Below, piece after piece: positions 1 through 62,963 of a stretch of DNA of 62,963 bases; within the stretch, counting starts at the first letter, position 1; each line of letters begins with the position of its first letter. A program made the position numbers and the translations under genes. The DNA lies in contig NZ_JACGWV010000004.1 in NCBI RefSeq assembly GCF_014137995.1, positions 1-62,963 of the forward strand, read 5' to 3'. Below the pieces are notes generated by a model. It worked only from the letters and a program-made list of their open reading frames with translations, ran no database searches and had not been told where the DNA came from. The stretch comes from Promicromonospora sukumoe (GTDB taxonomy: Bacteria > Actinomycetota > Actinomycetes > Actinomycetales > Cellulomonadaceae).

Positions 1-1
1 C

Positions 2-2377
2 ACCATCCTGAACAGCCCGTCCGACGGGTTCGAGCGGTCCGACGCGAACGGCCTCGGCCTGTACGTCCCGGCCGGCTCGGGCCGCGTCGCGGCCTACGAC
101 GTGCGCACCACCGTCCCCGCCGCCGACGCCGACCGCGTGTTCCCCGGGCTGCACCGCACCCTGACCGGCAAGGGGTACGACGACGCCATGGGCCCCGTCG
201 CGAGCGAACCCTCCTCGTGGCGCGCTCGCGACGGGCGGGTCGCCTCGGTGCGCGACGGCGTGGTCACCGGCCGCAAGACGGGCACCACCATGGTGACCGC
301 GGCATCCCTGAGCCGCTGGGGCCTCGCCACCGGCACCACCGAGGTGGAGGTCCTGGGCGACCTGGTCCGGACCGGCGTGGACACGCCGGTCGTCGGGCTG
401 GAGGACGCCGACGCGACCGCGCCGCTGGTCCTGACCGGCTACGACGCCCAGGGCTTCGCCGCGCCGATCGAGGCGCAGGACGTCACGGTGACGGCCGTCG
501 AGCCGGGCGAGCCCCGGATCGCCGGGGTGCGTGCGACCCGCGAACCGGTCGCCGAGCTGGTCCCCCGGGCCGACGGGTCCTTCGAGGTCCGGGCGCTCGC
601 GGCGGTGGGCGGCACCACGTTCGAGCTGTCCGCGCCCGGCCCTCGCGGGACGGACCTGACCACCGAGGTGGCCGTGACGGTCAGCCTGGAGGAGGACGTC
701 GTGGCCGACTTCGCCGACGCCGCCTCCTGGACCTCGGCCAACGACCGCGCCCCGGGCGGCACGCTCGCCCCGGCTACCGGGCACGACGGCGCGGCCGGGC
801 TGCGCATGACCTACGACTTCACGCGGTCCACGGCGACACGCGGCCAGTACGCGGTGCTGCCCGAGGCCGCCGCGGGCGGGCGCGAGCTGCCCGGCGCGCC
901 GCGCGCGGTGACGATGTGGGTGGACGGCGACGGTCACGGCGCCTGGCTGCGCCTCCAGGTGCGGCAGGGCGACGGCGTCGTCACGCAGCTCGACGGCCCC
1001 GAGGTCACCTGGACCGGATGGCGCCAGGTCACCTTCCCGGTGCCCGACGGCGTCGCGTTCCCCCTCAGGCTGCAGCGCGTGCGGGCGCTGGAGACGGCGG
1101 CGGGCGAGCAGTACACCGGCGCGCTGACGCTGTCGGCGGTCGCGGCGCAGGTGCCGCCCGCGGTGGACGCCCCCGAGGCGCCCCGGGTCGAGGACCCGGT
1201 CGTGGGCGCCGACGGCGCCACCGACGACGCGCCCTTGCGCGTCGCCGTCCTGTCCGACGCCCAGTTCGTGGCGCGCGACCCGGAGTCGGGTGCCGTGGCC
1301 GGTGCCCGGTCCGCGCTGCGCGAGATCGTGGACGACGATCCCGACCTGCTGGTCATCAACGGCGACCTGGTGGACGAGGCCGCCCCCGAGGACTTCGATC
1401 TCGCCCGGCGCGTCCTCACGGAGGAGCTCGCCGACGCCGACTTCCCCTGGTACTACCTGCCGGGCAACCACGAGGTGATGGGCGGCTCGATCGAGAACTT
1501 CGAGGAGGAGTTCGGCGAGCGGACCCGGGTGCTGGACATCCCGACGCCGGGCCCGCGGGGTTCCGGCCACCGGACGGGCACCACCCGGCTCGTCATGCTC
1601 GACTCGTCGGCCGGCCGGCTGGGCGCCGACTTCGCGCAGGTCCAGATGCTGCGCGAGGCCCTCGACGACGCCGCGACCGACCGCGCCGTCACCGGCGTGC
1701 TGGTGTTCGCGCACCACCCGCTCGACGACCCGCTGCCGACCAAGGCCAGCCAGCTCACCGACCGGCTGGAGGCCGACACGCTGCGCGGCTGGTTCGAGGA
1801 CTTCGAGGAGACCTCCGGCAAGTCGGTCGCGTCGGTGGGCTCCCACGTGGGCGTGTTCCACGCGAGCACGCAGGACGGCGTCCCGTACCTGGTCAACGGC
1901 AACTCCGGGAAGAGCCCGGCGAGCACCCCGGCCGACGGCGGCTTCACGGGCTGGTCGATGGTCGGGGTGCGCCCGGCATCTGGCAAGGCCCCGGGAAACG
2001 TCCGGGGCAGCTTCCCGGGCGGCGGGTCCCGTGACCCGTGGCTCACCTGGGAGGTCAACGCCCGGGCCGAGCGCGTCACGGTCTCCGGCCCGACGGCGCT
2101 CGCGGTGGGCGCGTCCGCGCCTGCGTCCGCCGTCGTCGTGCAGGACGGGGACCGCGAGGTGCCGGTGGCGTGGCCCGTCTCGTCGGACTGGGGCGGCACG
2201 GGGGTGTGCGTCACGGACGAGCGGGGCCGGGACGCCCTGCGGGACTGCTCGCACGGCGCGGTGCTCGCGCTCGACCCCGCCACGCACGAGCTCACGGCCC
2301 TGCGGCCGGGCCGGGCCACGGTGACCGTCACGGTCAACGGCGCGCGCGGCGAGCTCATGGTCGCCGTGAGCCGGTAG
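2..2377 (+). CDS. Secreted phosphodiester glycosidase (NAGPA-like)/metallophosphoesterase, 5'-truncated
   Basis: The frame is open from the window edge, so the true start lies upstream; 791 residues are visible. The first residues (NSPSDGFERSDANGLGLYV) resemble the end of a NAGPA-type phosphodiester glycosidase domain. A jelly-roll-like stretch follows at about residues 235-385. A calcineurin-like phosphoesterase domain follows with LSDAQF, NGDLVD, LPGNHE, FAHHP and GSHVGVFH. The first metal motif reads D-x-Q instead of the usual D-x-H. The C-terminus looks like an Ig-like (BIG2) domain (LTALRPGRATVTVTV). A secreted enzyme acting on cell-wall or exopolysaccharide phosphodiesters is inferred; the substrate is unknown. 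Confidence 0.8.
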   Translation, partial: TILNSPSDGFERSDANGLGLYVPAGSGRVAAYDVRTTVPAADADRVFPGLHRTLTGKGYDDAMGPVASEPSSWRARDGRVASVRDGVVTGRKTGTTMVTAASLSRWGLATGTTEVEVLGDLVRTGVDTPVVGLEDADATAPLVLTGYDAQGFAAPIEAQDVTVTAVEPGEPRIAGVRATREPVAELVPRADGSFEVRALAAVGGTTFELSAPGPRGTDLTTEVAVTVSLEEDVVADFADAASWTSANDRAPGGTLAPATGHDGAAGLRMTYDFTRSTATRGQYAVLPEAAAGGRELPGAPRAVTMWVDGDGHGAWLRLQVRQGDGVVTQLDGPEVTWTGWRQVTFPVPDGVAFPLRLQRVRALETAAGEQYTGALTLSAVAAQVPPAVDAPEAPRVEDPVVGADGATDDAPLRVAVLSDAQFVARDPESGAVAGARSALREIVDDDPDLLVINGDLVDEAAPEDFDLARRVLTEELADADFPWYYLPGNHEVMGGSIENFEEEFGERTRVLDIPTPGPRGSGHRTGTTRLVMLDSSAGRLGADFAQVQMLREALDDAATDRAVTGVLVFAHHPLDDPLPTKASQLTDRLEADTLRGWFEDFEETSGKSVASVGSHVGVFHASTQDGVPYLVNGNSGKSPASTPADGGFTGWSMVGVRPASGKAPGNVRGSFPGGGSRDPWLTWEVNARAERVTVSGPTALAVGASAPASAVVVQDGDREVPVAWPVSSDWGGTGVCVTDERGRDALRDCSHGAVLALDPATHELTALRPGRATVTVTVNGARGELMVAVSR

Positions 2378-2386
2378 ATTTACCTC

Positions 2387-2605
2387 ATGAGCAACTTCGA
2401 GGTGGCCCGCAGGCAGAAGCAGGAGCCCACGGCGGCGCTGGTGGTTCGCTTCATCGTGTGCTTCGCCCTGTTCCTGGGCGGGTTCGCGCTGATGGCCGTC
2501 GGCTCGCTCGGTGAGGCGGCGTCGTCGCCCTACCTGTTCGTGGGCGGCATCCTCGCCGTCTGCCTGTCGTTCGGCCTGCCGATGATCGGCGCCACCGAAC
2601 GATAG
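2387..2605 (+). CDS. Small two-TM membrane protein
   Basis: A 72-residue protein with a short basic N-terminus (MSNFEVARRQKQEP) and two hydrophobic segments at about residues 20-40 and 47-66. It starts 9 nt after the phosphoesterase stop and is followed at once by a strong hairpin, so it is probably the last gene of that transcript. Small two-TM proteins of this type are common in actinobacteria and have no assigned function. Confidence 0.7.
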   Translation: MSNFEVARRQKQEPTAALVVRFIVCFALFLGGFALMAVGSLGEAASSPYLFVGGILAVCLSFGLPMIGATER

Positions 2606-2613
2606 AAGCACGC

Positions 2614-2649
2614 GCAGCGCCCGTCCGGTCCCGACCGGACGGGCGCTGC
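2614..2649 (+). terminator. Rho-independent terminator
   Basis: Perfect 17-bp inverted repeat (arms 2614-2630 and 2633-2649), followed by a moderately T-rich stretch (CGCATTTCTTC). It closes the phosphoesterase/small membrane protein transcript. Confidence 0.8.
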
Positions 2650-2668
2650 CGCATTTCTTCACCCACAT

Positions 2669-2762
2669 CGTTCCTGACGCCCTGTCCGTGTTGGACAGCA
2701 GAAGCCTGACGGCGAGCGACCAGCTCGCCGGGACAGGCGCCGTCGAGCAGACAGGAACAGCC
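2669..2762 (+). repeat. Duplicated 5' region, copy 1
   Basis: About 94 bp directly before this ATG is clearly similar to the segment before the downstream paralogue. Shared blocks are CGTTCCTG, CGCCC-GTCCGT, AGCCTGACG-CGAGCGA and CAGACAGGAA. The tandem duplication therefore carried the promoter and 5' UTR with the gene. Confidence 0.7.
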
Positions 2763-3620
2763 ATGTCTCAGCACCGCACGTCCCGTACCGCCCTCCTCCG
2801 TCGGGGCCTGGTGGCGCTCGCCACCGCCACGACGCTCCTCGCCGGCGGCCTCGTCGTCGCCCCGTCCGCACAGGCCGTGCCCGTCGTCGACCTCGACTCG
2901 CGCGGCGGAACCGTCGTCAAGACCCGCATGGACGCGTGGGGGTCCGTGATCGAGGGCGACGTCACGACCGACAAGCTCTCGGCCGCCAAGGTCCGGTACG
3001 AGATCGACCTGGACTGGTCCGGCGGCAAGCTGAGCGTGAGCGACTTCGACGGCGTGGTGACGCTCCAGCGGGTCGGCGCCAAGCAGGTGCGCCAGTTTCC
3101 GGTGACCGTCGACAGGGACGGGAAGCGGAGCGGCACGATCAAGCTGCCCGGCACCCTGACGCCCGGTTCCTACCGGGTCGGCATCGAGTTCACCGCGCGG
3201 GTGAAGCGTCCCGACGGCCGGTCGATGTGGCACAGGGTCGACGTGAACAACGCGGAGACGGTGTCCGTGCGACGCGAGACGGTGCTGGACGCGTCGATCA
3301 CCACCCCCCGGGCCACCGACGGCCGGTCCTCACGGATCACCGGCCGGGTCCGGGCCCTCAGCGTCAGCGCCGACGGCGACGTCTACTGGTCCACGCTGCG
3401 GAGCGGCACCGTGCAGCTCTCCTACTACCCCGGCGGTCTCTTCCGGAACGAGGCGGAGCCCGTCAGTGTCCGGCCGCTGACGATCGACCGGTACGGGAAG
3501 TTCACGACGGTCGTCCCCGCGCGTGACCGGATCTGGGTGCTCGATTACGCGGGCACGAAGCAGCTGAACCCGGACGGCCGCTTCGTCGTCCAGGGCCCTG
3601 AGCGGTCCTGCGGCTGCTGA
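2763..3620 (+). CDS. Secreted beta-rich protein with C-terminal CGC, paralogue 1
   Basis: 285 residues. The ATG is chosen because the signal peptide (RRGLVALATATTLLAGGLVV...SAQA, cleavage near residue 38) begins just after it and AGGAA precedes it. The mature part has two beta-sandwich-like halves, each with a TDGRSSRI or TPGSYRVGIEF type block. The only cysteines in the mature protein are in the last four residues (SCGC). It is strongly similar to the next gene. I do not recognise the family; a surface or secreted structural role is a guess. Confidence 0.8.
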   Translation: MSQHRTSRTALLRRGLVALATATTLLAGGLVVAPSAQAVPVVDLDSRGGTVVKTRMDAWGSVIEGDVTTDKLSAAKVRYEIDLDWSGGKLSVSDFDGVVTLQRVGAKQVRQFPVTVDRDGKRSGTIKLPGTLTPGSYRVGIEFTARVKRPDGRSMWHRVDVNNAETVSVRRETVLDASITTPRATDGRSSRITGRVRALSVSADGDVYWSTLRSGTVQLSYYPGGLFRNEAEPVSVRPLTIDRYGKFTTVVPARDRIWVLDYAGTKQLNPDGRFVVQGPERSCGC

Positions 3621-3636
3621 CGTCGGTCCGTCGAAC

Positions 3637-3673
3637 AGGAGGGTCGCAGCCTGGTGCTGTGGCCCTCCTCTTC
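3637..3673 (+). terminator. Terminator after paralogue 1
   Basis: Imperfect hairpin AGGAGGGTCGCAG / CTGTGGCCCTCCT followed by CTTCT. It matches the position and sequence of the better hairpin after paralogue 2, so the duplicated unit included its terminator. Confidence 0.6.
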
Positions 3674-3683
3674 TCGTCCTCAA

Positions 3684-3778
3684 CGTTCCTGTCGCCCCGT
3701 CCGTACCCGGTGGTGAGAGCCTGACGACGAGCGACGCGCACGCCGGGACAGGCACCACCGAACAGACAGGAAACCGTG
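3684..3778 (+). repeat. Duplicated 5' region, copy 2
   Basis: Second copy of the upstream segment, starting CAACGTTCCTGTCGCCCCGT and ending CAGACAGGAAACCG before the start codon. It aligns over its whole length with the region before paralogue 1. Confidence 0.7.
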
Positions 3779-4633
3779 ATGTCCCTCCACAGCACGTCCC
3801 GCTCGTCCGCCCTCCGCCGGGGCCTGGTGGCGCTCGCCACCGCCGCGACGCTCCTCGCCGGGGGCCTGGTCGTCGCCCCGTCGGCGCAGGCCACCCCGCT
3901 CGTCGACACCAGCGAGCGGGCCGGCACCGTCGTCACGACCCGCATGCAGGCCAAGGGCTCGATCATCCGGGGCAACGTCGAGACGGACGAGCTCCACCCC
4001 GCCTACGTCACCTACTGGGTGAACCTGGACTGGACCGGCGGCGACCTGCAGGCGTTCGACGGTGTGGTCACGCTCCAGCGCGTCGGCGCGCGGCAGGTGC
4101 GCACGTTCCCGCTCACCCTGGACGCGGACGGGGACCGCAGCCGGAGGATCAAGCTGCCCGGGACCATTACCCCCGGGTCCTACCGCGTGGGCATCGAGTT
4201 CACCGCGACGGTCGAGCGCCGCGACGGCCGGCTGGTCGAGCACACGGTCGACGTGAACAACGCCAGGACCGTGCCCGTCCGGCGTACGAGCATGATCGAG
4301 GCGTCGATCTCGAACCCCACGGCCACCGACGGGCGCACCTCGCGGATCAGGGGAAAGCTGCTGGTCCTCGGGATCGCCGACGACGGCGACCTCACCTGGG
4401 ACCCGATGCAGAGCGGCACCGTGCGCCTCTCCTACGACCCCGACGGCCCCTGGGAGGACCGTGCCCGGGAGGTGTTCGTGCGCGACCTGACCGTCAGCGG
4501 CGCCCACGGGACGTTCTTCACGCGCGTCGCCGCGCGTGACCGGTGGTGGAAGCTCACCTACGCGGGCAACGCCCAGTTCGCCGACTCCGTGCTGTGGCTT
4601 CCGCAGGGCGACCACTCGGGCTGCGGCTGCTGA
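3779..4633 (+). CDS. Secreted beta-rich protein with C-terminal CGC, paralogue 2
   Basis: 284 residues from ATG 3779; GTG 3776 is an alternative, and GACAGG provides the ribosome site. The signal peptide (RRGLVALATAATLLAGGLVV...SAQA) is almost the same as in paralogue 1. Two similar halves follow, with GVVTLQRVGARQVR and ITPGSYRVGIEFTATV conserved. The protein ends SGCGC and has no other cysteine after the signal peptide. The conserved terminal Cys-x-Cys suggests a functional dithiol, metal site or attachment point. Family not recognised. Confidence 0.8.
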   Translation: MSLHSTSRSSALRRGLVALATAATLLAGGLVVAPSAQATPLVDTSERAGTVVTTRMQAKGSIIRGNVETDELHPAYVTYWVNLDWTGGDLQAFDGVVTLQRVGARQVRTFPLTLDADGDRSRRIKLPGTITPGSYRVGIEFTATVERRDGRLVEHTVDVNNARTVPVRRTSMIEASISNPTATDGRTSRIRGKLLVLGIADDGDLTWDPMQSGTVRLSYDPDGPWEDRAREVFVRDLTVSGAHGTFFTRVAARDRWWKLTYAGNAQFADSVLWLPQGDHSGCGC

Positions 4634-4681
4634 CGGACCCGGCCGGCGGCGGCACCCCCCGTCAGCCGCCCGGACCTGCTG

Positions 4682-4718
4682 AAAGAGGGCCGCAGCCCCG
4701 TGCTGCGGCCCTCTTTTT
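4682..4718 (+). terminator. Strong Rho-independent terminator
   Basis: Perfect 14-bp stem (4682-4695 and 4703-4716) with a 7-nt loop, ending in a run of five T. It closes the paralogue pair. Confidence 0.9.
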
Positions 4719-4791
4719 CACCCCGCCGCGCCGATGACGGGAGCGCCACGACACGCCGCTTCACCCGTTTGTCACAGGTTTGTTAGAACCA

Positions 4792-4820
4792 TTGACAGAT
4801 TATGACCCAAGTGAAAACGT
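4792..4820 (+). promoter_or_regulatory. Possible promoter of sugar ABC importer 1
   Basis: A perfect -35 hexamer TTGACA sits at 4792-4797. At 17-bp spacing the -10 would be the weak AAACGT (4815-4820), 33 bp before the binding-protein ATG. No convincing operator was seen nearby. Confidence 0.35.
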
Positions 4821-4852
4821 GACCTGCACCACGACGAGAGGCAGGGAAGGTA

Positions 4853-6097
4853 ATGGCCCAGTACAAGAGGCTTGGCGGGATCATGGTGATCACGCTTGCC
4901 GCGACGACAGGACTCACGGCCTGCGGGTTCGGCGGGTCCAGCGGCGAGGCGACCGGCGACGGGACGACCCTCGACCTGCTCGTCCCCAGCTACTCCGACG
5001 CCACCCAGGGCCTGTGGGACGACGTCATCGCCGGTTTCGAGGAAGAAAACCCGGACATCGACGTCAACCTGCAGGTCGAGTCCTGGGACAACCTCGAGTC
5101 CGTCATCGCCACCAAGATCCAGGGCGGCGACGCACCCGACATCTACAACGGCGGCCCCTTCGCGGGCTTCGCCGAGGACGAGCTGCTGTACCCGGTCGAG
5201 GACGTCACCTCCGACGAGACCTACGCCGACTTCCAGCCGACGTTCCTGGAGAACGCGCAGGTCGGCGGCACCACGTACGGCCTGCCCTTCATCGCCTCGG
5301 CCCGCGCGCTGTTCGTCAACGACGCCCTCCTGGAGGAGGCCGGCGCCGACGTGCCCGCCACCTGGGACGAGCTGCTCGACTCCGCCAAGAAGGTCTCCGA
5401 GCTCGGCGGCGGCGTGGCCGGCTACGGCATGCCGCTCGGCTCCGAGGAGGCGCAGGCCGAGGCCGCGGTGTGGCTATGGGGCGGCGGGGGCAGCTTTGGC
5501 GACTCCGAGGCCATCACGATCGACACCCCGGAGAACCTCCCGGGCGCCGAGTTCGTCAAGACGATGATCGACGAGGGCGCCACCCAGGCCGACCCCGGCG
5601 CCACCGACCGCAGCCCGCTGTTCGACATCTTCGTCCAGGGCAAGGTCGGCATGCAGGTGGGCCTGCCGCCGAGCGTCGGGCAGATCGAGTCGGACAACCC
5701 CGAGCTCGAGTACTCGATCCACCCCATCCCCACCGAGGACGGCTCGCCGTTCACGCTGGGCGTGGCCGACCACCTCATGGCGTTCCAGAACGACGGCGAC
5801 AAGCAGGAGGCCATCACCGCCTTCTTCGACTACTTCTACACCGCCGACGTCTACGTGCCGTGGGTCCAGGCCGAGGGCTTCCTGCCCACCACCCTGTCGG
5901 GCTCGGAGCAGCTCGCCGGCGAGGAGGCGCTCGCGCCGTTCCTCGAGGTGCTGCCCGACGCGCAGTTCTACCCGACGACCAACCCCGACTGGTCCGCCAC
6001 GGACTCCGCGTTCAAGGCGCTCTTCGGCCAGCTCGACGGGAAGAAGTCGGCCCAGGACGTCCTGACCGAGGTCCAGGAGCAGGTCGACGCGGGCTGA
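4853..6097 (+). CDS. ABC transporter sugar-binding lipoprotein 1
   Basis: 414 residues. The signal peptide ends in the lipobox LTAC, placing the lipidated Cys at residue 24. The mature protein has the family 1 solute-binding pattern (LWDDVIAGFEEENPDIDVN, then GGDAPDIY, then TWDELLD). It is the first gene of a three-gene importer with two permeases and no ATPase; in actinobacteria a shared MsiK-type ATPase normally energises such systems. The sugar cannot be told from sequence. Confidence 0.9.
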   Translation: MAQYKRLGGIMVITLAATTGLTACGFGGSSGEATGDGTTLDLLVPSYSDATQGLWDDVIAGFEEENPDIDVNLQVESWDNLESVIATKIQGGDAPDIYNGGPFAGFAEDELLYPVEDVTSDETYADFQPTFLENAQVGGTTYGLPFIASARALFVNDALLEEAGADVPATWDELLDSAKKVSELGGGVAGYGMPLGSEEAQAEAAVWLWGGGGSFGDSEAITIDTPENLPGAEFVKTMIDEGATQADPGATDRSPLFDIFVQGKVGMQVGLPPSVGQIESDNPELEYSIHPIPTEDGSPFTLGVADHLMAFQNDGDKQEAITAFFDYFYTADVYVPWVQAEGFLPTTLSGSEQLAGEEALAPFLEVLPDAQFYPTTNPDWSATDSAFKALFGQLDGKKSAQDVLTEVQEQVDAG

Positions 6098-6168
6098 CGC
6101 CCCGACGGACCGCCGTGCCCGGCACGGCTGACCACACGTAACGCCGAACCGAAAGCACGGGGAACTTG

Positions 6169-7044
6169 GTGAAGGACCTGATGAAGGCCCTGCCGTGGAT
6201 CGGGCCCGCGGTCGCACTCATTGCGACCGTGGTCCTGTTCCCGGTCGGCCTGATGTTCTGGAACTCGACACGCGACATCAGCCAGAGCGGCGTCGACGGC
6301 GGGGGAGTGGGCCTCGCGAACTTCGCGACGGTCATCGGCTTCCAGTACTTCTGGCCGATCCTCGGGCGGACGGTCGTGTGGGTGGTCGTCGTCGTCGCCT
6401 GCACCCTGATCGGGTCGCTGGCGCTCGCGGCACTGCTGAACAAGGCGTTCCCGGGCCGCCGGCTCGTGCGGATGGCCGTCATCGTGCCGTGGGCGTCCAG
6501 CGTGGTCATGACGACGCTGGTGGTGCACTACGGCCTGGAGCCGTACTTCGGCATCATCAACTCGTTCCTCGTGGACGTCGGCCTGATCAGCACGCCGGAG
6601 GGCTACGGCTGGACCCGGCACCCCGGCACCGCGTTCGCGTGGGCCATGGCGGTGGCCGTGTTCGTGTCGCTGCCGTTCACCACCTACACGGTCCTCGCCG
6701 GGCTCCAGACGGTGCCCGGCGAGACCGTGGAGGCCGCGCGCATCGACGGCGCCAGCGGGTTCCGCACCTACTTCAGCGTGGTGCTCCCGCAGCTCCGCGG
6801 CGCGATCTCGGTGGCGGTGCTGATCAACATCATCAACGTGTTCAACTCGCTGCCGATCCTGCGCGTCATGACGGGGTCCATCCCCGGGTACGACGCCGAC
6901 ACCGTCATGACGATGATCTTCAAGTACATGCAGAACCAGCGGCAGATCGACCTGGCCAGCGCGCTGTCCGTCATCGCGTTCCTGGTGGTCATCGCCATCG
7001 TCGCCGTCTACGTGCGGGTCGTCCGCCCCCTGGAGGAGGTCTGA
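6169..7044 (+). CDS. Sugar ABC transporter permease 1 (MalF type)
   Basis: About 291 residues, six predicted TM segments, and the EAA loop (ETVEAARIDGASGFRTYFSV) that contacts the ATPase. GTG 6169 is preferred over TTG 6166 because GGGG at 6159-6162 is then 6 nt away. The stop overlaps the ATG of the next permease (TGATG), which indicates translational coupling. Confidence 0.88.
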   Translation: MKDLMKALPWIGPAVALIATVVLFPVGLMFWNSTRDISQSGVDGGGVGLANFATVIGFQYFWPILGRTVVWVVVVVACTLIGSLALAALLNKAFPGRRLVRMAVIVPWASSVVMTTLVVHYGLEPYFGIINSFLVDVGLISTPEGYGWTRHPGTAFAWAMAVAVFVSLPFTTYTVLAGLQTVPGETVEAARIDGASGFRTYFSVVLPQLRGAISVAVLINIINVFNSLPILRVMTGSIPGYDADTVMTMIFKYMQNQRQIDLASALSVIAFLVVIAIVAVYVRVVRPLEEV

Positions 7045-7967
7045 TGACCACGATCACCGACCCGGGGACCACCCCGCGCGACGCGACCCGGCCGCCGTCG
7101 GGCGACCGGCGGCGGGTACGGAAGTACACGACCGACCAGGTGCCACTTGGCTCCGTGCTGCTGCGGGTGCTGGCCGGGCTCGTGGTGCTGGTGGTGTTCC
7201 TGCTGCCGTACCTGATCATGTTCTTCGGCTCCGTGAAGACGAAGGCCGAGATCAGGTCGGTCGACCCCACCTACTTCCCCACCGAGTGGCACTGGGACAA
7301 CTACGTCACCATGTGGTCCACGCCCGAGACGCCGCTCGCGCAGAACCTGATCTCCACCCTGGTGATCTCGCTGTGCGCCACGCTGCTCGTGCTCGCCGTG
7401 GCGCTGCCCGCGGCCTACTACACGGCGCGGTTCCGGTTCCGGGGGCGGCTCGTCTTCCTGTTCCTCGTGATCGTGACCCAGATGGTGCAGCCCGCGGTGC
7501 TCACGTCGGGCCTGTTCCGCCAGTTCATCGCCCTCGGCATCCTCGACACGTGGCTCGCGATGATCCTGGTCAACGCGGCGTTCAACCTGTCGTTCGCCGT
7601 CTGGATCATGCACAGCTTCTTCGCGGGCATCCCCAAGGAGGTCGACGAGGCCGCGCAGCTCGACGGCGCCGGCACGTTCGCCGTCCTGACCAAGATCAAC
7701 CTGCCGCTCGTCTGGCCGGGGATCGTCACGGCGGTCGTGTTCACGTTCGTCGCCTCCTGGAACGAGTTCGCGGCCTCGCTCGTGCTGCTGACGACGGCGG
7801 GCAACCAGCCGCTGTCGGTGGCGCTCACCAAGTTCGTGGGCCAGTACGAGACGTCGTGGCACTACGTGTTCGGGGTGTCCGTGGTGGCGATCGTGCCCGT
7901 CGTGATCCTGTTCATGATCATCGAGAAGCGCCTGGTGGGCGGCCTGGTGGCGGGGTCCGTGAAGTAG
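7044..7967 (+). CDS. Sugar ABC transporter permease 2 (MalG type)
   Basis: 307 residues from the ATG that overlaps the previous stop; the longer open frame upstream is a shadow. A hydrophilic N-terminus is followed by six TM segments. The EAA motif reads EVDEAAQLDGAGTFAVL. It pairs with the MalF-type permease to form the channel. It is the last gene of the operon; metF follows after 213 bp with its own riboswitch. Confidence 0.9.
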   Translation: MTTITDPGTTPRDATRPPSGDRRRVRKYTTDQVPLGSVLLRVLAGLVVLVVFLLPYLIMFFGSVKTKAEIRSVDPTYFPTEWHWDNYVTMWSTPETPLAQNLISTLVISLCATLLVLAVALPAAYYTARFRFRGRLVFLFLVIVTQMVQPAVLTSGLFRQFIALGILDTWLAMILVNAAFNLSFAVWIMHSFFAGIPKEVDEAAQLDGAGTFAVLTKINLPLVWPGIVTAVVFTFVASWNEFAASLVLLTTAGNQPLSVALTKFVGQYETSWHYVFGVSVVAIVPVVILFMIIEKRLVGGLVAGSVK

Positions 7968-8062
7968 CGGACGCTGCGGGTGCGCGGTCCGTGGACCGGG
8001 GCGTCTCGACCGCCGGACGAATTCTGTCCCAGTGCTGGACAATCGCTTAGCATGGTGGCGAT

Positions 8063-8173
8063 CCCATCCAGAGCGGTCGAGAGTCCTGGCTCCGTGACAC
8101 CGCAGCAACCTGCCGACTTCCTGCCTCGTGGCCGTGGCGTGAGGACGTAAGGTGCTCACGCCAGGTTCGATGG
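8063..8173 (+). ncRNA. SAM-I riboswitch controlling metF
   Basis: The conserved core is present in order: ATCCAGAGCGGTCGAGAG, CCTGGCTCCGTGACACCG, CAGCAACC, then AAGGTGC. Stem P1 pairs CCATC (8064-8068) with GATGG (8169-8173). The 3' strand of P1 runs into GGAG (8172-8175), the likely ribosome site for ATG 8181. SAM binding would therefore directly hide the ribosome site. No separate expression platform or terminator is present. The class is assigned from the visible consensus only. Confidence 0.85.
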
Positions 8174-8180
8174 AGCAGCC

Positions 8181-9125
8181 ATGGTCGCCGAGGTACACCC
8201 GCACCGCCCCACGGTGTCGTTCGAGCTGATGCCTCCCCGCCGGCCCGACGCCGCGCCCAACTTCTGGGAGACGGCGCAGCGGCTCGTGGCGGCCCGCCCG
8301 GACTTCGTCTCCGTCACCTACGGGGCGGCCGGCGGCGACCGGGCGACGGCGCGCGAGGTGCTCGCGACGCTGCTGCGCGGTACGCCCGTGCTCCCGGTGG
8401 CCCACCTGACCTGCGTGGGCGCCTCCCGGGAGGACGTCTCCGCTGTGATCGAGGAGTTCCTCGAGGCCGGGGTGCGGTCCTTCCTCGCGCTGCGCGGCGA
8501 CCCGCCGCGCGACGAGCCGGACTGGCGTCCGCCGGCCGACGGCGTGCGCTCCAGCGTCGACCTGGTGCGGCTGCTGCGCCAGGTCGAGGAGCGGCGCTGC
8601 GCCGCCGACGTCAGCACGGCGCTGCGCTCCGCCGCCCGTCCGCTGGCCATCGCCGTCGCGACGTTCCCGGACGGCAACCCCGGGGCGGGCACCACGCGCG
8701 AGCAGGAGGTGCGGCGGCTCCTGGAGAAGCAGGAGGCGGGCGCGAGCTTCGCAATCACGCAGTTCTTCTACCGGGCCGACTCCTACACCGGGTTCGTCGA
8801 GGCGGCCCGCGCCGCGGGCGTGACCATCCCGATCCTGGCCGGCGTCCTGCCGACGACGGAGGCGCGCCGGCTGCGCCGCGTCGAGGAGCTCACCGGCGTG
8901 GCGGCGCCCGCCGACCTCCTGCGGGACCTCGACCGGCTCACCGGCCCGGACGGCGCCGTCGACGCCGAGGCCCAGCACGCCCACGGCATCGAGTACTCCG
9001 CGGCGCTCGCGCGCGAGGTGCTCGACGCCGGAGCGCCCGGCGTGCACGTGTACACGTTCAACAAGCACCGCCCGGCCCTGGACCTCCTGGACCGCGTAGG
9101 CCTCACGGGCCGAGCCGCCGCCTAA
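8181..9125 (+). CDS. metF: 5,10-methylenetetrahydrofolate reductase
   Basis: 314 residues, normal for bacterial MetF. It reduces methylene-THF to methyl-THF for methionine synthesis. Family landmarks include VSFELMPPR at the start, DFVSVTYGA, HLTCVG, FLALRGDPP, ASFAITQFFY and a GVHVYTFNK block near the end. The SAM riboswitch in front is the expected feedback control. A 25-bp-arm palindrome follows 6 nt after the stop. Confidence 0.93.
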   Translation: MVAEVHPHRPTVSFELMPPRRPDAAPNFWETAQRLVAARPDFVSVTYGAAGGDRATAREVLATLLRGTPVLPVAHLTCVGASREDVSAVIEEFLEAGVRSFLALRGDPPRDEPDWRPPADGVRSSVDLVRLLRQVEERRCAADVSTALRSAARPLAIAVATFPDGNPGAGTTREQEVRRLLEKQEAGASFAITQFFYRADSYTGFVEAARAAGVTIPILAGVLPTTEARRLRRVEELTGVAAPADLLRDLDRLTGPDGAVDAEAQHAHGIEYSAALAREVLDAGAPGVHVYTFNKHRPALDLLDRVGLTGRAAA

Positions 9126-9131
9126 CCCCCT

Positions 9132-9194
9132 CGTTGAGTGCTGGGTATTCGCCCTTTTTCGCGCGCCGGAAGGGCGAATACCCAGCACTCAACG
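9132..9194. repeat. Long palindrome, 25-bp perfect arms
   Basis: Arms 9132-9156 and 9170-9194 are perfectly complementary (core GTGCTGGGTATTCGCCCTT), with a 13-nt loop that contains TTTCGCGCG. It lies between two genes on the + strand. Possible terminator or dispersed palindromic element. It has lower GC and a different style from the neighbouring coding DNA. Confidence 0.75.
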
Positions 9195-9319
9195 AAGCGG
9201 GGTCGGCATCTTGTGTCGGGGATATCCACGATGTGATGTACCCCGGGGTCGTGGGGGCGGCTGATACTACGGGTGAATTCGGCCCGTACCAGCGTGACCG
9301 ACCCCGTGGAGGCCCCACC

Positions 9320-10495
9320 GTGCACGAACACGACCACAGCTCCACCGACTGCTGTCCCACCTCGCTCGGGCGGCGCGACCTGCTGCGCGGCGCCGTCGTC
9401 CTCGGCATCGGTGCCGCGGGCGCGACGATCGCGGCGCCCGGCGTCGCCGCGGCGGCACCCGCCGTCCCACCCTCTCTGGCGCCGGACCCCGAGGCGCCCG
9501 CCGACGCGCCGCCCGGCGCCGTCGCCGGGGTCGAGGTGGCCGCGCCGACCATCGCGAGCTGCGCCGGCTGGGGCGCCGCGGCGGCCCGCGGCACCATCGA
9601 CGCCGTCGCGGCCAACCCGAACAAGATCCTGATCCACCACACGGCGTCGGCCAACGTCACCGACTACTCGCAGGCCGCCGGGTACCAGATCGCCCGCGAC
9701 ATCCAGCAGTGGCACTTCGCCAACGGCTGGGTGGACACCGGGCAGCACCTCACGCTGAGCCGCGGCGGGTACGTCATGGAGGGCCGGCACGGCTCGCTGT
9801 CCCGGCTGCAGAGCGGCAGCGGCACGGTGGTGGGCGCGCACGCCCCCGGCCAGAACAGCCAGGCCATCGGCATCGAGAACCAGGGCACCTACACGAGCGC
9901 GACGCCGCCGGCGCAGCTCTGGAGCCGCCTGGTCGAGCTGTGCGCCTACATCTGCGACCAGTACGGCATCGCGCCCACCCAGATCTACGGGCACCGGGAC
10001 TACACGGCGACGGCCTGCCCCGGCGACGTCCTCTACTCGATGCTGCCGCAGCTCCGGTCCGAGGTGGCCGCGGCGCTGTCGGGGACCAGCTGGTCGGTCA
10101 CCGTCGACAACACCTCGGCGGGCTTCTCCGCTGGCTCGTCCTGGCTGACGTCGTCCTTCTCGGGCGAGCGGTACGGCGCCGACTACCGCTACGCGACGCC
10201 CGCCGAGGTCAGCGACCTGGCGACGTACTCGGCGACGATCCCGTCGAGCGGCTCGTACCGCGTCGAGGCCTGGTTCCCGGGCATCGACGGCTACAACGCG
10301 TCGACGCCGTTCATCGTCTACACGGGCACCGGGTCGTCGACGATCCGCGTGGACCAGTCCACGGGCGGCGGGACCTGGCTCTCGCTCGGCACCTACGCGA
10401 TGACGGCGGGCACCCGCACCGTGGTCGCCGTCAGCCGCTGGACCCAGGGCACGGCGTACGTCGTGGCGGACGCCATCAGGATCACGCGCCTCTGA
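9320..10495 (+). CDS. Tat-exported N-acetylmuramoyl-L-alanine amidase with golvesin-like domain
   Basis: 391 residues from GTG 9320 with GGAGG 7 nt upstream; the open frame extends further but this start places the twin-arginine motif (GRRDLLRG) correctly. The amidase_2/PGRP zinc ligands are visible in ILIHHTAS and GHRDYTATACPGD. The last 130 residues (SWSVTVDNTSAGFS...SGSYRVEAWFPG...YVVADAIRI) match golvesin-type C-terminal beta domains. It should cleave the peptidoglycan lactyl-alanine amide bond outside the cell. Confidence 0.88.
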   Translation: MHEHDHSSTDCCPTSLGRRDLLRGAVVLGIGAAGATIAAPGVAAAAPAVPPSLAPDPEAPADAPPGAVAGVEVAAPTIASCAGWGAAAARGTIDAVAANPNKILIHHTASANVTDYSQAAGYQIARDIQQWHFANGWVDTGQHLTLSRGGYVMEGRHGSLSRLQSGSGTVVGAHAPGQNSQAIGIENQGTYTSATPPAQLWSRLVELCAYICDQYGIAPTQIYGHRDYTATACPGDVLYSMLPQLRSEVAAALSGTSWSVTVDNTSAGFSAGSSWLTSSFSGERYGADYRYATPAEVSDLATYSATIPSSGSYRVEAWFPGIDGYNASTPFIVYTGTGSSTIRVDQSTGGGTWLSLGTYAMTAGTRTVVAVSRWTQGTAYVVADAIRITRL

Positions 10496-10512
10496 CGCCC
10501 CGCCCGCCCCTA

Positions 10513-10558
10513 CGTGTCAGACCTACAGGTCCCCCGGGTGACCTGTAGGTCTGACACG
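10513..10558. terminator. Bidirectional terminator palindrome (GTCAGAC family)
   Basis: 19-bp perfect arms (10513-10531 and 10540-10558) around CCCCGGGT. It lies between convergent genes (amidase + and PH-like gene -). The arm core GTCAGACCTACAGGTC is close to the palindromes at 11883-11930 and 53499-53535. Confidence 0.8.
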
Positions 10559-10562
10559 GGCC

Positions 10563-11159
10563 TCAGTGCGGTGTCGGGGCCAGCGCGCGCAGCAGCTCGT
10601 CCGGCTCCGCGACGCCCACGAGCACCGACGACGCCCGGACCTTCCGCAGCACCTGCACCCGCGCCGCGGCCGGCCGGGACAGCTCGATCAGCACGGCGGG
10701 TGCCGCCATCGTCCGCACCAGCGAGACCCGGCCGGTCTCCTCGTCGAACCCGGCGCCGAGCTCCAGCGGCCGTGCCGGGGCGGCCCGGTACACGGCCGCG
10801 GAGACGACGTCGTCGAGCGCGACGTCGACCGCCGCCACCCAGCCCAGCCGCAGCCGGACGACGCCGTCCGCCACGCGGTGCCGCGACCAGAGCGGTGAGA
10901 CGAACGCGGCCAGCAGGGCGGCCGTGAGCACGCCGGCGACGACGTCGACGGTCAGCGCGACCGGGCGCGGCAGCAGGGCGCCGGCGACCAGGTGCAGCAC
11001 GAGCACCTCGACCACGCCCAGCGCCGCGACGCCGGCGACCAGCCCGAGCCACGGCCCGCGCCCGCCCAGCCCGAACGACCTGCTCGGGTCCGACGTCCGG
11101 CCCGAACCAGACGCCCGGCCCGAACCCGACAGCCTGCTCAGGCCGCGCTCACTCGGCAC
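10563..11159 (-). CDS. Membrane protein, PH-like C-terminus, function unknown
   Basis: 198 residues. A basic, Ser/Gly-rich N-terminus is followed by two TM helices (about residues 36-60 and 68-90) and a soluble beta-rich half (VRLRLGWVAAVDVALDDVVSAAVY). The start GTG lies inside the acyltransferase 3' end (11-bp overlap), so the two are translationally coupled. The layout resembles small actinobacterial PH-domain membrane proteins, but I see no diagnostic motif. Confidence 0.6.
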   Translation of the reverse strand: MPSERGLSRLSGSGRASGSGRTSDPSRSFGLGGRGPWLGLVAGVAALGVVEVLVLHLVAGALLPRPVALTVDVVAGVLTAALLAAFVSPLWSRHRVADGVVRLRLGWVAAVDVALDDVVSAAVYRAAPARPLELGAGFDEETGRVSLVRTMAAPAVLIELSRPAAARVQVLRKVRASSVLVGVAEPDELLRALAPTPH

Positions 11160-11805
11160 GCTCCTGGCCGCTCATCGCCTGGATGGACTGCATGACCTGC
11201 TCGGTCAGCTCGCGCCGCGCCTGTGCGGGCTTGGTGCCGGCCGCGATCTGCCGGGAGGGGTCGATCGGCGTCCCGAAGTGCAGCTCGACCCGGGCGAACC
11301 GCGGCATCTTGCCGATCGGCTTCACCTTGTCCGTGCCGAGCAACGCGACCGGGACCACGGGGGCCTTGCCGGTCAGGGCGAGCCAGGCGACGCCGGTGTG
11401 CCCCTTGTGCAGCTTGCCGTCCCGCGAGCGGGTGCCCTCGGGGTAGATGCCGAAGGCGCCGCCGCGCTGCAGCACGGCCAGCGCGTCCTCCAGGGACCGC
11501 TGCCCGGCGCGCGGGTCGTCCCGCTGCACGGGGATGTCGCCCATCTTGGTGAAGAACCAGCGCGACATTCGGCCCTTGATGCCCTTGCCGGTCCAGTACT
11601 CGGCCTTGGCCAGGAACGCGACGTGCCGCGGGGCCATGATCGGGATGAGCAGCGAGTCGATGAACGACAGGTGGTTGCTCGCGAGGATCACGGCGCCACG
11701 CTTCGGGATGTTCTGCAGCCCAGTCACGCGCGGGCGCAGGAGCACGAGCACGAGGATCGAGAGGATGAGCTTGAGGAACCGGTACGTCACCGGCCTATTG
11801 TGCAC
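11149..11805 (-). CDS. 1-acyl-sn-glycerol-3-phosphate acyltransferase (PlsC family)
   Basis: 218 residues. The PlsC motifs are clear: NHLSFID (Hx4D catalytic pair) and YPEGTRSRDG (EGTRS), followed by VVPVALLG. It acylates lysophosphatidate or a related lipid at the membrane; residues 8-28 form the anchor helix. GTG 11805 is used, with GGGGGG just upstream; GTG 11790 is possible. Confidence 0.87.
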   Translation of the reverse strand: MHNRPVTYRFLKLILSILVLVLLRPRVTGLQNIPKRGAVILASNHLSFIDSLLIPIMAPRHVAFLAKAEYWTGKGIKGRMSRWFFTKMGDIPVQRDDPRAGQRSLEDALAVLQRGGAFGIYPEGTRSRDGKLHKGHTGVAWLALTGKAPVVPVALLGTDKVKPIGKMPRFARVELHFGTPIDPSRQIAAGTKPAQARRELTEQVMQSIQAMSGQERAE

Positions 11806-11882
11806 CCCCCAAGCACCGCTGTGGACTGGGTGTTATGTGGTGAAAAATACTAAAGAGACCTACAAGGTGCACACTCCGGTAG

Positions 11883-11930
11883 ACGTGTCAGACGTACAGG
11901 TCACCCGGGTGACCTGTACGTCTGACACGT
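11883..11930. terminator. Perfect 48-bp palindrome terminator
   Basis: The two 24-bp halves are exactly complementary with no spacer (core GTCAGACGTACAGGTC). It starts 12 bp beyond the GH2 stop on the - strand, so it probably ends that transcript. It differs from the hairpin at 10513-10558 at very few positions. Confidence 0.8.
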
Positions 11931-11942
11931 GGAGCGGGAGGG

Positions 11943-13817
11943 TCAGGCGTTCCCGTCGGCGCCCTTCTCGAAGGCGGCCGGACGCACCTGCACGGCGCGC
12001 ACGCGGTCGACGTCGAGCTTGACGCTCCGGTCGAACCGGTAGATGCCGTTCTCCTCCTGGAACACGTCCGTGAGCTGCGTGTAGCAGTAGCCGAACATCA
12101 GCGGGTCGTCGATCAGCGGGTCCGTGAGGCCTGCGAACCGGACGTGGAACTCCTCCTCGTCCGCGACGCGCTGGCCGTAGCCCCACGAGTCGGGCGAGCT
12201 GCCCGAGGCGCTGGCCGCGGTCTCCGGGTTCCACCAGATGCCGCCGTACTCGCTGACGAAGTAGGGCTGACCGTTGTACGGCTGCGAGATCGGCGTGCCG
12301 TTGTCCCGCTCGTTGCCGTACGGCTTGCCCTCGGCGAGGCCGCCCACGAGCTCGGTGAACTTGGCCGGGTCCTGCTCGTACAGGTGCGAGTCCCAGACGT
12401 CCGTCTCGAGCACGCGGTGCGAGTAGCCGCTCGCGTCCAGCACGGGCCGCGACGGGTCCGCCACCTTGGTGGCGAGCCACATGGCGCGCGTCACGTCGTC
12501 GAGCTGCGTGATGCGGTCGTGCAGGTCCTGGTGGGTCTCGTTGAGCGGGCACCAGCCGATGATCGACGGGTGGTTGTGGTCGCGCTGCAGCGCCTCCAGC
12601 CACTCGGCGACGAACGACGTCGTCTGCCGCTGGCCGTCCTGCGGGGTGCCGTAACCGCTGACGCCCCAGTCGCCGAACTCGCCCCACACCAGGTAGCCCA
12701 GGCGGTCCGCGTGGAACAGGTAGCGCTCCTCGAAGACCTTCTGGTGCAGGCGCGCGCCGTTGAACCCGGCCTCCAGGCCCAGCTCGATGTCGCGCACCAG
12801 CGCGGCGTCGGACGGCGCCGTCATGAGCGACTCCGGCCAGTAGCCCTGGTCCAGGACCAGCCGCTGGAAGACGTGCTCGCCGTTGATCTTGATGGCCTGG
12901 CCGTCGATCGAGACGGACCGCAGGCCCGCGTACGAGCGCACCGTGTCCACGACGGCGCCGTCGGCGTCGCGCAGCTCGATGTCCACCCCGTACAGGTGCG
13001 GGTCCTCGGTGCCCCAGGTGCGCACGCGGTCCGCCGGGACGACGACGCGCAGCGCGGGCGCCAGGTCGAGGTCGGCGCGCGCGGTGGCGCTCGCGACCTC
13101 GCCGTCGGCGTCGGTCACCGTGACGGAGACCGTGTGGCCCCGGCGGTTAGCGGACAGCGGCACGACGACGTCGAACGCGGAGCTCGACAGGTCGGGCGTG
13201 ATCCGCGGGCGGCGCACGTGCACGGCCGGCACGGGCTCCAGCCACACCGTCTGCCAGATCCCCGTGGTGCGCGTGTAGTTGCACTCGAAGTTGGCGTAGC
13301 GGTTGGACTGCTTGCCGCGGGCCTGCGGCCCGTGGCGCGTGTCCCGCGCCCGGACGACGACGGTGACCGTGTCGCCGGGGGCGGCGATGCCGTGCAGGTC
13401 GGCCGTGAACGGGGTGAACCCGCCGCGGTGCCGCACGACCTCGGTGCCGTCGACCCACACGGTCGCGTCGTGGTCGACGGCCCCGAAGTGCAGCAGCACG
13501 TGGGGGTCGTCGCCGACAGCGGACCAGTCCGCGGGCACGGTGATCTCGCGGCGGTACCAGACCGCCTCGAGGAAGTCCGTGTTCTCGATGCCGGACAGCT
13601 CCGACTCCGGGGCGAACGGCACGGTGATCTCGGCCTGGAGCGGCCGCTCGACAAGACCGCGCTCCAGACCGGAGTCGCCCGCGTCGATCTCGAACTGCCA
13701 GGTTCCGTTGAGGTTGAGCCAGCGGTCCCGGACCAGCTGGGGCCGGGGGTACTCGGGGCGCGGGACGGGGGTCGCCGTCGGCGCCCCGTCGGGCGAGAAG
13801 CGGTCGAGGAAAGTCAT
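11943..13817 (-). CDS. Glycoside hydrolase family 2 (beta-galactosidase/beta-glucuronidase type)
   Basis: 624 residues from ATG 13817, preceded by GGAG at good spacing; the frame opens earlier but that part would overlap the promoter and operator. Domains in order: sugar-binding jelly roll (NLNGTWQFEID...FTPFTADL), immunoglobulin-like domain, TIM barrel. The acid/base is in CPLNETHQ and the nucleophile in YFVSEYGGIW. There is no signal peptide, so it should act on oligosaccharides imported by the adjacent ABC system. It is controlled by the neighbouring LacI protein through an operator over its -35 box. Confidence 0.9.
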   Translation of the reverse strand: MTFLDRFSPDGAPTATPVPRPEYPRPQLVRDRWLNLNGTWQFEIDAGDSGLERGLVERPLQAEITVPFAPESELSGIENTDFLEAVWYRREITVPADWSAVGDDPHVLLHFGAVDHDATVWVDGTEVVRHRGGFTPFTADLHGIAAPGDTVTVVVRARDTRHGPQARGKQSNRYANFECNYTRTTGIWQTVWLEPVPAVHVRRPRITPDLSSSAFDVVVPLSANRRGHTVSVTVTDADGEVASATARADLDLAPALRVVVPADRVRTWGTEDPHLYGVDIELRDADGAVVDTVRSYAGLRSVSIDGQAIKINGEHVFQRLVLDQGYWPESLMTAPSDAALVRDIELGLEAGFNGARLHQKVFEERYLFHADRLGYLVWGEFGDWGVSGYGTPQDGQRQTTSFVAEWLEALQRDHNHPSIIGWCPLNETHQDLHDRITQLDDVTRAMWLATKVADPSRPVLDASGYSHRVLETDVWDSHLYEQDPAKFTELVGGLAEGKPYGNERDNGTPISQPYNGQPYFVSEYGGIWWNPETAASASGSSPDSWGYGQRVADEEEFHVRFAGLTDPLIDDPLMFGYCYTQLTDVFQEENGIYRFDRSVKLDVDRVRAVQVRPAAFEKGADGNA

Positions 13818-13853
13818 CAGCTGCTCCATTGCGTCTACGACAGGTGCGCGGTG

Positions 13854-13889
13854 ATTCAACACGTCTTCCGACAAGAATGCAACGTTGTA
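13854..13889 (-). promoter_or_regulatory. GH2 promoter with LacI operator over the -35
   Basis: On the - strand, -35 TTGCAT (13877-13882) and -10 TTGAAT (13854-13859) are separated by exactly 17 bp. The palindrome TGCAACGTTGTA (13878-13889) overlaps the -35, so the bound repressor would block polymerase. The same CAACGTTG core occurs twice before the ABC operon. Confidence 0.75.
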
Positions 13890-13904
13890 TCACTGGGAAG
13901 GCCC

Positions 13905-13932
13905 GGTGACGCCCCGGACCAGGGGCGTCACC
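13905..13932 (-). terminator. Terminator of the LacI gene
   Basis: 11-bp perfect arms (13905-13915 and 13922-13932) with a 6-nt loop, located just after the regulator stop on the - strand and before the GH2 promoter. Confidence 0.65.
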
Positions 13933-13935
13933 AGG

Positions 13936-14973
13936 TCACGCGCGGCTGCTCTCCCGGACCAGCAGGCGGTGCGGCACGAGCTCGTCCACCGGGTCGACGC
14001 CGGGCTTCTCGAGCTGGGCGATGATCCGGTCCACCGCGGTCTCCGCGATGGCCCGCAGGTCCGGTGCCACGGTCGTCAGCGTGGGGTTCGAGAACCGCCC
14101 GTCCTCGGTGTTGTCCCAGCCCGTCACCGCGATGTCGTCGGGCACGCGCACCCCGTTCAGGCGCAGCGCGTGCAGCGCGCCGAGCGCGAGCTCGTCGTTG
14201 GCGCACACGATCCCGTCGATCTGGTCGATCCGGGGCAGCACCGACTCCACGGTGGCCGCGCCGGCCGGGCGCGAGAACTGCGGGCACTGGAGCACCCAGC
14301 GCTCGTCGACCTCCAGGCCGGCCGCGGTGTGGGCGTCGAGGAAGCCCTGCACGCGCTGCGCCCCCGTGCGGCCCGCGCCCGGCGGCTCGGCGCCGAGGAA
14401 GGCCAGCCGGCTCCGGCCGGTGTCGAGCAGGTGCGCCGTGACCTGTGCCGCCGCCGCGACGTTGTCGATGCTCACGTGGTCCGTCCGGCGCTCGCGGGCG
14501 GGGTCCGGGTCGGCCCGCTCGCCGAGCAGCACGAGGGGCACGGGCCCGCGGACCCCGTCGATCTCGGCCGGGGTCAGCTCCAGCGGCGAGAAGATGATGC
14601 CGTCGATCGCCTGGACGTCGAAGCCGCGCGCCACCTCGAGCTCGGTGTCGCGCGAGGACCGGGTCTCCTCGATGAGCACGCGGTAGCCGCGGGCGCTGCC
14701 GACGTCGATCACCTCGTGCGCCAGCACCGAGAAGTACGGCGCGTGCACCCACGGCACGGCGAGGGCGAGGGTGTTGGTGCGGCCCCGCCGGAGCTGGCGG
14801 CCCGCGAGGTTGGGGCGGTAGCCCAGCTCGGCGATCACCGCCTCCACCCGGGCCCGCGTGGCGTCACCGACCCGGCCCGTGTCGTTGACCACGTTGGAGA
14901 CCGTCTTCCAGGAGACCCCCGCCGCCGCCGCTACCTCTTTGATCCCGACCCGTCGGCCACCGTTCTCGGACAA
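13936..14973 (-). CDS. LacI-family repressor of the GH2/ABC locus
   Basis: 345 residues from a TTG start with GGAAGG upstream; longer readings would run back through the operators. The N-terminal helix-turn-helix is typical (GIKEVAAAAGVSWKTVSNVV, then YRPNLAGRQLRRG). A periplasmic-binding-like sensor domain follows (DGIIFSPLELT, FLGAEPPG, TGWDNTEDGRFSNP). It lies between the GH2 gene and the divergent ABC operon, and matching operators sit in front of both. The inducer is probably the imported sugar. Confidence 0.9.
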   Translation of the reverse strand: MSENGGRRVGIKEVAAAAGVSWKTVSNVVNDTGRVGDATRARVEAVIAELGYRPNLAGRQLRRGRTNTLALAVPWVHAPYFSVLAHEVIDVGSARGYRVLIEETRSSRDTELEVARGFDVQAIDGIIFSPLELTPAEIDGVRGPVPLVLLGERADPDPARERRTDHVSIDNVAAAAQVTAHLLDTGRSRLAFLGAEPPGAGRTGAQRVQGFLDAHTAAGLEVDERWVLQCPQFSRPAGAATVESVLPRIDQIDGIVCANDELALGALHALRLNGVRVPDDIAVTGWDNTEDGRFSNPTLTTVAPDLRAIAETAVDRIIAQLEKPGVDPVDELVPHRLLVRESSRA

Positions 14974-15002
14974 GCCTTCACTTCCTTCCGCACCGTGCCC
15001 TC

Positions 15003-15057
15003 TTGACTGGACGCCCGTCCTAGTCCATCGTGATCCAACGTTGGAGCGCAACGTTGC
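15003..15057 (+). promoter_or_regulatory. ABC importer 2 promoter with two LacI operators
   Basis: -35 TTGACT (15003-15008) and a weak -10 CATCGT (15026-15031) at 17-bp spacing. Two palindromes follow: CCAACGTTGG (15035-15044) and GCAACGTTGC (15048-15057). Their centres are 13 bp apart, over the expected transcription start. They also lie in front of the divergent regulator gene, which implies autoregulation. Confidence 0.75.
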
Positions 15058-15074
15058 ACCATTGGAGGTCGATG

Positions 15075-16478
15075 ATGACCGTAGTACGAGGACGCGGTAT
15101 CCCGGGCCAGGGAAGCCCCGTGGCCGCGTCGAGAGCCCGCAATCCTGTGGGTAGTTCCGGAGGGCTGAGCAGGCGAGACCTGCTCCGCGCGGCCCTCGTC
15201 GGGGCGGGCGGTGTCGCGCTCGGCGGCGCGCTCGCCGGTTGCGCCACCCCGAGCGCGGCAGGCTCGGGCAAGACCTCGGTCATGGTCTGGGACCTCTTCT
15301 CGGGCGGTGACGGCGCCCTGATGCAGGAGATGGCGGGAGTCGTCGCGTCGGCGAACCCGGACATCGCCGTCGAGACCACGACCCTCGCGTGGGGGCCGCC
15401 GTACTACACGAAGCTCGCGATGGCCTCGTCCGGCGGGCGACCGCCGGAGGCCGCCGTCATGCACATGTCCCGGCTGGCCGGGTACGCGCCGGGCGGGCTC
15501 CTGGAGCCGTTCGACCTCGAGGCGCTCGCCGCGCTGGGGATCCGCGAGGAGCACTTCGCGCCCGCCGTGTGGCAGAAGGCGCAGTTCGACGGCCAGCTCT
15601 ACGCGCTGCCGCTGGACACGCACCCGTACATCGCGTTCCACAACCCCGACATCGTCCAGCAGGCCGGGCTCGCGGGCGCGGACGGGAAGCTGGACCTGTC
15701 GGCCGTCGCCGGCGCCGACAACTTCCTGGAAGCCGGCCGCGCGATGGCCGAGGTCACGGGCGAGACGGGCGTCAGCTGGGGCTACCAGCGCGACCCCGCC
15801 GGCTGCTGGCGCATGTTCTGGGGCCTCTACTCCCAGAACGGCGGCGGCTACGAGCTCACGCCGGGCCGTCCCGCGGCGCTCGACGAGGAGGCCGCCACCG
15901 AGGTCTTTGAGTTCCTCCAGGCCATGGTCGACGGCAAGGTCGCCGCCAAGAACCAGGACGGCAACGCCGCGTCCGGCCGCTTCATGTCGAACCGCACCGG
16001 TCTGATGTTCGCGGGCGAGTGGGACCTGCCGATGTTCCAGGGCGCTAACCCCGACGTCGGCGCCACGCAGTTCCCGGCGATCTTCGACACCCCGGCGAAC
16101 TATGCCGACTCGCACGCGTTCGTGCTGCCCAAGCAGGGCACGCCGAACCCGGCCAAGCGCGAGGCGACGTACCGCGTGCTCGCCGGCCTCCTCAAGGAGG
16201 GCCTGACCTGGGCCTCGGCCGGACACATCCCGGCCTACCAGCCCATCGTCCAGGAGCCCGCCTACCAGGAGCTCACCCCGCAGCGCGACTACGCGCCCGC
16301 GGCCGAGGTCGCCGTCTTCGACCCCGACGCCTGGTTCACCGGCGGCGGCAGCGACTTCCAGACGCGCATGGCCGACGCCATGACCGACACCCTGGCCGGC
16401 AAGGCCCCGGCGCGCACCGCCGTGACCCGCATGCTGAGCGAGATGGACCGGTTCCTCTCCCAGCCCAACCCCGCCTGA
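15075..16478 (+). CDS. ABC transporter sugar-binding lipoprotein 2 (Tat type)
   Basis: 467 residues from ATG 15075 with GGAGG 6 nt upstream (ATG 15072 is the alternative). The N-terminus combines a twin-arginine motif (SRRDLLRAA) with a lipobox (ALAGC, Cys56), so it is exported folded and lipidated. The mature part has the family 1 sugar-binding fold (GALMQEMAGVVASANPDI, RPPEAAVMHMSR). First gene of importer 2 in the LacI/GH2 locus. Confidence 0.9.
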   Translation: MTVVRGRGIPGQGSPVAASRARNPVGSSGGLSRRDLLRAALVGAGGVALGGALAGCATPSAAGSGKTSVMVWDLFSGGDGALMQEMAGVVASANPDIAVETTTLAWGPPYYTKLAMASSGGRPPEAAVMHMSRLAGYAPGGLLEPFDLEALAALGIREEHFAPAVWQKAQFDGQLYALPLDTHPYIAFHNPDIVQQAGLAGADGKLDLSAVAGADNFLEAGRAMAEVTGETGVSWGYQRDPAGCWRMFWGLYSQNGGGYELTPGRPAALDEEAATEVFEFLQAMVDGKVAAKNQDGNAASGRFMSNRTGLMFAGEWDLPMFQGANPDVGATQFPAIFDTPANYADSHAFVLPKQGTPNPAKREATYRVLAGLLKEGLTWASAGHIPAYQPIVQEPAYQELTPQRDYAPAAEVAVFDPDAWFTGGGSDFQTRMADAMTDTLAGKAPARTAVTRMLSEMDRFLSQPNPA

Positions 16479-16492
16479 TCGAGAGGACGACG

Positions 16493-17461
16493 ATGACTGT
16501 CTCGAACGCCGGCGTCACGGCGCCCCCCGGGCGGGCACTGCCCGACTCGCGGAAACCCTCCGGCCGTCCCGCCCCGCGCACCGCGGCGCGGGGCAAGTCC
16601 CTGCGTGAGCGGGACAAGTCCGGCTACCTGTTCGTCGCGCCGTTCGCCGTCGCGACCGGCCTGTTCCTGCTGCTGCCCACGCTGTACGGCCTGTGGATGA
16701 GCTTCACGAACCAGAGCCTCACGGGCACCGGCTCCGAGTTCATCGGCTTCGCCAACTACGCCGAGGCCTTCAGCGATCCCCAGGTCTGGCAGACCCTGTG
16801 GAACACCGTCTGGTTCACGATCCTGAGCACCGTGCCCCTGGTCGTCGTCGCCCTGGTCATGGCGCTGCTCGTGCACACGGGCCTGCCGGGCCAGTGGGTG
16901 TGGCGCATGTCGTTCTTCGCGCCCTACCTGCTGACCAGCGCGGTGGTCTCCTCGCTGAGCAGCTGGCTGTTCCAGCCCGACATCGGGCTGCTCGACACCT
17001 GGCTCGCGGGTCTCGGTCTCGGGCCCGTCGGCTGGCTCACCGACGAGAACGTCGCGATGTTCTCGATCGCCGCCGTCACCGTGTGGTGGACCGTCGGCTT
17101 CAACTTCCTGCTCTACCTGGCGGCGCTGCAGGGCATCCCCGCCCAGCAGTACGAGGCGGCGACGATCGACGGCGCGGGCGGCTGGCGCCGGCTGTTCTCC
17201 ATCACCCTGCCCCAGCTGCGTCCGATCACCCTGGTCATCCTGGTGCTGCAGCTGCTCGCCTCGCTCAAGGTCTTCGACCAGATCTACCTGCTCACCGCGG
17301 GCGGGCCGAACGGCAGCACGCGGCCCATCCTCGAGTACGTCTACGACACCGGCTTCACCAACTACCGGCTGGGCTACGCGTCGGCGATCTCGTACGTGTT
17401 CTTCGCGCTGATCCTGGTGTTCACCCTGGTGCGGCTCCTGCCGTCGAAGAAGGAGGCCTGA
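16493..17461 (+). CDS. Sugar ABC transporter permease (MalF type), importer 2
   Basis: 322 residues. A disordered N-terminus of about 40 residues is followed by six TM segments. The EAA loop (QYEAATIDGAGGWRRLF) is intact. GAGAGGA lies just before the ATG, 14 bp after the binding-protein stop. It forms the channel with the next gene. Confidence 0.9.
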   Translation: MTVSNAGVTAPPGRALPDSRKPSGRPAPRTAARGKSLRERDKSGYLFVAPFAVATGLFLLLPTLYGLWMSFTNQSLTGTGSEFIGFANYAEAFSDPQVWQTLWNTVWFTILSTVPLVVVALVMALLVHTGLPGQWVWRMSFFAPYLLTSAVVSSLSSWLFQPDIGLLDTWLAGLGLGPVGWLTDENVAMFSIAAVTVWWTVGFNFLLYLAALQGIPAQQYEAATIDGAGGWRRLFSITLPQLRPITLVILVLQLLASLKVFDQIYLLTAGGPNGSTRPILEYVYDTGFTNYRLGYASAISYVFFALILVFTLVRLLPSKKEA

Positions 17462-17462
17462 C

Positions 17463-18374
17463 GTGTCCGTCGCCGAACTTGTCGCAGACCGCCGGACCAA
17501 GGCGCTGCAGGAGCGTGCCGAGAACCGGGCCCTCACCAAGCTGACGATCGGGCCCTCCCCGTGGGTCCGTGTCGGTGCCCTCGCCGCGCTCGTCGTGCTC
17601 GCGGGCCTCTGGCTGCTCCCCGTCGCCTGGGGCGCCGTCACCAGCTTCAAGCAGGAGGCCGAGGCCGCCCTGCCGGCGTCGTGGTGGCCCACCATGGGCT
17701 GGACGGCCGACGCCTATCGCCAGGTGCTCAGCAACAGCGACCTGCTGATCTGGATGGGGAACAGCCTCGTCGTCGCGGTGCTCGTGACCGTGCTGACCGT
17801 GCTGATCTCCGCCATGGCGGCGTTCGCCTTCTCGCAGACGATCTTCAAGGGCCGCGGCCTGCTCCAGTGGCTGACCGTCGCCTCGATCATGATGCCCGGC
17901 CAGATCCTCATCGTGCCGCTGTTCCGGCAGATGCAGGTCATGGGCCTCGTGGACACGTTCGCGGGCATCGTGCTGCCGCAGATCGTGGCCCCCGTGATGG
18001 TGTTCATCCTCAAGCGGTTCTTCGACGCCATCCCGCAGGAGCTGCTCGACGCCGCCCGGATCGACGGGGCGGGCACGTTCCGGTTGTTCTGGACCATCGT
18101 GCTGCCGCTGTCGCGGTCGATCCTCGTGGCCGTGGCGATCTTCGTGTTCATCGGCGCCTGGAACAACTTCCTGTGGCCGTTCATCGTCACGACCGACCCG
18201 CAGTTCATGACGCTGCCCGTCGGCCTGTCCACCGTGAAGAACGCCTACGGCGTGCAGTACGCGCAGAACATGGCCTCCGCGATGATCGCGGCGCTGCCCC
18301 TGCTCGTGGTGTTCATGCTGTTCCAGCGCCGCATCGTCCAGGGTGTCGCGACCACCGGCATGGGCGGGCAGTAG
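17463..18374 (+). CDS. Sugar ABC transporter permease (MalG type), importer 2
   Basis: 303 residues from GTG with AAGGAGG 6 nt upstream, one base after the previous stop. Six TM segments are predicted, with EAA loop ELLDAARIDGAGTFRLF. There is no ATPase gene in this locus either, as in importers 1 and 3. Confidence 0.9.
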   Translation: MSVAELVADRRTKALQERAENRALTKLTIGPSPWVRVGALAALVVLAGLWLLPVAWGAVTSFKQEAEAALPASWWPTMGWTADAYRQVLSNSDLLIWMGNSLVVAVLVTVLTVLISAMAAFAFSQTIFKGRGLLQWLTVASIMMPGQILIVPLFRQMQVMGLVDTFAGIVLPQIVAPVMVFILKRFFDAIPQELLDAARIDGAGTFRLFWTIVLPLSRSILVAVAIFVFIGAWNNFLWPFIVTTDPQFMTLPVGLSTVKNAYGVQYAQNMASAMIAALPLLVVFMLFQRRIVQGVATTGMGGQ

Positions 18375-18390
18375 TACGCGACAATCGGGT

Positions 18391-19563
18391 GTGGCCATTC
18401 CGACCCCCCGCCCTTCGCAACGCCCGCACCTCGCCGCGGTCGTGGAGGATCACCTCTACGCCGCGGCGGGGTGGGCGCTCGCCCGCGCCGGCTGGCGGCC
18501 CCGGCTGGAGGCGTACGCCGGGTACGGCACGCCGGACCGCGTCCGGGTGCTCGCCCGCGTGGTGCTCTCCCCGCAGCGCCCCGGCGCGCCGAACCGGGAC
18601 GCGCTCCGCGCCGGCCGGCGCGGGTTCCGGCACTTCATGACCGTGCCCGCGCCCGAGAGGCGCGTGCGGATCCAGGTGGGCGGCCGCACGACGACGGTCA
18701 CGAGCGACCGCGCCGGGTACGTCGACGTCGAGCTCGCCACCGACGAACCGCTGACCGACGGCTGGCACACCGCCCTCGTGACCTGCCTCGACGGGCCCGA
18801 CCTCGGTGAGGCCGAGGCGCCGCTCCGGGTGCTCGACGAGTCCACGCGGTTCGGCGTGGTGAGCGACATCGACGACACGACGATGGTGACCGCCGTGCCC
18901 CGGCCGCTGCTCGCGGCGTGGAACACGTTCGTGCGGCACTCCAGCGCGCGGCGGGCCGTGCCGGGCATGCCCGAGCTGTACCGGAGCATCCAGCGCGCGC
19001 ACCCCGACGCCGCCTTCTTCTACCTCTCGACCGGCGCCTGGAACACGGCGGGCACCCTGCGCGCGTTCCTCTCGCGCCACGCCTACCCGCCGGGCCCGCT
19101 GCTCCTGACCGACTGGGGCCCCACTCTCACCGGGTGGTTCCGCAGCGGCCAGGCCCACAAGAGGGCCAGCCTCGACCTGCTCATGTCGTGGTTCCCGCAC
19201 GTCCGCTGGGTGCTGATCGGCGACGACGGCCAGCACGACGTCGAGATCTACCAGGACTACGCGCGCCGCCGTCCGGAGCAGGTGCGGGTCGTGGCGATCC
19301 GGCAGCTCACCGGCGGGCAGCAGGTGCTCGCGGGGAACGCGCCGCACGTCGGGAACGGGTCCCACGGCGGGAACGGGTCCCACGGCGGGAGCGGCTCGGG
19401 CGCCGGGAACGGCGCGCCCGCCGGGGCCGGCCCGGACGCCGGGACGGCGACGGCCGGGGCCGGCGGCTCGCCGGTGCCGACCGTCGCGGGTCCCGACGGC
19501 GACGAGCTGGGCCGCCGTCTCGCCACCGTGCCGGGCGTGCTCGACGACGGGGACCCCGCCTAG
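18391..19563 (+). CDS. App1-like phosphatase (DUF2183)
   Basis: About 390 residues from GTG 18391, 16 bp after the permease stop. An N-terminal beta-rich domain leads to the HAD-like catalytic motif VVSDIDDTTM, the DxDxT signature of DUF2183/actin-patch App1 phosphatidate phosphatases. FFYLSTGAWNT and LIGDDGQHDVEIY follow. The last 70 residues are a low-complexity tail with three GNGSHGG-like repeats, probably disordered. The substrate in bacteria is unknown; phosphatidate is the eukaryotic precedent. Confidence 0.82.
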   Translation: MAIPTPRPSQRPHLAAVVEDHLYAAAGWALARAGWRPRLEAYAGYGTPDRVRVLARVVLSPQRPGAPNRDALRAGRRGFRHFMTVPAPERRVRIQVGGRTTTVTSDRAGYVDVELATDEPLTDGWHTALVTCLDGPDLGEAEAPLRVLDESTRFGVVSDIDDTTMVTAVPRPLLAAWNTFVRHSSARRAVPGMPELYRSIQRAHPDAAFFYLSTGAWNTAGTLRAFLSRHAYPPGPLLLTDWGPTLTGWFRSGQAHKRASLDLLMSWFPHVRWVLIGDDGQHDVEIYQDYARRRPEQVRVVAIRQLTGGQQVLAGNAPHVGNGSHGGNGSHGGSGSGAGNGAPAGAGPDAGTATAGAGGSPVPTVAGPDGDELGRRLATVPGVLDDGDPA

Positions 19564-19599
19564 GCCCGGCGTCTCAGACCAGGCCTCTCAGACCCGGCC

Positions 19600-20352
19600 T
19601 CAGACCTGGTTCGCGCCGCCGTCGACGTAGAGGTTCGCGCCCACGACGTAGCTGCTCTGCTCCGAGGCCAGGAAGGCGATGGCCGCGGCGGCCTCCTCGG
19701 ACTCGCCCATGCGCCCCTTGGGCACGGTCGCGGCGGCGTGGTCCCGGATCGCCGGCATCGCCTCCTCGCCACCGTTGACGGCGGTGCCGCCGGGGGTGTC
19801 GATCCAGCCCGGCGAGAGCACGTTGACCCGGATGCCGCGGCCCTTGAGCTCGTTGGACCAGGTCCGGGCGAACGACCGGAGGGCCGCCTTCGACGCCGCG
19901 TACGCGCCGAACGCCTCCATGCCGCGGTCGGCGGCCGTGGAGCCGGTCAGGATCACCGAGGCCCCGTCGCTCAGCAGCGGCAGCGCCTTCTGCACGGTGA
20001 ACAGCACGCCTCGGGTGTTGACCCCGAAGGTGTGGTCGAAGTGCTCCTCGGTGGTCTGCTCCAGCGTCACGAACGCGCTGACGGCGGCGTTCGCCACGAG
20101 CACGTCCAGTCCCTGGCCGTGCGCCCGCACGGCCGCGTAGAGGCGGTCGAGGTCCTCGGGCTTCCCGACGTCGCCGACCACCCCGGTGGCCCGGTCCTCC
20201 CCGATGGTCTTCACGGCTGCCTCCAGCTCGGCCGCGCGTCGTCCCATGACGAACACGTACGAGCCCTCGTCCGCCAGCCGTACGGCGGTGGCGAGGCCGA
20301 TCCCGGTGCTGCCGCCGGTGACCACCGACGTCTTGCCCTCGAGCTGTCCCAT
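19600..20352 (-). CDS. Short-chain dehydrogenase/reductase
   Basis: 250 residues, the classic SDR length. The start is ATG 20352 with GGAGA upstream; ATG 20364 is possible. Cofactor motif TGGSTGIG, structural NAA, catalytic Ser in LTGSTA, and YAASKAA (YxxxK). An acidic residue is not obvious after the second strand (MGRR instead), which favours NADP(H). Divergent from the AraC gene, which probably regulates it. Confidence 0.9.
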   Translation of the reverse strand: MGQLEGKTSVVTGGSTGIGLATAVRLADEGSYVFVMGRRAAELEAAVKTIGEDRATGVVGDVGKPEDLDRLYAAVRAHGQGLDVLVANAAVSAFVTLEQTTEEHFDHTFGVNTRGVLFTVQKALPLLSDGASVILTGSTAADRGMEAFGAYAASKAALRSFARTWSNELKGRGIRVNVLSPGWIDTPGGTAVNGGEEAMPAIRDHAAATVPKGRMGESEEAAAAIAFLASEQSSYVVGANLYVDGGANQV

Positions 20353-20443
20353 GGGTGTCTCCATCACTCTCTTCAGCGGTCTGATCCGGTCGAGCCCTTC
20401 GGCCCGGTCTCGATCCTGCGCGAGCGATGTCGTACGATCCATA

Positions 20444-20476
20444 ACGCACAGTCCAAGGTTCTTTACGCATCGTCCA
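20444..20476. promoter_or_regulatory. Direct-repeat operator, AraC type
   Basis: ACGCACAGTCCA (20444-20455) and ACGCATCGTCCA (20465-20476) share 10 of 12 bases and are offset by 21 bp, two helical turns. AraC-family proteins bind such direct repeats. The site lies between the divergent SDR and AraC genes and touches the araC ribosome site. Confidence 0.65.
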
Positions 20477-20487
20477 GGAGGCACTCG

Positions 20488-21435
20488 ATGCTCGGTTTTC
20501 AGGACCCGGTCGCGGACGCGATCGGCCTGCTCCGGCCCCGCACGGTGGTCGGGCCCAGCCTCCGGGCCGTGGGGGAGTGGGCGCTGCGCTTCGAGCCGTT
20601 CCTGCACGTGCGGATCGGCGGCGTCGTGCACGGGTCGTGCTGGCTGATCCTGGAGGGGCAGGAGCCGGTGCTCCTGCGGGCGGGCGACACCTTCATGCTC
20701 GGCAACCCGCCGCCCTACGTGCTGGCCGGCACGCCCGACGCGCGCCCGCGCCCCGCGGAGCAGGCCTGGGCGACCGCCGAGGACGGGCTCGTGCGGATCG
20801 GCCCGGAGTCCGAGGACGACGTCTACATCTGCGTCGGGCACATCGGGTTCGACGACGACAACGCCGCCCTCCTCACCGACCTGCTGCCGCCGCTCGTGAT
20901 CGTCCGCGCGGGCGATCCCCACGGCGGGCGGCTCGCGCAGCTCATCGACCACCTGGCCACCGAGGTCGGGGTCGCCGCGGCCGGCGGCCCGCTGGTGCAG
21001 AACCACCTCGCCCAGATCCTGCTGGTGCACATGCTGCGTGCCCACGCCGGCCAGACCGACCGGCCCACGGGCTGGCTCGGCGCCCTGAACGACGACGGCA
21101 TCGGCGCCGCCCTGCGCGCCGTGCACGCGGACGTGGCGCACTCGTGGACGCTCAACGAGCTCGCCGGCATCAGCCACATGTCACGGTCCGCGTTCGCCCA
21201 GGCCTTCAAGAGCCACGTCGGGGTGCCGCCGCTGGAGTACCTCATCCAGTGGCGCATGAGCCTCGCGCGTGACGCCCTGGTGCGGGACACGCTGTCGATC
21301 TCCGAGCTCACGCAGGCCACCGGCTACCAGTCCGAGAGCGCGTTCAGCACCGCGTTCCGCCGCGTGGTGGGCTCGTCGCCCGCGAAGTTCCGGGACGAGG
21401 CGCGGAGGGACTACGCGGTTTCTTCCACCGTCTGA
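20488..21435 (+). CDS. AraC-family regulator with N-terminal cupin
   Basis: 315 residues; AGGAGG is 6 nt before ATG. The N-terminal half is a cupin_6-type sensor (VHGSCWLILEGQEPVLLRAGDTFML). The C-terminal double HTH is complete (WTLNELAGISHMSRSAFAQ; YQSESAFSTAFRRVVGSSP). By analogy with this family it senses a small molecule and controls the divergent SDR gene. Its 3' end (GTCTGAACCTGCGGTTC) resembles the 101-bp element found after the next gene. Confidence 0.9.
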   Translation: MLGFQDPVADAIGLLRPRTVVGPSLRAVGEWALRFEPFLHVRIGGVVHGSCWLILEGQEPVLLRAGDTFMLGNPPPYVLAGTPDARPRPAEQAWATAEDGLVRIGPESEDDVYICVGHIGFDDDNAALLTDLLPPLVIVRAGDPHGGRLAQLIDHLATEVGVAAAGGPLVQNHLAQILLVHMLRAHAGQTDRPTGWLGALNDDGIGAALRAVHADVAHSWTLNELAGISHMSRSAFAQAFKSHVGVPPLEYLIQWRMSLARDALVRDTLSISELTQATGYQSESAFSTAFRRVVGSSPAKFRDEARRDYAVSSTV

Positions 21436-21460
21436 ACCTGCGGTTCTGCTCATCCCCTTC

Positions 21461-21514
21461 GAGACCTAAGTTTCTTCGCTTTCGGCCGCTCCAAAGCGAA
21501 GAAACCTAGGTCTC
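21461..21514. terminator. Long bidirectional palindrome terminator
   Basis: 22-bp arms with one mismatch (21461-21482 and 21493-21514; core AAGTTTCTTCGCTTT) and a 10-nt loop. It lies between the convergent araC-type and NYN genes. It is much more AT-rich than its surroundings. Confidence 0.7.
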
Positions 21515-21525
21515 AAAGGAGAGAC

Positions 21526-21626
21526 GGCTCAGGCTCTACCTTTGCCGCCTGAGCCTGCGGTTCCGCTTCGGGCGGGTGCCTCGTTCCTCGGCCCCCACCC
21601 TGCGCTGCATCTCCGGCTCAGGCGGT
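21526..21626 (-). repeat. 101-bp gene-end element, copy 1
   Basis: Aligns over exactly 101 bp with 40592-40692. The conserved interior is GTGCCTCGTTCCTCGGCCC / CACCCTGCGCTGC. The inverted repeat GCCGCCTGAGCC / GGCTCAGGCGGT includes the last codons and stop of the NYN gene. Its variable bases differ from copy 2 by compensating changes, so the pairing is preserved. Confidence 0.75.
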
Positions 21627-22889
21627 GACCAGGTAGTCGTCCGCGTCGTCGTCCCAGGCCAGGGAGACCGTGCCCGCGGCCTCCGCCGCCTTCGCGAACT
21701 GGAGGAACCCGCGGAAGCCGAGCGCCTTCTCGGAGAAGTCCGGGCGACGCTTGCGCACCGCGTTCTTCAGGCCGGACAGCGCGGCCGAACCGTTGGAGTC
21801 CTGCACGACGTCGCGCAGCAGCGCGAAGGCCGCGTCGGTGTCGCCCTGCTCGGGCAGCGACACCTCGGGGTCGCCCGCCGAGGGGCCTGGCGCCAGCTCC
21901 ACGAACCCGCGGTCCGCGAGGAACCGCAGGAACTCGCCGAACGTGCGGAACCCGTAGTCCGACTCGCTGAACGTGGCGTCCTTGCGCAGCAGCGTCCGCT
22001 TGAGGGCGGACGCGGTGACGGCGCCGCTGGTGGACGACTGCAGGTCGCCGAGCGTCTGCGCCACCCGGACCTCCATCGGCGCGTCGCTCGTGCCCGACCC
22101 GTCCTCCTCCTGCTCGGCCTCGATGACGGCCTCGATCTCGGCCTCGGCCTGCTCCAGGGCCTCGGCGGGCACCGGAGCGGGCTCCGCCTTCTTCCGCCGC
22201 CGGGTCGCGGGCTTCGTCTCGGCCTCGGCCGGTGCCTCGGCGGACGTCTCGGGTGCGTTCGCGTCGGCGACGGCCTCCGCGACCGCCTCCGCGGCCTTGG
22301 CGCGGCGCGACGTCGCCGGAGCCTTCTGCGCCGTGGCGCGCTCCGCCGTGCCGGACTTGCGGGCACGCGAGCCGCGCTTGGGGGCCGGGGCGCCCTGGTC
22401 CTCGTCGGGCACCTCGACGCCCTCGAGGCGGTCGTAGAAGAGGAACTCGTCGCACGCGGCCGGCAGCAGGCGCGACGTCGACTTCTCGACGCCGACGCCG
22501 ATGACGCGCTTGTTCAGCTCGCGCAGCTTGTGGACCAGCGGGGAGAAGTCGCTGTCGCCCGTGCACATCACGAACGTCGAGATGTAGTCGCGCTCGAAGG
22601 CCATCTCGATGGCGTCGACCACCATCTTGATGTCGGCGGCGTTCTTGCGGGAGGCCCCCATCCGCTGGGTCATCTCGATGAGCTCGACCTGGTGCCGCGT
22701 GAGCATGCGGCGGTCCTCGTCGAAGTAGGACCAGTCCGCGTACGCCCGGCGCGCGACGACGCGGCCGCGCACGGCCAGCGCGTCGGCGATCGGGCCGAAG
22801 TCGAACTGCATCCCGCCCAGGTGTTCCCGGGCGCCGAGCGCCAGGTTCTCGTAGTCGATGAAGACTGCCAGGCGTTCTTCGAGGTCCAT
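21618..22889 (-). CDS. NYN-domain RNase-like protein with two LOTUS/OST-HTH domains
   Basis: 423 residues from ATG 22889 (GTG 22898 possible). The N-terminal NYN/LabA-like domain has the acidic nuclease residues in AVFIDYENL, ADIKMVVDAI and CTGDSDFSPLV. A charged linker of about 100 residues (Ala, Glu and Lys-rich) follows. Two helical modules (SALKRTLLRKDATFSESDYGF; GLKNAVRKRRPDFSEKALGF) look like OST-HTH/LOTUS domains. An RNA-binding endoribonuclease is likely; the target is unknown. Confidence 0.85.
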   Translation of the reverse strand: MDLEERLAVFIDYENLALGAREHLGGMQFDFGPIADALAVRGRVVARRAYADWSYFDEDRRMLTRHQVELIEMTQRMGASRKNAADIKMVVDAIEMAFERDYISTFVMCTGDSDFSPLVHKLRELNKRVIGVGVEKSTSRLLPAACDEFLFYDRLEGVEVPDEDQGAPAPKRGSRARKSGTAERATAQKAPATSRRAKAAEAVAEAVADANAPETSAEAPAEAETKPATRRRKKAEPAPVPAEALEQAEAEIEAVIEAEQEEDGSGTSDAPMEVRVAQTLGDLQSSTSGAVTASALKRTLLRKDATFSESDYGFRTFGEFLRFLADRGFVELAPGPSAGDPEVSLPEQGDTDAAFALLRDVVQDSNGSAALSGLKNAVRKRRPDFSEKALGFRGFLQFAKAAEAAGTVSLAWDDDADDYLVTA

Positions 22890-23038
22890 GCCCGCCACTC
22901 TAGGGGGTCCTCAGCGACGGAGCGGTCGGAGCCGCGCTCGCCCGACGCTCCGCAGGACGAAATGACGAGCGGGTGAAAAGACGGTTCCGAGGCCATGTCC
23001 CACGGCCCGGAAGTTCACCCGTTGCCTAGGATTTGGGC

Positions 23039-23659
23039 ATGGCCGAGGCGACCGCCGGACACGACGACGACCCGATCTCCAACCGGAGTCGGATCATCGG
23101 TGCTGCGGTCCGCCTGACGTGCGAGCACGGCTGGTCGAAGGTGACGATGGGCCGCCTCGCGACCGAGGCCGGCGTGAGCCGCCAGACGGTCTACAACGCG
23201 GTCGGCAGCCGCGACGACCTGGCCGAGGCGATGGTGCTCACGGAGTCCGCGCAGTTCGTCTTCCGTATCGTCGAGGCCTTCGACAACCACCCCGACGACC
23301 TGCTGCCCGCGATCCACGAGGCCGTGGAGAGCACGCTGCGGTTCGCCGAGGGGAACGCGCTGCTGCGTGCCGTGGTCTCGGCGACGCACGGCGCGGACAC
23401 CGAGCTGCTGCCCCTGCTCACCACGCACTCGGAGTCGCTGCTCGGCACAGTGAAGGTGGTCGTCCAGGACCGGGTGGACCGGTACGAGGTCACGCTGCCG
23501 CCGGAACGGATCGCGGCGACCATCGACATCGTGGTGCGGACGGCGCTGAGCCACGTCATGCAGCCGACGGCGTCCCCGCGCGAGACGGCGGACTCGATCA
23601 CGTGGCTCGTGGCGTGCGTCCTGGGACGCACGGAGGAGCTGGTCGTCTCCCGCGCGTGA
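23039..23659 (+). CDS. TetR-family regulator
   Basis: 206 residues. HTH at about residues 30-50 (VTMGRLATEAGVSRQTVYNAVG). ATG 23039 lies 7 nt after a TAGGAT -10 box (23027-23032) and has no ribosome site, so the mRNA is probably leaderless; TTG 23033 is the alternative. It sits upstream of an F420-dependent oxidoreductase in the same direction and may regulate it. Confidence 0.87.
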   Translation: MAEATAGHDDDPISNRSRIIGAAVRLTCEHGWSKVTMGRLATEAGVSRQTVYNAVGSRDDLAEAMVLTESAQFVFRIVEAFDNHPDDLLPAIHEAVESTLRFAEGNALLRAVVSATHGADTELLPLLTTHSESLLGTVKVVVQDRVDRYEVTLPPERIAATIDIVVRTALSHVMQPTASPRETADSITWLVACVLGRTEELVVSRA

Positions 23660-23703
23660 CGCCCCGCGCTTGACGCCCGGCGTCGGCGGAGGAGGATCGG
23701 TGC

Positions 23704-24576
23704 ATGCGAATCGGCACCCACTTCATGCGTTTCGACTCGATGGAACCCGCCGGGATGCGGACCGAGCTGGCGGACGCCGCCCGGTACGCCGACGAGGGCG
23801 GCGTCTCGTGGATCTCCGTGATGGACCACTACTTCCAGATGGAGCACCAGGGTTTCCCGGCGTCGGACCCGATGCTGGAGGCGTACACGACCCTGGGCTA
23901 CCTGGCCGGGGTGACCGAGAAGGCGCAGCTCGGCGCACTGGTCACGGGGGTGACATACCGGTACCCGGCCCTGCTGGCCAAGATCGTGGCGTCGCTCGAC
24001 GTGGTCTCCGGCGGGCGCGCGACCTACGGCATCGGCGCCGCCTGGTACGAGAAGGAGCACGCGGGGCTGGGGGTGCCGTTCCCGCCGGTCAAGGAGCGGT
24101 TCGAGATGCTCGAGGAGACCGTGCGGATCGCCCGCCAGATGTACGACCCGCAGGAGGACGGCCCGTTCGAGGGCAAGCACTTCCAGCTCGCCGAGACGCT
24201 GTGCTACCCGCCGCCCTTGTCGGGGCCGGAGATCATGATCGGCGGCTCCGGCGAGAAGAAGACCCTCCGGCTCGTGGCCCAGTACGCCGACGCGTGCAAC
24301 CTGTTCGCCGAGACCCCGGAGCGGCTGCGCCACCTGCTCGACGTGCTGCACCGGCACTGCGACGACGTGGGGCGCGACTCCGCCGAGATCCGCGTCACCA
24401 TGCTGCACCGCGGCAGGCCGATCGGCCCGGACGACACCGCGGCCTTCGTCGAGGAGATGCGGGGCTTCGCCGTGCACGGGGTGGACACCGTGATCCTGCG
24501 CCCGCCGGGCACGTCGCTCGCCGCGTGGGTGCGCGACGCGGTGCTCCCGGTCGTGGAGCCGTGCGCCGACCTGTGA
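23704..24576 (+). CDS. LLM-class F420-dependent oxidoreductase
   Basis: 290 residues with the luciferase-like TIM-barrel pattern: GTHFMRFD start, WISVMDHYFQ, QLGALVTGVTYR, DVVSGGRATYGIGAAWYEKE and IMIGGSGEKKTLRLVAQYAD. These match the actinobacterial F420 branch. It follows the TetR gene by 44 bp with GGAGGA upstream, so the two probably form one unit. Substrate unknown. Confidence 0.88.
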   Translation: MRIGTHFMRFDSMEPAGMRTELADAARYADEGGVSWISVMDHYFQMEHQGFPASDPMLEAYTTLGYLAGVTEKAQLGALVTGVTYRYPALLAKIVASLDVVSGGRATYGIGAAWYEKEHAGLGVPFPPVKERFEMLEETVRIARQMYDPQEDGPFEGKHFQLAETLCYPPPLSGPEIMIGGSGEKKTLRLVAQYADACNLFAETPERLRHLLDVLHRHCDDVGRDSAEIRVTMLHRGRPIGPDDTAAFVEEMRGFAVHGVDTVILRPPGTSLAAWVRDAVLPVVEPCADL

Positions 24577-24579
24577 CTC

Positions 24580-25239
24580 TCAGCCGGCCACCTCGGAGGC
24601 CCCGGCCGCCGCGACCCGGCCGGCCTCCGCGGCCCGGCGGAGCACCACCGGGCACGTAGCCAGGTGGTCGTCCACCAGGCCGCAGGCCTGCATGGCCGCG
24701 TAGGCCGTGGTCGGGCCGATGAACCGGAAGCCCTCCTTCTTGAGCGCCTTGCTCATGGCCTTCGACTCGGCCGTCCAGGCCGGCAGGTCCGCGAACGTGG
24801 CCCGGCGCGCGTGCTCGGTGGGCTCCGGGGCGAAGGACCAGAACAGCTCGTCGAGCGTGCGGCCCGAGTCGTGCAGCGCGACCACGGCCCGCGCGTTGTC
24901 GACGGTGGCCTCGATCTTCATCCGGTTCCGGATGATCCGGGCGTCGCCGAGCAGCCGCTCGACGTCGTCGGGGCCGAAGGCCGCCACCCGCTCGGGGTCG
25001 AAGCCCTCGAAGACCTCGCGGAACGCCGGGCGCTTGCGCAGCACGGTGATCCAGGAGAGCCCGGACTGGAAGCCCTCCAGTGCGATGCGCTCCAGCAGGG
25101 CCTGGTCGCCGTGCACGGGCACGCCCCACTCGTCGTCGTGGTACGCCGAGTAGAGGGGGTCGCCGTCGCCGAAGCAGCGCTGGGCCGGGGCGGCGTCGTC
25201 GCCCGGCGTCCTGAGGTCTGTCACGCGGTCAGTGGTCAC
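24580..25239 (-). CDS. tag: DNA-3-methyladenine glycosylase I
   Basis: About 219 residues. Family motifs are strong: YHDDEWG near the N-terminus, FQSGLSWITVLRKRPAFR, RIIRNRMKIEATVDNA, and FRFIGPTTAYAAMQACGLVDDH. It excises 3-methyladenine from alkylated DNA. A zinc-snap Cys (RCFGDG) is present. GTG 25239 or GTG 25257 could be the start; neither has a strong ribosome site. It converges on the F420 gene with only 3 bp between. Confidence 0.92.
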   Translation of the reverse strand: MTTDRVTDLRTPGDDAAPAQRCFGDGDPLYSAYHDDEWGVPVHGDQALLERIALEGFQSGLSWITVLRKRPAFREVFEGFDPERVAAFGPDDVERLLGDARIIRNRMKIEATVDNARAVVALHDSGRTLDELFWSFAPEPTEHARRATFADLPAWTAESKAMSKALKKEGFRFIGPTTAYAAMQACGLVDDHLATCPVVLRRAAEAGRVAAAGASEVAG

Positions 25240-25378
25240 GGCACCACTCTGACCCACGGCACCGGCACTCCGCGCCGGTCGGCCGCCCGCCTGTGCACGA
25301 CGTCCGAAAACCGCTGCCTGTGGTCGCGCCAGGACCGTTGATCCGCCCTGCCGAGGGGCTCCCGGCCGGCATCACCGG

Positions 25379-26275
25379 TCACGAACCGACGCCGCCGATC
25401 GCACCCCGCCGCCGCAGGTAGGCGTCGACGCCGTCGAGCACCACGGTGATGCCGAACGCGATGTCGTCGTCGGCGGGCGAGTCGATCGTCCCTCCCTGCC
25501 ACGACGCGAACGACGCGAACAGGTTCGGGTACGCCTGCGGCCCGGCGTACTTCAGGAGCACCGTCTCGAAGTCCGCGAAGGGGTCGGCAGCCTCGATCGC
25601 GGCGGGGTCCAGGTCCGCCTCGGGAGTCTCGTCGGGCAGCCCGGCGTCGCGCCGGACCTTCTCCACCGCCGCGCGCCGGGTCTCGACGTGCACCCGGGCC
25701 TCGCCCAGCACGTGCTGGGCCAGCAGGCCGACGATCGCGAGCTTCTCGTCCGCGGGCAGGTCCACGTCGCGCAGGGCGCCGAACGCCTGGTCCATCCAGC
25801 GTACCCGGTTGGGCCCCGGCGGGACGGCGGACAGCGGCAGGTCGAGCATCCACGGGCGGGTGATGGCGAGGTCGATCTGGGCCCGGGTCCAGGCCTCCAG
25901 CCCGGCCCGCCAGCCACCGTCCTCGGGTATGTCGGGCAGGTCGGCCGCCACGGCGTCCGACATGAGGATCAGCAGCTCGTCCTTGCCGGACATGTGCCGG
26001 TACAGGGCCATCGACGTGTAGCCGACGGCCTCCGCGACCCGGGCCATGGAGACGGCGGCGAGGCCCTCGGCGTCGGCCAGGTCCATGGCTGCCCGCACGA
26101 TCTGCCCCGCGGAGAGCGCGGGCTTCGGCCCGCGGCGGCGCGGCGCGGCGTCCCCCCAGAGCCGCTGCACGACGACGGGCAGCTCGTGCTCCCGCGCCGC
26201 GGGCTGCGGCTGCTCGGGCGTCTCCGGGGGCTGCCCGGCCGGCCCGGGCGTGTCGTCGGTGCGCATCGGCTCCAT
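25379..26275 (-). CDS. TetR-family repressor of the DrrAB-like exporter
   Basis: 298 residues from ATG 26275 with a purine-rich ribosome site. A Pro-rich N-terminal extension of about 45 residues precedes the HTH (AVSMARVAEAVGYTSMALYRHM). The C-terminal half is of the TetR_C type seen in large actinobacterial drug-sensing repressors (MLDLPLSAVPPGPNRVRWMD). It is divergent from an ABC exporter with an inverted repeat between them, which suggests drug-induced derepression. Confidence 0.88.
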   Translation of the reverse strand: MEPMRTDDTPGPAGQPPETPEQPQPAAREHELPVVVQRLWGDAAPRRRGPKPALSAGQIVRAAMDLADAEGLAAVSMARVAEAVGYTSMALYRHMSGKDELLILMSDAVAADLPDIPEDGGWRAGLEAWTRAQIDLAITRPWMLDLPLSAVPPGPNRVRWMDQAFGALRDVDLPADEKLAIVGLLAQHVLGEARVHVETRRAAVEKVRRDAGLPDETPEADLDPAAIEAADPFADFETVLLKYAGPQAYPNLFASFASWQGGTIDSPADDDIAFGITVVLDGVDAYLRRRGAIGGVGS

Positions 26276-26323
26276 CCTGCCCTGCTCCGCCGGGATGATC
26301 CGACCCGAAACTCTCTTGACCCC

Positions 26324-26369
26324 ATACTGTTTACGCCCCACACTAAATCGCGTAGGCCATAAACAGTAT
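26324..26369. promoter_or_regulatory. Probable TetR operator
   Basis: Perfect inverted repeat ATACTGTTTA (26324-26333) and TAAACAGTAT (26360-26369), with half-site centres 36 bp apart. TTGACC (26316-26321) beside it may be a -35. It lies between the divergent repressor and exporter genes in an AT-rich island. Confidence 0.6.
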
Positions 26370-26388
26370 CTGGACGGAAGAAGGAACC

Positions 26389-27357
26389 ATGGCAGCGATC
26401 GTCACGGCCGAGGGGCTGGGCAAGTCCTTCGGGAGGCGAGGCTCGACGAGCCCGCCCGTGCTGGACGGGCTCGACCTCGAGCTCCAGGAAGGGGCGGTCC
26501 TCGCGCTCCTCGGCCCCAACGGGGCGGGCAAGACCACCACTGTCCGCATCCTGTCCACCCTGCTGCGGCCCGACGCCGGACGCGCGACCGTCGGCGGGCT
26601 CGATGTCGTCCGCGACGCGCGGCGGGTGCGCGAGATCATCAGCCTCACGGGGCAGCAGGTCGCCGTCGACGACAAGCTGTCGGGCGCCGAGAACCTCACG
26701 ATGATGGGCCGGCTCGCCCACCTGCCGCGCCGGGTCGTGCGCGACCGCGTGGCCGAGCTGCTCACCGCGTTCGACCTGGCCGACGCCGCCCACCGGCACG
26801 TCGGCACCTGGTCGGGCGGCATGCGGCGCCGGCTCGACCTCGCGGCAGGCCTGCTCACCCGGCCCCGCGTCATGTTCCTCGACGAACCCACCACCGGGCT
26901 CGACCCCCGGTCGCGGCAGGCGCTGTGGGACGTCGTCCGCGGCGTGGTCGCCGACGGCACCAGTGTGCTCCTGACCACCCAGTACCTGGAGGAGGCCGAC
27001 CGGCTCGCGCAGCGCGTCGCGCTGGTGGACGGCGGCCGCATCGTCGCCGAGGGCACGCCCGCGCAGCTCAAGCGCCAGGTGGGCGAGGCGGGCGTCGAGC
27101 TCACGTTCCCCACCCCGGCCGACGCCGGCCGGATCGCACCGGCGCTCGCGGCCGCCACGGTCGACGGCGCGCGCGTGCGCGTGCCCACCGACGGCTCGGT
27201 CGCGCACGTGCGCTCCGTGCTGTCGGTGGTCGAGGACTCCGGCGTGGCGCCCGAGCACTGGGAGGTGCGGGCGCCGAGACTCGACGACGTCTTCCTCACC
27301 CTGACCGGCCACGCCGGCCAGGGCAGCCCGGCCCGCACGACGGAGGTGGCGGCATGA
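26389..27357 (+). CDS. Drug-exporter ABC ATPase (DrrA-like)
   Basis: 322 residues. Walker A GPNGAGKTTT, signature WSGGMRRR, Walker B VMFLDEPTTGLD and the switch His region (LLTTQYLEEAD) are all intact. The C-terminal extension of about 90 residues is typical of the DrrA/daunorubicin-resistance group. Its stop overlaps the ATG of the permease gene. Substrate unknown. Confidence 0.92.
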   Translation: MAAIVTAEGLGKSFGRRGSTSPPVLDGLDLELQEGAVLALLGPNGAGKTTTVRILSTLLRPDAGRATVGGLDVVRDARRVREIISLTGQQVAVDDKLSGAENLTMMGRLAHLPRRVVRDRVAELLTAFDLADAAHRHVGTWSGGMRRRLDLAAGLLTRPRVMFLDEPTTGLDPRSRQALWDVVRGVVADGTSVLLTTQYLEEADRLAQRVALVDGGRIVAEGTPAQLKRQVGEAGVELTFPTPADAGRIAPALAAATVDGARVRVPTDGSVAHVRSVLSVVEDSGVAPEHWEVRAPRLDDVFLTLTGHAGQGSPARTTEVAA

Positions 27358-28133
27358 CGCACGTCCTGAGCGACGTCTCGACGATGACCACCCGCGGCCT
27401 GCGGCTCATGTCGCGCGACGCGGACGCGATGATCACCGCGGTGGTGCTGCCGGTCATCATCCTGCTGATGTTCGTGCTCGTGTTCGGCGGGGCGCTGGAC
27501 ACCGGCACGGACTACATCAACTACGTGACCCCGGGCGTGATCCTGCTGGCGGCCGGCTTCGGCGCCGCGAACACGGCGATGGCGGTGGAACGCGACATGT
27601 CCGGGGGCATGGTCGACCGGCTCCGGTCGATGCCCGTGAGCTCCTGGACCGTGCTGTCCGGGCACGTGGTCGCCAGCCTGGTGAAGAACCTGGCGACCAC
27701 CGCGATCGTCTTCGGCGTCTCGATCCTGCTGGGGTTCCGGCCCCAGGCCACGCCCCTCGAATGGCTCGCGGCGGTAGGCATGATCCTGCTCTTCGTCGGA
27801 TGGATCACCTGGCTCGCCACGTTCGTGGGCGTGCTGGTCCGGTCGCCCGACGCCGCCGGCGGCTTCTCATTCTTCGTGATGTTCCTGCCGTACGTGTCGA
27901 GCGCGTTCGTGCCCGTCGACACACTCCCGGGCTGGCTGCGCGGGTTCGCGGAGCACCAGCCCGTGACGCCCGTGATCGAGACGGTCCGCGGGCTGCTCGC
28001 CGGGGACACGGCGGGTACCGTCGCCGGGGTCGCCGACCCCGCCGGCGCCGCCGCGCTCGCGGTCACCTGGTGCGTGGGTCTCGGGCTGGTCTTCGCCGTC
28101 GCCGCAGGGCTGGCCTTCCGTGCCCGGCGCTGA
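27354..28133 (+). CDS. ABC-2 type exporter permease (DrrB-like)
   Basis: 259 residues from the ATG in the ATGA overlap; the longer open frame is a shadow. Six TM helices, with the ABC-2 patterns DMSGGMVDRLRSMPV and SSAFVPVDTLPGWLRGFAEHQPVTPVIE. It pairs with the preceding ATPase. Confidence 0.9.
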   Translation: MTHVLSDVSTMTTRGLRLMSRDADAMITAVVLPVIILLMFVLVFGGALDTGTDYINYVTPGVILLAAGFGAANTAMAVERDMSGGMVDRLRSMPVSSWTVLSGHVVASLVKNLATTAIVFGVSILLGFRPQATPLEWLAAVGMILLFVGWITWLATFVGVLVRSPDAAGGFSFFVMFLPYVSSAFVPVDTLPGWLRGFAEHQPVTPVIETVRGLLAGDTAGTVAGVADPAGAAALAVTWCVGLGLVFAVAAGLAFRARR

Positions 28134-28830
28134 GCGGCAGGGGGCCGGGCGGCAGGAGGCCGTCCGCTGGTGGCGCCGCCCCTGGATCGCGCCCCTCGCC
28201 GTGATCACCGGCGTGTTCCTGGTGACGGCCCTGCCCCGGTACGTGGGCCTGGACCCGACGCAGTCCCTGGTCCCGACGGACCGCGGGCCGGCGTTCTACC
28301 CGGCCCTGGTGACCCACATCTTCGCGGGCTCGGTGATGCTGACCGCGGGCGTGCTCCAGCTCTGGCCGTGGCTGCGCGCCCACCACCCGCGCGTGCACCG
28401 GTGGAGCGGCCGCGTCTACGTCGTCTCGGCGCTCGTGTCCGGCACCGGTGCGCTGGTCACCGCACAGTTCCCGAGCGCCGGCGTGGCGCAGCAGGTGGCC
28501 AACACGCTGCTCGCCGTCCTGCTCCTGACGTTCACGCTGCTCGGCTACCGGGCCGTGCGGCAGCGCAGGTTCGCCGACCACCGCGAGTGGATGGTCCGCA
28601 GCACCGCGCTGGCCTTCTCGATCGTGGCCAACCGGTTCTGGGCGCCCGTGCTCATCGCGATCTACGTGCCCGAGGCGCTCACCGACCCGTCCGTCGGGTT
28701 CGGCGCGCCCGAGATCGAGGGCGCGGCCATCGCCTCGGCGTGGGTGTCCTGGATCGCGAACCTCCTCTTCGCCGAGTGGTGGCTCCACCGGAAGCCGGGA
28801 CGGCGGGCCCGGGTGCAAAGAACTCGATGA
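28120..28830 (+). CDS. DUF2306 membrane protein
   Basis: 236 residues. The GTG start overlaps the permease 3' end by 14 bp, so it is coupled to the exporter operon. Several TM helices with the conserved HxxxG and HRWSGRVYV and DHREWMVRS blocks characteristic of DUF2306. Role unknown; linkage to the exporter may be only transcriptional. Confidence 0.8.
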   Translation: MPGAERQGAGRQEAVRWWRRPWIAPLAVITGVFLVTALPRYVGLDPTQSLVPTDRGPAFYPALVTHIFAGSVMLTAGVLQLWPWLRAHHPRVHRWSGRVYVVSALVSGTGALVTAQFPSAGVAQQVANTLLAVLLLTFTLLGYRAVRQRRFADHREWMVRSTALAFSIVANRFWAPVLIAIYVPEALTDPSVGFGAPEIEGAAIASAWVSWIANLLFAEWWLHRKPGRRARVQRTR

Positions 28831-28859
28831 ATGTCGGTGGCTGAGGACACACTGTCCCC

Positions 28860-29480
28860 ATGTCACAGACCACCGGCGGGACCGCGGGCGTCGCGGAGCT
28901 CGAGCAGAAGCAGATCCTGAAGAAGTACCTCCAGGAGACCCGTGAGGCCCTCGTGTGGAAGCTCGAGGGCCTCACGGAGAAGCAGGCGCGCTGGCCCCTG
29001 GTGCCCTCCGGCAACAACCTCCTGGGCATCGTGAAGCACTGCGCCAACGTCGAGATCGGCTACCTCGGGCCGGTCTTCGGCCGCCAGTGGCCCGACCCGG
29101 CGGAGCTCGTCTCCGACCAGGACTGGGAGCAGGACCCGCAGGCCGACTGGTACGCGACCGAGGACGAGTCGGTCGCCTCCGTCGTGGACCTCTACCGGCG
29201 CGCCTGGGCGTTCTGCGACGAGACCATCGACACGCTCCCCCTGGACACGGTCGGGCGCGTGCCCTGGTGGCGCACCGGCGAGGTCACGCTGTTCCGGATC
29301 ATCGTGCACGTCACTGACGAGACCGCCCGGCACGCCGGCCACGCGGACATCCTGCGCGAGCTCACCGACCGGTCCGTCGGCCTCTACGCCGGCAACACCA
29401 ACATCCCGGACTGGCAGGACGGCGAGGCGGTCGCCTACTTCGACAAGCTCAAGAACCTCGCTGAGCAGGCAGGCAACTAG
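28860..29480 (+). CDS. DinB-family protein (DUF664)
   Basis: 206 residues. A four-helix DinB fold with the three expected metal-ligand histidines (VKHCANVE, IVHVTDETARHAGHAD). DUF664 members are thiol- or metal-dependent transferase-like proteins, often linked to mycothiol or bacillithiol chemistry. No operon partner; it starts 29 bp after the DUF2306 stop. A second DinB protein lies at 52581-53099. Confidence 0.85.
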   Translation: MSQTTGGTAGVAELEQKQILKKYLQETREALVWKLEGLTEKQARWPLVPSGNNLLGIVKHCANVEIGYLGPVFGRQWPDPAELVSDQDWEQDPQADWYATEDESVASVVDLYRRAWAFCDETIDTLPLDTVGRVPWWRTGEVTLFRIIVHVTDETARHAGHADILRELTDRSVGLYAGNTNIPDWQDGEAVAYFDKLKNLAEQAGN

Positions 29481-29513
29481 CGCCGACGCCCGAGATTCGC
29501 CAAACTGCGGGCC

Positions 29514-30881
29514 ATGCCCATCAACGTGGAGCCGTCCACATCCTCCGGGCCCTCGCCCGCACCCGCTCTCGCGGAAGCACCGAAGCCCGCCCGGTCCGCG
29601 TCGACCCCGGAGGTGGCGTCCGGTAGAACGGACATCCCGCCGCTCGGGCCCGGCAGACGGCCCGACGGCGGCTCCATGCGACCGCTGTTCGTCTTCCTCA
29701 TCGCCGCCGCCGCGGCGCTGACCGGCAGCATCGTGTTCGCTCTCGTGCACACCGGGAACGAGCGCGAGCTGGAACAGCTCAACGAAGCACGCGCCGACGT
29801 CGTCCAGGCCGTCGACGAGGGACGCGCCGCCCAGGACGGGCTCGCCGCCCAGATCGAGGCCGCCGAGAACGCCCTCGCCGCCTCCAAGGGCAAGGTGCTC
29901 GACGGCGCGCTGCGCGCCGAGCTCGCCGGGCACGTCGCCGCAGCCAAGGAGCTCGGCGACACGGTGCCACCGTCGATCCCCGAGGCCGGGGCCGCCGGCC
30001 TCGAGGCCGCCGAGGACCTGGACGCGCTGGAGGCCCAGGCCACCGAGTGGTCGATGACGATGCAGACCGCCTCGACGACCCTCACCGCGGCGACCGCGGA
30101 CGTCCAGGACTCCTTCCGGCAGTGGCAGCAGCAGCGCGAGGACGCCCAGGCCGAGGCCGACGCCGCGGGCGACCAGGAGGCCGACGCCGCCGCACAGCTC
30201 ACCGAGGCACAGGCCACCCTGTCGTCCGTCACCGCCCAGCTCAAGATCTCCGTGCGCGACTCCAAGTACACCCTCGACTGGGCCGCCGGGCTGAAGGCTC
30301 CCACAGCGGAGCGCAAGGCCCTCATGACGGACCGCACGGAGGGCGAGGCGGCGCTCGCGGCACGAGCCGACGCGAACGACCTGACGGCCGTCCAGGGGCT
30401 CGCGGAGGAGCGGGAGGCCGCGCGCGTGGCGATCGAGGGCGCCGCGTGGGCCGTGCGTGCCACGGCGGCGGACGGCAGCAACGGGCGGCTGGCGCAGAAG
30501 GACCTGTGCAAGGTGGGGGTCGGGCCCGAGGGGCAGAACCAGTACCTGCGGTGCGACGCCGCCGAGGACTGGAAGCGGCTCGGCGCCGCGTTCGAGGCCG
30601 AGCTCGGCAAGCCGCTGCGGGTCGAGTACGGCTACCGCCCGTACGACTGGCAGCTCCAGGCGATGGACGAGTTCGGCGCCGGGCAGGTCGCCGCGCCCGG
30701 CACCTCGAACCACGGCTGGGCCGCCGCTGTGGACGTACCTGTGGACGACGGCTTCCGGTTCGGCCAGCCCGAGTTCGAGTGGCTCGCGGCCAACGGGCCG
30801 AAGTTCGGCTGGGAGCACCCGGACTGGGCGCGGGCCGGCGGCGGGCGCGAGGAGCCCTGGCACTTCGAGTACACGGGCTGA
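29514..30881 (+). CDS. Membrane-anchored M15 peptidase (D,D-carboxypeptidase type)
   Basis: 455 residues: a Pro-rich cytoplasmic N-terminus (1-55), one TM helix (about 56-78), a long Ala/Glu-rich coiled coil (80-270), and a C-terminal VanY-type M15 domain. Zinc and catalytic motifs are GTSNHGWAAAVDV (SxHxxxxxxD) and EPWHFEY. It probably trims peptidoglycan D-Ala-D-Ala; the coiled coil suggests control by a partner, as in FtsEX/EnvC-like systems (inference). Confidence 0.87.
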   Translation: MPINVEPSTSSGPSPAPALAEAPKPARSASTPEVASGRTDIPPLGPGRRPDGGSMRPLFVFLIAAAAALTGSIVFALVHTGNERELEQLNEARADVVQAVDEGRAAQDGLAAQIEAAENALAASKGKVLDGALRAELAGHVAAAKELGDTVPPSIPEAGAAGLEAAEDLDALEAQATEWSMTMQTASTTLTAATADVQDSFRQWQQQREDAQAEADAAGDQEADAAAQLTEAQATLSSVTAQLKISVRDSKYTLDWAAGLKAPTAERKALMTDRTEGEAALAARADANDLTAVQGLAEEREAARVAIEGAAWAVRATAADGSNGRLAQKDLCKVGVGPEGQNQYLRCDAAEDWKRLGAAFEAELGKPLRVEYGYRPYDWQLQAMDEFGAGQVAAPGTSNHGWAAAVDVPVDDGFRFGQPEFEWLAANGPKFGWEHPDWARAGGGREEPWHFEYTG

Positions 30882-30972
30882 CCCGGCCGCCCGGCCGGGC
30901 CGACCCGGCCGGGTGCCCTGCCGCGCGGCCGCCGCTGATCCCGGCGGTCGCGCGGGGCTGGATAATGGGTCG

Positions 30973-32160
30973 GTGCAGTGCCCCCACTACGACGCCGACC
31001 GCTGCCGTTCCTGCACCCTCCTGGAGATCGACTACCCCACCCAGGTGCTCGACAAGGAGCGGCACGTCGCCGCCCTTCTCGACCCCGTCGCCGCCGCGCC
31101 CACCTGGCTCCCGGCGGTCAGCAGCGTCGAGTCCGGCTTCCGGAACAAGGCCAAGATGGTCGTCAGCGGGACCGTGGCCGAGCCGGTGCTGGGCATCCTC
31201 GACCGGGGCGGGCACGGCGTCGACCTGACGGACTGCGGGCTCTACCCCGACGCGCTCCAGGCGTCGTTCGGGCCGCTGGCCGCGTTCGTGACGCGGGCGA
31301 ACCTGGAGCCGTACCAGGTCTCGGGCACGGGCAAGCGTGCCCAGCAGCGCGGCGAGCTCAAGTACCTCCTGGTCACGCTGTCGCCCGACGGCGAGCTCAT
31401 GGTGCGGTTCGTGCTGCGCTCCCAGGAGGCGATCGCCCGCATCCGCAAGCACCTGGGCTCGCTCCGGTCGGAGCTCCCCGCCCTCGCGGTGGCGTCGGCG
31501 AACATCCAGCCCGCGCACGCCGCGGTGCTCGAGGGCGACCTGGAGATCCCGCTCACCGAGCGCACCACCCTCCCCATGCGGATCGACGACATCACGCTGG
31601 ACCTGCGCCCGCAGAGCTTCTTCCAGACCAACACCGCGGTGGCGACCGAGCTGTACCGCCAGGCGCGGGCCTGGGTCGACGAGGTGGACCCGGGCAGCCT
31701 CTGGGACCTTTACTGCGGCGTCGGCGGCTTCGCCCTGCACTGCGCGGCGCCCGGGCGCGCCGTCACCGGCATCGAGATCAGCGCCGAGGCGGTCGTGGCG
31801 GCGTCGGGCACCGTGGAGCGGCTGCGCGACGGCGACGGCGGCGAGCGGTTCCGCGACGTCACTTTCGCGGCGGGGGACGCGACGGCGTTCGCCGTCGGGC
31901 CGCAGAGGCCCGGGCTGCCGGAGATGGTGATCGTGAACCCGCCCCGGCGAGGCATCGGCCCCGACCTGGCGGATTGGCTGGAGGGCTCGGGGATCGAGCA
32001 CGTCCTGTACTCGAGCTGCAACGCGACGACCCTCGCGAAGGACCTCGCCGCGATGCCCTCGCTCCGGCCGGTGCGGGCGCGGCTGCTCGACATGTTCCCG
32101 CAGACCTCGCACTACGAGGTGCTGGTGCTCCTGGAGCGCGCGGCACCTGACCTGCCCTGA
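30973..32160 (+). CDS. rlmC: 23S rRNA uracil-C5 methyltransferase
   Basis: 395 residues. The GTG lies 7 nt after GATAAT (30961-30966), so it is probably leaderless. An iron-sulfur-type cysteine cluster at the N-terminus (CPHYDADRCRSC) is followed by the SAM-binding DLYCGVGGFALH, the INPPRRG-like VNPPRRGIG, nucleophile Cys in SSCNATTLAKDL and catalytic Glu in PQTSHYEVLV. No TRAM domain, which fits RlmC better than RlmD. Confidence 0.88.
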   Translation: MQCPHYDADRCRSCTLLEIDYPTQVLDKERHVAALLDPVAAAPTWLPAVSSVESGFRNKAKMVVSGTVAEPVLGILDRGGHGVDLTDCGLYPDALQASFGPLAAFVTRANLEPYQVSGTGKRAQQRGELKYLLVTLSPDGELMVRFVLRSQEAIARIRKHLGSLRSELPALAVASANIQPAHAAVLEGDLEIPLTERTTLPMRIDDITLDLRPQSFFQTNTAVATELYRQARAWVDEVDPGSLWDLYCGVGGFALHCAAPGRAVTGIEISAEAVVAASGTVERLRDGDGGERFRDVTFAAGDATAFAVGPQRPGLPEMVIVNPPRRGIGPDLADWLEGSGIEHVLYSSCNATTLAKDLAAMPSLRPVRARLLDMFPQTSHYEVLVLLERAAPDLP

Positions 32161-32164
32161 CGCC

Positions 32165-33658
32165 CTACTTCGACCTGCCCGGCGGGACGCCGTCCTTCGT
32201 CGCGTGGCCGGGCTGGGCGGCCTTGTTCGGCTGGGCGGGCTGGGCGGTCTGCCCCAGCGGGGCGGCCTTCGTGGCCTGACCGGGCGGGACCTTGTCCTTC
32301 CTGGCGTGGCCCGGTGGGGTCCCGTCCTTCTTCGCCTGCCCCGGCGGAGTCGCCTTCTTGTCCTGGCCGGGAGGTGTCCCGTTCTTCTTGGCCTGCCCTG
32401 GAGGGACCGCCTTCTTCGCCTGCCCGGGCGGTACCCCGTCCTTTTTCGCCAGGCTGGGCGGGACACCGTCCTTCTTGGCGAGGCCCGGCGGTACCCCGTC
32501 CTTCTTCGCGAGGCCGGGCGGTACCCCGTCCTTCTTCGCGAGACCCGGCGGGGTGAGCCGCGCCGGGCTCACGTCGGTGAGCCGCGGGACGTCCGCCGGG
32601 TCCGGCAGCGGGGAGACCTGGGCGGCCTGCCGGACGGCGTGCCGGGTCTCGTCCGCGGCGGAGACCGCGACCGTCCCGGTCTCGGGGAACGGCGGCGCGG
32701 CGTCGACGCCGCCCACCACCCCGGTCGTGACGGCCGTGGTGACGAACAGGCCGCCCGCGACCGTCGCGGTCAGGCTCATCGGGTCGGTCAGCACGCTCCG
32801 GGCGGTCAGGGCAGCCCGGGCTCCGACGGTCGTGAACCAGCCGCCGGCTCCCGCTCCGCCCGCGCCACCCGCCGCGGTGGCGACCGCGCCCGTGGCGGCC
32901 GCACCCGTCGCGGCGAGCCCGCTCCCGGCGGTACCCGTCCCCGCGGCCCCCGCCGCGGCCGCCGTCGTGCCCGGGGCCGCCGCGGTGCCGAGCAGCAGGA
33001 CCGGTGCGGCGGCGCGCAGCATCCAGTAGGACTCGCGGACGTCGACGTATGCCCGCGTGCAGCCGGCGCACCCGACCATGTGGTCCTCGACCTCCTGCCG
33101 ACGGCGGGGCAGCAGGCGGTTCCGGACGAAGTCGTGCAGGGCCGCCCGGGTGGTCCGGCACGGCAGGTCGGCGGTGGTGCCGGCGTGCGTCTCGGCGAAG
33201 GTGCTCGCGAGCCGGTTCTCGGCGCGGCGCAGGCGCCGTTTGGCGGCGTAGGGGAGCACGCCGATCTCGTCGGCGATCGCGGCCACGGGGCGGGACCCGA
33301 CGTGGTGGTCCCAGAGGAGCTGCTGCTCACCCGCGGGCAGCCGTTCCATGGCCAGGTTCAGCACCTCGAGGTCGAGGGCGTGCCGGAGCGGCCCGGGCCC
33401 GACGACGCCGTCGGCGGGGCTGTCGGCGGCCTCCTCCTGCTGCTGGGCCATCCGCCGCGCCACCTCGATGGAGGCGCTGCTCCAGAAGGCGAGGGGGTCC
33501 ACGACGTCGCTCTCCTTGAGCAGCTCGACGCAGAGCAGCTCGAGACCGCAGCTCGCGGCCAGCTCCGGGTCCACACCGGGGACCCGCCGGGACACCGTGA
33601 AGACGACGGCGCGCCGGTGTGCCGCCCACCGGCTCAGGTCGGCGCTCGTGACGGTCAC
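32165..33658 (-). CDS. Sigma factor fused to zinc-finger anti-sigma, TM and PPG-AKK repeats (copy 1)
   Basis: 497 residues from GTG 33658 with GGAGGG upstream. Order: short degenerate region-2-like domain (WAAHRRAVVFTVSRRVPGVD), sigma region 4 HTH (SRPVAAIADEIGVLPYAAKR), zinc finger (HMVGCAGC), Ala/Gly-rich segment with probable TM helices, then an extracytoplasmic tail of about 13 PPG-x-AKK repeats. This matches ECF sigma groups with fused anti-sigma domains (ECF52/53 type; assignment from memory). It likely senses an envelope signal. Paralogue of the next gene. Confidence 0.82.
   Translation of the reverse strand: MTVTSADLSRWAAHRRAVVFTVSRRVPGVDPELAASCGLELLCVELLKESDVVDPLAFWSSASIEVARRMAQQQEEAADSPADGVVGPGPLRHALDLEVLNLAMERLPAGEQQLLWDHHVGSRPVAAIADEIGVLPYAAKRRLRRAENRLASTFAETHAGTTADLPCRTTRAALHDFVRNRLLPRRRQEVEDHMVGCAGCTRAYVDVRESYWMLRAAAPVLLLGTAAAPGTTAAAAGAAGTGTAGSGLAATGAAATGAVATAAGGAGGAGAGGWFTTVGARAALTARSVLTDPMSLTATVAGGLFVTTAVTTGVVGGVDAAPPFPETGTVAVSAADETRHAVRQAAQVSPLPDPADVPRLTDVSPARLTPPGLAKKDGVPPGLAKKDGVPPGLAKKDGVPPSLAKKDGVPPGQAKKAVPPGQAKKNGTPPGQDKKATPPGQAKKDGTPPGHARKDKVPPGQATKAAPLGQTAQPAQPNKAAQPGHATKDGVPPGRSK
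32170..32556 (-). repeat. Coding tandem repeats, about 30 bp per unit
   Basis: Encodes degenerate units PPGLAKKDGV, PPGQAKK, PPGHARKDK. The four units nearest 32556 are nearly identical at DNA level, and later units are shorter and more varied. The pattern indicates recent expansion by slippage in the extracellular tail of the sigma fusion. Confidence 0.85.
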
Positions 33659-33829
33659 GCGGCCCCCCTCCTGCACACGACGCGGCACCTGGTGGTACCT
33701 CGTCGCGCGTGCCCCCGGGCGTGCATGCTCGCAAAGAATGTATGCGCATGGAAGGGACCCGTGTGATGGCGGGACGATCTTGGGCTAGCGCCCAGATGAC
33801 CTGTGCGGACGCACAGCAGTGAGCGGACA

Positions 33830-33849
33830 CGGGCCTCGTGGGAGGCCCG
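33830..33849 (-). terminator. Hairpin after sigma fusion 2
   Basis: 8-bp arms CGGGCCTC / GAGGCCCG with a 4-nt loop, just beyond the stop of the - strand sigma fusion 2. The rest of the 199-bp gap to sigma fusion 1 holds a small palindrome CTGTGCG-GA-CGCACAG at 33801-33816 and a possible -10 (TACATT on the - strand near 33736). Confidence 0.5.
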
Positions 33850-33857
33850 CGCGACCA

Positions 33858-35339
33858 TCAGTCCCCGGTCGCCGGATCTGTCTCGTCGGGCACGGTCGAG
33901 AACGTGCCGAAGAGCAGCTGCCAGATCTCGTCCAGGGTGGTCGTCGCGAGATCGATCCCGGGCAGGCCCTCGAGCCCGAGGCTGGCGAGCAGCTCGCTCA
34001 GCGCGGTCCCGACACCCGGTGTCGTCGCCGGGGGCTCCTCCGGGACCTCCGGCGGTTCCACCGGCGGCTCGGGATCGGTCGGCGGTTCCTCGGGCTGCTG
34101 AGGCTGCTCCGGTTCCTCCGGCGTGCCCGAGCCACCGCCCGGGTTCGACCCGGAGCCGGAGTCCGGGCCGGAGCCCCCGCCGGAACCGCCGGAGCCGCTG
34201 GGGGCCTCGGTGTCCGGAGCGGGCGCCGGCTCGGCCACCACGGGCGCCGCGTCGGCGGGCGTGGTCGTCCCGTCCTCCTTCGGCGTGGTGGCGGGACGCG
34301 GCTGCGGGTCGGCGGGCGGGATCGACGGCGGCTTCTCGTCCGTCGACGGATCCTCCGACGTGGACGGCGAACCACCGGCGTCGCCGCCCCCGCCACCCGC
34401 GCCGGACCCGCCGGACCCGGCTCCGCCGCCTGCCCCGGAACCGTCACCGGCGGCATCCTCGACGGCCTGGATCGGCGGGTCGCCGAGCTGGTTCACGATC
34501 AGGGCCGCGGCCCCGCTGCCGATGGCGAGCGCGGCCAGCACGCCCGCGGCGACGGCGGTCTCCTTCTTGCCGAACGAGCGCGGCTTGGCAGCGCCCGCCG
34601 CGCCCGCAGCCCCGGCAGCGGCGCCGGTGCTGAGCAGCCCGCCGGCGATGAGGTGCTGTCCCAGGTCGCGGAGCATCCAGGACACCTCGCGGACGTCGAT
34701 GAACGCGCGGGTGCACTCGGTGCAGCCGTCCATGTGGACCTCCAGGCGCCGCTGCCTGCGCGGCAGGAGGCGGCCCTTGAGGTAGTCGTGCATGGCGGCA
34801 CGGGTGGTGCGGCACTCGGGCTCGTTGACGGCCTGGGCGTGGGCGGCGGCGAACGCGCCGGCGAGGCGCTCCTCGGCCCGCCGCAGCCGCATCGTCACCG
34901 CGTGCGGGCGTACCCCGAGGTCGCCCGCGATGTCGGTGACCGCCATGTCGTGGACGTGGCGGTCGAGCAGGATCTTGCGGTCGTCGTCGGCCAGGTCGGA
35001 CAGCGCCGAGCGGAGCATGCTGACGTCCGCCTCGCGTTCGGCGTCGAGCTCGGCGCCCTGCACGGGAGGCGTGAGTCCGTCGAGGGTGTCGTCCTCGACG
35101 GGTCGGGCGCGGCCCGCCTCACGGGTCATCGAGATGGCCTCGTTGACGGCGGCCCTGCGCCAGTAGGGGGCGGGGTCGTCGATGGTGCCGCCGGTGGAGA
35201 CGATGCGGACCATCTTCTCCAGGGCTCGGCTGGTGGCCTCCTCGGCGTCGATACCGGGCACGCGGGCCGCGACGGAGCGCACCACGTTCGGCCGGTGCAC
35301 CACCCAGTCGTCGATCCGCAGGTCACCTGTGGTCGTCAC
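33858..35339 (-). CDS. Sigma factor fused to zinc-finger anti-sigma, TM and extracellular tail (copy 2)
   Basis: 493 residues from GTG 35339, at the same place as in copy 1 (GGGGAG upstream). The region-2-like start (WVVHRPNVVRSVAARVPGID), region 4 (MAVTDIAGDLGVRPHAVTMR), zinc finger (HMDGCTEC) and one TM helix (AVAAGVLAALAIGSGAAALI) align with copy 1. The extracellular part differs: a Gly/Ser- then Pro/Glu-rich stalk and a conserved-looking helical end (LLASLGLEGLPGIDLA). Two related sensors with different tails suggest different signals. Confidence 0.83.
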   Translation of the reverse strand: MTTTGDLRIDDWVVHRPNVVRSVAARVPGIDAEEATSRALEKMVRIVSTGGTIDDPAPYWRRAAVNEAISMTREAGRARPVEDDTLDGLTPPVQGAELDAEREADVSMLRSALSDLADDDRKILLDRHVHDMAVTDIAGDLGVRPHAVTMRLRRAEERLAGAFAAAHAQAVNEPECRTTRAAMHDYLKGRLLPRRQRRLEVHMDGCTECTRAFIDVREVSWMLRDLGQHLIAGGLLSTGAAAGAAGAAGAAKPRSFGKKETAVAAGVLAALAIGSGAAALIVNQLGDPPIQAVEDAAGDGSGAGGGAGSGGSGAGGGGGDAGGSPSTSEDPSTDEKPPSIPPADPQPRPATTPKEDGTTTPADAAPVVAEPAPAPDTEAPSGSGGSGGGSGPDSGSGSNPGGGSGTPEEPEQPQQPEEPPTDPEPPVEPPEVPEEPPATTPGVGTALSELLASLGLEGLPGIDLATTTLDEIWQLLFGTFSTVPDETDPATGD

Positions 35340-35501
35340 GCGAACCTGCTCCCCTCTGCGCATACTGTCCGGTTTCGACATGCTCGGCAATGATCGCACC
35401 ACAGATCCTTGTTTGTGCAACTTTCCGGCGTGATCGTCCGGCGTGGCGGCACCGCTGGGGGGCGCGGCCGGCACGGGCGGTCTGGTGGGGTCCATCTGTG
35501 C

Positions 35502-35723
35502 TCACCTCCGGGTCGTCGAGAACGTGGTCGATACGGCGTCGAGGCCCTGCGGTCCGGACGTCGCGTGGATGATCGCGAGCGCGACCTCGCACGTGGCGGC
35601 GATCAGGTCGCTCGCTCCCCAGGCGTCCGCGAGCCGGTACAGGTTGACGGCGTCGCCCTCCGCGTACGCGCGCAGGTACTGGGCGCCCAGGCGAACGAGT
35701 TCGGGGTGCTCGGTGTGTTCCAT
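35502..35723 (-). CDS. Small leaderless protein under the ECF-type promoter
   Basis: 73 residues from ATG 35723 (MEHTEHPELVRLGAQYLRAY). The ATG is exactly 8 nt after the CGTC -10 box, with no room for a ribosome site, so the mRNA should be leaderless. A GTG 33 bp upstream extends the frame but overlaps the -35. Mostly helical; family not recognised. It lies 162 bp upstream of sigma fusion 2 on the same strand and may be co-transcribed with it. Confidence 0.6.
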   Translation of the reverse strand: MEHTEHPELVRLGAQYLRAYAEGDAVNLYRLADAWGASDLIAATCEVALAIIHATSGPQGLDAVSTTFSTTRR

Positions 35724-35731
35724 GCAGCCCA

Positions 35732-35763
35732 GACGCGCGAGCCGCGCGGATGTCACAGCACTT
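35732..35763 (-). promoter_or_regulatory. ECF-type promoter, copy C
   Basis: On the - strand, AAGTGCTGTGACATC (35763-35749), 13 nt, then CGTC (35735-35732). Identical architecture to the copies at 35907 and 53149. It drives the 73-residue gene and probably sigma fusion 2. Confidence 0.75.
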
Positions 35764-35906
35764 CTGGAAATTTCTTCTGATTGTTCCGTGGCGTCCGGTT
35801 CGGGGCGGTGTGAGGGTGAAAATGAGTGCCCAGGGCAGCGTTCAGCGCGCGAGATGCGTTTTCATCCGGTAGGCCTGGGAGCCGGGCCACATGTGAATAC
35901 ATCGAA

Positions 35907-35938
35907 AAGTGCTGTGACATCCGGGTCGGGACCGCGTC
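35907..35938 (+). promoter_or_regulatory. ECF-type promoter, copy B
   Basis: AAGTGCTGTGACATC (35907-35921), 13 nt, CGTC (35935-35938). The following bases ACCGCGTCCT are identical to copy A. It points toward the leuS attenuator, and its -35 starts 144 bp from copy C, which points the other way. Confidence 0.75.
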
Positions 35939-35944
35939 CTACCT

Positions 35945-36121
35945 GTGACGCGGACGGAGTTCGGACCTCGCTGGGGGCGGGCCGAGCTACGACACGTCGG
36001 ACGGGAGCCGTGGTTCGGAGTGCGCTGGGGGCACGCCGAGCCACGGGCTCCCGTCCTTTACCCGGCCGGCCGGCCCGCGTACCGTGGCCGCATGCGCACC
36101 GCACGCTCGCTGCTTACCTAG
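35945..36121 (+). CDS. Possible leaderless small ORF reading into the leuS leader
   Basis: 58 codons from a GTG 6 nt after the CGTC box of promoter copy B, ending at the same TAG as the leucine leader peptide. It contains a tandem 18-codon repeat (FGPRWGRAE and FGVRWGHAE). Third-position GC is moderate. If real, transcripts from promoter B are translated straight into the Leu-Leu attenuator. It could also be chance open frame. Confidence 0.35.
   Translation: MTRTEFGPRWGRAELRHVGREPWFGVRWGHAEPRAPVLYPAGRPAYRGRMRTARSLLT
36057..36085 (+). promoter_or_regulatory. Possible housekeeping promoter of the leuS leader
   Basis: -35 TTTACC (36057-36062) and -10 TACCGT (36080-36085) are 17 bp apart. The expected start of transcription is at or next to ATG 36092, which would make the leader peptide leaderless. 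Confidence 0.5.
36092..36121 (+). CDS. Leucine leader peptide (MRTARSLLT)
   Basis: Nine codons with adjacent leucine codons CTG and CTT; CTT is rare in this genome. The stop TAG overlaps the first base of a stable hairpin that precedes a U-run terminator and then leuS. This is the layout of ribosome-mediated transcription attenuation. With only two leucines the response would be weak unless CTT decoding is limiting. Confidence 0.6.
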   Translation: MRTARSLLT

Positions 36122-36187
36122 CCGCACCGGATTCGCCCTCGATCGGGCACGACCGGTGCGGCCGCCCCTCCTTGCGAGGGGCTTTTT
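36121..36187 (+). terminator. Attenuator hairpins before leuS
   Basis: Hairpin 1 pairs GCCGCACCGG (36121-36130) with CCGGTGCGGC (36153-36162) and has an inner GCCC/GGGC stem. The terminator pairs GCCCCTC (36164-36170) with GAGGGGC (36176-36182), followed by five T. A ribosome stalled at the Leu codons would cover the 5' arm of hairpin 1. GGGC (36145-36148) could then pair with GCCC of the terminator; this antiterminator is short and inferred. Confidence 0.7.
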
Positions 36188-36226
36188 CGTGCCCGGACCC
36201 GATCGACGTACCGGAGAGCGAGAGCG

Positions 36227-38230
36227 ATGAGCGAGCAGCACCCCACCCCAGGACCCACCGGCGGCGGCAACACAGAGCCCGGCCCGTTCGAGGCGGCCGA
36301 CGACGGCGCCCGGCCCCGCCGCTACCTGCTGACGATGTTCCCCTACCCCTCGGGCGACCTGCACATGGGCCACGCGGAGGTCTTCGCGATCACCGACGTC
36401 CAAGCCAGATATTGGCGCGCCAAGGGCTTCGACGTGCTGAACCCGGTCGGCTGGGACTCGTTCGGCCTGCCCGCGGAGAACGCCGCGATCCGCCGGGGCG
36501 AGCACCCGGCGGTGTTCACCGAGGCGAACATCGCGACCCAGGCGGCGTCGATCCGGCGCTACGGCGTCTCGTTCGACTGGTCGCGACGGCTGCACACCCA
36601 CGAGCCGGCGTACTACCGATGGACGCAGTGGCTGTTCGCCCGGTTGCACGAGCGGGGCCTGGCCTACCGGGCCGAGGCGGAGGTGAACTGGTGCCCGCAG
36701 GACCGGACGGTGCTGGCGAACGAGCAGGTGGTCGACGGCGCGTGCGAGCGCTGCGGGACCGCCGTCGTCGGGCGCAGCCTGACGCAGTGGTTCTTCCGGA
36801 CCACCGCCTACGCCGACCGCCTGCTGGACGACATGGCCCTGCTGGAACCGGGCTGGCCCGCGCACGTGCTGACGATGCAGCGCAACTGGATCGGCCGCTC
36901 CGAGGACCCGAACGGCGGGACCACCTACCGCCTGCACGACTGGCTGGTCTCGCGGCAGCGCTACTGGGGCGCCCCCGTCCCGGTGGTGCACTGCCCGGCG
37001 TGCGGCGAGGTGCTGGTGCCCGACGACGAGCTGCCCGTCGAGCTGCCGCACCTGGAGGGGGACCGGCTGGCGCCCGGCGACGTCTCGCCCCTGGCCGCCG
37101 CCCGGGACTGGGTGGAGACCACCTGCCCGCGCTGCGGCGGCCCGGCCGAGCGCGACACGGACACGATGGACACGTTCGTGGACTCGTCCTGGTACTTCCT
37201 GCGCTACCTGTCGCCCGGGTACGAGGACGGCCCGTTCCGTCCCGAGGACGCCGCCCGCTGGATGCCCGCCGCCCTGTACGTCGGCGGGGTCGAGCACGCG
37301 ACGATGCACCTGCTGTACGCGCGGTTCGTGACCAAGGTGCTGTACGACATGGGCCTGGTCCCGTCGCCCGAGCCGTACGCCCGCCTGCTGAACCAGGGGC
37401 AGGTGGTCAACCACGGCCGCGCGATGAGCAAGTCGCTGGGGAACGGCGTGGACCTGGCCGCCGAGCTGGACCGCCACGGCGTGGACGCCGTCCGGCTGGC
37501 GATGCTGTTCGCGGGGCCGCCGGAGGACGACGTCGACTGGGCGGACGTCTCGCCGGAGGCGATGCGCAAGTTCCTGGCCCGCGTGCTGCGGCTGACGTCC
37601 CGTGGGTCGAGCGCCTTCCGCGGGTCGAGCGTGTCGAGACCAGGGTCTCGACACGCTCGACCGGCGGACGGACCGGCGGACGGACCGGCGGACGGGCCAA
37701 CGGCGGAGTCCGACGCCCTGCGGCGGGTGGTGCACCGCACCGTGCACGACGTCGACGGCCTGGTCGAGGCCGGCCGGTTCAACGTCGCGATCGCGCGGCT
37801 GATGGAGCTGGTGGGTGTGGTGCGGCGCGCGGCGCCGTCCGACGGTGACGCGGACGACGGCGTCTCGTCCGACGGCGGCCTAGAGGCCTACCGCGAGGCC
37901 GTCGCCGCGGTCGCGGTGCTGCTCAGCCTGTTCGCCCCGTCCACCGCCCAGGACCTGTGGGAGCGCCTGGGGCGTACGACGCCGGTCGCGGCCCAGCCGT
38001 GGCCCGACGTGGACCCGGCGTACCTGGTGACCTCCGAGGTCGAGGCCGTGGTCCAGGTGGACGGCCGGCTGCGGGACCGGATCGTGGTCCTGGCGGACGT
38101 CGCGCCGGCCGACCTGGAGCGGGCGGCCCTGGCGCGGCCGGCGGTGACTCGCGCGGTGGGCGACCGGGCGGTGCGGCGGGTCGTCGTCCGCCCGCCGCAC
38201 CTGGTCAACGTGGTGCTGGACCGGGCCTGA
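36227..38230 (+). CDS. leuS: Leucyl-tRNA synthetase lacking the CP1 editing domain
   Basis: 667 residues against roughly 850-960 for standard bacterial LeuRS. HIGH motif is HMGH (46-49), KMSKS is AMSKS (399-403). Zinc-binding cysteine pairs are present (CERCG, CPACG, CPRCGG). [10 protein letters not shown] (from 217) is followed after about six residues by [15 protein letters not shown] (234-248), where about 190 residues of editing domain normally sit. It should charge tRNA-Leu without post-transfer proofreading. It is possibly a second, specialised copy. A palindrome plus tandem repeat is inserted near residues 458-497. ATG with GGAG upstream, behind an attenuator. Confidence 0.9.
37623..37662. 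repeat. Palindromic element inserted inside leuS
   Basis: 19-bp perfect arms (37623-37641 and 37644-37662; core GAGCGTGTCGAGACC) with a 2-nt loop. A partial direct copy GGGTCGAGCG lies 18 bp upstream at 37604. The insertion keeps the reading frame and encodes [19 protein letters not shown] in a linker between the catalytic and anticodon-binding parts. Confidence 0.85.
37663..37698 (+). repeat. 12-bp tandem repeat in leuS
   Basis: Three copies of a 12-bp unit (GGCGGACGGACC, the last slightly changed), directly abutting the palindrome and encoding [12 protein letters not shown]. In frame, so the protein stays intact. Confidence 0.85.
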
Positions 38231-38233
38231 CGG

Positions 38234-39073
38234 TCAGGCGACCGCGCCGTCGTCGTCCTCGTCGAGCTTCGCCCGCAGGGAGCGGAGCTCGGCGAGGATC
38301 TCGCGGTTCTGCGCGGCCAGGGTGTCGAGCCGCTCGTCCTTCTGCTCGTCGTCGTGGCGCTCCTCCTCCGCGATCTCCTCCATGCCGTTGACGATGACGG
38401 CGATGAACAGGTTCAGCACCGCGAAGCTCACGACCAGGATGTAGAGCACGAAGAAGATCCACGCGGCGGGGTGGGTCTCCATCACCGAGCGCGCGATGTC
38501 GGGCCAGGCCTCGCCCGTCATGGCCTGGAAGAGCGTGAACAGGGAGATCCACAGGCTGCCGAAGTACTCGGGGGACGACGCGCCGAACAGGCCGGTCGCG
38601 ATGACCGCCGACACGTACATGACCAGGACCAGCAGGGCTCCCACGGCGCCCATCCCCGGCACGGCCCGCAGCAGGCCGTCGACCACGCGCCGCAGCGACG
38701 GCACCACGGTGATCACCCGCAGGACCCGCAGTACCCGCAGGGCACGCAGCGCGGACAGGGACTCGCTCGCGGGGAGCACCGCGACGCCGACGACGAGCAG
38801 GTCGAACACGTTCCACGGGTCGCGGAAGAACTTCCGGCCGTAGGCGACCATCCGCAGCACCAGCTCGAGCACGAAGAAGCCGAGCATGGTGTGGTCGATC
38901 GCGATCAGGACGTCGAGGGCCGCGCCCGTCACCATCGTCTCGGCGCCGAGGACCAGGGCGTTCGCCAGGATCACCCCCAGCACCAGGTTGGTGACCCACT
39001 TCTGGTCGAGGAACGCCCGGAGCCGTTCCCGTCCGGTCCGCGGTACCGCCTGCGTGCCGATGTCCTGGTTCAT
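38234..39073 (-). CDS. Single-domain voltage-gated cation channel
   Basis: 279 residues from ATG 39073 (GAGGAGAG upstream). Six TM helices with the voltage-sensor S4 (RALRVLRVLRVITVVPSLRR), pore helix and filter FQAMTGEAWPDIA, and S6 (SFAVLNLFIAVIVNGM). A C-terminal coiled coil (about 245-279) should drive tetramerisation as in NavBac channels. The filter differs from the NaChBac type (TLESW) and resembles domain IV of animal Cav1 channels (TGEAW). Ion selectivity is therefore uncertain. Confidence 0.9.
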   Translation of the reverse strand: MNQDIGTQAVPRTGRERLRAFLDQKWVTNLVLGVILANALVLGAETMVTGAALDVLIAIDHTMLGFFVLELVLRMVAYGRKFFRDPWNVFDLLVVGVAVLPASESLSALRALRVLRVLRVITVVPSLRRVVDGLLRAVPGMGAVGALLVLVMYVSAVIATGLFGASSPEYFGSLWISLFTLFQAMTGEAWPDIARSVMETHPAAWIFFVLYILVVSFAVLNLFIAVIVNGMEEIAEEERHDDEQKDERLDTLAAQNREILAELRSLRAKLDEDDDGAVA

Positions 39074-39283
39074 CCGGTCTCTCCTCAACGTTCCCGTGCC
39101 CGGAGCCCGTGCTCCGGCAGTGCCTCGGGCCCCGTGCCCGGCCGAACTCTAGCGCTGCGGTGCGCCCTGTCTTGTCCGCCTGCAATGTCCCGATATAGGT
39201 CTAATCGGCGGGTCCGGTGGCAACTGAACCAAATCAGTGCTTGAGTAGAGCACAAGCAAGCAACACGACTGGAGGAAAATGCC

Positions 39284-39550
39284 ATGGGCTTCTGGGCCTT
39301 TCTCATCCTCGGACTGATCGCCGGTGTCATCGCACGCATCGTCATCCCGGGCAAGCAGCCGGGCGGTTTCTGGGTCACCTTGCTTCTCGGCGTGCTCGGA
39401 GCCATGCTCGGCGGCTGGCTGGGCGGCCTCCTCTTCAACATCAGCTTCGACGCGTTCTGGTCCTGGTCGACCTGGCTGTTCGCGGTCATCGGCTCGATCA
39501 TCGTCATCCTGATCGCCCAGGCGATCTTCGGTCGGCGCAAGACCGCCTGA
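39284..39550 (+). CDS. GlsB/YeaQ/YmgE family membrane protein
   Basis: 88 residues, three hydrophobic segments, with the family pattern GLIAGVIARIVIPGKQPGGFWVTLLLGVLGAMLGGWLG. GGAGG precedes the ATG. Members are small transglycosylase-associated or stress-response membrane proteins. The 210-bp region upstream shows no clear operator. Confidence 0.88.
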   Translation: MGFWAFLILGLIAGVIARIVIPGKQPGGFWVTLLLGVLGAMLGGWLGGLLFNISFDAFWSWSTWLFAVIGSIIVILIAQAIFGRRKTA

Positions 39551-39563
39551 CCGGCAGACCGCT

Positions 39564-40505
39564 GTGGCCCGCGGCCGCACCGCCCTCGTCGTCGCCCTGA
39601 CGACGCTGGTCGGGGCGGCCGCGGTCGCATGTTCGGGCGGTGCGCCCACGCCGTCGTCGACCCTGGGCCCCGTGCCCGACGACGTGGCCGGCCACCTCAC
39701 CGTCCAGGTGGACCAGGGGCGCACGCAGTACGCCGCCCGGGAGATCGTCCTCGCGGTCACCAACGACTCGGACGAGACGATGACGCTCCTGTCGGGCGTC
39801 CTGGACGCGGACGGCTTCGGTCCGTCGCACCCCACCAAGGAGAACCGCACCCCGGCGCTGCGGCCCGGCACGACGCGCGACGTCTACCTCGGGCTGGGCG
39901 AGGCGGAGTGCGCGGGGTTCCCGGCAGGGCCCGGCGAGCCCGTGCCGGACGCCGCGCCGTCGGCTGTCCTCATGCTGGCCCTGGGCGAGTACGACGACCT
40001 CGGGCCGGCCACCGACGTCGTCGTCGACGAGGTGGGCGACCCCGGCGGCCACCTCGCCCGGAACCACGCGGTGGACTGTGCCGGCGCGGCCGTCGCCGCG
40101 GGCGTGAGCCTGACCGTCGACGCCGACGTCCCCGTCGAGACCCGGGACGGTGAGCTCACCGCGCTGGTCACGCTGCGGGTCGAGCCGGTGGACGGCGGAC
40201 CCGAGGTCACGATCGACCGCATCGCCGGGACCACCATCATGAACAACCCCGACCCGGGCGACGACGGCTCCGGCTGGACCGGCGCGGCGCTCGACGGCCA
40301 GCGGTCCGGCGGCAGCGTCACGCTGCCCGTCGTGCCCGCCCGCTGCGACGCCCACGCCGTCGGCGAGGACAAGCGCGGCACGTTCCTGCCCGTGTCGGCG
40401 AGCGTCGACGGGGTGGCGCAGCACGTGATCTACGTGCCCATGCCGGACTCGGCACGCGCCGACCTGGTCGCGTTCATCGCGGAGAGCTGCGACTGGCCGG
40501 AGTAG
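39564..40505 (+). CDS. Hypothetical lipoprotein
   Basis: 313 residues with a signal peptide and lipobox (AAVAC, Cys23), then a Ser/Pro linker. Two beta-rich domains follow, each with paired cysteines (AECAG...VDCAG; ARCDA...ESCDW). Possibly a cell-surface protein. It starts 13 bp after the GlsB-type gene, so the two may share a transcript. Family not recognised. Confidence 0.75.
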   Translation: MARGRTALVVALTTLVGAAAVACSGGAPTPSSTLGPVPDDVAGHLTVQVDQGRTQYAAREIVLAVTNDSDETMTLLSGVLDADGFGPSHPTKENRTPALRPGTTRDVYLGLGEAECAGFPAGPGEPVPDAAPSAVLMLALGEYDDLGPATDVVVDEVGDPGGHLARNHAVDCAGAAVAAGVSLTVDADVPVETRDGELTALVTLRVEPVDGGPEVTIDRIAGTTIMNNPDPGDDGSGWTGAALDGQRSGGSVTLPVVPARCDAHAVGEDKRGTFLPVSASVDGVAQHVIYVPMPDSARADLVAFIAESCDWPE

Positions 40506-40530
40506 GGCGCGCCTCGCGGGGGAACGCGAA

Positions 40531-40578
40531 AGGCGCCGCCCCGCCGTCGGGCCGGGGCCCGAGGTGGAGGCGGCGCCT
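40531..40578. terminator. Convergent terminator hairpin
   Basis: Arms AGGCGCCGCC (40531-40540) and GGCGGCGCCT (40569-40578) enclose a smaller GC hairpin. It lies between the lipoprotein (+) and NlpC/P60 (-) genes. Confidence 0.65.
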
Positions 40579-40591
40579 CACTAGGTGCTGC

Positions 40592-40693
40592 GGCTCAGAC
40601 TCTGCTCTTTGTCGTCTGAGCCTGCGGCTCCGCTCCGGGCGAGTGCCTCGTTCCTCGGCCCTCACCCTGCGCTGCGCCTCCGGCTCAGACGAC
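40592..40693 (-). repeat. 101-bp gene-end element, copy 2
   Basis: Second copy of the element at 21526-21626, with matching length. Inverted arms GTCGTCTGAGCC (40611-40622) and GGCTCAGACGAC (40682-40693); the latter contains the last codons and stop of the NlpC/P60 gene. A third, shorter arm (GGCTCAGAC) starts the element. Confidence 0.75.
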
Positions 40694-41419
40694 CCGGATG
40701 AAGGTCGGGCTGTTCTGCCACATCTCGGTGTAGCGCACCGGCATGCCGGCGGCCCAGGCCTCGATGATCATGCCGTTGCCCGCGTAGAGGGCCACGTGGC
40801 CGGGCGTCCAGACGATGTCGCCCGGCTCGGGGTACGTGACCTGGTAGCCGGAGCTGAGCATCGCGCTCGAGGAGTGCGGCAGGGAGACACCGAGCTGCGC
40901 GTACACGTACTGGATCAGGCCGGAGCAGTCCATGCCCTCAGCCGGCGAGGCGCCGCCCAGCACGTAGGTGATGCCCAGGTAGTTGAAGGCGATGTTGACG
41001 GCCTGCTGGCCCACCGGCACGGGGTCCGGGGCGTCGACCGAGACGACGGCGGGGCCCTCGCCCTTCTCGCCGTCGGCGCCCTTCGAGGTGCCCAGGGCTT
41101 CCATCTCGATCGGCATCTTCGCGTCGGCCGGGACGGTCACGGTGGGCGCGCCGACGAGGGACTGCTTGGCTACCGCGGTGAGGGAGTTGAGGTCGACCGA
41201 GTTGAGCTTCGCGGTCTTGACCTCGGTCTTCAGGTCCATCGCGGGGGCCGCGTGGGCCGTCGTCGCGATGGTCGAGATGAGGACGCCGCCTGCGGCTGCC
41301 GCGATGGCGCCACGGCGGGCGACGGTGCCGGCGTTCTCGGTGGCGGTACGAGCGAGGATAGTCAGTGGTGTCTGGGCCGGGCGGCTGTCACGATGCCGTC
41401 CGCGGAGGGAGTTCGTCAC
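40685..41419 (-). CDS. NlpC/P60 peptidoglycan endopeptidase under c-di-AMP control
   Basis: 244 residues from GTG 41419 with AGGAGA upstream. A long n-region signal peptide is followed by a variable linker and a C-terminal NlpC/P60 domain with catalytic Cys in GMDCSGLIQYVY and His in TPGHVALYAG. It cleaves stem peptides outside the cell. The riboswitch in its 5' UTR ties wall hydrolysis to c-di-AMP, a known pairing in actinobacteria. Confidence 0.9.
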   Translation of the reverse strand: MTNSLRGRHRDSRPAQTPLTILARTATENAGTVARRGAIAAAAGGVLISTIATTAHAAPAMDLKTEVKTAKLNSVDLNSLTAVAKQSLVGAPTVTVPADAKMPIEMEALGTSKGADGEKGEGPAVVSVDAPDPVPVGQQAVNIAFNYLGITYVLGGASPAEGMDCSGLIQYVYAQLGVSLPHSSSAMLSSGYQVTYPEPGDIVWTPGHVALYAGNGMIIEAWAAGMPVRYTEMWQNSPTFIRVV

Positions 41420-41430
41420 CTAAGGTCTCC

Positions 41431-41612
41431 TGTACCGCCTGCGAGGTCAGCTGTCGGGTTCGGGTGAGGAGTGCTACCCGGCCGCACGGCTTACAAGGGG
41501 GTACCGTCCGGCTTCACCCCGAGGACGACGATCCTGCTGTCGCCCGGGAATGGGTCCCCCGCTCCTGTCTTGAACGTCTGGTCACGAACCGGTGACAGGA
41601 TTCGGCGTCCGG
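41431..41612 (-). ncRNA. ydaO-yuaA type c-di-AMP riboswitch
   Basis: On the - strand the conserved blocks appear in order: GCCGAATCCTG, GCGGGGGACCCA, CCTCGGGGTGAAGCC, GCGGCCGGGTAGCAC, CTCACCCGAACCCGACAGCT, CGCAGGCGG. It ends about 12 nt before the GTG of the NlpC/P60 gene, next to its ribosome site. Identification rests on the consensus and on the typical downstream gene. Confidence 0.88.
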
Positions 41613-41780
41613 ATCGCGACTCCACCGTGGGGGTGGAGCAGAAGTCAAAGTACACACGTTCATGGAAAAAGTCACGATCGGGTTACGCATTCCGGTCTGA
41701 CCCAACGAAGGCGCAGATTTGCGCCGTTTCGGGCGTCCGGGGTTATGACCGACATCACACATCCGCTAGCGTTCGGCCGC

Positions 41781-42674
41781 ATGGGCGAATCGCACTCCCG
41801 TATCTCCGCCTGGTGGGTGTTTCCCATCAGTGCGATCGTCTGGTGGGCCTGCGGCTTCCTGCCGTGGCTGGCGCAGATGTCGTACCAGGTCACAGGCATT
41901 GCGGAGGCGTCCGACGCCGCGGCGGCCGGACTGCTCCCGCTGCCGTTCACGGCTGACGGCGCCGTCGCGGGCCTCGTCGTCATGGCCCTGATCGGCGGCC
42001 TGCTCTCCGGCGTCACCGCCCGCCTCCCCGCCTCGGCCGGCGCGGGTGCGGCCGCCGCGATCGCGGGCACGCTGACCGCCATGGCGGCCGCGGGCGGCTC
42101 GTCCTGGTGGCTCGCGGCCCGCGAGACCGTGCCCGGTGACGCCATGCCGCTCGGGATGCTCGTCGTCACCTGCGCCGCGGGCCTCTTCGGCCTCGCGGCG
42201 GGCCTCCTGGCCGGCCTCGGGCCCGCGGCGCTGCGCGGCGTCGCGCTCGCCCTGCCCGTGGTGCTCCTCGACGGCTGGTTCTGGGGCCTCGTGCCGGGCG
42301 GCTCCGTGTCCCCGGTCGGCACCTGGTGGATCTTCGCGGTGGCGCTGGGCGTCGCGTTCGGCCTCACCGTCGACAGCCGGCCGATCGAGCTGCTCGGCTG
42401 GCTGCCCGCCGCCGGCGTCGTGTGGGTGTTCCAGGCGGCCGGCCCCGCCCTGCTGGCCGTGCAGGAGAACATCTGGCCCGGCTCGGCCCTCAGCGAGGAC
42501 CCCCTGTCCGCGGTAGCGATGGCCGCGGGCAGGATCGCCTCCGCCGCGATCTCTCCCGAGGGGCACCAGCTCGGCGCCTGGGTGGTGGCCCTGCTGCTCG
42601 GCGCCTCGATCGCCGCGCTGCGGCTGTCCCGGGAGGCCTCCGACGAGGGCGAGCTCTCCCAGGCCTGGGCCTGA
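41781..42674 (+). CDS. Polytopic membrane protein, function unknown
   Basis: 297 residues from ATG 41781, which lies 8 nt after TAGCGT (41767-41772) with no ribosome site, so it is probably leaderless. About seven TM helices, many Gly/Ala residues, and a Trp-rich first helix (WWVFPISAIVWWACGFLPW). No motif recognised. It is divergent from the c-di-AMP-controlled hydrolase. Confidence 0.75.
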   Translation: MGESHSRISAWWVFPISAIVWWACGFLPWLAQMSYQVTGIAEASDAAAAGLLPLPFTADGAVAGLVVMALIGGLLSGVTARLPASAGAGAAAAIAGTLTAMAAAGGSSWWLAARETVPGDAMPLGMLVVTCAAGLFGLAAGLLAGLGPAALRGVALALPVVLLDGWFWGLVPGGSVSPVGTWWIFAVALGVAFGLTVDSRPIELLGWLPAAGVVWVFQAAGPALLAVQENIWPGSALSEDPLSAVAMAAGRIASAAISPEGHQLGAWVVALLLGASIAALRLSREASDEGELSQAWA

Positions 42675-42794
42675 TTGCGATCGTGTAAATTTCACCCCCG
42701 ATCGGACGCGGGGCCTGTTCGGCGCCTGTCCGGTCCCCCTAGGTTTGCCCCAGTTCGGGGGTAATCAACCCCCGTGCGAGCACAGGGGGCACAG

Positions 42795-43856
42795 ATGAAC
42801 AGGAAGTCCTTTGCCGGCGCCGCCACCTCCGTGGCGCTCGTCGTGACGGCGCTGGTCGCCGTCGCGCCGGGCGCGCAGGCCGCGACCAGCGATCCCCTCC
42901 GGGACAAGCAGTGGGGCCTGGACCAGATCAACGCCGAGGCGGCCTGGCCGGCCAGCACCGGCGCGGGCGTGGTGGTGGCCGTGGTCGACACAGGAGTCGA
43001 CTTCGACCAGCCGGACCTGGCGGGACAGCTCCTGCCGGGTGCCACCTTCACGGGCTGCGCGGACGTCCGTCCGTGCGGCGACGGGGACTTCAGGGGCCCC
43101 GACGGCGCCAACGACGGCGACGAGCACGGTACGCACGTGGCGGGCATCGTCGCCGCGGCCACGGACAACGGCATCGGGGTAGCGGGCGTGGCGCCGGACG
43201 CCAAGGTCCTGCCGGTCAAGGTGCTCGAGGCCGGGACGGGCTCGTCGCAGGACATCGCGGACGGCATCCGCTGGGCGGCCGACCACGGCGCCGACGTCAT
43301 CAACCTCTCCCTGGGCTCCGGCCTGGGCGGTCAGCTGCTGACTATCATCGGCGTGGACACCCTGATGCGCGACGCCATCGCGTACGCCCGCGAGCGGGGC
43401 GTGCTCACCGTGGCGGCGGCCGGCAACTCGTCGACCCCGCTCTGCAGCGACCCGGCGTTCACCAGCGTCGCGATCTGCATCGGGGCGACCGACTCCGCCG
43501 GCCTGCACTCCTACTACTCGGAGCTGCCGGTCAAGCTCGACCTGAAGAGCGTGTCGGCGCCCGGCGGCTCGGGCGGGCTGACCGGCTGCGACGGCGACGT
43601 CTGGTCGACGGTCCCCGTCGGCACGGGCTCCGACACCTGCGCGGGCGGCAGCTACGACTCCTACGCGGGCACGTCGATGGCGACGCCGCACGTGGCCGGG
43701 GTCGCGGCGCTCCTCTTCGCGCAGGGGCGCACGGCCGACGACGTCGAGGACGCCATCCTGTACACGGCCCGCGACCCGCTCCTGGGTCTGACCGGGCTGT
43801 GGACGCCGCTGTACGGGTACGGCGTGGTCGACGCGGCCGCCGCGGTCGCGTACTGA
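42795..43856 (+). CDS. Secreted S8 subtilisin-like protease
   Basis: 353 residues from ATG 42795 with AGGGGGC upstream. Signal peptide ends at GAQA (about residue 28). The catalytic triad is visible: Asp in AVVDTGVD, His in HGTHVAGI, Ser in GTSMATPHVAG. No long propeptide or C-terminal domain, so it is a short subtilase. Four or more cysteines in the mature part suggest disulfides. Confidence 0.92.
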   Translation: MNRKSFAGAATSVALVVTALVAVAPGAQAATSDPLRDKQWGLDQINAEAAWPASTGAGVVVAVVDTGVDFDQPDLAGQLLPGATFTGCADVRPCGDGDFRGPDGANDGDEHGTHVAGIVAAATDNGIGVAGVAPDAKVLPVKVLEAGTGSSQDIADGIRWAADHGADVINLSLGSGLGGQLLTIIGVDTLMRDAIAYARERGVLTVAAAGNSSTPLCSDPAFTSVAICIGATDSAGLHSYYSELPVKLDLKSVSAPGGSGGLTGCDGDVWSTVPVGTGSDTCAGGSYDSYAGTSMATPHVAGVAALLFAQGRTADDVEDAILYTARDPLLGLTGLWTPLYGYGVVDAAAAVAY

Positions 43857-43864
43857 GGCCTGGC

Positions 43865-43904
43865 GCGCAGGAGCACCGCGGCGCACGCCGCGGTGCTCCT
43901 GCGC
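43865..43904. terminator. Bidirectional terminator
   Basis: 18-bp perfect arms (43865-43882 and 43887-43904) around GCAC, between the convergent subtilase and NlpC/P60 genes. Confidence 0.85.
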
Positions 43905-43926
43905 TCTGGTTGTCGGTACGGGGTCG

Positions 43927-44646
43927 TCAGTACGGGCGGATGTAGACCGCGTAGTCCTGCCACTGCTCGGTGTAGCGCACAGGACTGCCGTAGTTGGCGG
44001 CCTCGACCACCATGCCGTCGCCCGCGTAGAGGGACACGTGGCCCTGGGTCCAGACGATGTCGCCCGGGATCGGCGACGTGACCTGGTACCCGGTCGCCAC
44101 CATGGACGACGACGAGTGGGGCAGCTCCACGCCGAGCTGCGCGTACACGTACTTGATCAGGCCCGAGCAGTCGAAGCCCGTGGCGGGCGAGCTGCCGCCG
44201 TACGCGTAGGCGATGCCGATGTACTGCATCGCGATCGAGATGGCCTGGGCTCCGATGGAGCCGTCGGACGCGTAGTCCGGCGTGGCCGGCTCGGCCTCCT
44301 CGGTGGCCGTGGACGTCGCGGTCACCTCTGCTGTGGTGGTCTCCACGACTGGCTCGGGCTCTGGCTCCGGCTCGGGAGCGGGGGTGACCTTGACGGCCTT
44401 GCTCTCGATCTGAAGCTTCGCGTCGTTCGCGACCTGCACCGCTGGTGCCGTCGCGACGTCCTTGGCCAGCCGGTTCGAACCGTCTCCTGCGATCGCGTGT
44501 GCACTGGGTGCGAACGCTGTGGCGAGAAGTCCGGATGATGCCGCGATCACTGCACCGGAACGAGCTGCGGTGCGGGTGACGGACATGAAGTGAGTGCTAG
44601 GAGCGTGATCGGCGCGGTGTCGGCCGCGTCGGACGGTGGTACTCAC
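43927..44646 (-). CDS. NlpC/P60 peptidoglycan endopeptidase 2
   Basis: 239 residues from GTG 44646 with GGAG 8 nt upstream. Paralogue of the 40685-41419 protein: same signal-peptide style, catalytic GFDCSGLIKYVY and TQGHVSLYAG. The linker is a PEPEPEPE and Thr/Glu-rich stretch. It has no recognisable c-di-AMP riboswitch. Confidence 0.9.
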   Translation of the reverse strand: MSTTVRRGRHRADHAPSTHFMSVTRTAARSGAVIAASSGLLATAFAPSAHAIAGDGSNRLAKDVATAPAVQVANDAKLQIESKAVKVTPAPEPEPEPEPVVETTTAEVTATSTATEEAEPATPDYASDGSIGAQAISIAMQYIGIAYAYGGSSPATGFDCSGLIKYVYAQLGVELPHSSSSMVATGYQVTSPIPGDIVWTQGHVSLYAGDGMVVEAANYGSPVRYTEQWQDYAVYIRPY

Positions 44647-44933
44647 CGAAGTTCTCCAAGTCGCCGGTTGCGCGGTCCCGTACCGGTCTGGGGAATGGGG
44701 TCCGCGGCTGTGCCTCCGGTGGCGCAGCGAATCCGACGCTACATACGGGTACCCACCTTGTCTCGATCAGATAACACTTGTCGTGAAGTATCGGCCTGTC
44801 CTAAACGCGCGTAACTTTTCGACCAGATGCCTTTTCCCAGCGTAAGGAGCATTTTCAACACCGAAATGCGGTCCTGACGGCTATGAAAAGACAGTGGACG
44901 AAATGTTGCGACACGCGCCTCTCCGGCGGTGTG
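44647..44933. other. Long 5' region of NlpC/P60 gene 2
   Basis: 287 bp without a gene. On the - strand it is AT-richer far from the start (AAGTTACGCGCG, GTTATCTGATCG) and GC-rich near the start codon. I looked for the ydaO blocks seen before the paralogue and did not find them. A structured leader is possible but not supported. Confidence 0.3.
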
Positions 44934-45419
44934 TCAGCCCTTGTCCCGTGCGCGCAGCTCCGCCTCGGCCTTGAGGTCGGCGAGCTCCGCGTCCACCAGC
45001 TCGCGCGCTCTCGGGGCCTGCGCGAGGTCGGTCAGGCCGGCGAGCATCCCGCTCCGCGCGACGGCGAACGTGACCTCGCACGCGGCACCGCCGTCCTGCC
45101 CCGCACCACCGTCCGGCCCGACCCCGCGCAGCGGCGTGACCCGGTGCGCGATCCCGGTCCGGACGCCGGGGGTGCCGCTGCTCGACCAGGAGAAGCCCTG
45201 GCCCTCGGTGAGTCCGTCCACCTCCCAGGTCGCCGTCGGCAGGCCGGGCTGGTCGATCTCCACCCGGGACCCGACGACGATCGCCCGCTGGGGGCCCAGC
45301 AGCGTCACACGGGTCATGGCACTGGTCCAGGAAGGCATCCGCTCGACGTCGGACAGCACCTGCCAGACGACGTCGGCGGACGCCTCGATCCGGGCGCTGG
45401 TGCTATAGGCATGAGCCAC
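44934..45419 (-). CDS. SRPBCC-family protein
   Basis: 161 residues with the START/polyketide-cyclase-like pattern (IEASADVVWQVLSDVERMPSW at the N-terminus and a C-terminal amphipathic helix). These proteins bind hydrophobic ligands. No operon partner. Confidence 0.82.
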   Translation of the reverse strand: MAHAYSTSARIEASADVVWQVLSDVERMPSWTSAMTRVTLLGPQRAIVVGSRVEIDQPGLPTATWEVDGLTEGQGFSWSSSGTPGVRTGIAHRVTPLRGVGPDGGAGQDGGAACEVTFAVARSGMLAGLTDLAQAPRARELVDAELADLKAEAELRARDKG

Positions 45420-45503
45420 GGGCCCCAGGCTACGCCGGGCTGGGGAGCATCCGGCGCAGGCTGGGGCCCGTGGCGGGCCTTCGGGTGGAGGTGGCGGTGC
45501 CGG

Positions 45504-46652
45504 TCAGGGACCCGCGGAGATCACGACCGTCACCGGGGTACCCCAGATGACGAGCGCGCCCTTGGCCGGGTCGGACGAGATGACGGTTCCCTCCGGCGCC
45601 GTGTCCGACTCCTCGTCCGTCAACGTGCATGCAAGGTGCTTCTGCAGGCACACGACCTCGACGTCCTCGCGGGTCATCGCGACGAGGTCGGGGATCTCGA
45701 TGACGCTGTCGGCGACCTCTTCGGGCAGGCCGGTGAACTCGGTCGTCAGGTAGATGTCCGTACCGTGCTTCGTGTCCTGCGTCTCGAGCGGCAGGTTCCG
45801 CGTCTCGTCGTAGATCACGGTCCGGAACCGGTCGTCGTCGGCGTACTGGTACGTCGCCGCGGTGCCTGGCCGGTCCTCCGAGTCCCGGACGTCCTCCTCG
45901 ACCTCGACGTCGTCGAGGTTCGTGAGCACCTCCCACGCCGCGGCCCGCAGCTCCGGTGATGCCGGTGCCTGGGTGGCCAGGCGGGCAGCGAGGTCGCGCA
46001 GCTGCTCCATGCCGTAGCTCGACGGGGCGTCGACGTCGTCGTAGTTGCTCAGCAGGGCGTCGTGCAGGGCCTCCGGATCGGTCGGGAGCGCCTCCATCTC
46101 CGCCCAGGAGTAGCTGCGGGTGTGGCCCTCGATGTTGATGTAGTCGCCGAGACCCATCAGCGCGGGGCCGCTCGCGGTGAGCTCGAAGTTGACGCCGTCG
46201 CCGTACCAGCTCTCGCTGCCCAGCGTGCTGCCCAGCGGCGCCTCGGGCCCGGACCCCTCGCCGGCCGGGCCGGTCGCGCCCCGGGTCACGACATGGAAGT
46301 ACGTGGCATCCCGCCAGCCCTCGGGCGGCACCACCGGGTCGATGGACGGGTAGCTGGGCAGCTCGGTCAGGCTGTCGCCCTCGCTCGACGTCAGGGGCGG
46401 CCCGGTCGGCGACGGTGACGGCTCGACCGGCATCGTCGTCGAACCGCCGGGCAGGACCACGCCGTACTCGGTGGCCGCCACCCAGGCGCCGCCCGCCAGG
46501 GCCAGCCCCAGGGCCAGGGTGACGCCGCCCGCCCGGGCGGCCCGTCGCCGTCGGGCAGCGGGGACGACGCGCGTGACGTCGACGTCGATCCGGGGCGCGA
46601 CCCGGGTCACCCGGGCGCGCAGGTTCTCGGCGAACTGCTCGTCGTCGGTCAT
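45504..46652 (-). CDS. Membrane protein with C-terminal PASTA domain, paired with a sigma factor
   Basis: 382 residues from ATG 46652 with GGAG upstream. A cytoplasmic N-terminus with an Arg-rich stretch, one TM helix (about 37-56), a large extracellular region, and a final PASTA-like domain (IPDLVAMTREDVEVVCLQKH...VISSDPAKGALV). Its ATG overlaps the sigma gene stop (ATGA). The pairing suggests an anti-sigma or co-sensor role; PASTA domains bind muropeptides or beta-lactams. Confidence 0.8.
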   Translation of the reverse strand: MTDDEQFAENLRARVTRVAPRIDVDVTRVVPAARRRRAARAGGVTLALGLALAGGAWVAATEYGVVLPGGSTTMPVEPSPSPTGPPLTSSEGDSLTELPSYPSIDPVVPPEGWRDATYFHVVTRGATGPAGEGSGPEAPLGSTLGSESWYGDGVNFELTASGPALMGLGDYINIEGHTRSYSWAEMEALPTDPEALHDALLSNYDDVDAPSSYGMEQLRDLAARLATQAPASPELRAAAWEVLTNLDDVEVEEDVRDSEDRPGTAATYQYADDDRFRTVIYDETRNLPLETQDTKHGTDIYLTTEFTGLPEEVADSVIEIPDLVAMTREDVEVVCLQKHLACTLTDEESDTAPEGTVISSDPAKGALVIWGTPVTVVISAGP

Positions 46653-47293
46653 GACCCGCTCCTCTCGTGGTGGGTAGGTGGTGTTGTCGTGCCGGTCGCG
46701 TCCGTCGCGTCGAAGCCCTGGAGGATCTCGCGCAGGCGGACGAGGCCGCGCGACGCCGTGGACTTGACCGTGCCCACGGAGACACCGGCCGCGTCGGCGA
46801 CCTCGCGCTCCGACAGGCCCTCGAGGTGCCGGAGCACCACGATCCGGCGCTGCTTGGTGGGCAGCAGCCGCAGGGCGCGGGCCAGGCGGTCCCGCTCCGC
46901 GTGCAGCTCGTCGGTGCCCTGCCTGTCGCCCGCCCGCTCGGGCAGGGCGTCGGCGGACATGAGCACCTCGCGGCGCCGTCGGCGCCACCCGTCGATCCGC
47001 TGGTTCGCCAGGACGCGCCGGGCGTAGGCGAGCGGTTCGCCCTGCCGGGCCTTGGGCCACGCCAGGTACGTCTTCATCAGGGCCTGTTGCACCAGCTCCT
47101 CGGCCTGGTGCGTGTCGCCGCACAGCAACCAGGCGGTGCGGGCGAGGGCGGGGGCGGACCGGGACATGAAGGAGGCGAACTCGGCCTCCTTGTCGCCGGC
47201 GACCACGACGTCGACGGGGCCGGCCTCGTGGGACCCGTCGGCGGCTTGGATCGGATCGGGGCTCGAGCGCCCCGCGACCATCGGCATGCTCAT
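46649..47293 (-). CDS. SigE-family ECF RNA polymerase sigma factor
   Basis: 214 residues from ATG 47293 (ATG 47287 has better spacing from AAGGAG). Region 2 (FASFMSRSAPALARTAWLLCGD, AEELVQQALMKTY) and region 4 (RRIVVLRHLEGLSEREVADA, VSVGTVKSTASRGL) are complete. These features match the actinobacterial SigE family. Co-translated with the PASTA membrane protein; divergent from the YcaQ gene. Confidence 0.9.
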   Translation of the reverse strand: MSMPMVAGRSSPDPIQAADGSHEAGPVDVVVAGDKEAEFASFMSRSAPALARTAWLLCGDTHQAEELVQQALMKTYLAWPKARQGEPLAYARRVLANQRIDGWRRRRREVLMSADALPERAGDRQGTDELHAERDRLARALRLLPTKQRRIVVLRHLEGLSEREVADAAGVSVGTVKSTASRGLVRLREILQGFDATDATGTTTPPTHHERSGS

Positions 47294-47374
47294 GTCTCCT
47301 TCACGGTCGAACGGGGCGAAAGGTTGAGCGCGCCGTCCGGCGAGCGTGTCGGTGTGCTTCCGTATCCTCGCGGC

Positions 47375-48484
47375 ATGGCCACCCACCGGCTCACCGTGCA
47401 GCAGGCGCGCCGCATCGCGCTGCGCGCCCAGCTCCTCGACGCCCACCGCCCGGTCGACCTGGTGCACCTCGTGGAGGACCTGACGTTCCTCGCGGTGGAC
47501 CCGACGTCGGCGGTCGCTCCCGCGGTGGACCTCGTCGCCTGGTCGCGGCTCGGGAACGAGTACTGGGTGGGCGCCGTCGACGACGCGATCACGGACCGCA
47601 TGCTGTTCCAGCTCCGTGGCACCGTCCGCTCGACGGGCGACCTGCCCCTCTATCTGGAGCAGATGGCGCAGTGGCCGCAGAACGAGACCATGCGCGGGTG
47701 GCTGGCCGACAACGTGGAGTTCGAGCGCGAGGTGCTCGCGCTGGTCGAGGCCGAGGGCCCGGTGCTCGCCAAGGACGTGCCTGACACGGCGCGGGTCCCG
47801 TTCACCTGGGGCGCTGACGGATGGAGCAGCCGGCGCAGCGTGGCCGAGATGCTCGAGGCCCTGAACATGCAGGGCAAGCTCGCGATGGTGGGGCGCAAGG
47901 GCCGCCAGCGGCTGTGGGACCTCGCCGACCGGGTGTACCCGCAGGTCGAGGCGGTGCCGCTGGAGGACGCGCTGCGCGAGCGGCTGGACCGGCGGCTGGC
48001 CGCGGAGGGCATCGCGCGCAAGCGGGCGCAGGGCCGGTCGGGCGACGGTGCCTGGTGGGTGGACCTGCCCGGCGAGGTGGTCCGGATCGAGGGTGTGGAC
48101 GGCGAGTGGCGGGTGGACCCCGAGCTGCTGGACCGGGCGGACGACGACTTCGAGCCGCGCACCGCCCTGCTGTCCCCGTTCGACGCCATCGCCGCGGACC
48201 GGGCCCGGCTCCTCGACCTGTTCGGCTACGAGTACACGCTGGAGATGTACAAGCCGAAGGGGAAGCGGCGCTGGGGCTACTTCGCGCTGCCGATCCTGCA
48301 CGGGGAGCGGTTCGTGGGGAAGCTCGACGCCAAGGCGGACCGCAAGGAGGGCGTGCTGAACGTCTTCGCGGTGCACGAGGACCTGCCGTTCGACGGGGAG
48401 ACGATGGACGCGGTGCACGCCGAGATCGAGCGGCTCGCGTCGTGGCTCGGGCTGGGCCGCGTCGACTACGCGCGGTCCGTCTAG
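47375..48484 (+). CDS. YcaQ-like winged-helix DNA glycosylase
   Basis: 369 residues. ATG 47375 follows TATCCT (47363-47368) by 6 nt without a ribosome site, so it is leaderless. HTH_42/YcaQ features: QQARRIALRAQ at the N-terminus, FEREVLALVEAEGPV, LLSPFDAIAADRARLLDLFGY and FVGKLDAKADR. YcaQ-family enzymes unhook DNA interstrand crosslinks. The usual catalytic Q-x-D/Q motif was not verified by alignment. Confidence 0.82.
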   Translation: MATHRLTVQQARRIALRAQLLDAHRPVDLVHLVEDLTFLAVDPTSAVAPAVDLVAWSRLGNEYWVGAVDDAITDRMLFQLRGTVRSTGDLPLYLEQMAQWPQNETMRGWLADNVEFEREVLALVEAEGPVLAKDVPDTARVPFTWGADGWSSRRSVAEMLEALNMQGKLAMVGRKGRQRLWDLADRVYPQVEAVPLEDALRERLDRRLAAEGIARKRAQGRSGDGAWWVDLPGEVVRIEGVDGEWRVDPELLDRADDDFEPRTALLSPFDAIAADRARLLDLFGYEYTLEMYKPKGKRRWGYFALPILHGERFVGKLDAKADRKEGVLNVFAVHEDLPFDGETMDAVHAEIERLASWLGLGRVDYARSV

Positions 48485-48567
48485 GGGCGAGTTCTGTTCG
48501 GGATGGGAAAAACCACCCGTGGACGGTTCCGGCCGGACCTTCCGGACGGTGGGGTGCCTGTGGTCGG

Positions 48568-49848
48568 ATGACCGCCATGACACACCGGACAATTCGGTAC
48601 GAGACGGACTCGTTGACCAACCTGACAGGGCTCGTGTCTCTGACGGCGCTGACCAGCAGCCCGGACCCGCAAGCGGCGTACGACGCGCTCCGTGCGCGGT
48701 GGGGTGCGGTGGCGCCGGTCGAGATCGAGGCCGGAGTGCCCGGGTGGCTCGTCATGGGACATCAGGAGAGCTGCCACGTGATGCGCTCCGAGGCGGCGTT
48801 CGCCAAGGACCCGCGCACGTGGCGGTGGAACTACGAGGACCTGCTGCCGCCCGGCACCGCCATCGCGACCTTCGCGCCGGCGGACCCCCGCCCGTCGTCG
48901 TTCCACCACGACGGCGAGGAGCGGCGCCGCCTGCGCAAGCCGCTCGACGACGCGCTGGAGGCCCTGGACGAGCGCACGGTGCGCGACAACATCACGACGC
49001 TGTGCATCAGCATCATCGACCGCATGGGCCCGAGCGGGACCACCGACCTGGTCCGGGCGTTCTGCCAGCCCATGGGCTTCCTCGCGATGACCACGCTGCT
49101 CGGGTTCGACCTCGAGACCGGCGCACAGCTCATGACCGACTCGGCCAAGGTCGTGGTGGGCGACGGCGACGAGGTGGCGGCCGCGCAGGCCCGCGTCGCC
49201 GGCACGATCCTGCAGCACATCCAGCAGCGTCGGGAGGACGGCGGCCAGGACCTGATCTCGTTCCTCGCGGTCCACCAGAACTTCGCGCACGACGGCGAGA
49301 TCGCCTCGACGGCCGTGGTCCCGATGCATGCCGCGGCGATCTTCCTCACCGCGTGGATCACCCAGACCCTGCACCTGCGGCTGTCCGACCAGCGGCTCGC
49401 GTCGCGGGTGAACGGCGGCCGGGTCGGGCTGGACGACGCGCTCGACGAGGTGCTCTGGCGACAGTCGCCGATCGCGCAGTCCCCGGCGCTGCGGTTCGCC
49501 CGCAACGACGTCGAGCTGGGCGGGCGCCTGATCGCCAAGGGTGACGCCCTGGTGCTGTCGATCGCCGCGGCGAACGGCGACCCGGCCGTGCACACCAGCG
49601 ACCCGTGGGACGAGGTGGGCAACCGGGCGCACCTGTCCTGGGGCACGGGGCCGCACTCCTGCCCGGCCCCGCGGCAGGCCCGTCTGATCGCGCGGATCGC
49701 CGTCGACCAGCTCCTGCGGCACATGGACGTCCAGCTCCACGTGCCGGAGGAGGGGCTGCCCTGGGCGCACTCGCCCTGGGTGCGGCATCCCGAGCGGATG
49801 CCGGTGACCTACCGCCGGGCCACGGCCTACGGCGACGTCAACGCGTGA
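48568..49848 (+). CDS. CYP157-like cytochrome P450 with degenerate ExxR
   Basis: About 426 residues (or 423 from ATG 48577). Heme loop SWGTGPHSCPAPRQA gives the Cys ligand. The K-helix reads LDEVLWRQSP, so the invariant ExxR Glu position holds Val. The I-helix has PMHAAAIFLTAW instead of the usual AGxxT oxygen-activation motif. Both traits are described for the Streptomyces CYP157 family. Classical monooxygenase activity is therefore doubtful. It converges on a normal P450. Confidence 0.85.
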   Translation: MTAMTHRTIRYETDSLTNLTGLVSLTALTSSPDPQAAYDALRARWGAVAPVEIEAGVPGWLVMGHQESCHVMRSEAAFAKDPRTWRWNYEDLLPPGTAIATFAPADPRPSSFHHDGEERRRLRKPLDDALEALDERTVRDNITTLCISIIDRMGPSGTTDLVRAFCQPMGFLAMTTLLGFDLETGAQLMTDSAKVVVGDGDEVAAAQARVAGTILQHIQQRREDGGQDLISFLAVHQNFAHDGEIASTAVVPMHAAAIFLTAWITQTLHLRLSDQRLASRVNGGRVGLDDALDEVLWRQSPIAQSPALRFARNDVELGGRLIAKGDALVLSIAAANGDPAVHTSDPWDEVGNRAHLSWGTGPHSCPAPRQARLIARIAVDQLLRHMDVQLHVPEEGLPWAHSPWVRHPERMPVTYRRATAYGDVNA

Positions 49849-49853
49849 CGCCG

Positions 49854-49880
49854 GGCCCGGGCGGCGGTGCCGCCCGGGCC
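49854..49880. terminator. Convergent terminator between the P450 genes
   Basis: 12-bp perfect arms (GGCCCGGGCGGC and its complement) around a 3-nt loop. Confidence 0.75.
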
Positions 49881-49911
49881 GTGTCGGCCGCGCCGCCTCC
49901 GGGCGGCGGGA

Positions 49912-51102
49912 CTAGGACAGGCGGGCCGGCAGCCGGGACGGCCCGTTGGCGACGAAGCCGGGCACCTGCCCGTGGTCGCCGTCGGGCTCGACGAGCCGCA
50001 GGCCGGGGAACCGCTCGAACAGCGCGGGCAGCGCGACCTCGGCCTCCAGCCGCGCGAGCGGCTCGCCGGGGCAGTGGTGCGCGCCGCCGCCGAACGCGAG
50101 GTGCGTGCGGTCCGCCCGCGCGGGGTCGAACACGGCGGGCTGCTGGTGCACGGCCGGGTCCCGTCCCGGGGCGCCGAAGGCCGCGATGATCGGGTCGCCC
50201 TTGCGGATCTGCTGGCCGCCGAGCTCCAGGTCCTCGACCGCGAAGCGCAGCGGGATGTACATGACCGGCGGCGCGACCCGGAGGGTCTCGTCGACCACGG
50301 CCGACCACGTGACCTCGCCCGCGCGCACCGCGGCGAGCACGTGCGGGTGGGTCAGCAGCAGGCGGGTGGCCGAGGCCAGCAGGTTGACGGTCGTCTCGTG
50401 GCCGGCGATCAGCATCAGCCGGACGGTCGAGACGGCCTCCTCGTCCGTGAGCGCCTCGGCGACGGTGCTGGTCAGGTCCTCGCCGGGCTGCTCGCGCTTG
50501 GCCTGGACCATGCTCGCGATGAGCTTGCCCAGCTCGATCTGGTTGGCCAGGGCCTCGGCCGCCGTCACGCTCGTGTCCATCAGGGTGTCCGCGCACCGGC
50601 GCATGTCGCCGCGCACGTCGCCGGGCACCCCGATCAGGTCGCAGATCACCTCGATCGGGATCGGGTAGGCGAACAGCTCGCGCAGGTCCACGACCGCGCC
50701 GTCGGCGCCCGCCGCGGCGAGCCGGTCGAGCGTCGAGGCGGTCGCCACCTCGACCGCGGGGCGCATCTCCCGGGTGCGTCGCGCGGTGAACGCGCCCGCG
50801 ACCGAGCGGCGCAGCCGGCGGTGCTCGCCCCCGTAGGAGTTGAACATCGACTTGCTCGTGACCCAGGTGTACAGCGGCCACTGCGGGGTGATCGTGCCGT
50901 CGGCGAGCGCGGTCCAGTGCTGGTGCGAGTCCTTGGAGATCCGCGGGTCCACCAGCATCGGGCGGAGCAGCGCGACGTCGGTCACCGTCCATGCCTCCAC
51001 CCCGCCCGGCAGGGCGACGCGTGCGACGGGGCCCGTCGCACGCAGGCGGGCGGCTTCTTCAAGCACCGCACCGCCGGTGGGGTCAAGTACCACGGTCTCC
51101 AC
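49912..51102 (-). CDS. Cytochrome P450 (CYP154-like)
   Basis: 396 residues from GTG 51102 with GAGGAG upstream. All standard motifs are intact: I-helix LIAGHETTVN, K-helix DETLR, heme loop FGGGAHHCPGEPLAR. The pairing of a normal P450 with a CYP157-like one resembles the CYP157/CYP154 pairs of Streptomyces conservons. No conservon cvnABCD genes are seen here. Substrate unknown; no ferredoxin gene adjoins. Confidence 0.88.
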   Translation of the reverse strand: METVVLDPTGGAVLEEAARLRATGPVARVALPGGVEAWTVTDVALLRPMLVDPRISKDSHQHWTALADGTITPQWPLYTWVTSKSMFNSYGGEHRRLRRSVAGAFTARRTREMRPAVEVATASTLDRLAAAGADGAVVDLRELFAYPIPIEVICDLIGVPGDVRGDMRRCADTLMDTSVTAAEALANQIELGKLIASMVQAKREQPGEDLTSTVAEALTDEEAVSTVRLMLIAGHETTVNLLASATRLLLTHPHVLAAVRAGEVTWSAVVDETLRVAPPVMYIPLRFAVEDLELGGQQIRKGDPIIAAFGAPGRDPAVHQQPAVFDPARADRTHLAFGGGAHHCPGEPLARLEAEVALPALFERFPGLRLVEPDGDHGQVPGFVANGPSRLPARLS

Positions 51103-51232
51103 GAGGGCTCCTCACGACTTGGTTCAGGTCAGTAGCCTCAGTCTTTTCCGAGATGCCCGCTTTGTCCATACCCGAAGTGGTTGAATATTTCAGTAGCATC
51201 GGATGCCACGAAATCGGACTATCATCCGCCAC

Positions 51233-51748
51233 GTGACATCGCAGATGATGGTTGATCTCGTTCCGGTGGGCGAGGACGTTCTCGAAGACCTGCTCGCCCT
51301 CGCCGTGGCCGAGGCCCGACCCGGCGAGGTGATGCCGCCCGCGTCCGGCGAGTCCGCCGACGACGCGCGCACCACGTGGACCGAGCTCCGCAAGGGTGCC
51401 TTCCGCGACTACCACCGACGGTGCCGGGTCAACCTGACCGCTCCCGTCCCGGAGGTGACCTGGGCGGTCAAGGCCCGGGGCCGGATCGTGGGGGCCGCGC
51501 GCCTCGCCCTGGTCGACGACGACCCGGGGGCGCGCGAGGTCGGTCTCTGGCTCGGCGAGCCCTACCGCGGGCAGGGCATCGCGGGCGAGGTGGCCTACTG
51601 GGCGGTCGCCGCGGCTCGGACCATGGACGCCCGGCGGCTCGTGGCCCGCACCGTGGCGAGCACCCCCGCGCGCAGGACGCTGGAGCGCATCGGCTTCGAG
51701 GTGGCCGAGCACGACGGCGGTCTGGTCGGGACCATCGCCCTGGCCTGA
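51233..51748 (+). CDS. GNAT-family N-acetyltransferase
   Basis: 171 residues from GTG 51233, which follows TATCAT (51220-51225) by 7 nt and has no ribosome site, so it is probably leaderless. Acetyl-CoA loop in YRGQGIAGEVAYWAV (R/QxxGxG/A). The C-terminal TPARRTLERIGFEVAE is typical. Substrate unknown. Divergent from the P450 gene. Confidence 0.85.
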   Translation: MTSQMMVDLVPVGEDVLEDLLALAVAEARPGEVMPPASGESADDARTTWTELRKGAFRDYHRRCRVNLTAPVPEVTWAVKARGRIVGAARLALVDDDPGAREVGLWLGEPYRGQGIAGEVAYWAVAAARTMDARRLVARTVASTPARRTLERIGFEVAEHDGGLVGTIALA

Positions 51749-51786
51749 CGGCGGGGACGCCGGGCCGCTGGCCCGCCGGCCCCCGG

Positions 51787-52515
51787 TCAGGGCAGCGTGA
51801 GCGCGGCCAGCTCCTCGCGCGTGCCCGCGAAGACGTTGAGGTCGATGTACGGCTCCACGCCGTCGTAGCCCGGCAGCCGGTCGCGGTTCGAGTACTGCCA
51901 GACCGTCCAGTCCCGGCCGTCGGACAGCCCGGGCGTCCAGGCGACGGACCGGATCCAGACCGGCAGGTCGGGGTAGCGGCCCGCGAGGTACAGGTCGTAC
52001 GCCTCCTCGGTCGCGTACACGACCGGCGGCACGCCGTAGTGCTCCTCGATGCCCGCGACGAGCGGGTCGAGGATCGCGCGCACCTCGTCGGGTGCCGGCG
52101 GGTCGTCGAAGTACGGGCCGTAGAACTCCAGGTCGATCACGGGCGGGAGCGTGCCCGGGGTCGCCGGCACCTCGCTCGCGAGGTGGGCCGCCTGGTCCGC
52201 GCCCGGGCTCTCGAAGCTCATGAAGTGGTAAGCGCCCACGAGCAGGTCCGTCCGCGTCGCGGCCGCCCAGCTCTCCGCGAAGCGGGGGTCGGTGTGCGAC
52301 GCGCCCTCGGTGGCCTTGATCCACGCGAAGTCGAGGTCCTGCGCGGCCAGCACGTCCCAGTCGATCTCGCCCTGGTAGTGCGAGACGTCCACGCCCCGCA
52401 CGTCGTAGGCCGCGGCCGGTATCCGGTTCGGCCAGACGATCCCGGTCGCCACGAGCGCGGCGAGGACCGCGAGCCCGGCGACGCCGGCCGCCGTCGTCCA
52501 CAGGGCTGTGCGCAT
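51787..52515 (-). CDS. GH25 lysozyme (muramidase)
   Basis: 242 residues. An N-terminal TM/signal segment (residues 8-28) precedes the GH25 barrel: GVDVSHYQGEIDW, FAWIKATEG, GAYHFM, PPVIDLEFYG and WTVWQYSN. The catalytic acids are in VIDLE and the early DVSHYQG. Exported or membrane-anchored peptidoglycan hydrolase. Confidence 0.92.
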   Translation of the reverse strand: MRTALWTTAAGVAGLAVLAALVATGIVWPNRIPAAAYDVRGVDVSHYQGEIDWDVLAAQDLDFAWIKATEGASHTDPRFAESWAAATRTDLLVGAYHFMSFESPGADQAAHLASEVPATPGTLPPVIDLEFYGPYFDDPPAPDEVRAILDPLVAGIEEHYGVPPVVYATEEAYDLYLAGRYPDLPVWIRSVAWTPGLSDGRDWTVWQYSNRDRLPGYDGVEPYIDLNVFAGTREELAALTLP

Positions 52516-52580
52516 GACCGGAGGCTAGCGGCGAGATCCGTGGGCCACGGCCGACAACGGTGCAGGTCGTGTGCGGATGG

Positions 52581-53099
52581 CTACTCGCCCGTCGCGCCGC
52601 CCGCGATCTCGGCGGCGACGTCGAGGTGGCCCGCGTGGCGGGCGTACTCCTGCAGCACGTGGAAGCAGATCCAGGCCAGCGTGGGCGGGTCCTCGGTGAA
52701 CCGGCCGCCGAGCACCGCGTGCTCCGCCAGGTCGTGCCCGGTGAGCACCGACCGGGTCGCCTCGCCCCCGGCGTGCAGCGCGGCGAGGAGATCGTCCGGG
52801 CCTACGCCGTCGGGCACGGCCCACGGTCCGTGCGGGTCCTGGCCGGCGTGGTCGCCCCACGGCTGGTCGACCTGCTCGCCCAGGAACCCCCACCGGAACC
52901 AGCGGCGCTCCATGTGCACCAGGTGGATCAGGAGCTCCAGCGGCGACCAGCCCGACGGCAGCCGCGAGGTGCGCAGGTCGGCGTCGGACAGGCTGCGCAC
53001 CTTCCGGTCCACGGCCTGCCGGTAGTAGTCCAGGTAGGCGGCGAACAGCACGGGGGTGTCGGCGGAGTCGAGGCGGGGCTCGCGGTCGGAGAGGGGCAC
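52581..53099 (-). CDS. DinB-family protein (DUF664) 2
   Basis: 172 residues with the four-helix DinB fold. Metal-ligand histidines are in LIHLVHMERRWF and EYARHAGHLD. Distantly related to the DinB protein at 28860. The start is GTG/ATG near 53099, close to the divergent ECF-type promoter copy A. Confidence 0.85.
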   Translation of the reverse strand: MPLSDREPRLDSADTPVLFAAYLDYYRQAVDRKVRSLSDADLRTSRLPSGWSPLELLIHLVHMERRWFRWGFLGEQVDQPWGDHAGQDPHGPWAVPDGVGPDDLLAALHAGGEATRSVLTGHDLAEHAVLGGRFTEDPPTLAWICFHVLQEYARHAGHLDVAAEIAGGATGE

Positions 53100-53148
53100 G
53101 TGGCGAGATTACGACGCGGAGCCAGGACACTGCCGAAACTGGTGGCCG

Positions 53149-53180
53149 AAGTGCTGTGACATCTGCGGGGTCACCGCGTC
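53149..53180 (+). promoter_or_regulatory. ECF-type promoter, copy A
   Basis: AAGTGCTGTGACATC (53149-53163), 13 nt, CGTC (53177-53180), then 8 nt to ATG 53189. Same spacing as copies B and C, with 35-50 bp of overall similarity to copy B. Confidence 0.78.
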
Positions 53181-53188
53181 CTCAGTGC

Positions 53189-53446
53189 ATGACCGCGACG
53201 AAGAGCAGGACCTACGGACTGGCCTCGAACCCCTCGGAGTGGGCCGCGCACCGGCGCGCCGTCGTCTTCTCGGTGCACCGGATGTACCCCGGGGTGGACG
53301 CCGAGCGCGCCGCCACCGAGGGGCTGGGCGAGCTGTGCCGACAGATCGTGATGCGCGGCGCCGTCGACCGGCCCGCCGTCGTGTGGTGCGAGGCCGCCGT
53401 CGCGGCCGCCGCGCGCATGCGGGGCGCGAGCGGCGTCGCGGCGTGA
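53189..53446 (+). CDS. Stand-alone sigma N-terminal (region-2-like) fragment
   Basis: 85 residues from ATG 53189, exactly 8 nt after the CGTC box, so leaderless. SEWAAHRRAVVFSVHRMYPGVDAERAA aligns with the first domain of sigma fusion 1 (SRWAAHRRAVVFTVSRRVPGVDPELAA) and continues to about residue 78. There is no region 4, zinc finger or TM. It is either a decayed copy or a functional small protein that competes with, or completes, the fusion sigma factors. Confidence 0.7.
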   Translation: MTATKSRTYGLASNPSEWAAHRRAVVFSVHRMYPGVDAERAATEGLGELCRQIVMRGAVDRPAVVWCEAAVAAAARMRGASGVAA

Positions 53447-53498
53447 GCCGGCGGAGGTGCGACCGGTTCCCGGCGTCTCGCCAGAGGCACCCGCGGAT

Positions 53499-53535
53499 GT
53501 CGGACGCACAGGTCTACGGGACCTGTGCGCCCGAC
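53499..53535. terminator. Bidirectional terminator palindrome (GTCAGAC family)
   Basis: 16-bp arms with one mismatch (GTCGGACGCACAGGTC and GACCTGTGCGCCCGAC) around TACGG. It lies between the sigma fragment (+) and the FBP gene (-), and is related to the palindromes at 10513 and 11883. Confidence 0.75.
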
Positions 53536-53542
53536 GCGATCG

Positions 53543-54049
53543 TCAGCGCGTACTGCCGACCTCTGCCACGAACCGAGCGGCGCGTTCGCGCAGACCGGAG
53601 ATGCGGCGGTCGGTGATCAGCTCACGCATGGCCGGGTCGTTGCCGGCCTCGGTGAACGTGGGCGTGCGGCGCACGTTGCGGGAGCAGGCGAACTCGGTGC
53701 AGATCAGCGTGCCGATCGTGTTCCCGTTGCGCCCGGACGCGCCGCCGCGCTTGGCGACGTACAGGGAGACGTCCTCGGTGACGACGACGTCCTCGCACCA
53801 GGCGCAGACGCCCTTGGTGCGCTTGCCGCCCGCCTTGGCGTCGTTGGAGCGCAGCAGAACGCCGGTCGGTTCGCCGTCGAGCTCGAGCACCACGTACGCG
53901 GACAGCGGCGCCTTGCGGTCACGCCATCCGAGGTAGTCGAGGCGCTCCCAGTCGAGGTCGTCGAGGTCGGGGAGGGTCGCCTGCGCGGCCTCGCGCTTGC
54001 TCGCGTTCAGGAAGGACGCGCGGATCTGCTTCTCGGTCAGGGGGTTCAT
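53543..54049 (-). CDS. FBP-domain (FusB-like, EF-G binding) protein
   Basis: 168 residues. The C-terminal treble-clef zinc finger of FusB-like proteins is visible: GVCAWCEDV and LICTEFACSRNV, separated by about 45 residues. FusB-type proteins bind EF-G and rescue it from fusidic acid. The ribosome site before the ATG is weak, and a small ORF with a strong one lies upstream, which suggests translational attenuation. Confidence 0.82.
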   Translation of the reverse strand: MNPLTEKQIRASFLNASKREAAQATLPDLDDLDWERLDYLGWRDRKAPLSAYVVLELDGEPTGVLLRSNDAKAGGKRTKGVCAWCEDVVVTEDVSLYVAKRGGASGRNGNTIGTLICTEFACSRNVRRTPTFTEAGNDPAMRELITDRRISGLRERAARFVAEVGSTR

Positions 54050-54208
54050 CAGGTTTCTCGGCTTCCGGTCGTGCGGAAACCACCGGTCGGCGCCCGTCGT
54101 CGGGCGCGCACGACGGCGTCACGGTCACCGACGCGTGTCGGTCACCGGGCCGGCCGGCGGCAGGGCAGGGGACGCTGCCGCGCCTGCCCTCCGAGCCGTG
54201 TAACCAGG

Positions 54209-54289
54209 TCAGAGAGCGGTGGCGCGGGTCCGGGTGCTGCCCGAGCAGGCCGAGACGGCCGCCCCGCATCCCGCGGTGTGCTCCCGCAT
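54209..54289 (-). CDS. Possible leader peptide upstream of the FusB-like gene
   Basis: 26 residues (MREHTAGCGAAVSACSGSTR...). GAGGAG lies 7 nt before the ATG, the best ribosome site in the area, and TAGCAT about 80 bp upstream could be a -10. The 159 bp between it and the FBP gene contain small inverted repeats (GTGACCGACACGCGTCGGTGACC region, and CGTCGTGCGCGCCCGACGACG). No peptide family recognised. Confidence 0.45.
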   Translation of the reverse strand: MREHTAGCGAAVSACSGSTRTRATAL

Positions 54290-54441
54290 CTCTCGCTCCT
54301 CGTGGTCGACCGGTCGTGTGTGACCGGTGCGTCGGCCGGGCCTCGTGCCGCACAGCCGACACTCGATGCTACGACACCGTTGCCACGAGGCACATGTGCT
54401 TTTCCACACGTCCGGCGCCGGCGCGGGGGAGGCAGGTCGCC

Positions 54442-55260
54442 TCAGGCCCAGACGGCGGTCTCCGGGTCGACGCCGTGCTCCCGGGCGTTCGCGTCGATGA
54501 CGTCGCGGAGCCAGGCGGTCAGGCCCGGCGCCAGGCCGTCGTAGAACGACCGGAACCCGGGGTCGGCGACGTACGACCGGCCGAGGCACACCTGCATCGA
54601 GCGGGTGCAGTCGAAGTAGGTGCCGATCGACGCTCGATGCCGCTCGGCCAGGTCGTTCGCCTCCGCGCTGCCCGGCCGCACACCCGCACGACAGGCCGCG
54701 GCCAGGTCGGCGTGGAGCGCCTCGACGGCTGCCGTGATCCGGCGCCAGTCCTCGGGCCCGCGCTCTGCCGCGCGCTCGGCGTACTGCGCCCACTGCTCGC
54801 CGTCGCCCCACCGGTCCCGCGCCTGCGCCGTCCACTCCGGCCGCCACTGCTCCCCGAAGATCGCCACCTGGTCCTCGGGGGAGAGCAGGACGCCGGACCG
54901 GCGCGCCTCGATCATCCGGTCCAGCGCCTCCGCGGACTGCTCCAGCCGCTGGATCTGCTCCCGCACCTGGTCCCGCTGCCGGCACAGGGACTCCTCGGCG
55001 TCGTCGGCCGCCGCGCCCAGCAGGTCCGCGATCTCGCCGAGCGGCACGCCCAGCTCGCGGTAGAGGCGCACCCGGTGCAGCCGGGCGACGTCGGCGGAGT
55101 CGTAGAGCCGGTGTCCGCCGGACGTGCGCTGCGACGGGCGGGCCAGCCCCACCTGGTCCCAGTGGTGCAGCGTCCGGACGGTGACGCCCACGACGGACGC
55201 GGCGCCGCCGACGGTCAGACCGTCCGGCGGCACCGCGTCGGTCGTGCTCGGATGTGTCAT
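54442..55260 (-). CDS. MerR-family regulator with TipAS-like domain
   Basis: 272 residues. N-terminal MerR HTH (VGGAASVVGVTVRTLHHWDQVGL, GGHRLYDSADVARL), a coiled-coil dimer helix, and a C-terminal TipAS-type domain (FGEQWRPEW near its start; QVCLGRSYVADPGFRSFYD). TipA proteins bind thiopeptide antibiotics and autoactivate. It follows the VOC gene by 22 bp. Confidence 0.88.
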   Translation of the reverse strand: MTHPSTTDAVPPDGLTVGGAASVVGVTVRTLHHWDQVGLARPSQRTSGGHRLYDSADVARLHRVRLYRELGVPLGEIADLLGAAADDAEESLCRQRDQVREQIQRLEQSAEALDRMIEARRSGVLLSPEDQVAIFGEQWRPEWTAQARDRWGDGEQWAQYAERAAERGPEDWRRITAAVEALHADLAAACRAGVRPGSAEANDLAERHRASIGTYFDCTRSMQVCLGRSYVADPGFRSFYDGLAPGLTAWLRDVIDANAREHGVDPETAVWA

Positions 55261-55282
55261 CCGGATCAGTCTCGCAGCCGGG

Positions 55283-55789
55283 TCACGCCCCGGGCCCCTC
55301 GATCCCGATGTCCCGCAGGTGCTGGGCCTCGGGGCTCTCGGGGTCGTACGGCCGGGCCGCGGTCATCACCACCCGCGCGTTCTCGGGCGTGATCACCTCG
55401 AGCTCGACCGAGCCCCAGGGCATCGTCCGAGGACCCGTGGTACTGCCCGGAAGGGCCGCCTCGCAGGCCGCCGCGATCTCGTCGACCTGACCGAGCACGC
55501 AGGAGAAGCTCACGCTCAGGGCCGGCGCCTCGGCGGGGCGGCCCGCCGGCACCAGCAGGATGTCCTGGAACATCCAGCGGCGCAGGTGAACCACCTGGCC
55601 GGGGGCGGAGAAGAGCGCGAAGAAGCCGAGCCCGCGGACCCAGAAGTCCGTGGACGCGGCCAGGTCGGAGGTGGGCACGGAGACGAACATCGGCATCCCG
55701 TAGATGCCGTGGAACGGCTCCGGCGCGACGGTGTCCGGGCCGGGGGCGGGGACGGGGCTGACCTCGAAGGCGGGGTAGGTGTCTGTCAT
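55283..55789 (-). CDS. VOC-family (glyoxalase/bleomycin-resistance-like) protein
   Basis: 168 residues from ATG 55789. Two beta-alpha-beta-beta-beta modules (GMPMFVSVPTSDLAASTDFWV...; a C-terminal VELEVITPENARVVMT). VOC proteins are metalloenzymes or drug-binding proteins. Upstream partner of the TipA-like regulator in a two-gene operon, which suggests drug sequestration or modification under its control. Confidence 0.8.
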   Translation of the reverse strand: MTDTYPAFEVSPVPAPGPDTVAPEPFHGIYGMPMFVSVPTSDLAASTDFWVRGLGFFALFSAPGQVVHLRRWMFQDILLVPAGRPAEAPALSVSFSCVLGQVDEIAAACEAALPGSTTGPRTMPWGSVELEVITPENARVVMTAARPYDPESPEAQHLRDIGIEGPGA

Positions 55790-55862
55790 GCGGCCAGACT
55801 CGGCCCTCACGCGACGTGAGGTTCAAGTCGGGCCCGGAACCCGTGCCCGAGACCCGCTCCCG

Positions 55863-56228
55863 CTACCGCGTGGGCTGCAGCTCGGCGGCCCGCTCCCGGG
55901 CCGCCGCCTCGCGCTCGGCGGGCTCGGCCAGGTGGCCCGTCCGCTTGAGCCACCACTCGGCGACCAGCGTGGTCAGCGGCGGCACCGACGAGGCCAGCGC
56001 CACGAGCGTCCGGAACCAGCCCCACCGCAGCCGCACGCCCACGACCAGCGTGACCACGACGAAGAGCACGAACGCCCCGCCGTGCAGGCGGCCGAACAGC
56101 CACACCCCGGCCTCCGTGGTCTCCGTGACGTACTTGAGGAACATCCCGACCAGCAGTCCGGCCCAGGTGAACGCCTCGATCCAGGCGACGACGGCGAACA
56201 GGCGGCCCAGACGGGACATCGGGGGCAT
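55863..56228 (-). CDS. DUF3817 membrane protein
   Basis: 121 residues with three TM helices. Family pattern FAVVAWIEAFTWAGLLVGMFLKYV and RLHGGAFVLFVVV is typical of DUF3817 (YdzA-like). Charged C-terminal tail. Function unknown. Confidence 0.87.
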   Translation of the reverse strand: MPPMSRLGRLFAVVAWIEAFTWAGLLVGMFLKYVTETTEAGVWLFGRLHGGAFVLFVVVTLVVGVRLRWGWFRTLVALASSVPPLTTLVAEWWLKRTGHLAEPAEREAAARERAAELQPTR

Positions 56229-56292
56229 GCGGGGTTCCTTCCGGAGGTGGGTCGGGTGTGCGCCCAGTCTGCCCGACGCCGGACGGTGCCCC

Positions 56293-57222
56293 TCAGCCCG
56301 GCTGCCGCAGGCGGGACCGCACGGCGACGCCCGCGCAGGCGATCACGGCCGCGCCGCCGAGCACCGTCGGCCAGCCGACCTGCTCGTGCAGGAGCAGCGC
56401 GGCCCAGGCGATGCCCAGCACGGGCTGGACCAGCTGCACCTGGCTGACCTGCGCCATCGGGCCGATCGCGAGCCCGCGGTACCAGGCCACGAAGCCCAGG
56501 AACATGCTCACCGCCCCGAGATACCCGAACAGCGCCCAGTCCAGCGGGGTGCCCGACGGCGGCTGCCGCACCACCGAGACCGCTGTGAGCAGCGCCATCG
56601 GCACCGCGGCGAGCACGAGCGCCCACGAGATCGTCTGCCAGGCACCGAGCTCGCGGGCGAGCAGCCCGCCCTCCGCGTAGCCGAAGCCGCACGCGAGCAC
56701 GGCGGCGAGCAGCAGCAGGTCCGACCCGTGCAGTCCGGCGGACCCGCCGCCCTGGACCGAGGCGAAGGTGATCGCGGCGACCGCGCCCAGCGCCGCCATC
56801 ACCCAGAACGACGCGCGGGGACGCTCGTGCCCGCGGAGCACCACGAGGACCGCGGTCACCGCGGGCAGCAGCGCGACGACGACGGCGGCGTGGCCGGCCG
56901 GCGCGGTGATGAGCGCGAACGACGTCAGCACCGGGAAGCCGACCACCACGCCGCCCGCGACGACCGCGAGCCGCGCCCACTGCGCGCCGCGGGGCCGACG
57001 CTGCCGGGTGATCGCGAGGGCCGCGGAGGCCAGCACCGCGGCGACGACCGCCCGGCCGCACGACACGAACAGCGGCGACATGGCACCCCCGCCGACGACC
57101 ACGCGGGTGAACGGAAGGGTGAACGAGAAGGCCACGACGCCGAGGAGCCCCCACCAGAGGCCGGCGCGGGAGACCGATAGCGGGCGGCGTGTAAGGAGAG
57201 TAGCGCTACTGTTGGTTGTCAT
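56293..57222 (-). CDS. EamA/DMT-family transporter
   Basis: 309 residues from ATG 57222, ten TM helices as two EamA halves (residues about 20-145 and 160-300; SQVQLVQPVLGIAWAALLLHEQ). Its ATG overlaps the ATG of the divergent MocR gene within a single CATG. Exporter of a small metabolite, plausibly amino-acid or vitamin-B6 related given the regulator; that link is inferred. Confidence 0.88.
   Translation of the reverse strand: MTTNSSATLLTRRPLSVSRAGLWWGLLGVVAFSFTLPFTRVVVGGGAMSPLFVSCGRAVVAAVLASAALAITRQRRPRGAQWARLAVVAGGVVVGFPVLTSFALITAPAGHAAVVVALLPAVTAVLVVLRGHERPRASFWVMAALGAVAAITFASVQGGGSAGLHGSDLLLLAAVLACGFGYAEGGLLARELGAWQTISWALVLAAVPMALLTAVSVVRQPPSGTPLDWALFGYLGAVSMFLGFVAWYRGLAIGPMAQVSQVQLVQPVLGIAWAALLLHEQVGWPTVLGGAAVIACAGVAVRSRLRQPG
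57199..57210. promoter_or_regulatory. 12-bp palindrome, likely MocR operator
   Basis: AGTAGCGCTACT lies inside the first codons of the EamA gene and overlaps TACTGT (57207-57212), the -10 candidate for the leaderless MocR gene. A regulator bound here would affect both divergent genes. Confidence 0.55.
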
Positions 57223-58633
57223 GTATGACGATAGCAGCGGCAGGATCGTCGCCGGCCTCCAGGAGTGGATCGCGGACGCCGCCCCCGGTGCGCGGCTGCC
57301 GTCCAGCAGGGAGCTCGTGACGCGGTACGGCGCGAGCCCGGTCACCGTGCAGAAGGCGCTGCGCGCCCTGGTGGCGCAGGGCGTGGTGGAGACCCGGCCC
57401 GGCGTCGGGACGTTCGTCCGGTCCGTGCGGGTGGCCCGTCCCCACGACTACGGCTGGCAGACGGCGGCGCTCGGCCCCCGGCCGCAGCCCGTCCAGGCGC
57501 TGTCGCGGGCGCAGCACACCGCCCCGAACGACGTCGTCGCGCTGCACTCGGGCTACCCGGACCGCGAGCTGCTGCCCGAGCGCCTGGTCCGCGCGGCCTT
57601 CGCCCGCGCCGCCCGCGGCGACGCCGCCGTGACCAGGTCGCCCGCCGCCGGGATGCCGGAGCTCCAGGCGTGGTTCGCGGCCGAGCTCGGCGGCGCGGCA
57701 CCCGCTGGCGTCGCCCCGCCCGCGCCGAGCGACGTCGTCGTCTTTCCCGGGAGCCAGAGCAGCCTGAGCATCACGTTCCGCGCCCTGGTAGGCGCGGGCC
57801 GGCCCCTGCTCGTGGAGTCGCCGACCTACTGGGGCGCGCTGCTCGCCGCCGAGCAGGTCGGCGTGCGGGTGGTGCCGGTGCCCAGCGGTCCGCGCGGCCC
57901 GGACCCGGAGGCCCTGGCCCGGGCGTTCGAGCAGACCGGCGCGCGCGCCTTCTACGCGCAGCCGCACTTCGCGAACCCGTCCGGGGCCCGCTGGTCGCCG
58001 GGCCTGGGCGACGAGGTGCTCCGGCTGGCGCGGCAGCACGGCGCCTACGTGATCGAGGACGACTGGGCGCACGACTTCGGGATCGCCGAGGACGTGGTGC
58101 CGATCGCGTCCCGGGACGACGGCGGGCACGTGGTCTATCTGCGCTCCCTGACCAAGAGCGTGTCGCCCGCGGTGCGGGTGGCCGGGCTCGTCGCGCGGGG
58201 TCCCGCCCGCGACCGCATCCTCGCCGGCGCCCAGGCGGAGTCCATGTACGTGAGCGGCATGCTGCAGGCCGTCGCGCTCGACGTCGTGACCCAGCCCGCC
58301 TGGCGCACCCACCTGCGCGGCCTGCGCCAGCAGCTTGCCGGGCGGCGCGACCTGCTGCTCGGGGCGCTGCGCGAGCACGTCCCGGCGGCGGGCGTCGAGG
58401 CCGTGCCACAGGGCGGGCTGAACCTGTGGGTCCGGCTGCCCGACACCACCGACCTGGACCGGCTGGTCCGCGACTGCGAGGGGGCGGGGGTGGTCGTCGC
58501 GGCGGGCGACGAGTGGTTCCCCGCCGAGCCGACCGGTGCCTACCTGCGGCTCAACTACTCCGGCCCGAACCCGGGGGCGTTCCCGGAGGGCGCCCGCGTG
58601 CTGGGGGAGATGCTGGCGCGGCAGACGGGCTGA
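57221..58633 (+). CDS. MocR/PdxR-type regulator (GntR HTH fused to PLP aminotransferase)
   Basis: 470 residues. GntR winged helix in the first 70 residues (RLPSSRELVTRYGASPVTVQKAL), then a class I/II aminotransferase fold with the PLP lysine in RSLTKSVSPAVRVA and ESPTYWGALLAAEQ, DDWAHDF. ATG 57221 is needed to keep the HTH whole. It likely controls the divergent EamA transporter and itself. Confidence 0.9.
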   Translation: MYDDSSGRIVAGLQEWIADAAPGARLPSSRELVTRYGASPVTVQKALRALVAQGVVETRPGVGTFVRSVRVARPHDYGWQTAALGPRPQPVQALSRAQHTAPNDVVALHSGYPDRELLPERLVRAAFARAARGDAAVTRSPAAGMPELQAWFAAELGGAAPAGVAPPAPSDVVVFPGSQSSLSITFRALVGAGRPLLVESPTYWGALLAAEQVGVRVVPVPSGPRGPDPEALARAFEQTGARAFYAQPHFANPSGARWSPGLGDEVLRLARQHGAYVIEDDWAHDFGIAEDVVPIASRDDGGHVVYLRSLTKSVSPAVRVAGLVARGPARDRILAGAQAESMYVSGMLQAVALDVVTQPAWRTHLRGLRQQLAGRRDLLLGALREHVPAAGVEAVPQGGLNLWVRLPDTTDLDRLVRDCEGAGVVVAAGDEWFPAEPTGAYLRLNYSGPNPGAFPEGARVLGEMLARQTG

Positions 58634-58646
58634 CCGGACGGGAGCG

Positions 58647-58976
58647 CTACTTGGCCGGCAGCGTCCGGGCCCAGCTCACCCCGCGCTCCACCCACGCCGC
58701 GAGCTCCGGCTCGGAGCCGAGCGCGGACGGCGGGACGTCGAGCCAGCCCGCCATGACGCGCGCGCCCATCACCGCCTGGGTCGCGGCCGTGGTGCGCGCC
58801 AGCTCGGCGGCGGCGTCCGCGCCCACCCGGACCAGCAGCCCGTCGCCGCGCACCGCGACGGCGAGGTTGCCGCCCACGAGGAACGACAGCCCACCGAACA
58901 TCCGGCGCTCGGAGAGGTCGTCCGTGTCGGCCAGGACGCCCCGGATCTCGTCGGCCAGGACCGGGTCGTACGCCAT
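58647..58976 (-). CDS. TfoX/Sxy N-terminal domain protein
   Basis: 109 residues from ATG 58976. The TfoX_N pattern is clear: RRMFGGLSFLVGGNLAVAV near residue 25. Stand-alone domain without the C-terminal half. Role in actinobacteria unknown. Confidence 0.87.
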   Translation of the reverse strand: MAYDPVLADEIRGVLADTDDLSERRMFGGLSFLVGGNLAVAVRGDGLLVRVGADAAAELARTTAATQAVMGARVMAGWLDVPPSALGSEPELAAWVERGVSWARTLPAK

Positions 58977-58986
58977 GTCGCCGAGG

Positions 58987-59604
58987 CTATGCCCAGGGGT
59001 CGCGCACGTTCCCCGAGGACACGCGCGTGCCCGGGGAGACGCTGACCCGCCAGATGGCGTGGTTCGCGGCCGAGCGCTCGACCGGCACCGCCGGTTCCGG
59101 GACCTGCGGTGCCGGGCGCCCGCCGCGGCGCTCCAGACGGAACAGCCGCACCACCCGCCCCGACGTCCGCTCATAGCCGCGGTACCCCGGCCACTGCCGC
59201 TCGATCTGCGCCCAGACGGCGTCGCGCTCGTCGTCCTCGACCAGCGTCGCCCGGACCGGGATGTGGCGGCCGCTCACGCTGATGCTCGCGTCCGGGTTGG
59301 CCAGCAGGTTGTAGGTCCAGGCGGGGTGCCGGTCCTGGGCGAACGCCGAGCCCGCGACGATCGCCCGGCCGCGGCCGTCCGGCGTATACATGAGGTAGGT
59401 GTCCCGCGGCTTCCCCGACCGCGCGCCCCGCGAGTGCAGCACGAGCGACGGCACCAGCAGAGCGCTGACCTGCAAGCGCCCGCCCGAGGACCACGCGAGC
59501 GCGTGCTCGACGGGCGGCAGCACCACGGGTCCGACGGCGCGGAACGCCCGCGTGCGCGTCAGCGGTGCGATCACGGATCGGGTGGCGTGCAGCAGGCTGG
59601 CCAT
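58987..59604 (-). CDS. F420-dependent nitroreductase-family protein (Ddn-like)
   Basis: 205 residues. The deazaflavin-dependent split-barrel pattern is present (LVLHSRGARSGKPRDTYLMY, GRAIVAGSAFAQDRHPAWTYNLLANPD). Second F420 enzyme in the window. The TfoX gene follows 10 bp downstream, so they probably form an operon. Confidence 0.88.
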   Translation of the reverse strand: MASLLHATRSVIAPLTRTRAFRAVGPVVLPPVEHALAWSSGGRLQVSALLVPSLVLHSRGARSGKPRDTYLMYTPDGRGRAIVAGSAFAQDRHPAWTYNLLANPDASISVSGRHIPVRATLVEDDERDAVWAQIERQWPGYRGYERTSGRVVRLFRLERRGGRPAPQVPEPAVPVERSAANHAIWRVSVSPGTRVSSGNVRDPWA

Positions 59605-59711
59605 CTGTCCATCGTGCGGCCGGACGTCTCCGGCCGCCCGTGGAGCCGGTCCGGGCCGGCAGAGTTAACCCGCGCGGTCGGCGCCCGACGTCGGCGCCTG
59701 GCGCCCCGCCG

Positions 59712-60701
59712 TCAGCGCTCCACGAGCTCGAACGGCACCGTGATCCGGCCGCGCAGGTCCGACCGGGGCCCGGCGAGCAGGTCCAGGATCGTGTCGCTCG
59801 ACCGCGCGACGCCGGAGTCGACCGACGGCAGCGGCGGGATCGTGTACCGGCCCTCGTCGATGCTGTCGAAGCCGACGACCAACACCTCGTCGGGCACGGT
59901 CACTCCCTGCACGGCCAGGGTGAACAGCGCCCCGAAGGCCAGCGAGTCGTTGAAGCAGAACACCCCGTCGAACGGGACGCCCCGGGACAGGAGCTCCTCG
60001 ATCGCTCGCGAGCCCTCGGCGCGGTTGAACCGCTCCACCTCCACCAGCAGGTTCGGGTCGACCTCCAGCCCGCTGGCCTGCATCGCGCGCCGGTAGCCCT
60101 CGAAGCGCACCGTCGCGGTGTCGGCCACGTGGGACTGCATGCCGATGACGGCGATGCGCTTGCGTCCCCGGTCGATCAGGTACCGGGTCGCGGCCTCGGC
60201 GGCGGCGACGTTGTCCGGGCCCACGTGCGCCACGCGGTCGGAGGCCAGCGCCTCGCCGTGCTCGCCGATCAGCACGAGCGGCACGGTGCTGCGGCGGTTC
60301 GCGACGTCCTCGGGCGTGAGGGTGAGCGGGCTGAACACCAGGCCGTCGAGCGCGGGCAGGTTGGTGCTCTCCAGCATCGCGAGCTCGACCGAGCGCTCGG
60401 CCTTGGTCTGCGTGGCGAGCACGGTGAGCCCCCGCCGCTGCGCGGCGCTGACGAACTCCGAGGCGAACTCGGCGAAGTAGGGCTCCCCCAGGTTCGGGAC
60501 GCAGAGTCCGAGCAGGCCGCTCGACCCGCTCCGGAGCTGGCGCGCGGCCAGGTTGGGCCGGTAGCCCAGCTCGTCGATGGCGTCCAGCACCCGTTTGCGC
60601 ACGGGCTCGCTCACCCACCCCGTGCCGTTGACGACGTTCGAGACCGTCTTCGTGCTCACGCCGACCGCCGCGGCGACGTCGGCCAGTCGCACCCGTCCCA
60701 C
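59712..60701 (-). CDS. LacI-family repressor of ABC importer 3
   Basis: 329 residues from GTG 60701 with GGGGAG upstream. HTH RLADVAAAVGVSTKTVSNVV, hinge YRPNLAARQLRSG, sensor domain ending VGFDSIDEGRYTIPPL. About the same architecture as the LacI protein at 13936. Divergent from importer 3, with two candidate operators between. Confidence 0.9.
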   Translation of the reverse strand: MGRVRLADVAAAVGVSTKTVSNVVNGTGWVSEPVRKRVLDAIDELGYRPNLAARQLRSGSSGLLGLCVPNLGEPYFAEFASEFVSAAQRRGLTVLATQTKAERSVELAMLESTNLPALDGLVFSPLTLTPEDVANRRSTVPLVLIGEHGEALASDRVAHVGPDNVAAAEAATRYLIDRGRKRIAVIGMQSHVADTATVRFEGYRRAMQASGLEVDPNLLVEVERFNRAEGSRAIEELLSRGVPFDGVFCFNDSLAFGALFTLAVQGVTVPDEVLVVGFDSIDEGRYTIPPLPSVDSGVARSSDTILDLLAGPRSDLRGRITVPFELVER

Positions 60702-60835
60702 AAAGTCTCCCCTCGGTGTGCGCCGGCGGCCGCCGCCACGGGCATTCACCCGGGCCCCGGAAGCCCCCGGATTCCAGGCGGCTTTGCTGGCGCAGGGGAC
60801 ATCCTATGCCTGTGCTAGCCTGACCTCCGCCGCTC

Positions 60836-60851
60836 AGTTCATCGTCGAACT
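60836..60851 (+). promoter_or_regulatory. Candidate LacI operator O1, importer 3
   Basis: AGTTCATCGTCGAACT: perfect 5-bp arms around a CG centre, typical of LacI-family sites. It lies 95 bp before the permease ATG. Confidence 0.6.
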
Positions 60852-60916
60852 AAAACCCCGACGATCCGGAGGCGGCGACCCCTGTCCCACAGTCGACAGT
60901 GCTGAGGGCCGGCCAA

Positions 60917-60934
60917 TAGTTCAACGCTGTACTA
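60917..60934 (+). promoter_or_regulatory. Candidate LacI operator O2, importer 3
   Basis: TAGTTCAACGCTGTACTA is an interrupted palindrome with a central CG. It shares AGTTCA-CG with O1 and touches the ribosome site AGGAG of the first permease. Confidence 0.6.
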
Positions 60935-60946
60935 GGAGTCGAGTCA

Positions 60947-61816
60947 ATGAGATCGTTCGGCGGCCGCTGGGCGCCTTACCTCTACGTGGCGCCCATCGTG
61001 ATCATCGCCGGCGTGCTGCTGTACTTCTCGATCGGGTTCGCCGTCTACGCGAGCCTGACCGACTGGAACGGCCTGACGCGCATGGAGTTCATCGGGCTGG
61101 CGAACTACACCGAGCTCTTCCAGGACCGGACGTTCTACATCGCCCTGGGCAACACGGTGAAGTTCATGCTCGCGACGGTCACGCTGCAGGCCGTCCTGGG
61201 CCTCCTGATCGCCGTGATCGCCAAGGAGCGCATCCCCGGGAGCAACTTCTTCAAGGCGCTGTTCTTCGCGCCCATCGCGATGGCTCCCGCGATCATCGCG
61301 ACCGTCTTCAAGTACATGCTCGAGGCCAACTACGGCGCGCTGAACGAGACCCTGCGCGCGGTGGGGCTGCTCGGCGCCAACGAGACCATCCAGTGGCTCG
61401 GCGCCGACCTCGGCGTCTGGTCCATCTCGGCCATCAACGTGTTCTCGTGGATGGGCTTCTCGATGATGGTCTACTTCGCAGGCCTGATGGCGATCCCCGA
61501 CGAGCTCTACGAGGCCGCGGAGCTCGACGGCGCCGGGTGGTGGCGCCGGCTGTTCAGCATCACCATCCCGTCGCTGCGCGGCACCACGAGCGTGCTGATC
61601 ACCCTCGGCATCGTCGGGTCGCTGAAGACCTTCGACACCGTGTGGCTGACGACGCAGGGCGGGCCCGGCGTCTCGACCCACTTCCTCAGCACCTTCCTCT
61701 ACCAGGCGCGACTCGACCGGGAGGCCGGCTACTCGTCCGCGATCGGCATCGTCATCCTCGTCGTCGCCTTCGCCCTGGCCGTCGTCCAGATGCGTCTCAG
61801 CAACCGGGAGAACTGA
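60947..61816 (+). CDS. Sugar ABC transporter permease (MalF type), importer 3
   Basis: 289 residues, six TM helices, EAA loop ELYEAAELDGAGWWRRLF. AGGAG lies 8 nt before the ATG. In this operon the permeases come before the binding protein, unlike importers 1 and 2. Confidence 0.9.
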   Translation: MRSFGGRWAPYLYVAPIVIIAGVLLYFSIGFAVYASLTDWNGLTRMEFIGLANYTELFQDRTFYIALGNTVKFMLATVTLQAVLGLLIAVIAKERIPGSNFFKALFFAPIAMAPAIIATVFKYMLEANYGALNETLRAVGLLGANETIQWLGADLGVWSISAINVFSWMGFSMMVYFAGLMAIPDELYEAAELDGAGWWRRLFSITIPSLRGTTSVLITLGIVGSLKTFDTVWLTTQGGPGVSTHFLSTFLYQARLDREAGYSSAIGIVILVVAFALAVVQMRLSNREN

Positions 61817-61819
61817 CCG

Positions 61820-62620
61820 ATGAAGCGCAAGAGGCTCCTCGCCTGGTTCGCCATGTACGCGGTGCTCGTGGTCCTCGCGATCATGTGGACCTACCCCATC
61901 GTGGTCGCCATCCAGAAGTCGTTCGCCGTCGGCGGCGTCGGCAACTACACCGCGGTCCTGAACCACGACCAGTTCAACTACTGGTCGGCGATCGGGAACA
62001 GCTTCCTGATGGCCGGCGGGTCCACGGTGATCATCGTCGTCATCTCCTGCCTGGGCGGCTTCGCCTTCTCCCGGATGCGGTTCCCCGGGCGGGTCTTCCT
62101 CTACCGGGCACTGCTCGCGTGCCTCGCCGTGCCCGTCGCCTCCGTGGTGACGCCGCTGTTCTTCTCGATCAACAGCCTCGGCCTCCGCGACAGCTACTTC
62201 GGCGTGATCATCCCGCTCGTCGCGTTCAACGTGATGACGATGCTCCTGCTGACCAAGAACCACTTCGACGGCATCCCCACGGAGCTCGTGGAGGCCGCGA
62301 CCATCGACGGCGCGCGCCCCTTCGGCGTCCTGTGGCGCATCTTCCTGCCGCTCAGCGGCCCGCTGCTGGCCAACGTCAGCGTGCTCTCGTTCGTGTACTC
62401 CTGGAACGAGTACCTGCTCCCGAACCTGCTCATCTCGTCGCCCGAGAAGTACCCGGTGACCCAGGCCATCGCGCTGCTCCAGTTCGAGCGCATGAGCCAG
62501 GAGCAGATCGGCCAGCTCTACGCGGGCCTGATCCTCATGACCATCCCCTCGGTCATCGTCTACCTCTTCAGCCAGCGCTACCTGCAGTCGGGCCTCACGG
62601 CCGGCGCCGTCAAGAGCTGA
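61820..62620 (+). CDS. Sugar ABC transporter permease (MalG type), importer 3
   Basis: 266 residues starting 4 nt after the previous stop. Six TM helices, with EAA loop ELVEAATIDGARPFGVL. Pairs with the preceding permease. Confidence 0.9.
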   Translation: MKRKRLLAWFAMYAVLVVLAIMWTYPIVVAIQKSFAVGGVGNYTAVLNHDQFNYWSAIGNSFLMAGGSTVIIVVISCLGGFAFSRMRFPGRVFLYRALLACLAVPVASVVTPLFFSINSLGLRDSYFGVIIPLVAFNVMTMLLLTKNHFDGIPTELVEAATIDGARPFGVLWRIFLPLSGPLLANVSVLSFVYSWNEYLLPNLLISSPEKYPVTQAIALLQFERMSQEQIGQLYAGLILMTIPSVIVYLFSQRYLQSGLTAGAVKS

Positions 62621-62684
62621 AGGAAACACCGCGACCCGTTCCAACGGCCCGCACCAGCACTGTTCACCATCAAGGAGGATCAAT

Positions 62685-62963
62685 GTTCAGATCGCCTCGT
62701 GCCGTCCCCCGTCGTCTGCTCGCCGCCACCGGTGCGGCTTCCGCCCTCGTCCTGCTCGCCGGCTGCGCCGGCGGCGGTGACGACGGCGTCGCCGAGGACG
62801 GGACCGTCACCCTCACCTACCGCACCTGGATCCCGTCGCTCGAGCAGTGGCAGCCGATCGTCGACGCCTTCGAGGCCGAGAACCCCGACATCACGATCGA
62901 CTTCCAGGGCGCGGACGGCGCCAGCGACTACCTCAGCGAGCTCGACAACCTCATCCTCGCGGG
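62685..62963 (+). CDS. ABC transporter sugar-binding lipoprotein 3, 3'-truncated
   Basis: 93 residues visible before the window ends. AAGGAGG lies 4 nt before the ATG. Lipobox LLAGC with Cys28, then LTYRTWIPSLEQWQPIVDAFEAENPDI, the family 1 binding-protein start. Last visible gene of importer 3. Confidence 0.9.

Follow-up and report, generated by a model that had tools for sequence, protein, structure and literature searches.

A compact regulon of probable ECF-type promoters around a membrane-bound sigma/anti-sigma fusion in Promicromonospora sukumoe

The analysed window, a stretch of 62,963 nucleotides that is a whole contig (C4) of the 6.51-Mb genome of Promicromonospora sukumoe, was found to carry part of a compact and real regulon. 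ECF regulation is known, and the regulon is a new form of it. The explanation that best accounts for the data as a whole, with a probability of about 0.8, is that the sites are ECF-type promoters read by a sigma/anti-sigma fusion of the type of P0001 (33858..35495, minus strand) and that they form a feedback regulon. In this genome, the targets are the operon of a 73-aa gene and the fusion, a sigma2-only gene, a HAD phosphatase gene, a 101-aa gene and a structured RNA.

Occurrence of the motif

The searched pattern was AAGTGCTGTGACATC-N13-CGTC (32 bp), with the reversed pattern and dinucleotide shuffles as controls. Exactly three matches at up to 3 mismatches were obtained in the window, and all three were exact. 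Copy 1 lies at 35732..35763 on the minus strand (-35-like AAGTGCTGTGACATC at 35763-35749, GCGTC at 35736-35732, predicted +1 at 35723). Copy 2 is divergent from it, at 35907..35938 on the plus strand (predicted +1 at 35947), and copy 3 is found at 53149..53180 on the plus strand (predicted +1 at 53189). In 100 dinucleotide shuffles of the window the mean was 0.03 matches and the largest number 1. An earlier note on this DNA had reported three copies with identical spacing; the observation is confirmed and was even understated.

The same search of the genome at up to 3 mismatches gave six places, and the reversed control gave none. Five of the places look real, four being exact and one having a single mismatch. 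Two lie outside the window, at C1:1023904 before the gene of a Cof-type HAD phosphatase and at C3:723179 before the gene of a 101-aa protein. The sixth place was rejected as chance, because it carries three mismatches and lacks a start codon at +8. An ATG stands exactly 8 nt past CGTC at four of the five sites, so that a rule noted earlier for two copies proved to be wider. The exception is the site at 35907 (+), with GACGCGG 8 nt past CGTC; a GTG 6 nt past CGTC at this site is missing in several relatives. All five sites are intergenic, as the flanking ORFs were read. The note had named a random distribution of the motif, or its presence in coding DNA, as a refuting outcome; the result favours the note, since the motif is confined in 6.5 Mb to five intergenic places, which are conserved across genera. 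Among the papers listed in literature searches, none was recognised as dealing with the motif or the regulon.

Among the 13 Promicromonospora genomes, 12 carry the motif at up to one mismatch, with no control matches. The core form TGTGACNTC-N13-CGTC-N8-ATG gave 54 matches in 20 of 221 genomes of the family and none in the control, and all 54 were confined to four of the 25 genera. When a GTDB-based collection (one genome per species, the window's own genome possibly left out) was scanned with an 18-base pattern, 43 stretches were returned. Of these, 41 belong to Promicromonospora, Antribacter or Myceligenerans and the remaining two are single matches in unrelated MAGs. In the fourth genus, g10, the sites consist of TGTGACATC or TGTGACTTC, 13 nt, CGTC, 8 nt and ATG, the AAGTGC half being replaced and TGTGACNTC kept. 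There a single site precedes the homologue of the 73-aa gene, divergent from a P0001-like fusion. A scan of 200 genomes at up to two mismatches gave 21 two-mismatch matches outside g1, g3 and g14, which were taken as chance because the controls were equally many (21 overall, 19 outside these genera).

Next to the sigma operon, the two divergent sites are found again in Promicromonospora, Antribacter and Myceligenerans, not in every genome, and the target set also varies, since not every relative has every target. The genome G006 has no exact sites, and the 73-aa, sigma2-only and 101-aa genes are absent as well. It keeps a P0001-type sigma (89% over the core) and the RNA, whose promoter has a degenerate -35; the sigma therefore outlives most of the regulon. 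Such a pattern would be expected if the regulon was lost as a whole, and it is also evidence that the sigma can be maintained in the absence of the regulon. The loss of the HAD target is not specific, because the best HAD match in G006 (62%) is not surpassed in G012, which keeps other targets.

Promoter architecture

After merging of identical sites, 80 unique sites at up to 3 mismatches were available; many are orthologous and hence not independent samples, and the g10 sites, with at least 4 mismatches, are not among them. An ATG was found at 8 nt in 59 and at 9 nt in 1, GA[CG]GCG at 8 nt in 15, and another sequence in 5. Four of these last five are likely chance, and the fifth (L094, before a HAD gene in Antribacter soli) is a true exception to the ATG rule. 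The per-position table was built from 75 sites, the five others (L010, L094, L105, L151 and L156) being left out.

Since ATG stands 8 nt past CGTC in nearly all coding targets, the mRNAs look leaderless, with CGTC at -12 to -9. The predicted -35 element is AAGTGCTGTGACNTC at -40 to -26 and the predicted -10 element is GCGTC at -13 to -9, and transcription is predicted to start at the A of the ATG or at the G of the small RNA. These are the usual places of ECF elements. As in ECF (group IV) systems, a conserved bipartite promoter was found upstream of the sigma's own operon and of the targets. The spacing, the position of the ATG and the conservation support the earlier proposal of an ECF-like promoter mini-regulon with leaderless small genes. 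It is practically certain that the sites form a true regulon, and highly probable that they are promoters of the ECF type.

Another explanation would be that a separate activator binds the upstream block as its operator, that a different sigma factor uses the CGTC -10 and that the fusion is just one of the targets. The conserved block, with its -35 core TGTGAC, measures 15 nt when AAGTGC is included, a length beyond the usual reach of a single sigma4, and the loss of AAGTGC in g10, where TGTGACNTC stays, looks as if two elements had been joined. However, no dyad symmetry is visible in the block, and the 13-nt gap and the +1 are fixed in all genera with the motif. Moreover, the P0001-type sigma and the motif occur in the same four genera, and no other regulator gene was noticed at all sites in a non-systematic look. 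The activator is thus considered unlikely, and reading of the sites by a P0001-type sigma is preferred.

Target genes

The first gene of the sigma operon is a leaderless gene of 73 aa (35505..35723, minus strand; stop codon 35502-35504), with a dN/dS of 0.13. Its product is predicted to be a three-helix protein (pLDDT 89.5), and none of the seven Foldseek matches of this fold was significant. The family of the HAD target is large: in 10 genomes searched at E up to 1e-30, a relative had as many as 19 matches. No genome was seen to have more than one copy behind the motif.

Copy 3 stands before the leaderless gene of P0003 (53189..53446, plus strand), an 85-aa protein consisting of sigma region 2 only. 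Its comparison by hhalign with the sigma2 domains of two fusion types gave probabilities of 99.6% and 98.2%, in agreement with a sigma2 profile. The identity was 45% to the sigma2 of the tandem fusion described below and 40% to that of P0001. The full sigma has a YWRRAAVNEA stretch that P0003 lacks, and the WRR..NE residues of P0001 are missing in 19 of the 19 aligned rows of the family. Three matches, SigW among them, came from a search of the PDB with the family profile, and at E 0.11-0.57 they were not significant. The gene had earlier been labelled a fragment of the same sigma family. A dN/dS of 0.18, obtained for a subset of sequences chosen by the analyst (15 pairs of 6 equal-length Promicromonospora genes), indicates purifying selection and rules out a decaying fragment; the gene is a conserved and selected one for a sigma-region-2-only protein.

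It is suggested tentatively, at rather less than an even chance, that this protein acts as a decoy or modulator. It could instead be the working subunit of a two-part sigma and no mimic, as in the SigO-RsoA system of Bacillus subtilis, where sigma4 and sigma2 are split over two proteins (PMC8103513). That possibility is given little weight: P0001 keeps a sigma2 of its own, the sigma2-only family is without WRR..NE in those 19 rows, and the sites showed no obvious partner consisting of sigma4 alone.

The sigma factor that reads the motif

P0001 combines a putative sigma2-sigma4 part with a zf-HC2 anti-sigma domain, a TM segment (a hydrophobic stretch read by eye) and a Gly/Pro-rich tail. Comparison with its paralogues suggests that its true start may be the GTG at 35339. 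In Pfam, Sigma70_r4_2 was matched with 26.6 bits, just over the cut-off of 25.7, and zf-HC2 with 30.2 bits (cut-off 22.2); there was no sigma2 match. The general sigma70-ECF model TIGR02937 aligned to residues 72-212 with 39.6 bits (cut-off 42.9). Among the matches listed (25 of 33 NCBIfam rows), P0001 stayed under the cut-off of every sigma model, and the PDB contained no sequence match. Its predicted sigma activity therefore rests on Sigma70_r4_2 and the sub-threshold sigma scores.

A P0001-type sigma, defined by at least 60% identity over a 228-residue core, was found only in g1, g3, g10 and g14 of the 25 genera, and these are the four genera with the motif. In the other genera the sigma matches reached at most 53% identity and were mostly partial. 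The search covered 220 genomes of the family at E up to 1e-25, with at most 13 candidates scored per genome, and at genus level the co-occurrence amounts to few independent events. The P0001-type gene is cut at contig ends in several genomes (e.g. G002, G003, G010 and G011), and in G014 the 73-aa gene lies close to the end of its contig. All 22 P0001-type cores printed have the recognition-helix stretch VRPHA(V/A)T(M/V)RLRRAEERL. Co-occurrence and synteny thus provide a strong but circumstantial link, which makes the P0001-type sigma the likely reader of the motif. Its three close chromosomal paralogues very probably recognise the sites as well.

The earlier note had held that the fusions autoregulate. 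A motif promoter does head the sigma operon, from which we infer autoregulation; in g10 the sigma gene itself is without a motif promoter. The assignment of the sigma had to be corrected, as the best candidate is the P0001 type and not the tandem fusion. The latter (32165..33688, minus strand) is a second sigma/anti-sigma fusion, perhaps in the operon of P0001. It adjoins P0001 and its sigma2 is the closer one to the sigma2-only protein (45% vs 40%), and these points would favour it as reader, the other possibility being another sigma of the genome. Nevertheless, its recognition-helix stretch, VLPYAAKRRLRRAENRLA (given also as VLPYAAKRRLRRAENRL), is diverged, its region 2.3/2.4-like stretch is without RR..NE and has no YWRRAAVNEA, and in g10 it is a P0001-like fusion that the retained motif adjoins. 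Reading by the tandem fusion or by another sigma is accordingly judged improbable.

Three more P0001-type genes (L109, L110 and L111) are present on the chromosome, none with the motif upstream. One of these paralogues is 95.6% identical over 1.58 kb. The other two are about 88-89% identical over a core of 680 nt, with a further 82% over 146 nt close to the TM segment in one of them, and their tails gave no further blastn match at E 1e-3. A core tree of 23 tips was built from the 28 named genes, leaving out both of G009, G005_C16, G006 and G010_C2. Copies of the same genome often group in it (G007, G012, G004, the three of G001, and the own C4 with C1:1897). The own C1:1435 groups with its flank orthologue in G008, and the flanks identify some loci as orthologues in different species. 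This is read as homogenisation of the cores by gene conversion, frequent but incomplete; a recent duplication would also explain the identity of the own 95.6% pair. The contigs of many relatives end inside P0001-type genes, an effect that repeats would have.

The divergent transcript and leuS

Copy 2 is followed by a predicted structured small RNA (35947..36058, plus strand), with two hairpins here and three in most relatives having it. The hairpin plan is UCGGA-N4-GCUGGGG-N4'-GCCGA. Compared with shuffled sequences, the own copy has the better fold (z -3.1). The divergent site, GA[CG]GCG at +1 and then hairpins were found in 15 genomes; because GA[CG]GCG at +8 was itself the criterion by which these sequences were picked, the count of 15 of 15 is in part a product of selection, and no divergent site of the RNA kind lacked GA[CG]GCG when the filter was removed. 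The RNA is present in 10 of 13 Promicromonospora genomes (presence or absence being scored with G003 and G005 left out), in Antribacter gilvus and in four of four Myceligenerans genomes. G012 and Antribacter soli (G038) have neither the divergent site nor the RNA.

In 37 hairpin units found by pattern, one further row being judged spurious, the inner four positions pair 4/4 in 19, 3/4 in 17 and 2/4 in 1. The pairs change together, as in CCGC/GCGG, GUGC/GCAC, GCGC/GCGC and CUGC/GCAG. RNAalifold gave 42 pairs, 8 of them with two-sided changes, and a covariation term of -0.06; its support is only moderate because this term is near zero. The second hairpin is lost or altered in G009 and G006, and the first in G001. 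The RNA matched no Rfam family at the gathering score. The weak, mostly microRNA-like matches lay far below the gathering scores and a known family was rejected. A genome-wide repeat is also unlikely, as eight of eight zero-mismatch hairpin matches in five genomes lie at the RNA locus; one-mismatch matches elsewhere in the five genomes numbered 15, vs 5 in the reversed control. The RNA is most likely a real transcript.

Rfam families were matched at two other places in the window, a c-di-AMP riboswitch (41421-41617, minus strand; RF00379, 68 bits) and a SAM riboswitch (8061-8176, plus strand; RF00162, 46.2 bits, just over the cut-off of 44.4).

Past the RNA lies a short leuS paralogue (36227..38230, plus strand) of 667 aa, against a model length of 843, with no editing-domain match among the Pfam rows. 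The gene and its apparent own control region (36057..36187, plus strand) were judged to be outside the regulon. This region contains promoter-like boxes read by eye (TTTACC-17-TACCGT), a leader peptide MRTARSLLT (36092-36121, plus strand) whose start codon stands 7 nt past the boxes, and a terminator hairpin with a T-run (36164-36187, plus strand; by eye). The leucine-containing leader and the terminator hairpin before leuS resemble attenuation. A similar leader is found in the other Promicromonospora sequences compared and in G012, and it is altered in Antribacter gilvus. At 37600-37720, inside leuS, GTCGAG...CTCGAC was seen by eye as an inverted repeat, together with tandem units resembling GGACGGACCGGC; this stretch is perhaps an insertion in the coding frame.

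The earlier note had considered leuS as possibly controlled by the sigma factors. If the divergent promoter served leuS, the structured stretch would be the leader of the leuS mRNA and would tie leucyl-tRNA synthesis to the sigma. The leuS leader does lie downstream on the same strand in 10 Promicromonospora genomes and in Antribacter gilvus, all with the RNA, and the last hairpin has no T-run in most species, so read-through into leuS is possible. The RNA and leuS separate both ways, however. No leuS follows the RNA in four of four Myceligenerans genomes, and in G012, where both the RNA and the motif are missing, leuS is present and is preceded by promoter-like boxes, a leader peptide and a terminator of its own. 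At two translated Myceligenerans loci (L098 and L101) the next gene past the RNA is that of a convergent cation channel, and a channel-type sequence also lies past leuS in the window. Control of leuS is thus rejected as the main reading and is regarded as improbable, the G012 locus having lowered its odds further; copy 2 is taken to start the RNA.

Finally, the long near-identical blocks might suggest copies of a repeat or mobile element and not promoters, but this can be dismissed, since the flanks differ between sites of one genome, the high-information columns over the 75 sites are those of the -35, the -10 and the start, and purifying selection was seen in subsets of the sequences of three target genes.

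Proposed mechanism and comparison with known systems

A mechanism can be proposed for the feedback regulon of the P0001-type fusion. A surface signal would free the sigma part of the membrane-tethered fusion, probably by proteolysis, in line with the expectation for ECF48, ECF52 and ECF53 (PMC8999054). The freed sigma would amplify its own operon (the 73-aa gene and the fusion) and make the structured RNA from the divergent promoter. It would also lead to the free sigma2 mimic, the HAD phosphatase and the 101-aa protein, and in some relatives additionally to a free zf-HC2 domain. As a speculation, the isolated sigma2 and zinc-finger domains may compete with the tethered ones in a PhyR-like manner (PMC8103513). 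The RNA, with its repeated similar loops, may speculatively titrate a protein or a C-rich RNA. Mimics and RNA would then tune the response as feedback. The further idea of a self-referential homeostat, in which a fusion family with gene-converted cores and differing tails drives one tiny regulon of its own domains (the sigma2 mimic in most species, the free zinc-finger domain in some) and a multi-hairpin sponge RNA, is doubtful.

The regulon is complete, small and sharply defined, and its promoter and start site are predicted at single-base resolution, so that a little-studied class of bacterial sensors becomes directly testable. The analysis predicts an undescribed small RNA and suggests corrected start codons for small genes. 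It also provides an example of a sigma regulon whose genes include single domains of the regulon's own sigma. If several receptors share one promoter code and are homogenised within genomes, as they appear to be, many signals would be wired to one output in an unusual way.

In its layout P0001 resembles ECF52 SCO4117 of Streptomyces coelicolor, in which the sigma is fused to a zinc finger, a TM segment and a proline-rich extracellular tail. ECF52 is described as actinobacterial, and positive autoregulation has been proposed for it (PMC5826349). P0001 is likewise actinobacterial and has the sigma, the zinc finger, the TM segment and a Pro-containing tail. It was not filed as ECF52 because the C-terminal carbohydrate-binding domain was missing, no such domain being found among its Pfam matches up to E 0.1. 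Moreover, the SCO4117 motif is given as CSGYN-17-SRHA at 29 promoters (PMC5826349), whereas TGTGACNTC-13-CGTC stands here at five; SCO4117 is described as the only ECF52 member in S. coelicolor (PMC5826349), whereas there are several P0001-type copies per genome. ECF48 and ECF53 also have a zinc finger and a TM segment fused behind the sigma, with activation by proteolysis expected (PMC8999054). Compared by domain layout, P0001 shares with ECF48, ECF52 and ECF53 the C-terminal zinc-finger anti-sigma domain and the TM segment.

The promoters of ECF41 are described as TGTCACA-n16-CGTC, with a tiny regulon beside a C-terminally extended sigma (PMC3426412). The CGTC -10 and the 16-bp gap past the -35 core are common to both systems. 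In contrast, the -35 core is TGTGAC here, the extension is zf-HC2 and TM and not SnoaL, and the targets are leaderless and include an RNA. The SnoaL-like extension and the TGTCACA -35 of ECF41 are thus both missing in the present system.

PhyR contains a sigma-like domain whose promoter- and core-contact regions differ, according to a review (PMC8103513). A similar mimic logic is proposed for the sigma2-only protein, a candidate mimic that, unlike the response regulator PhyR, would consist of sigma2 alone and be a product of the regulon. With SigO-RsoA (PMC8103513) the present system shares a protein that has the sigma2 domain alone, and it differs in that the main sigma here has its own sigma2.
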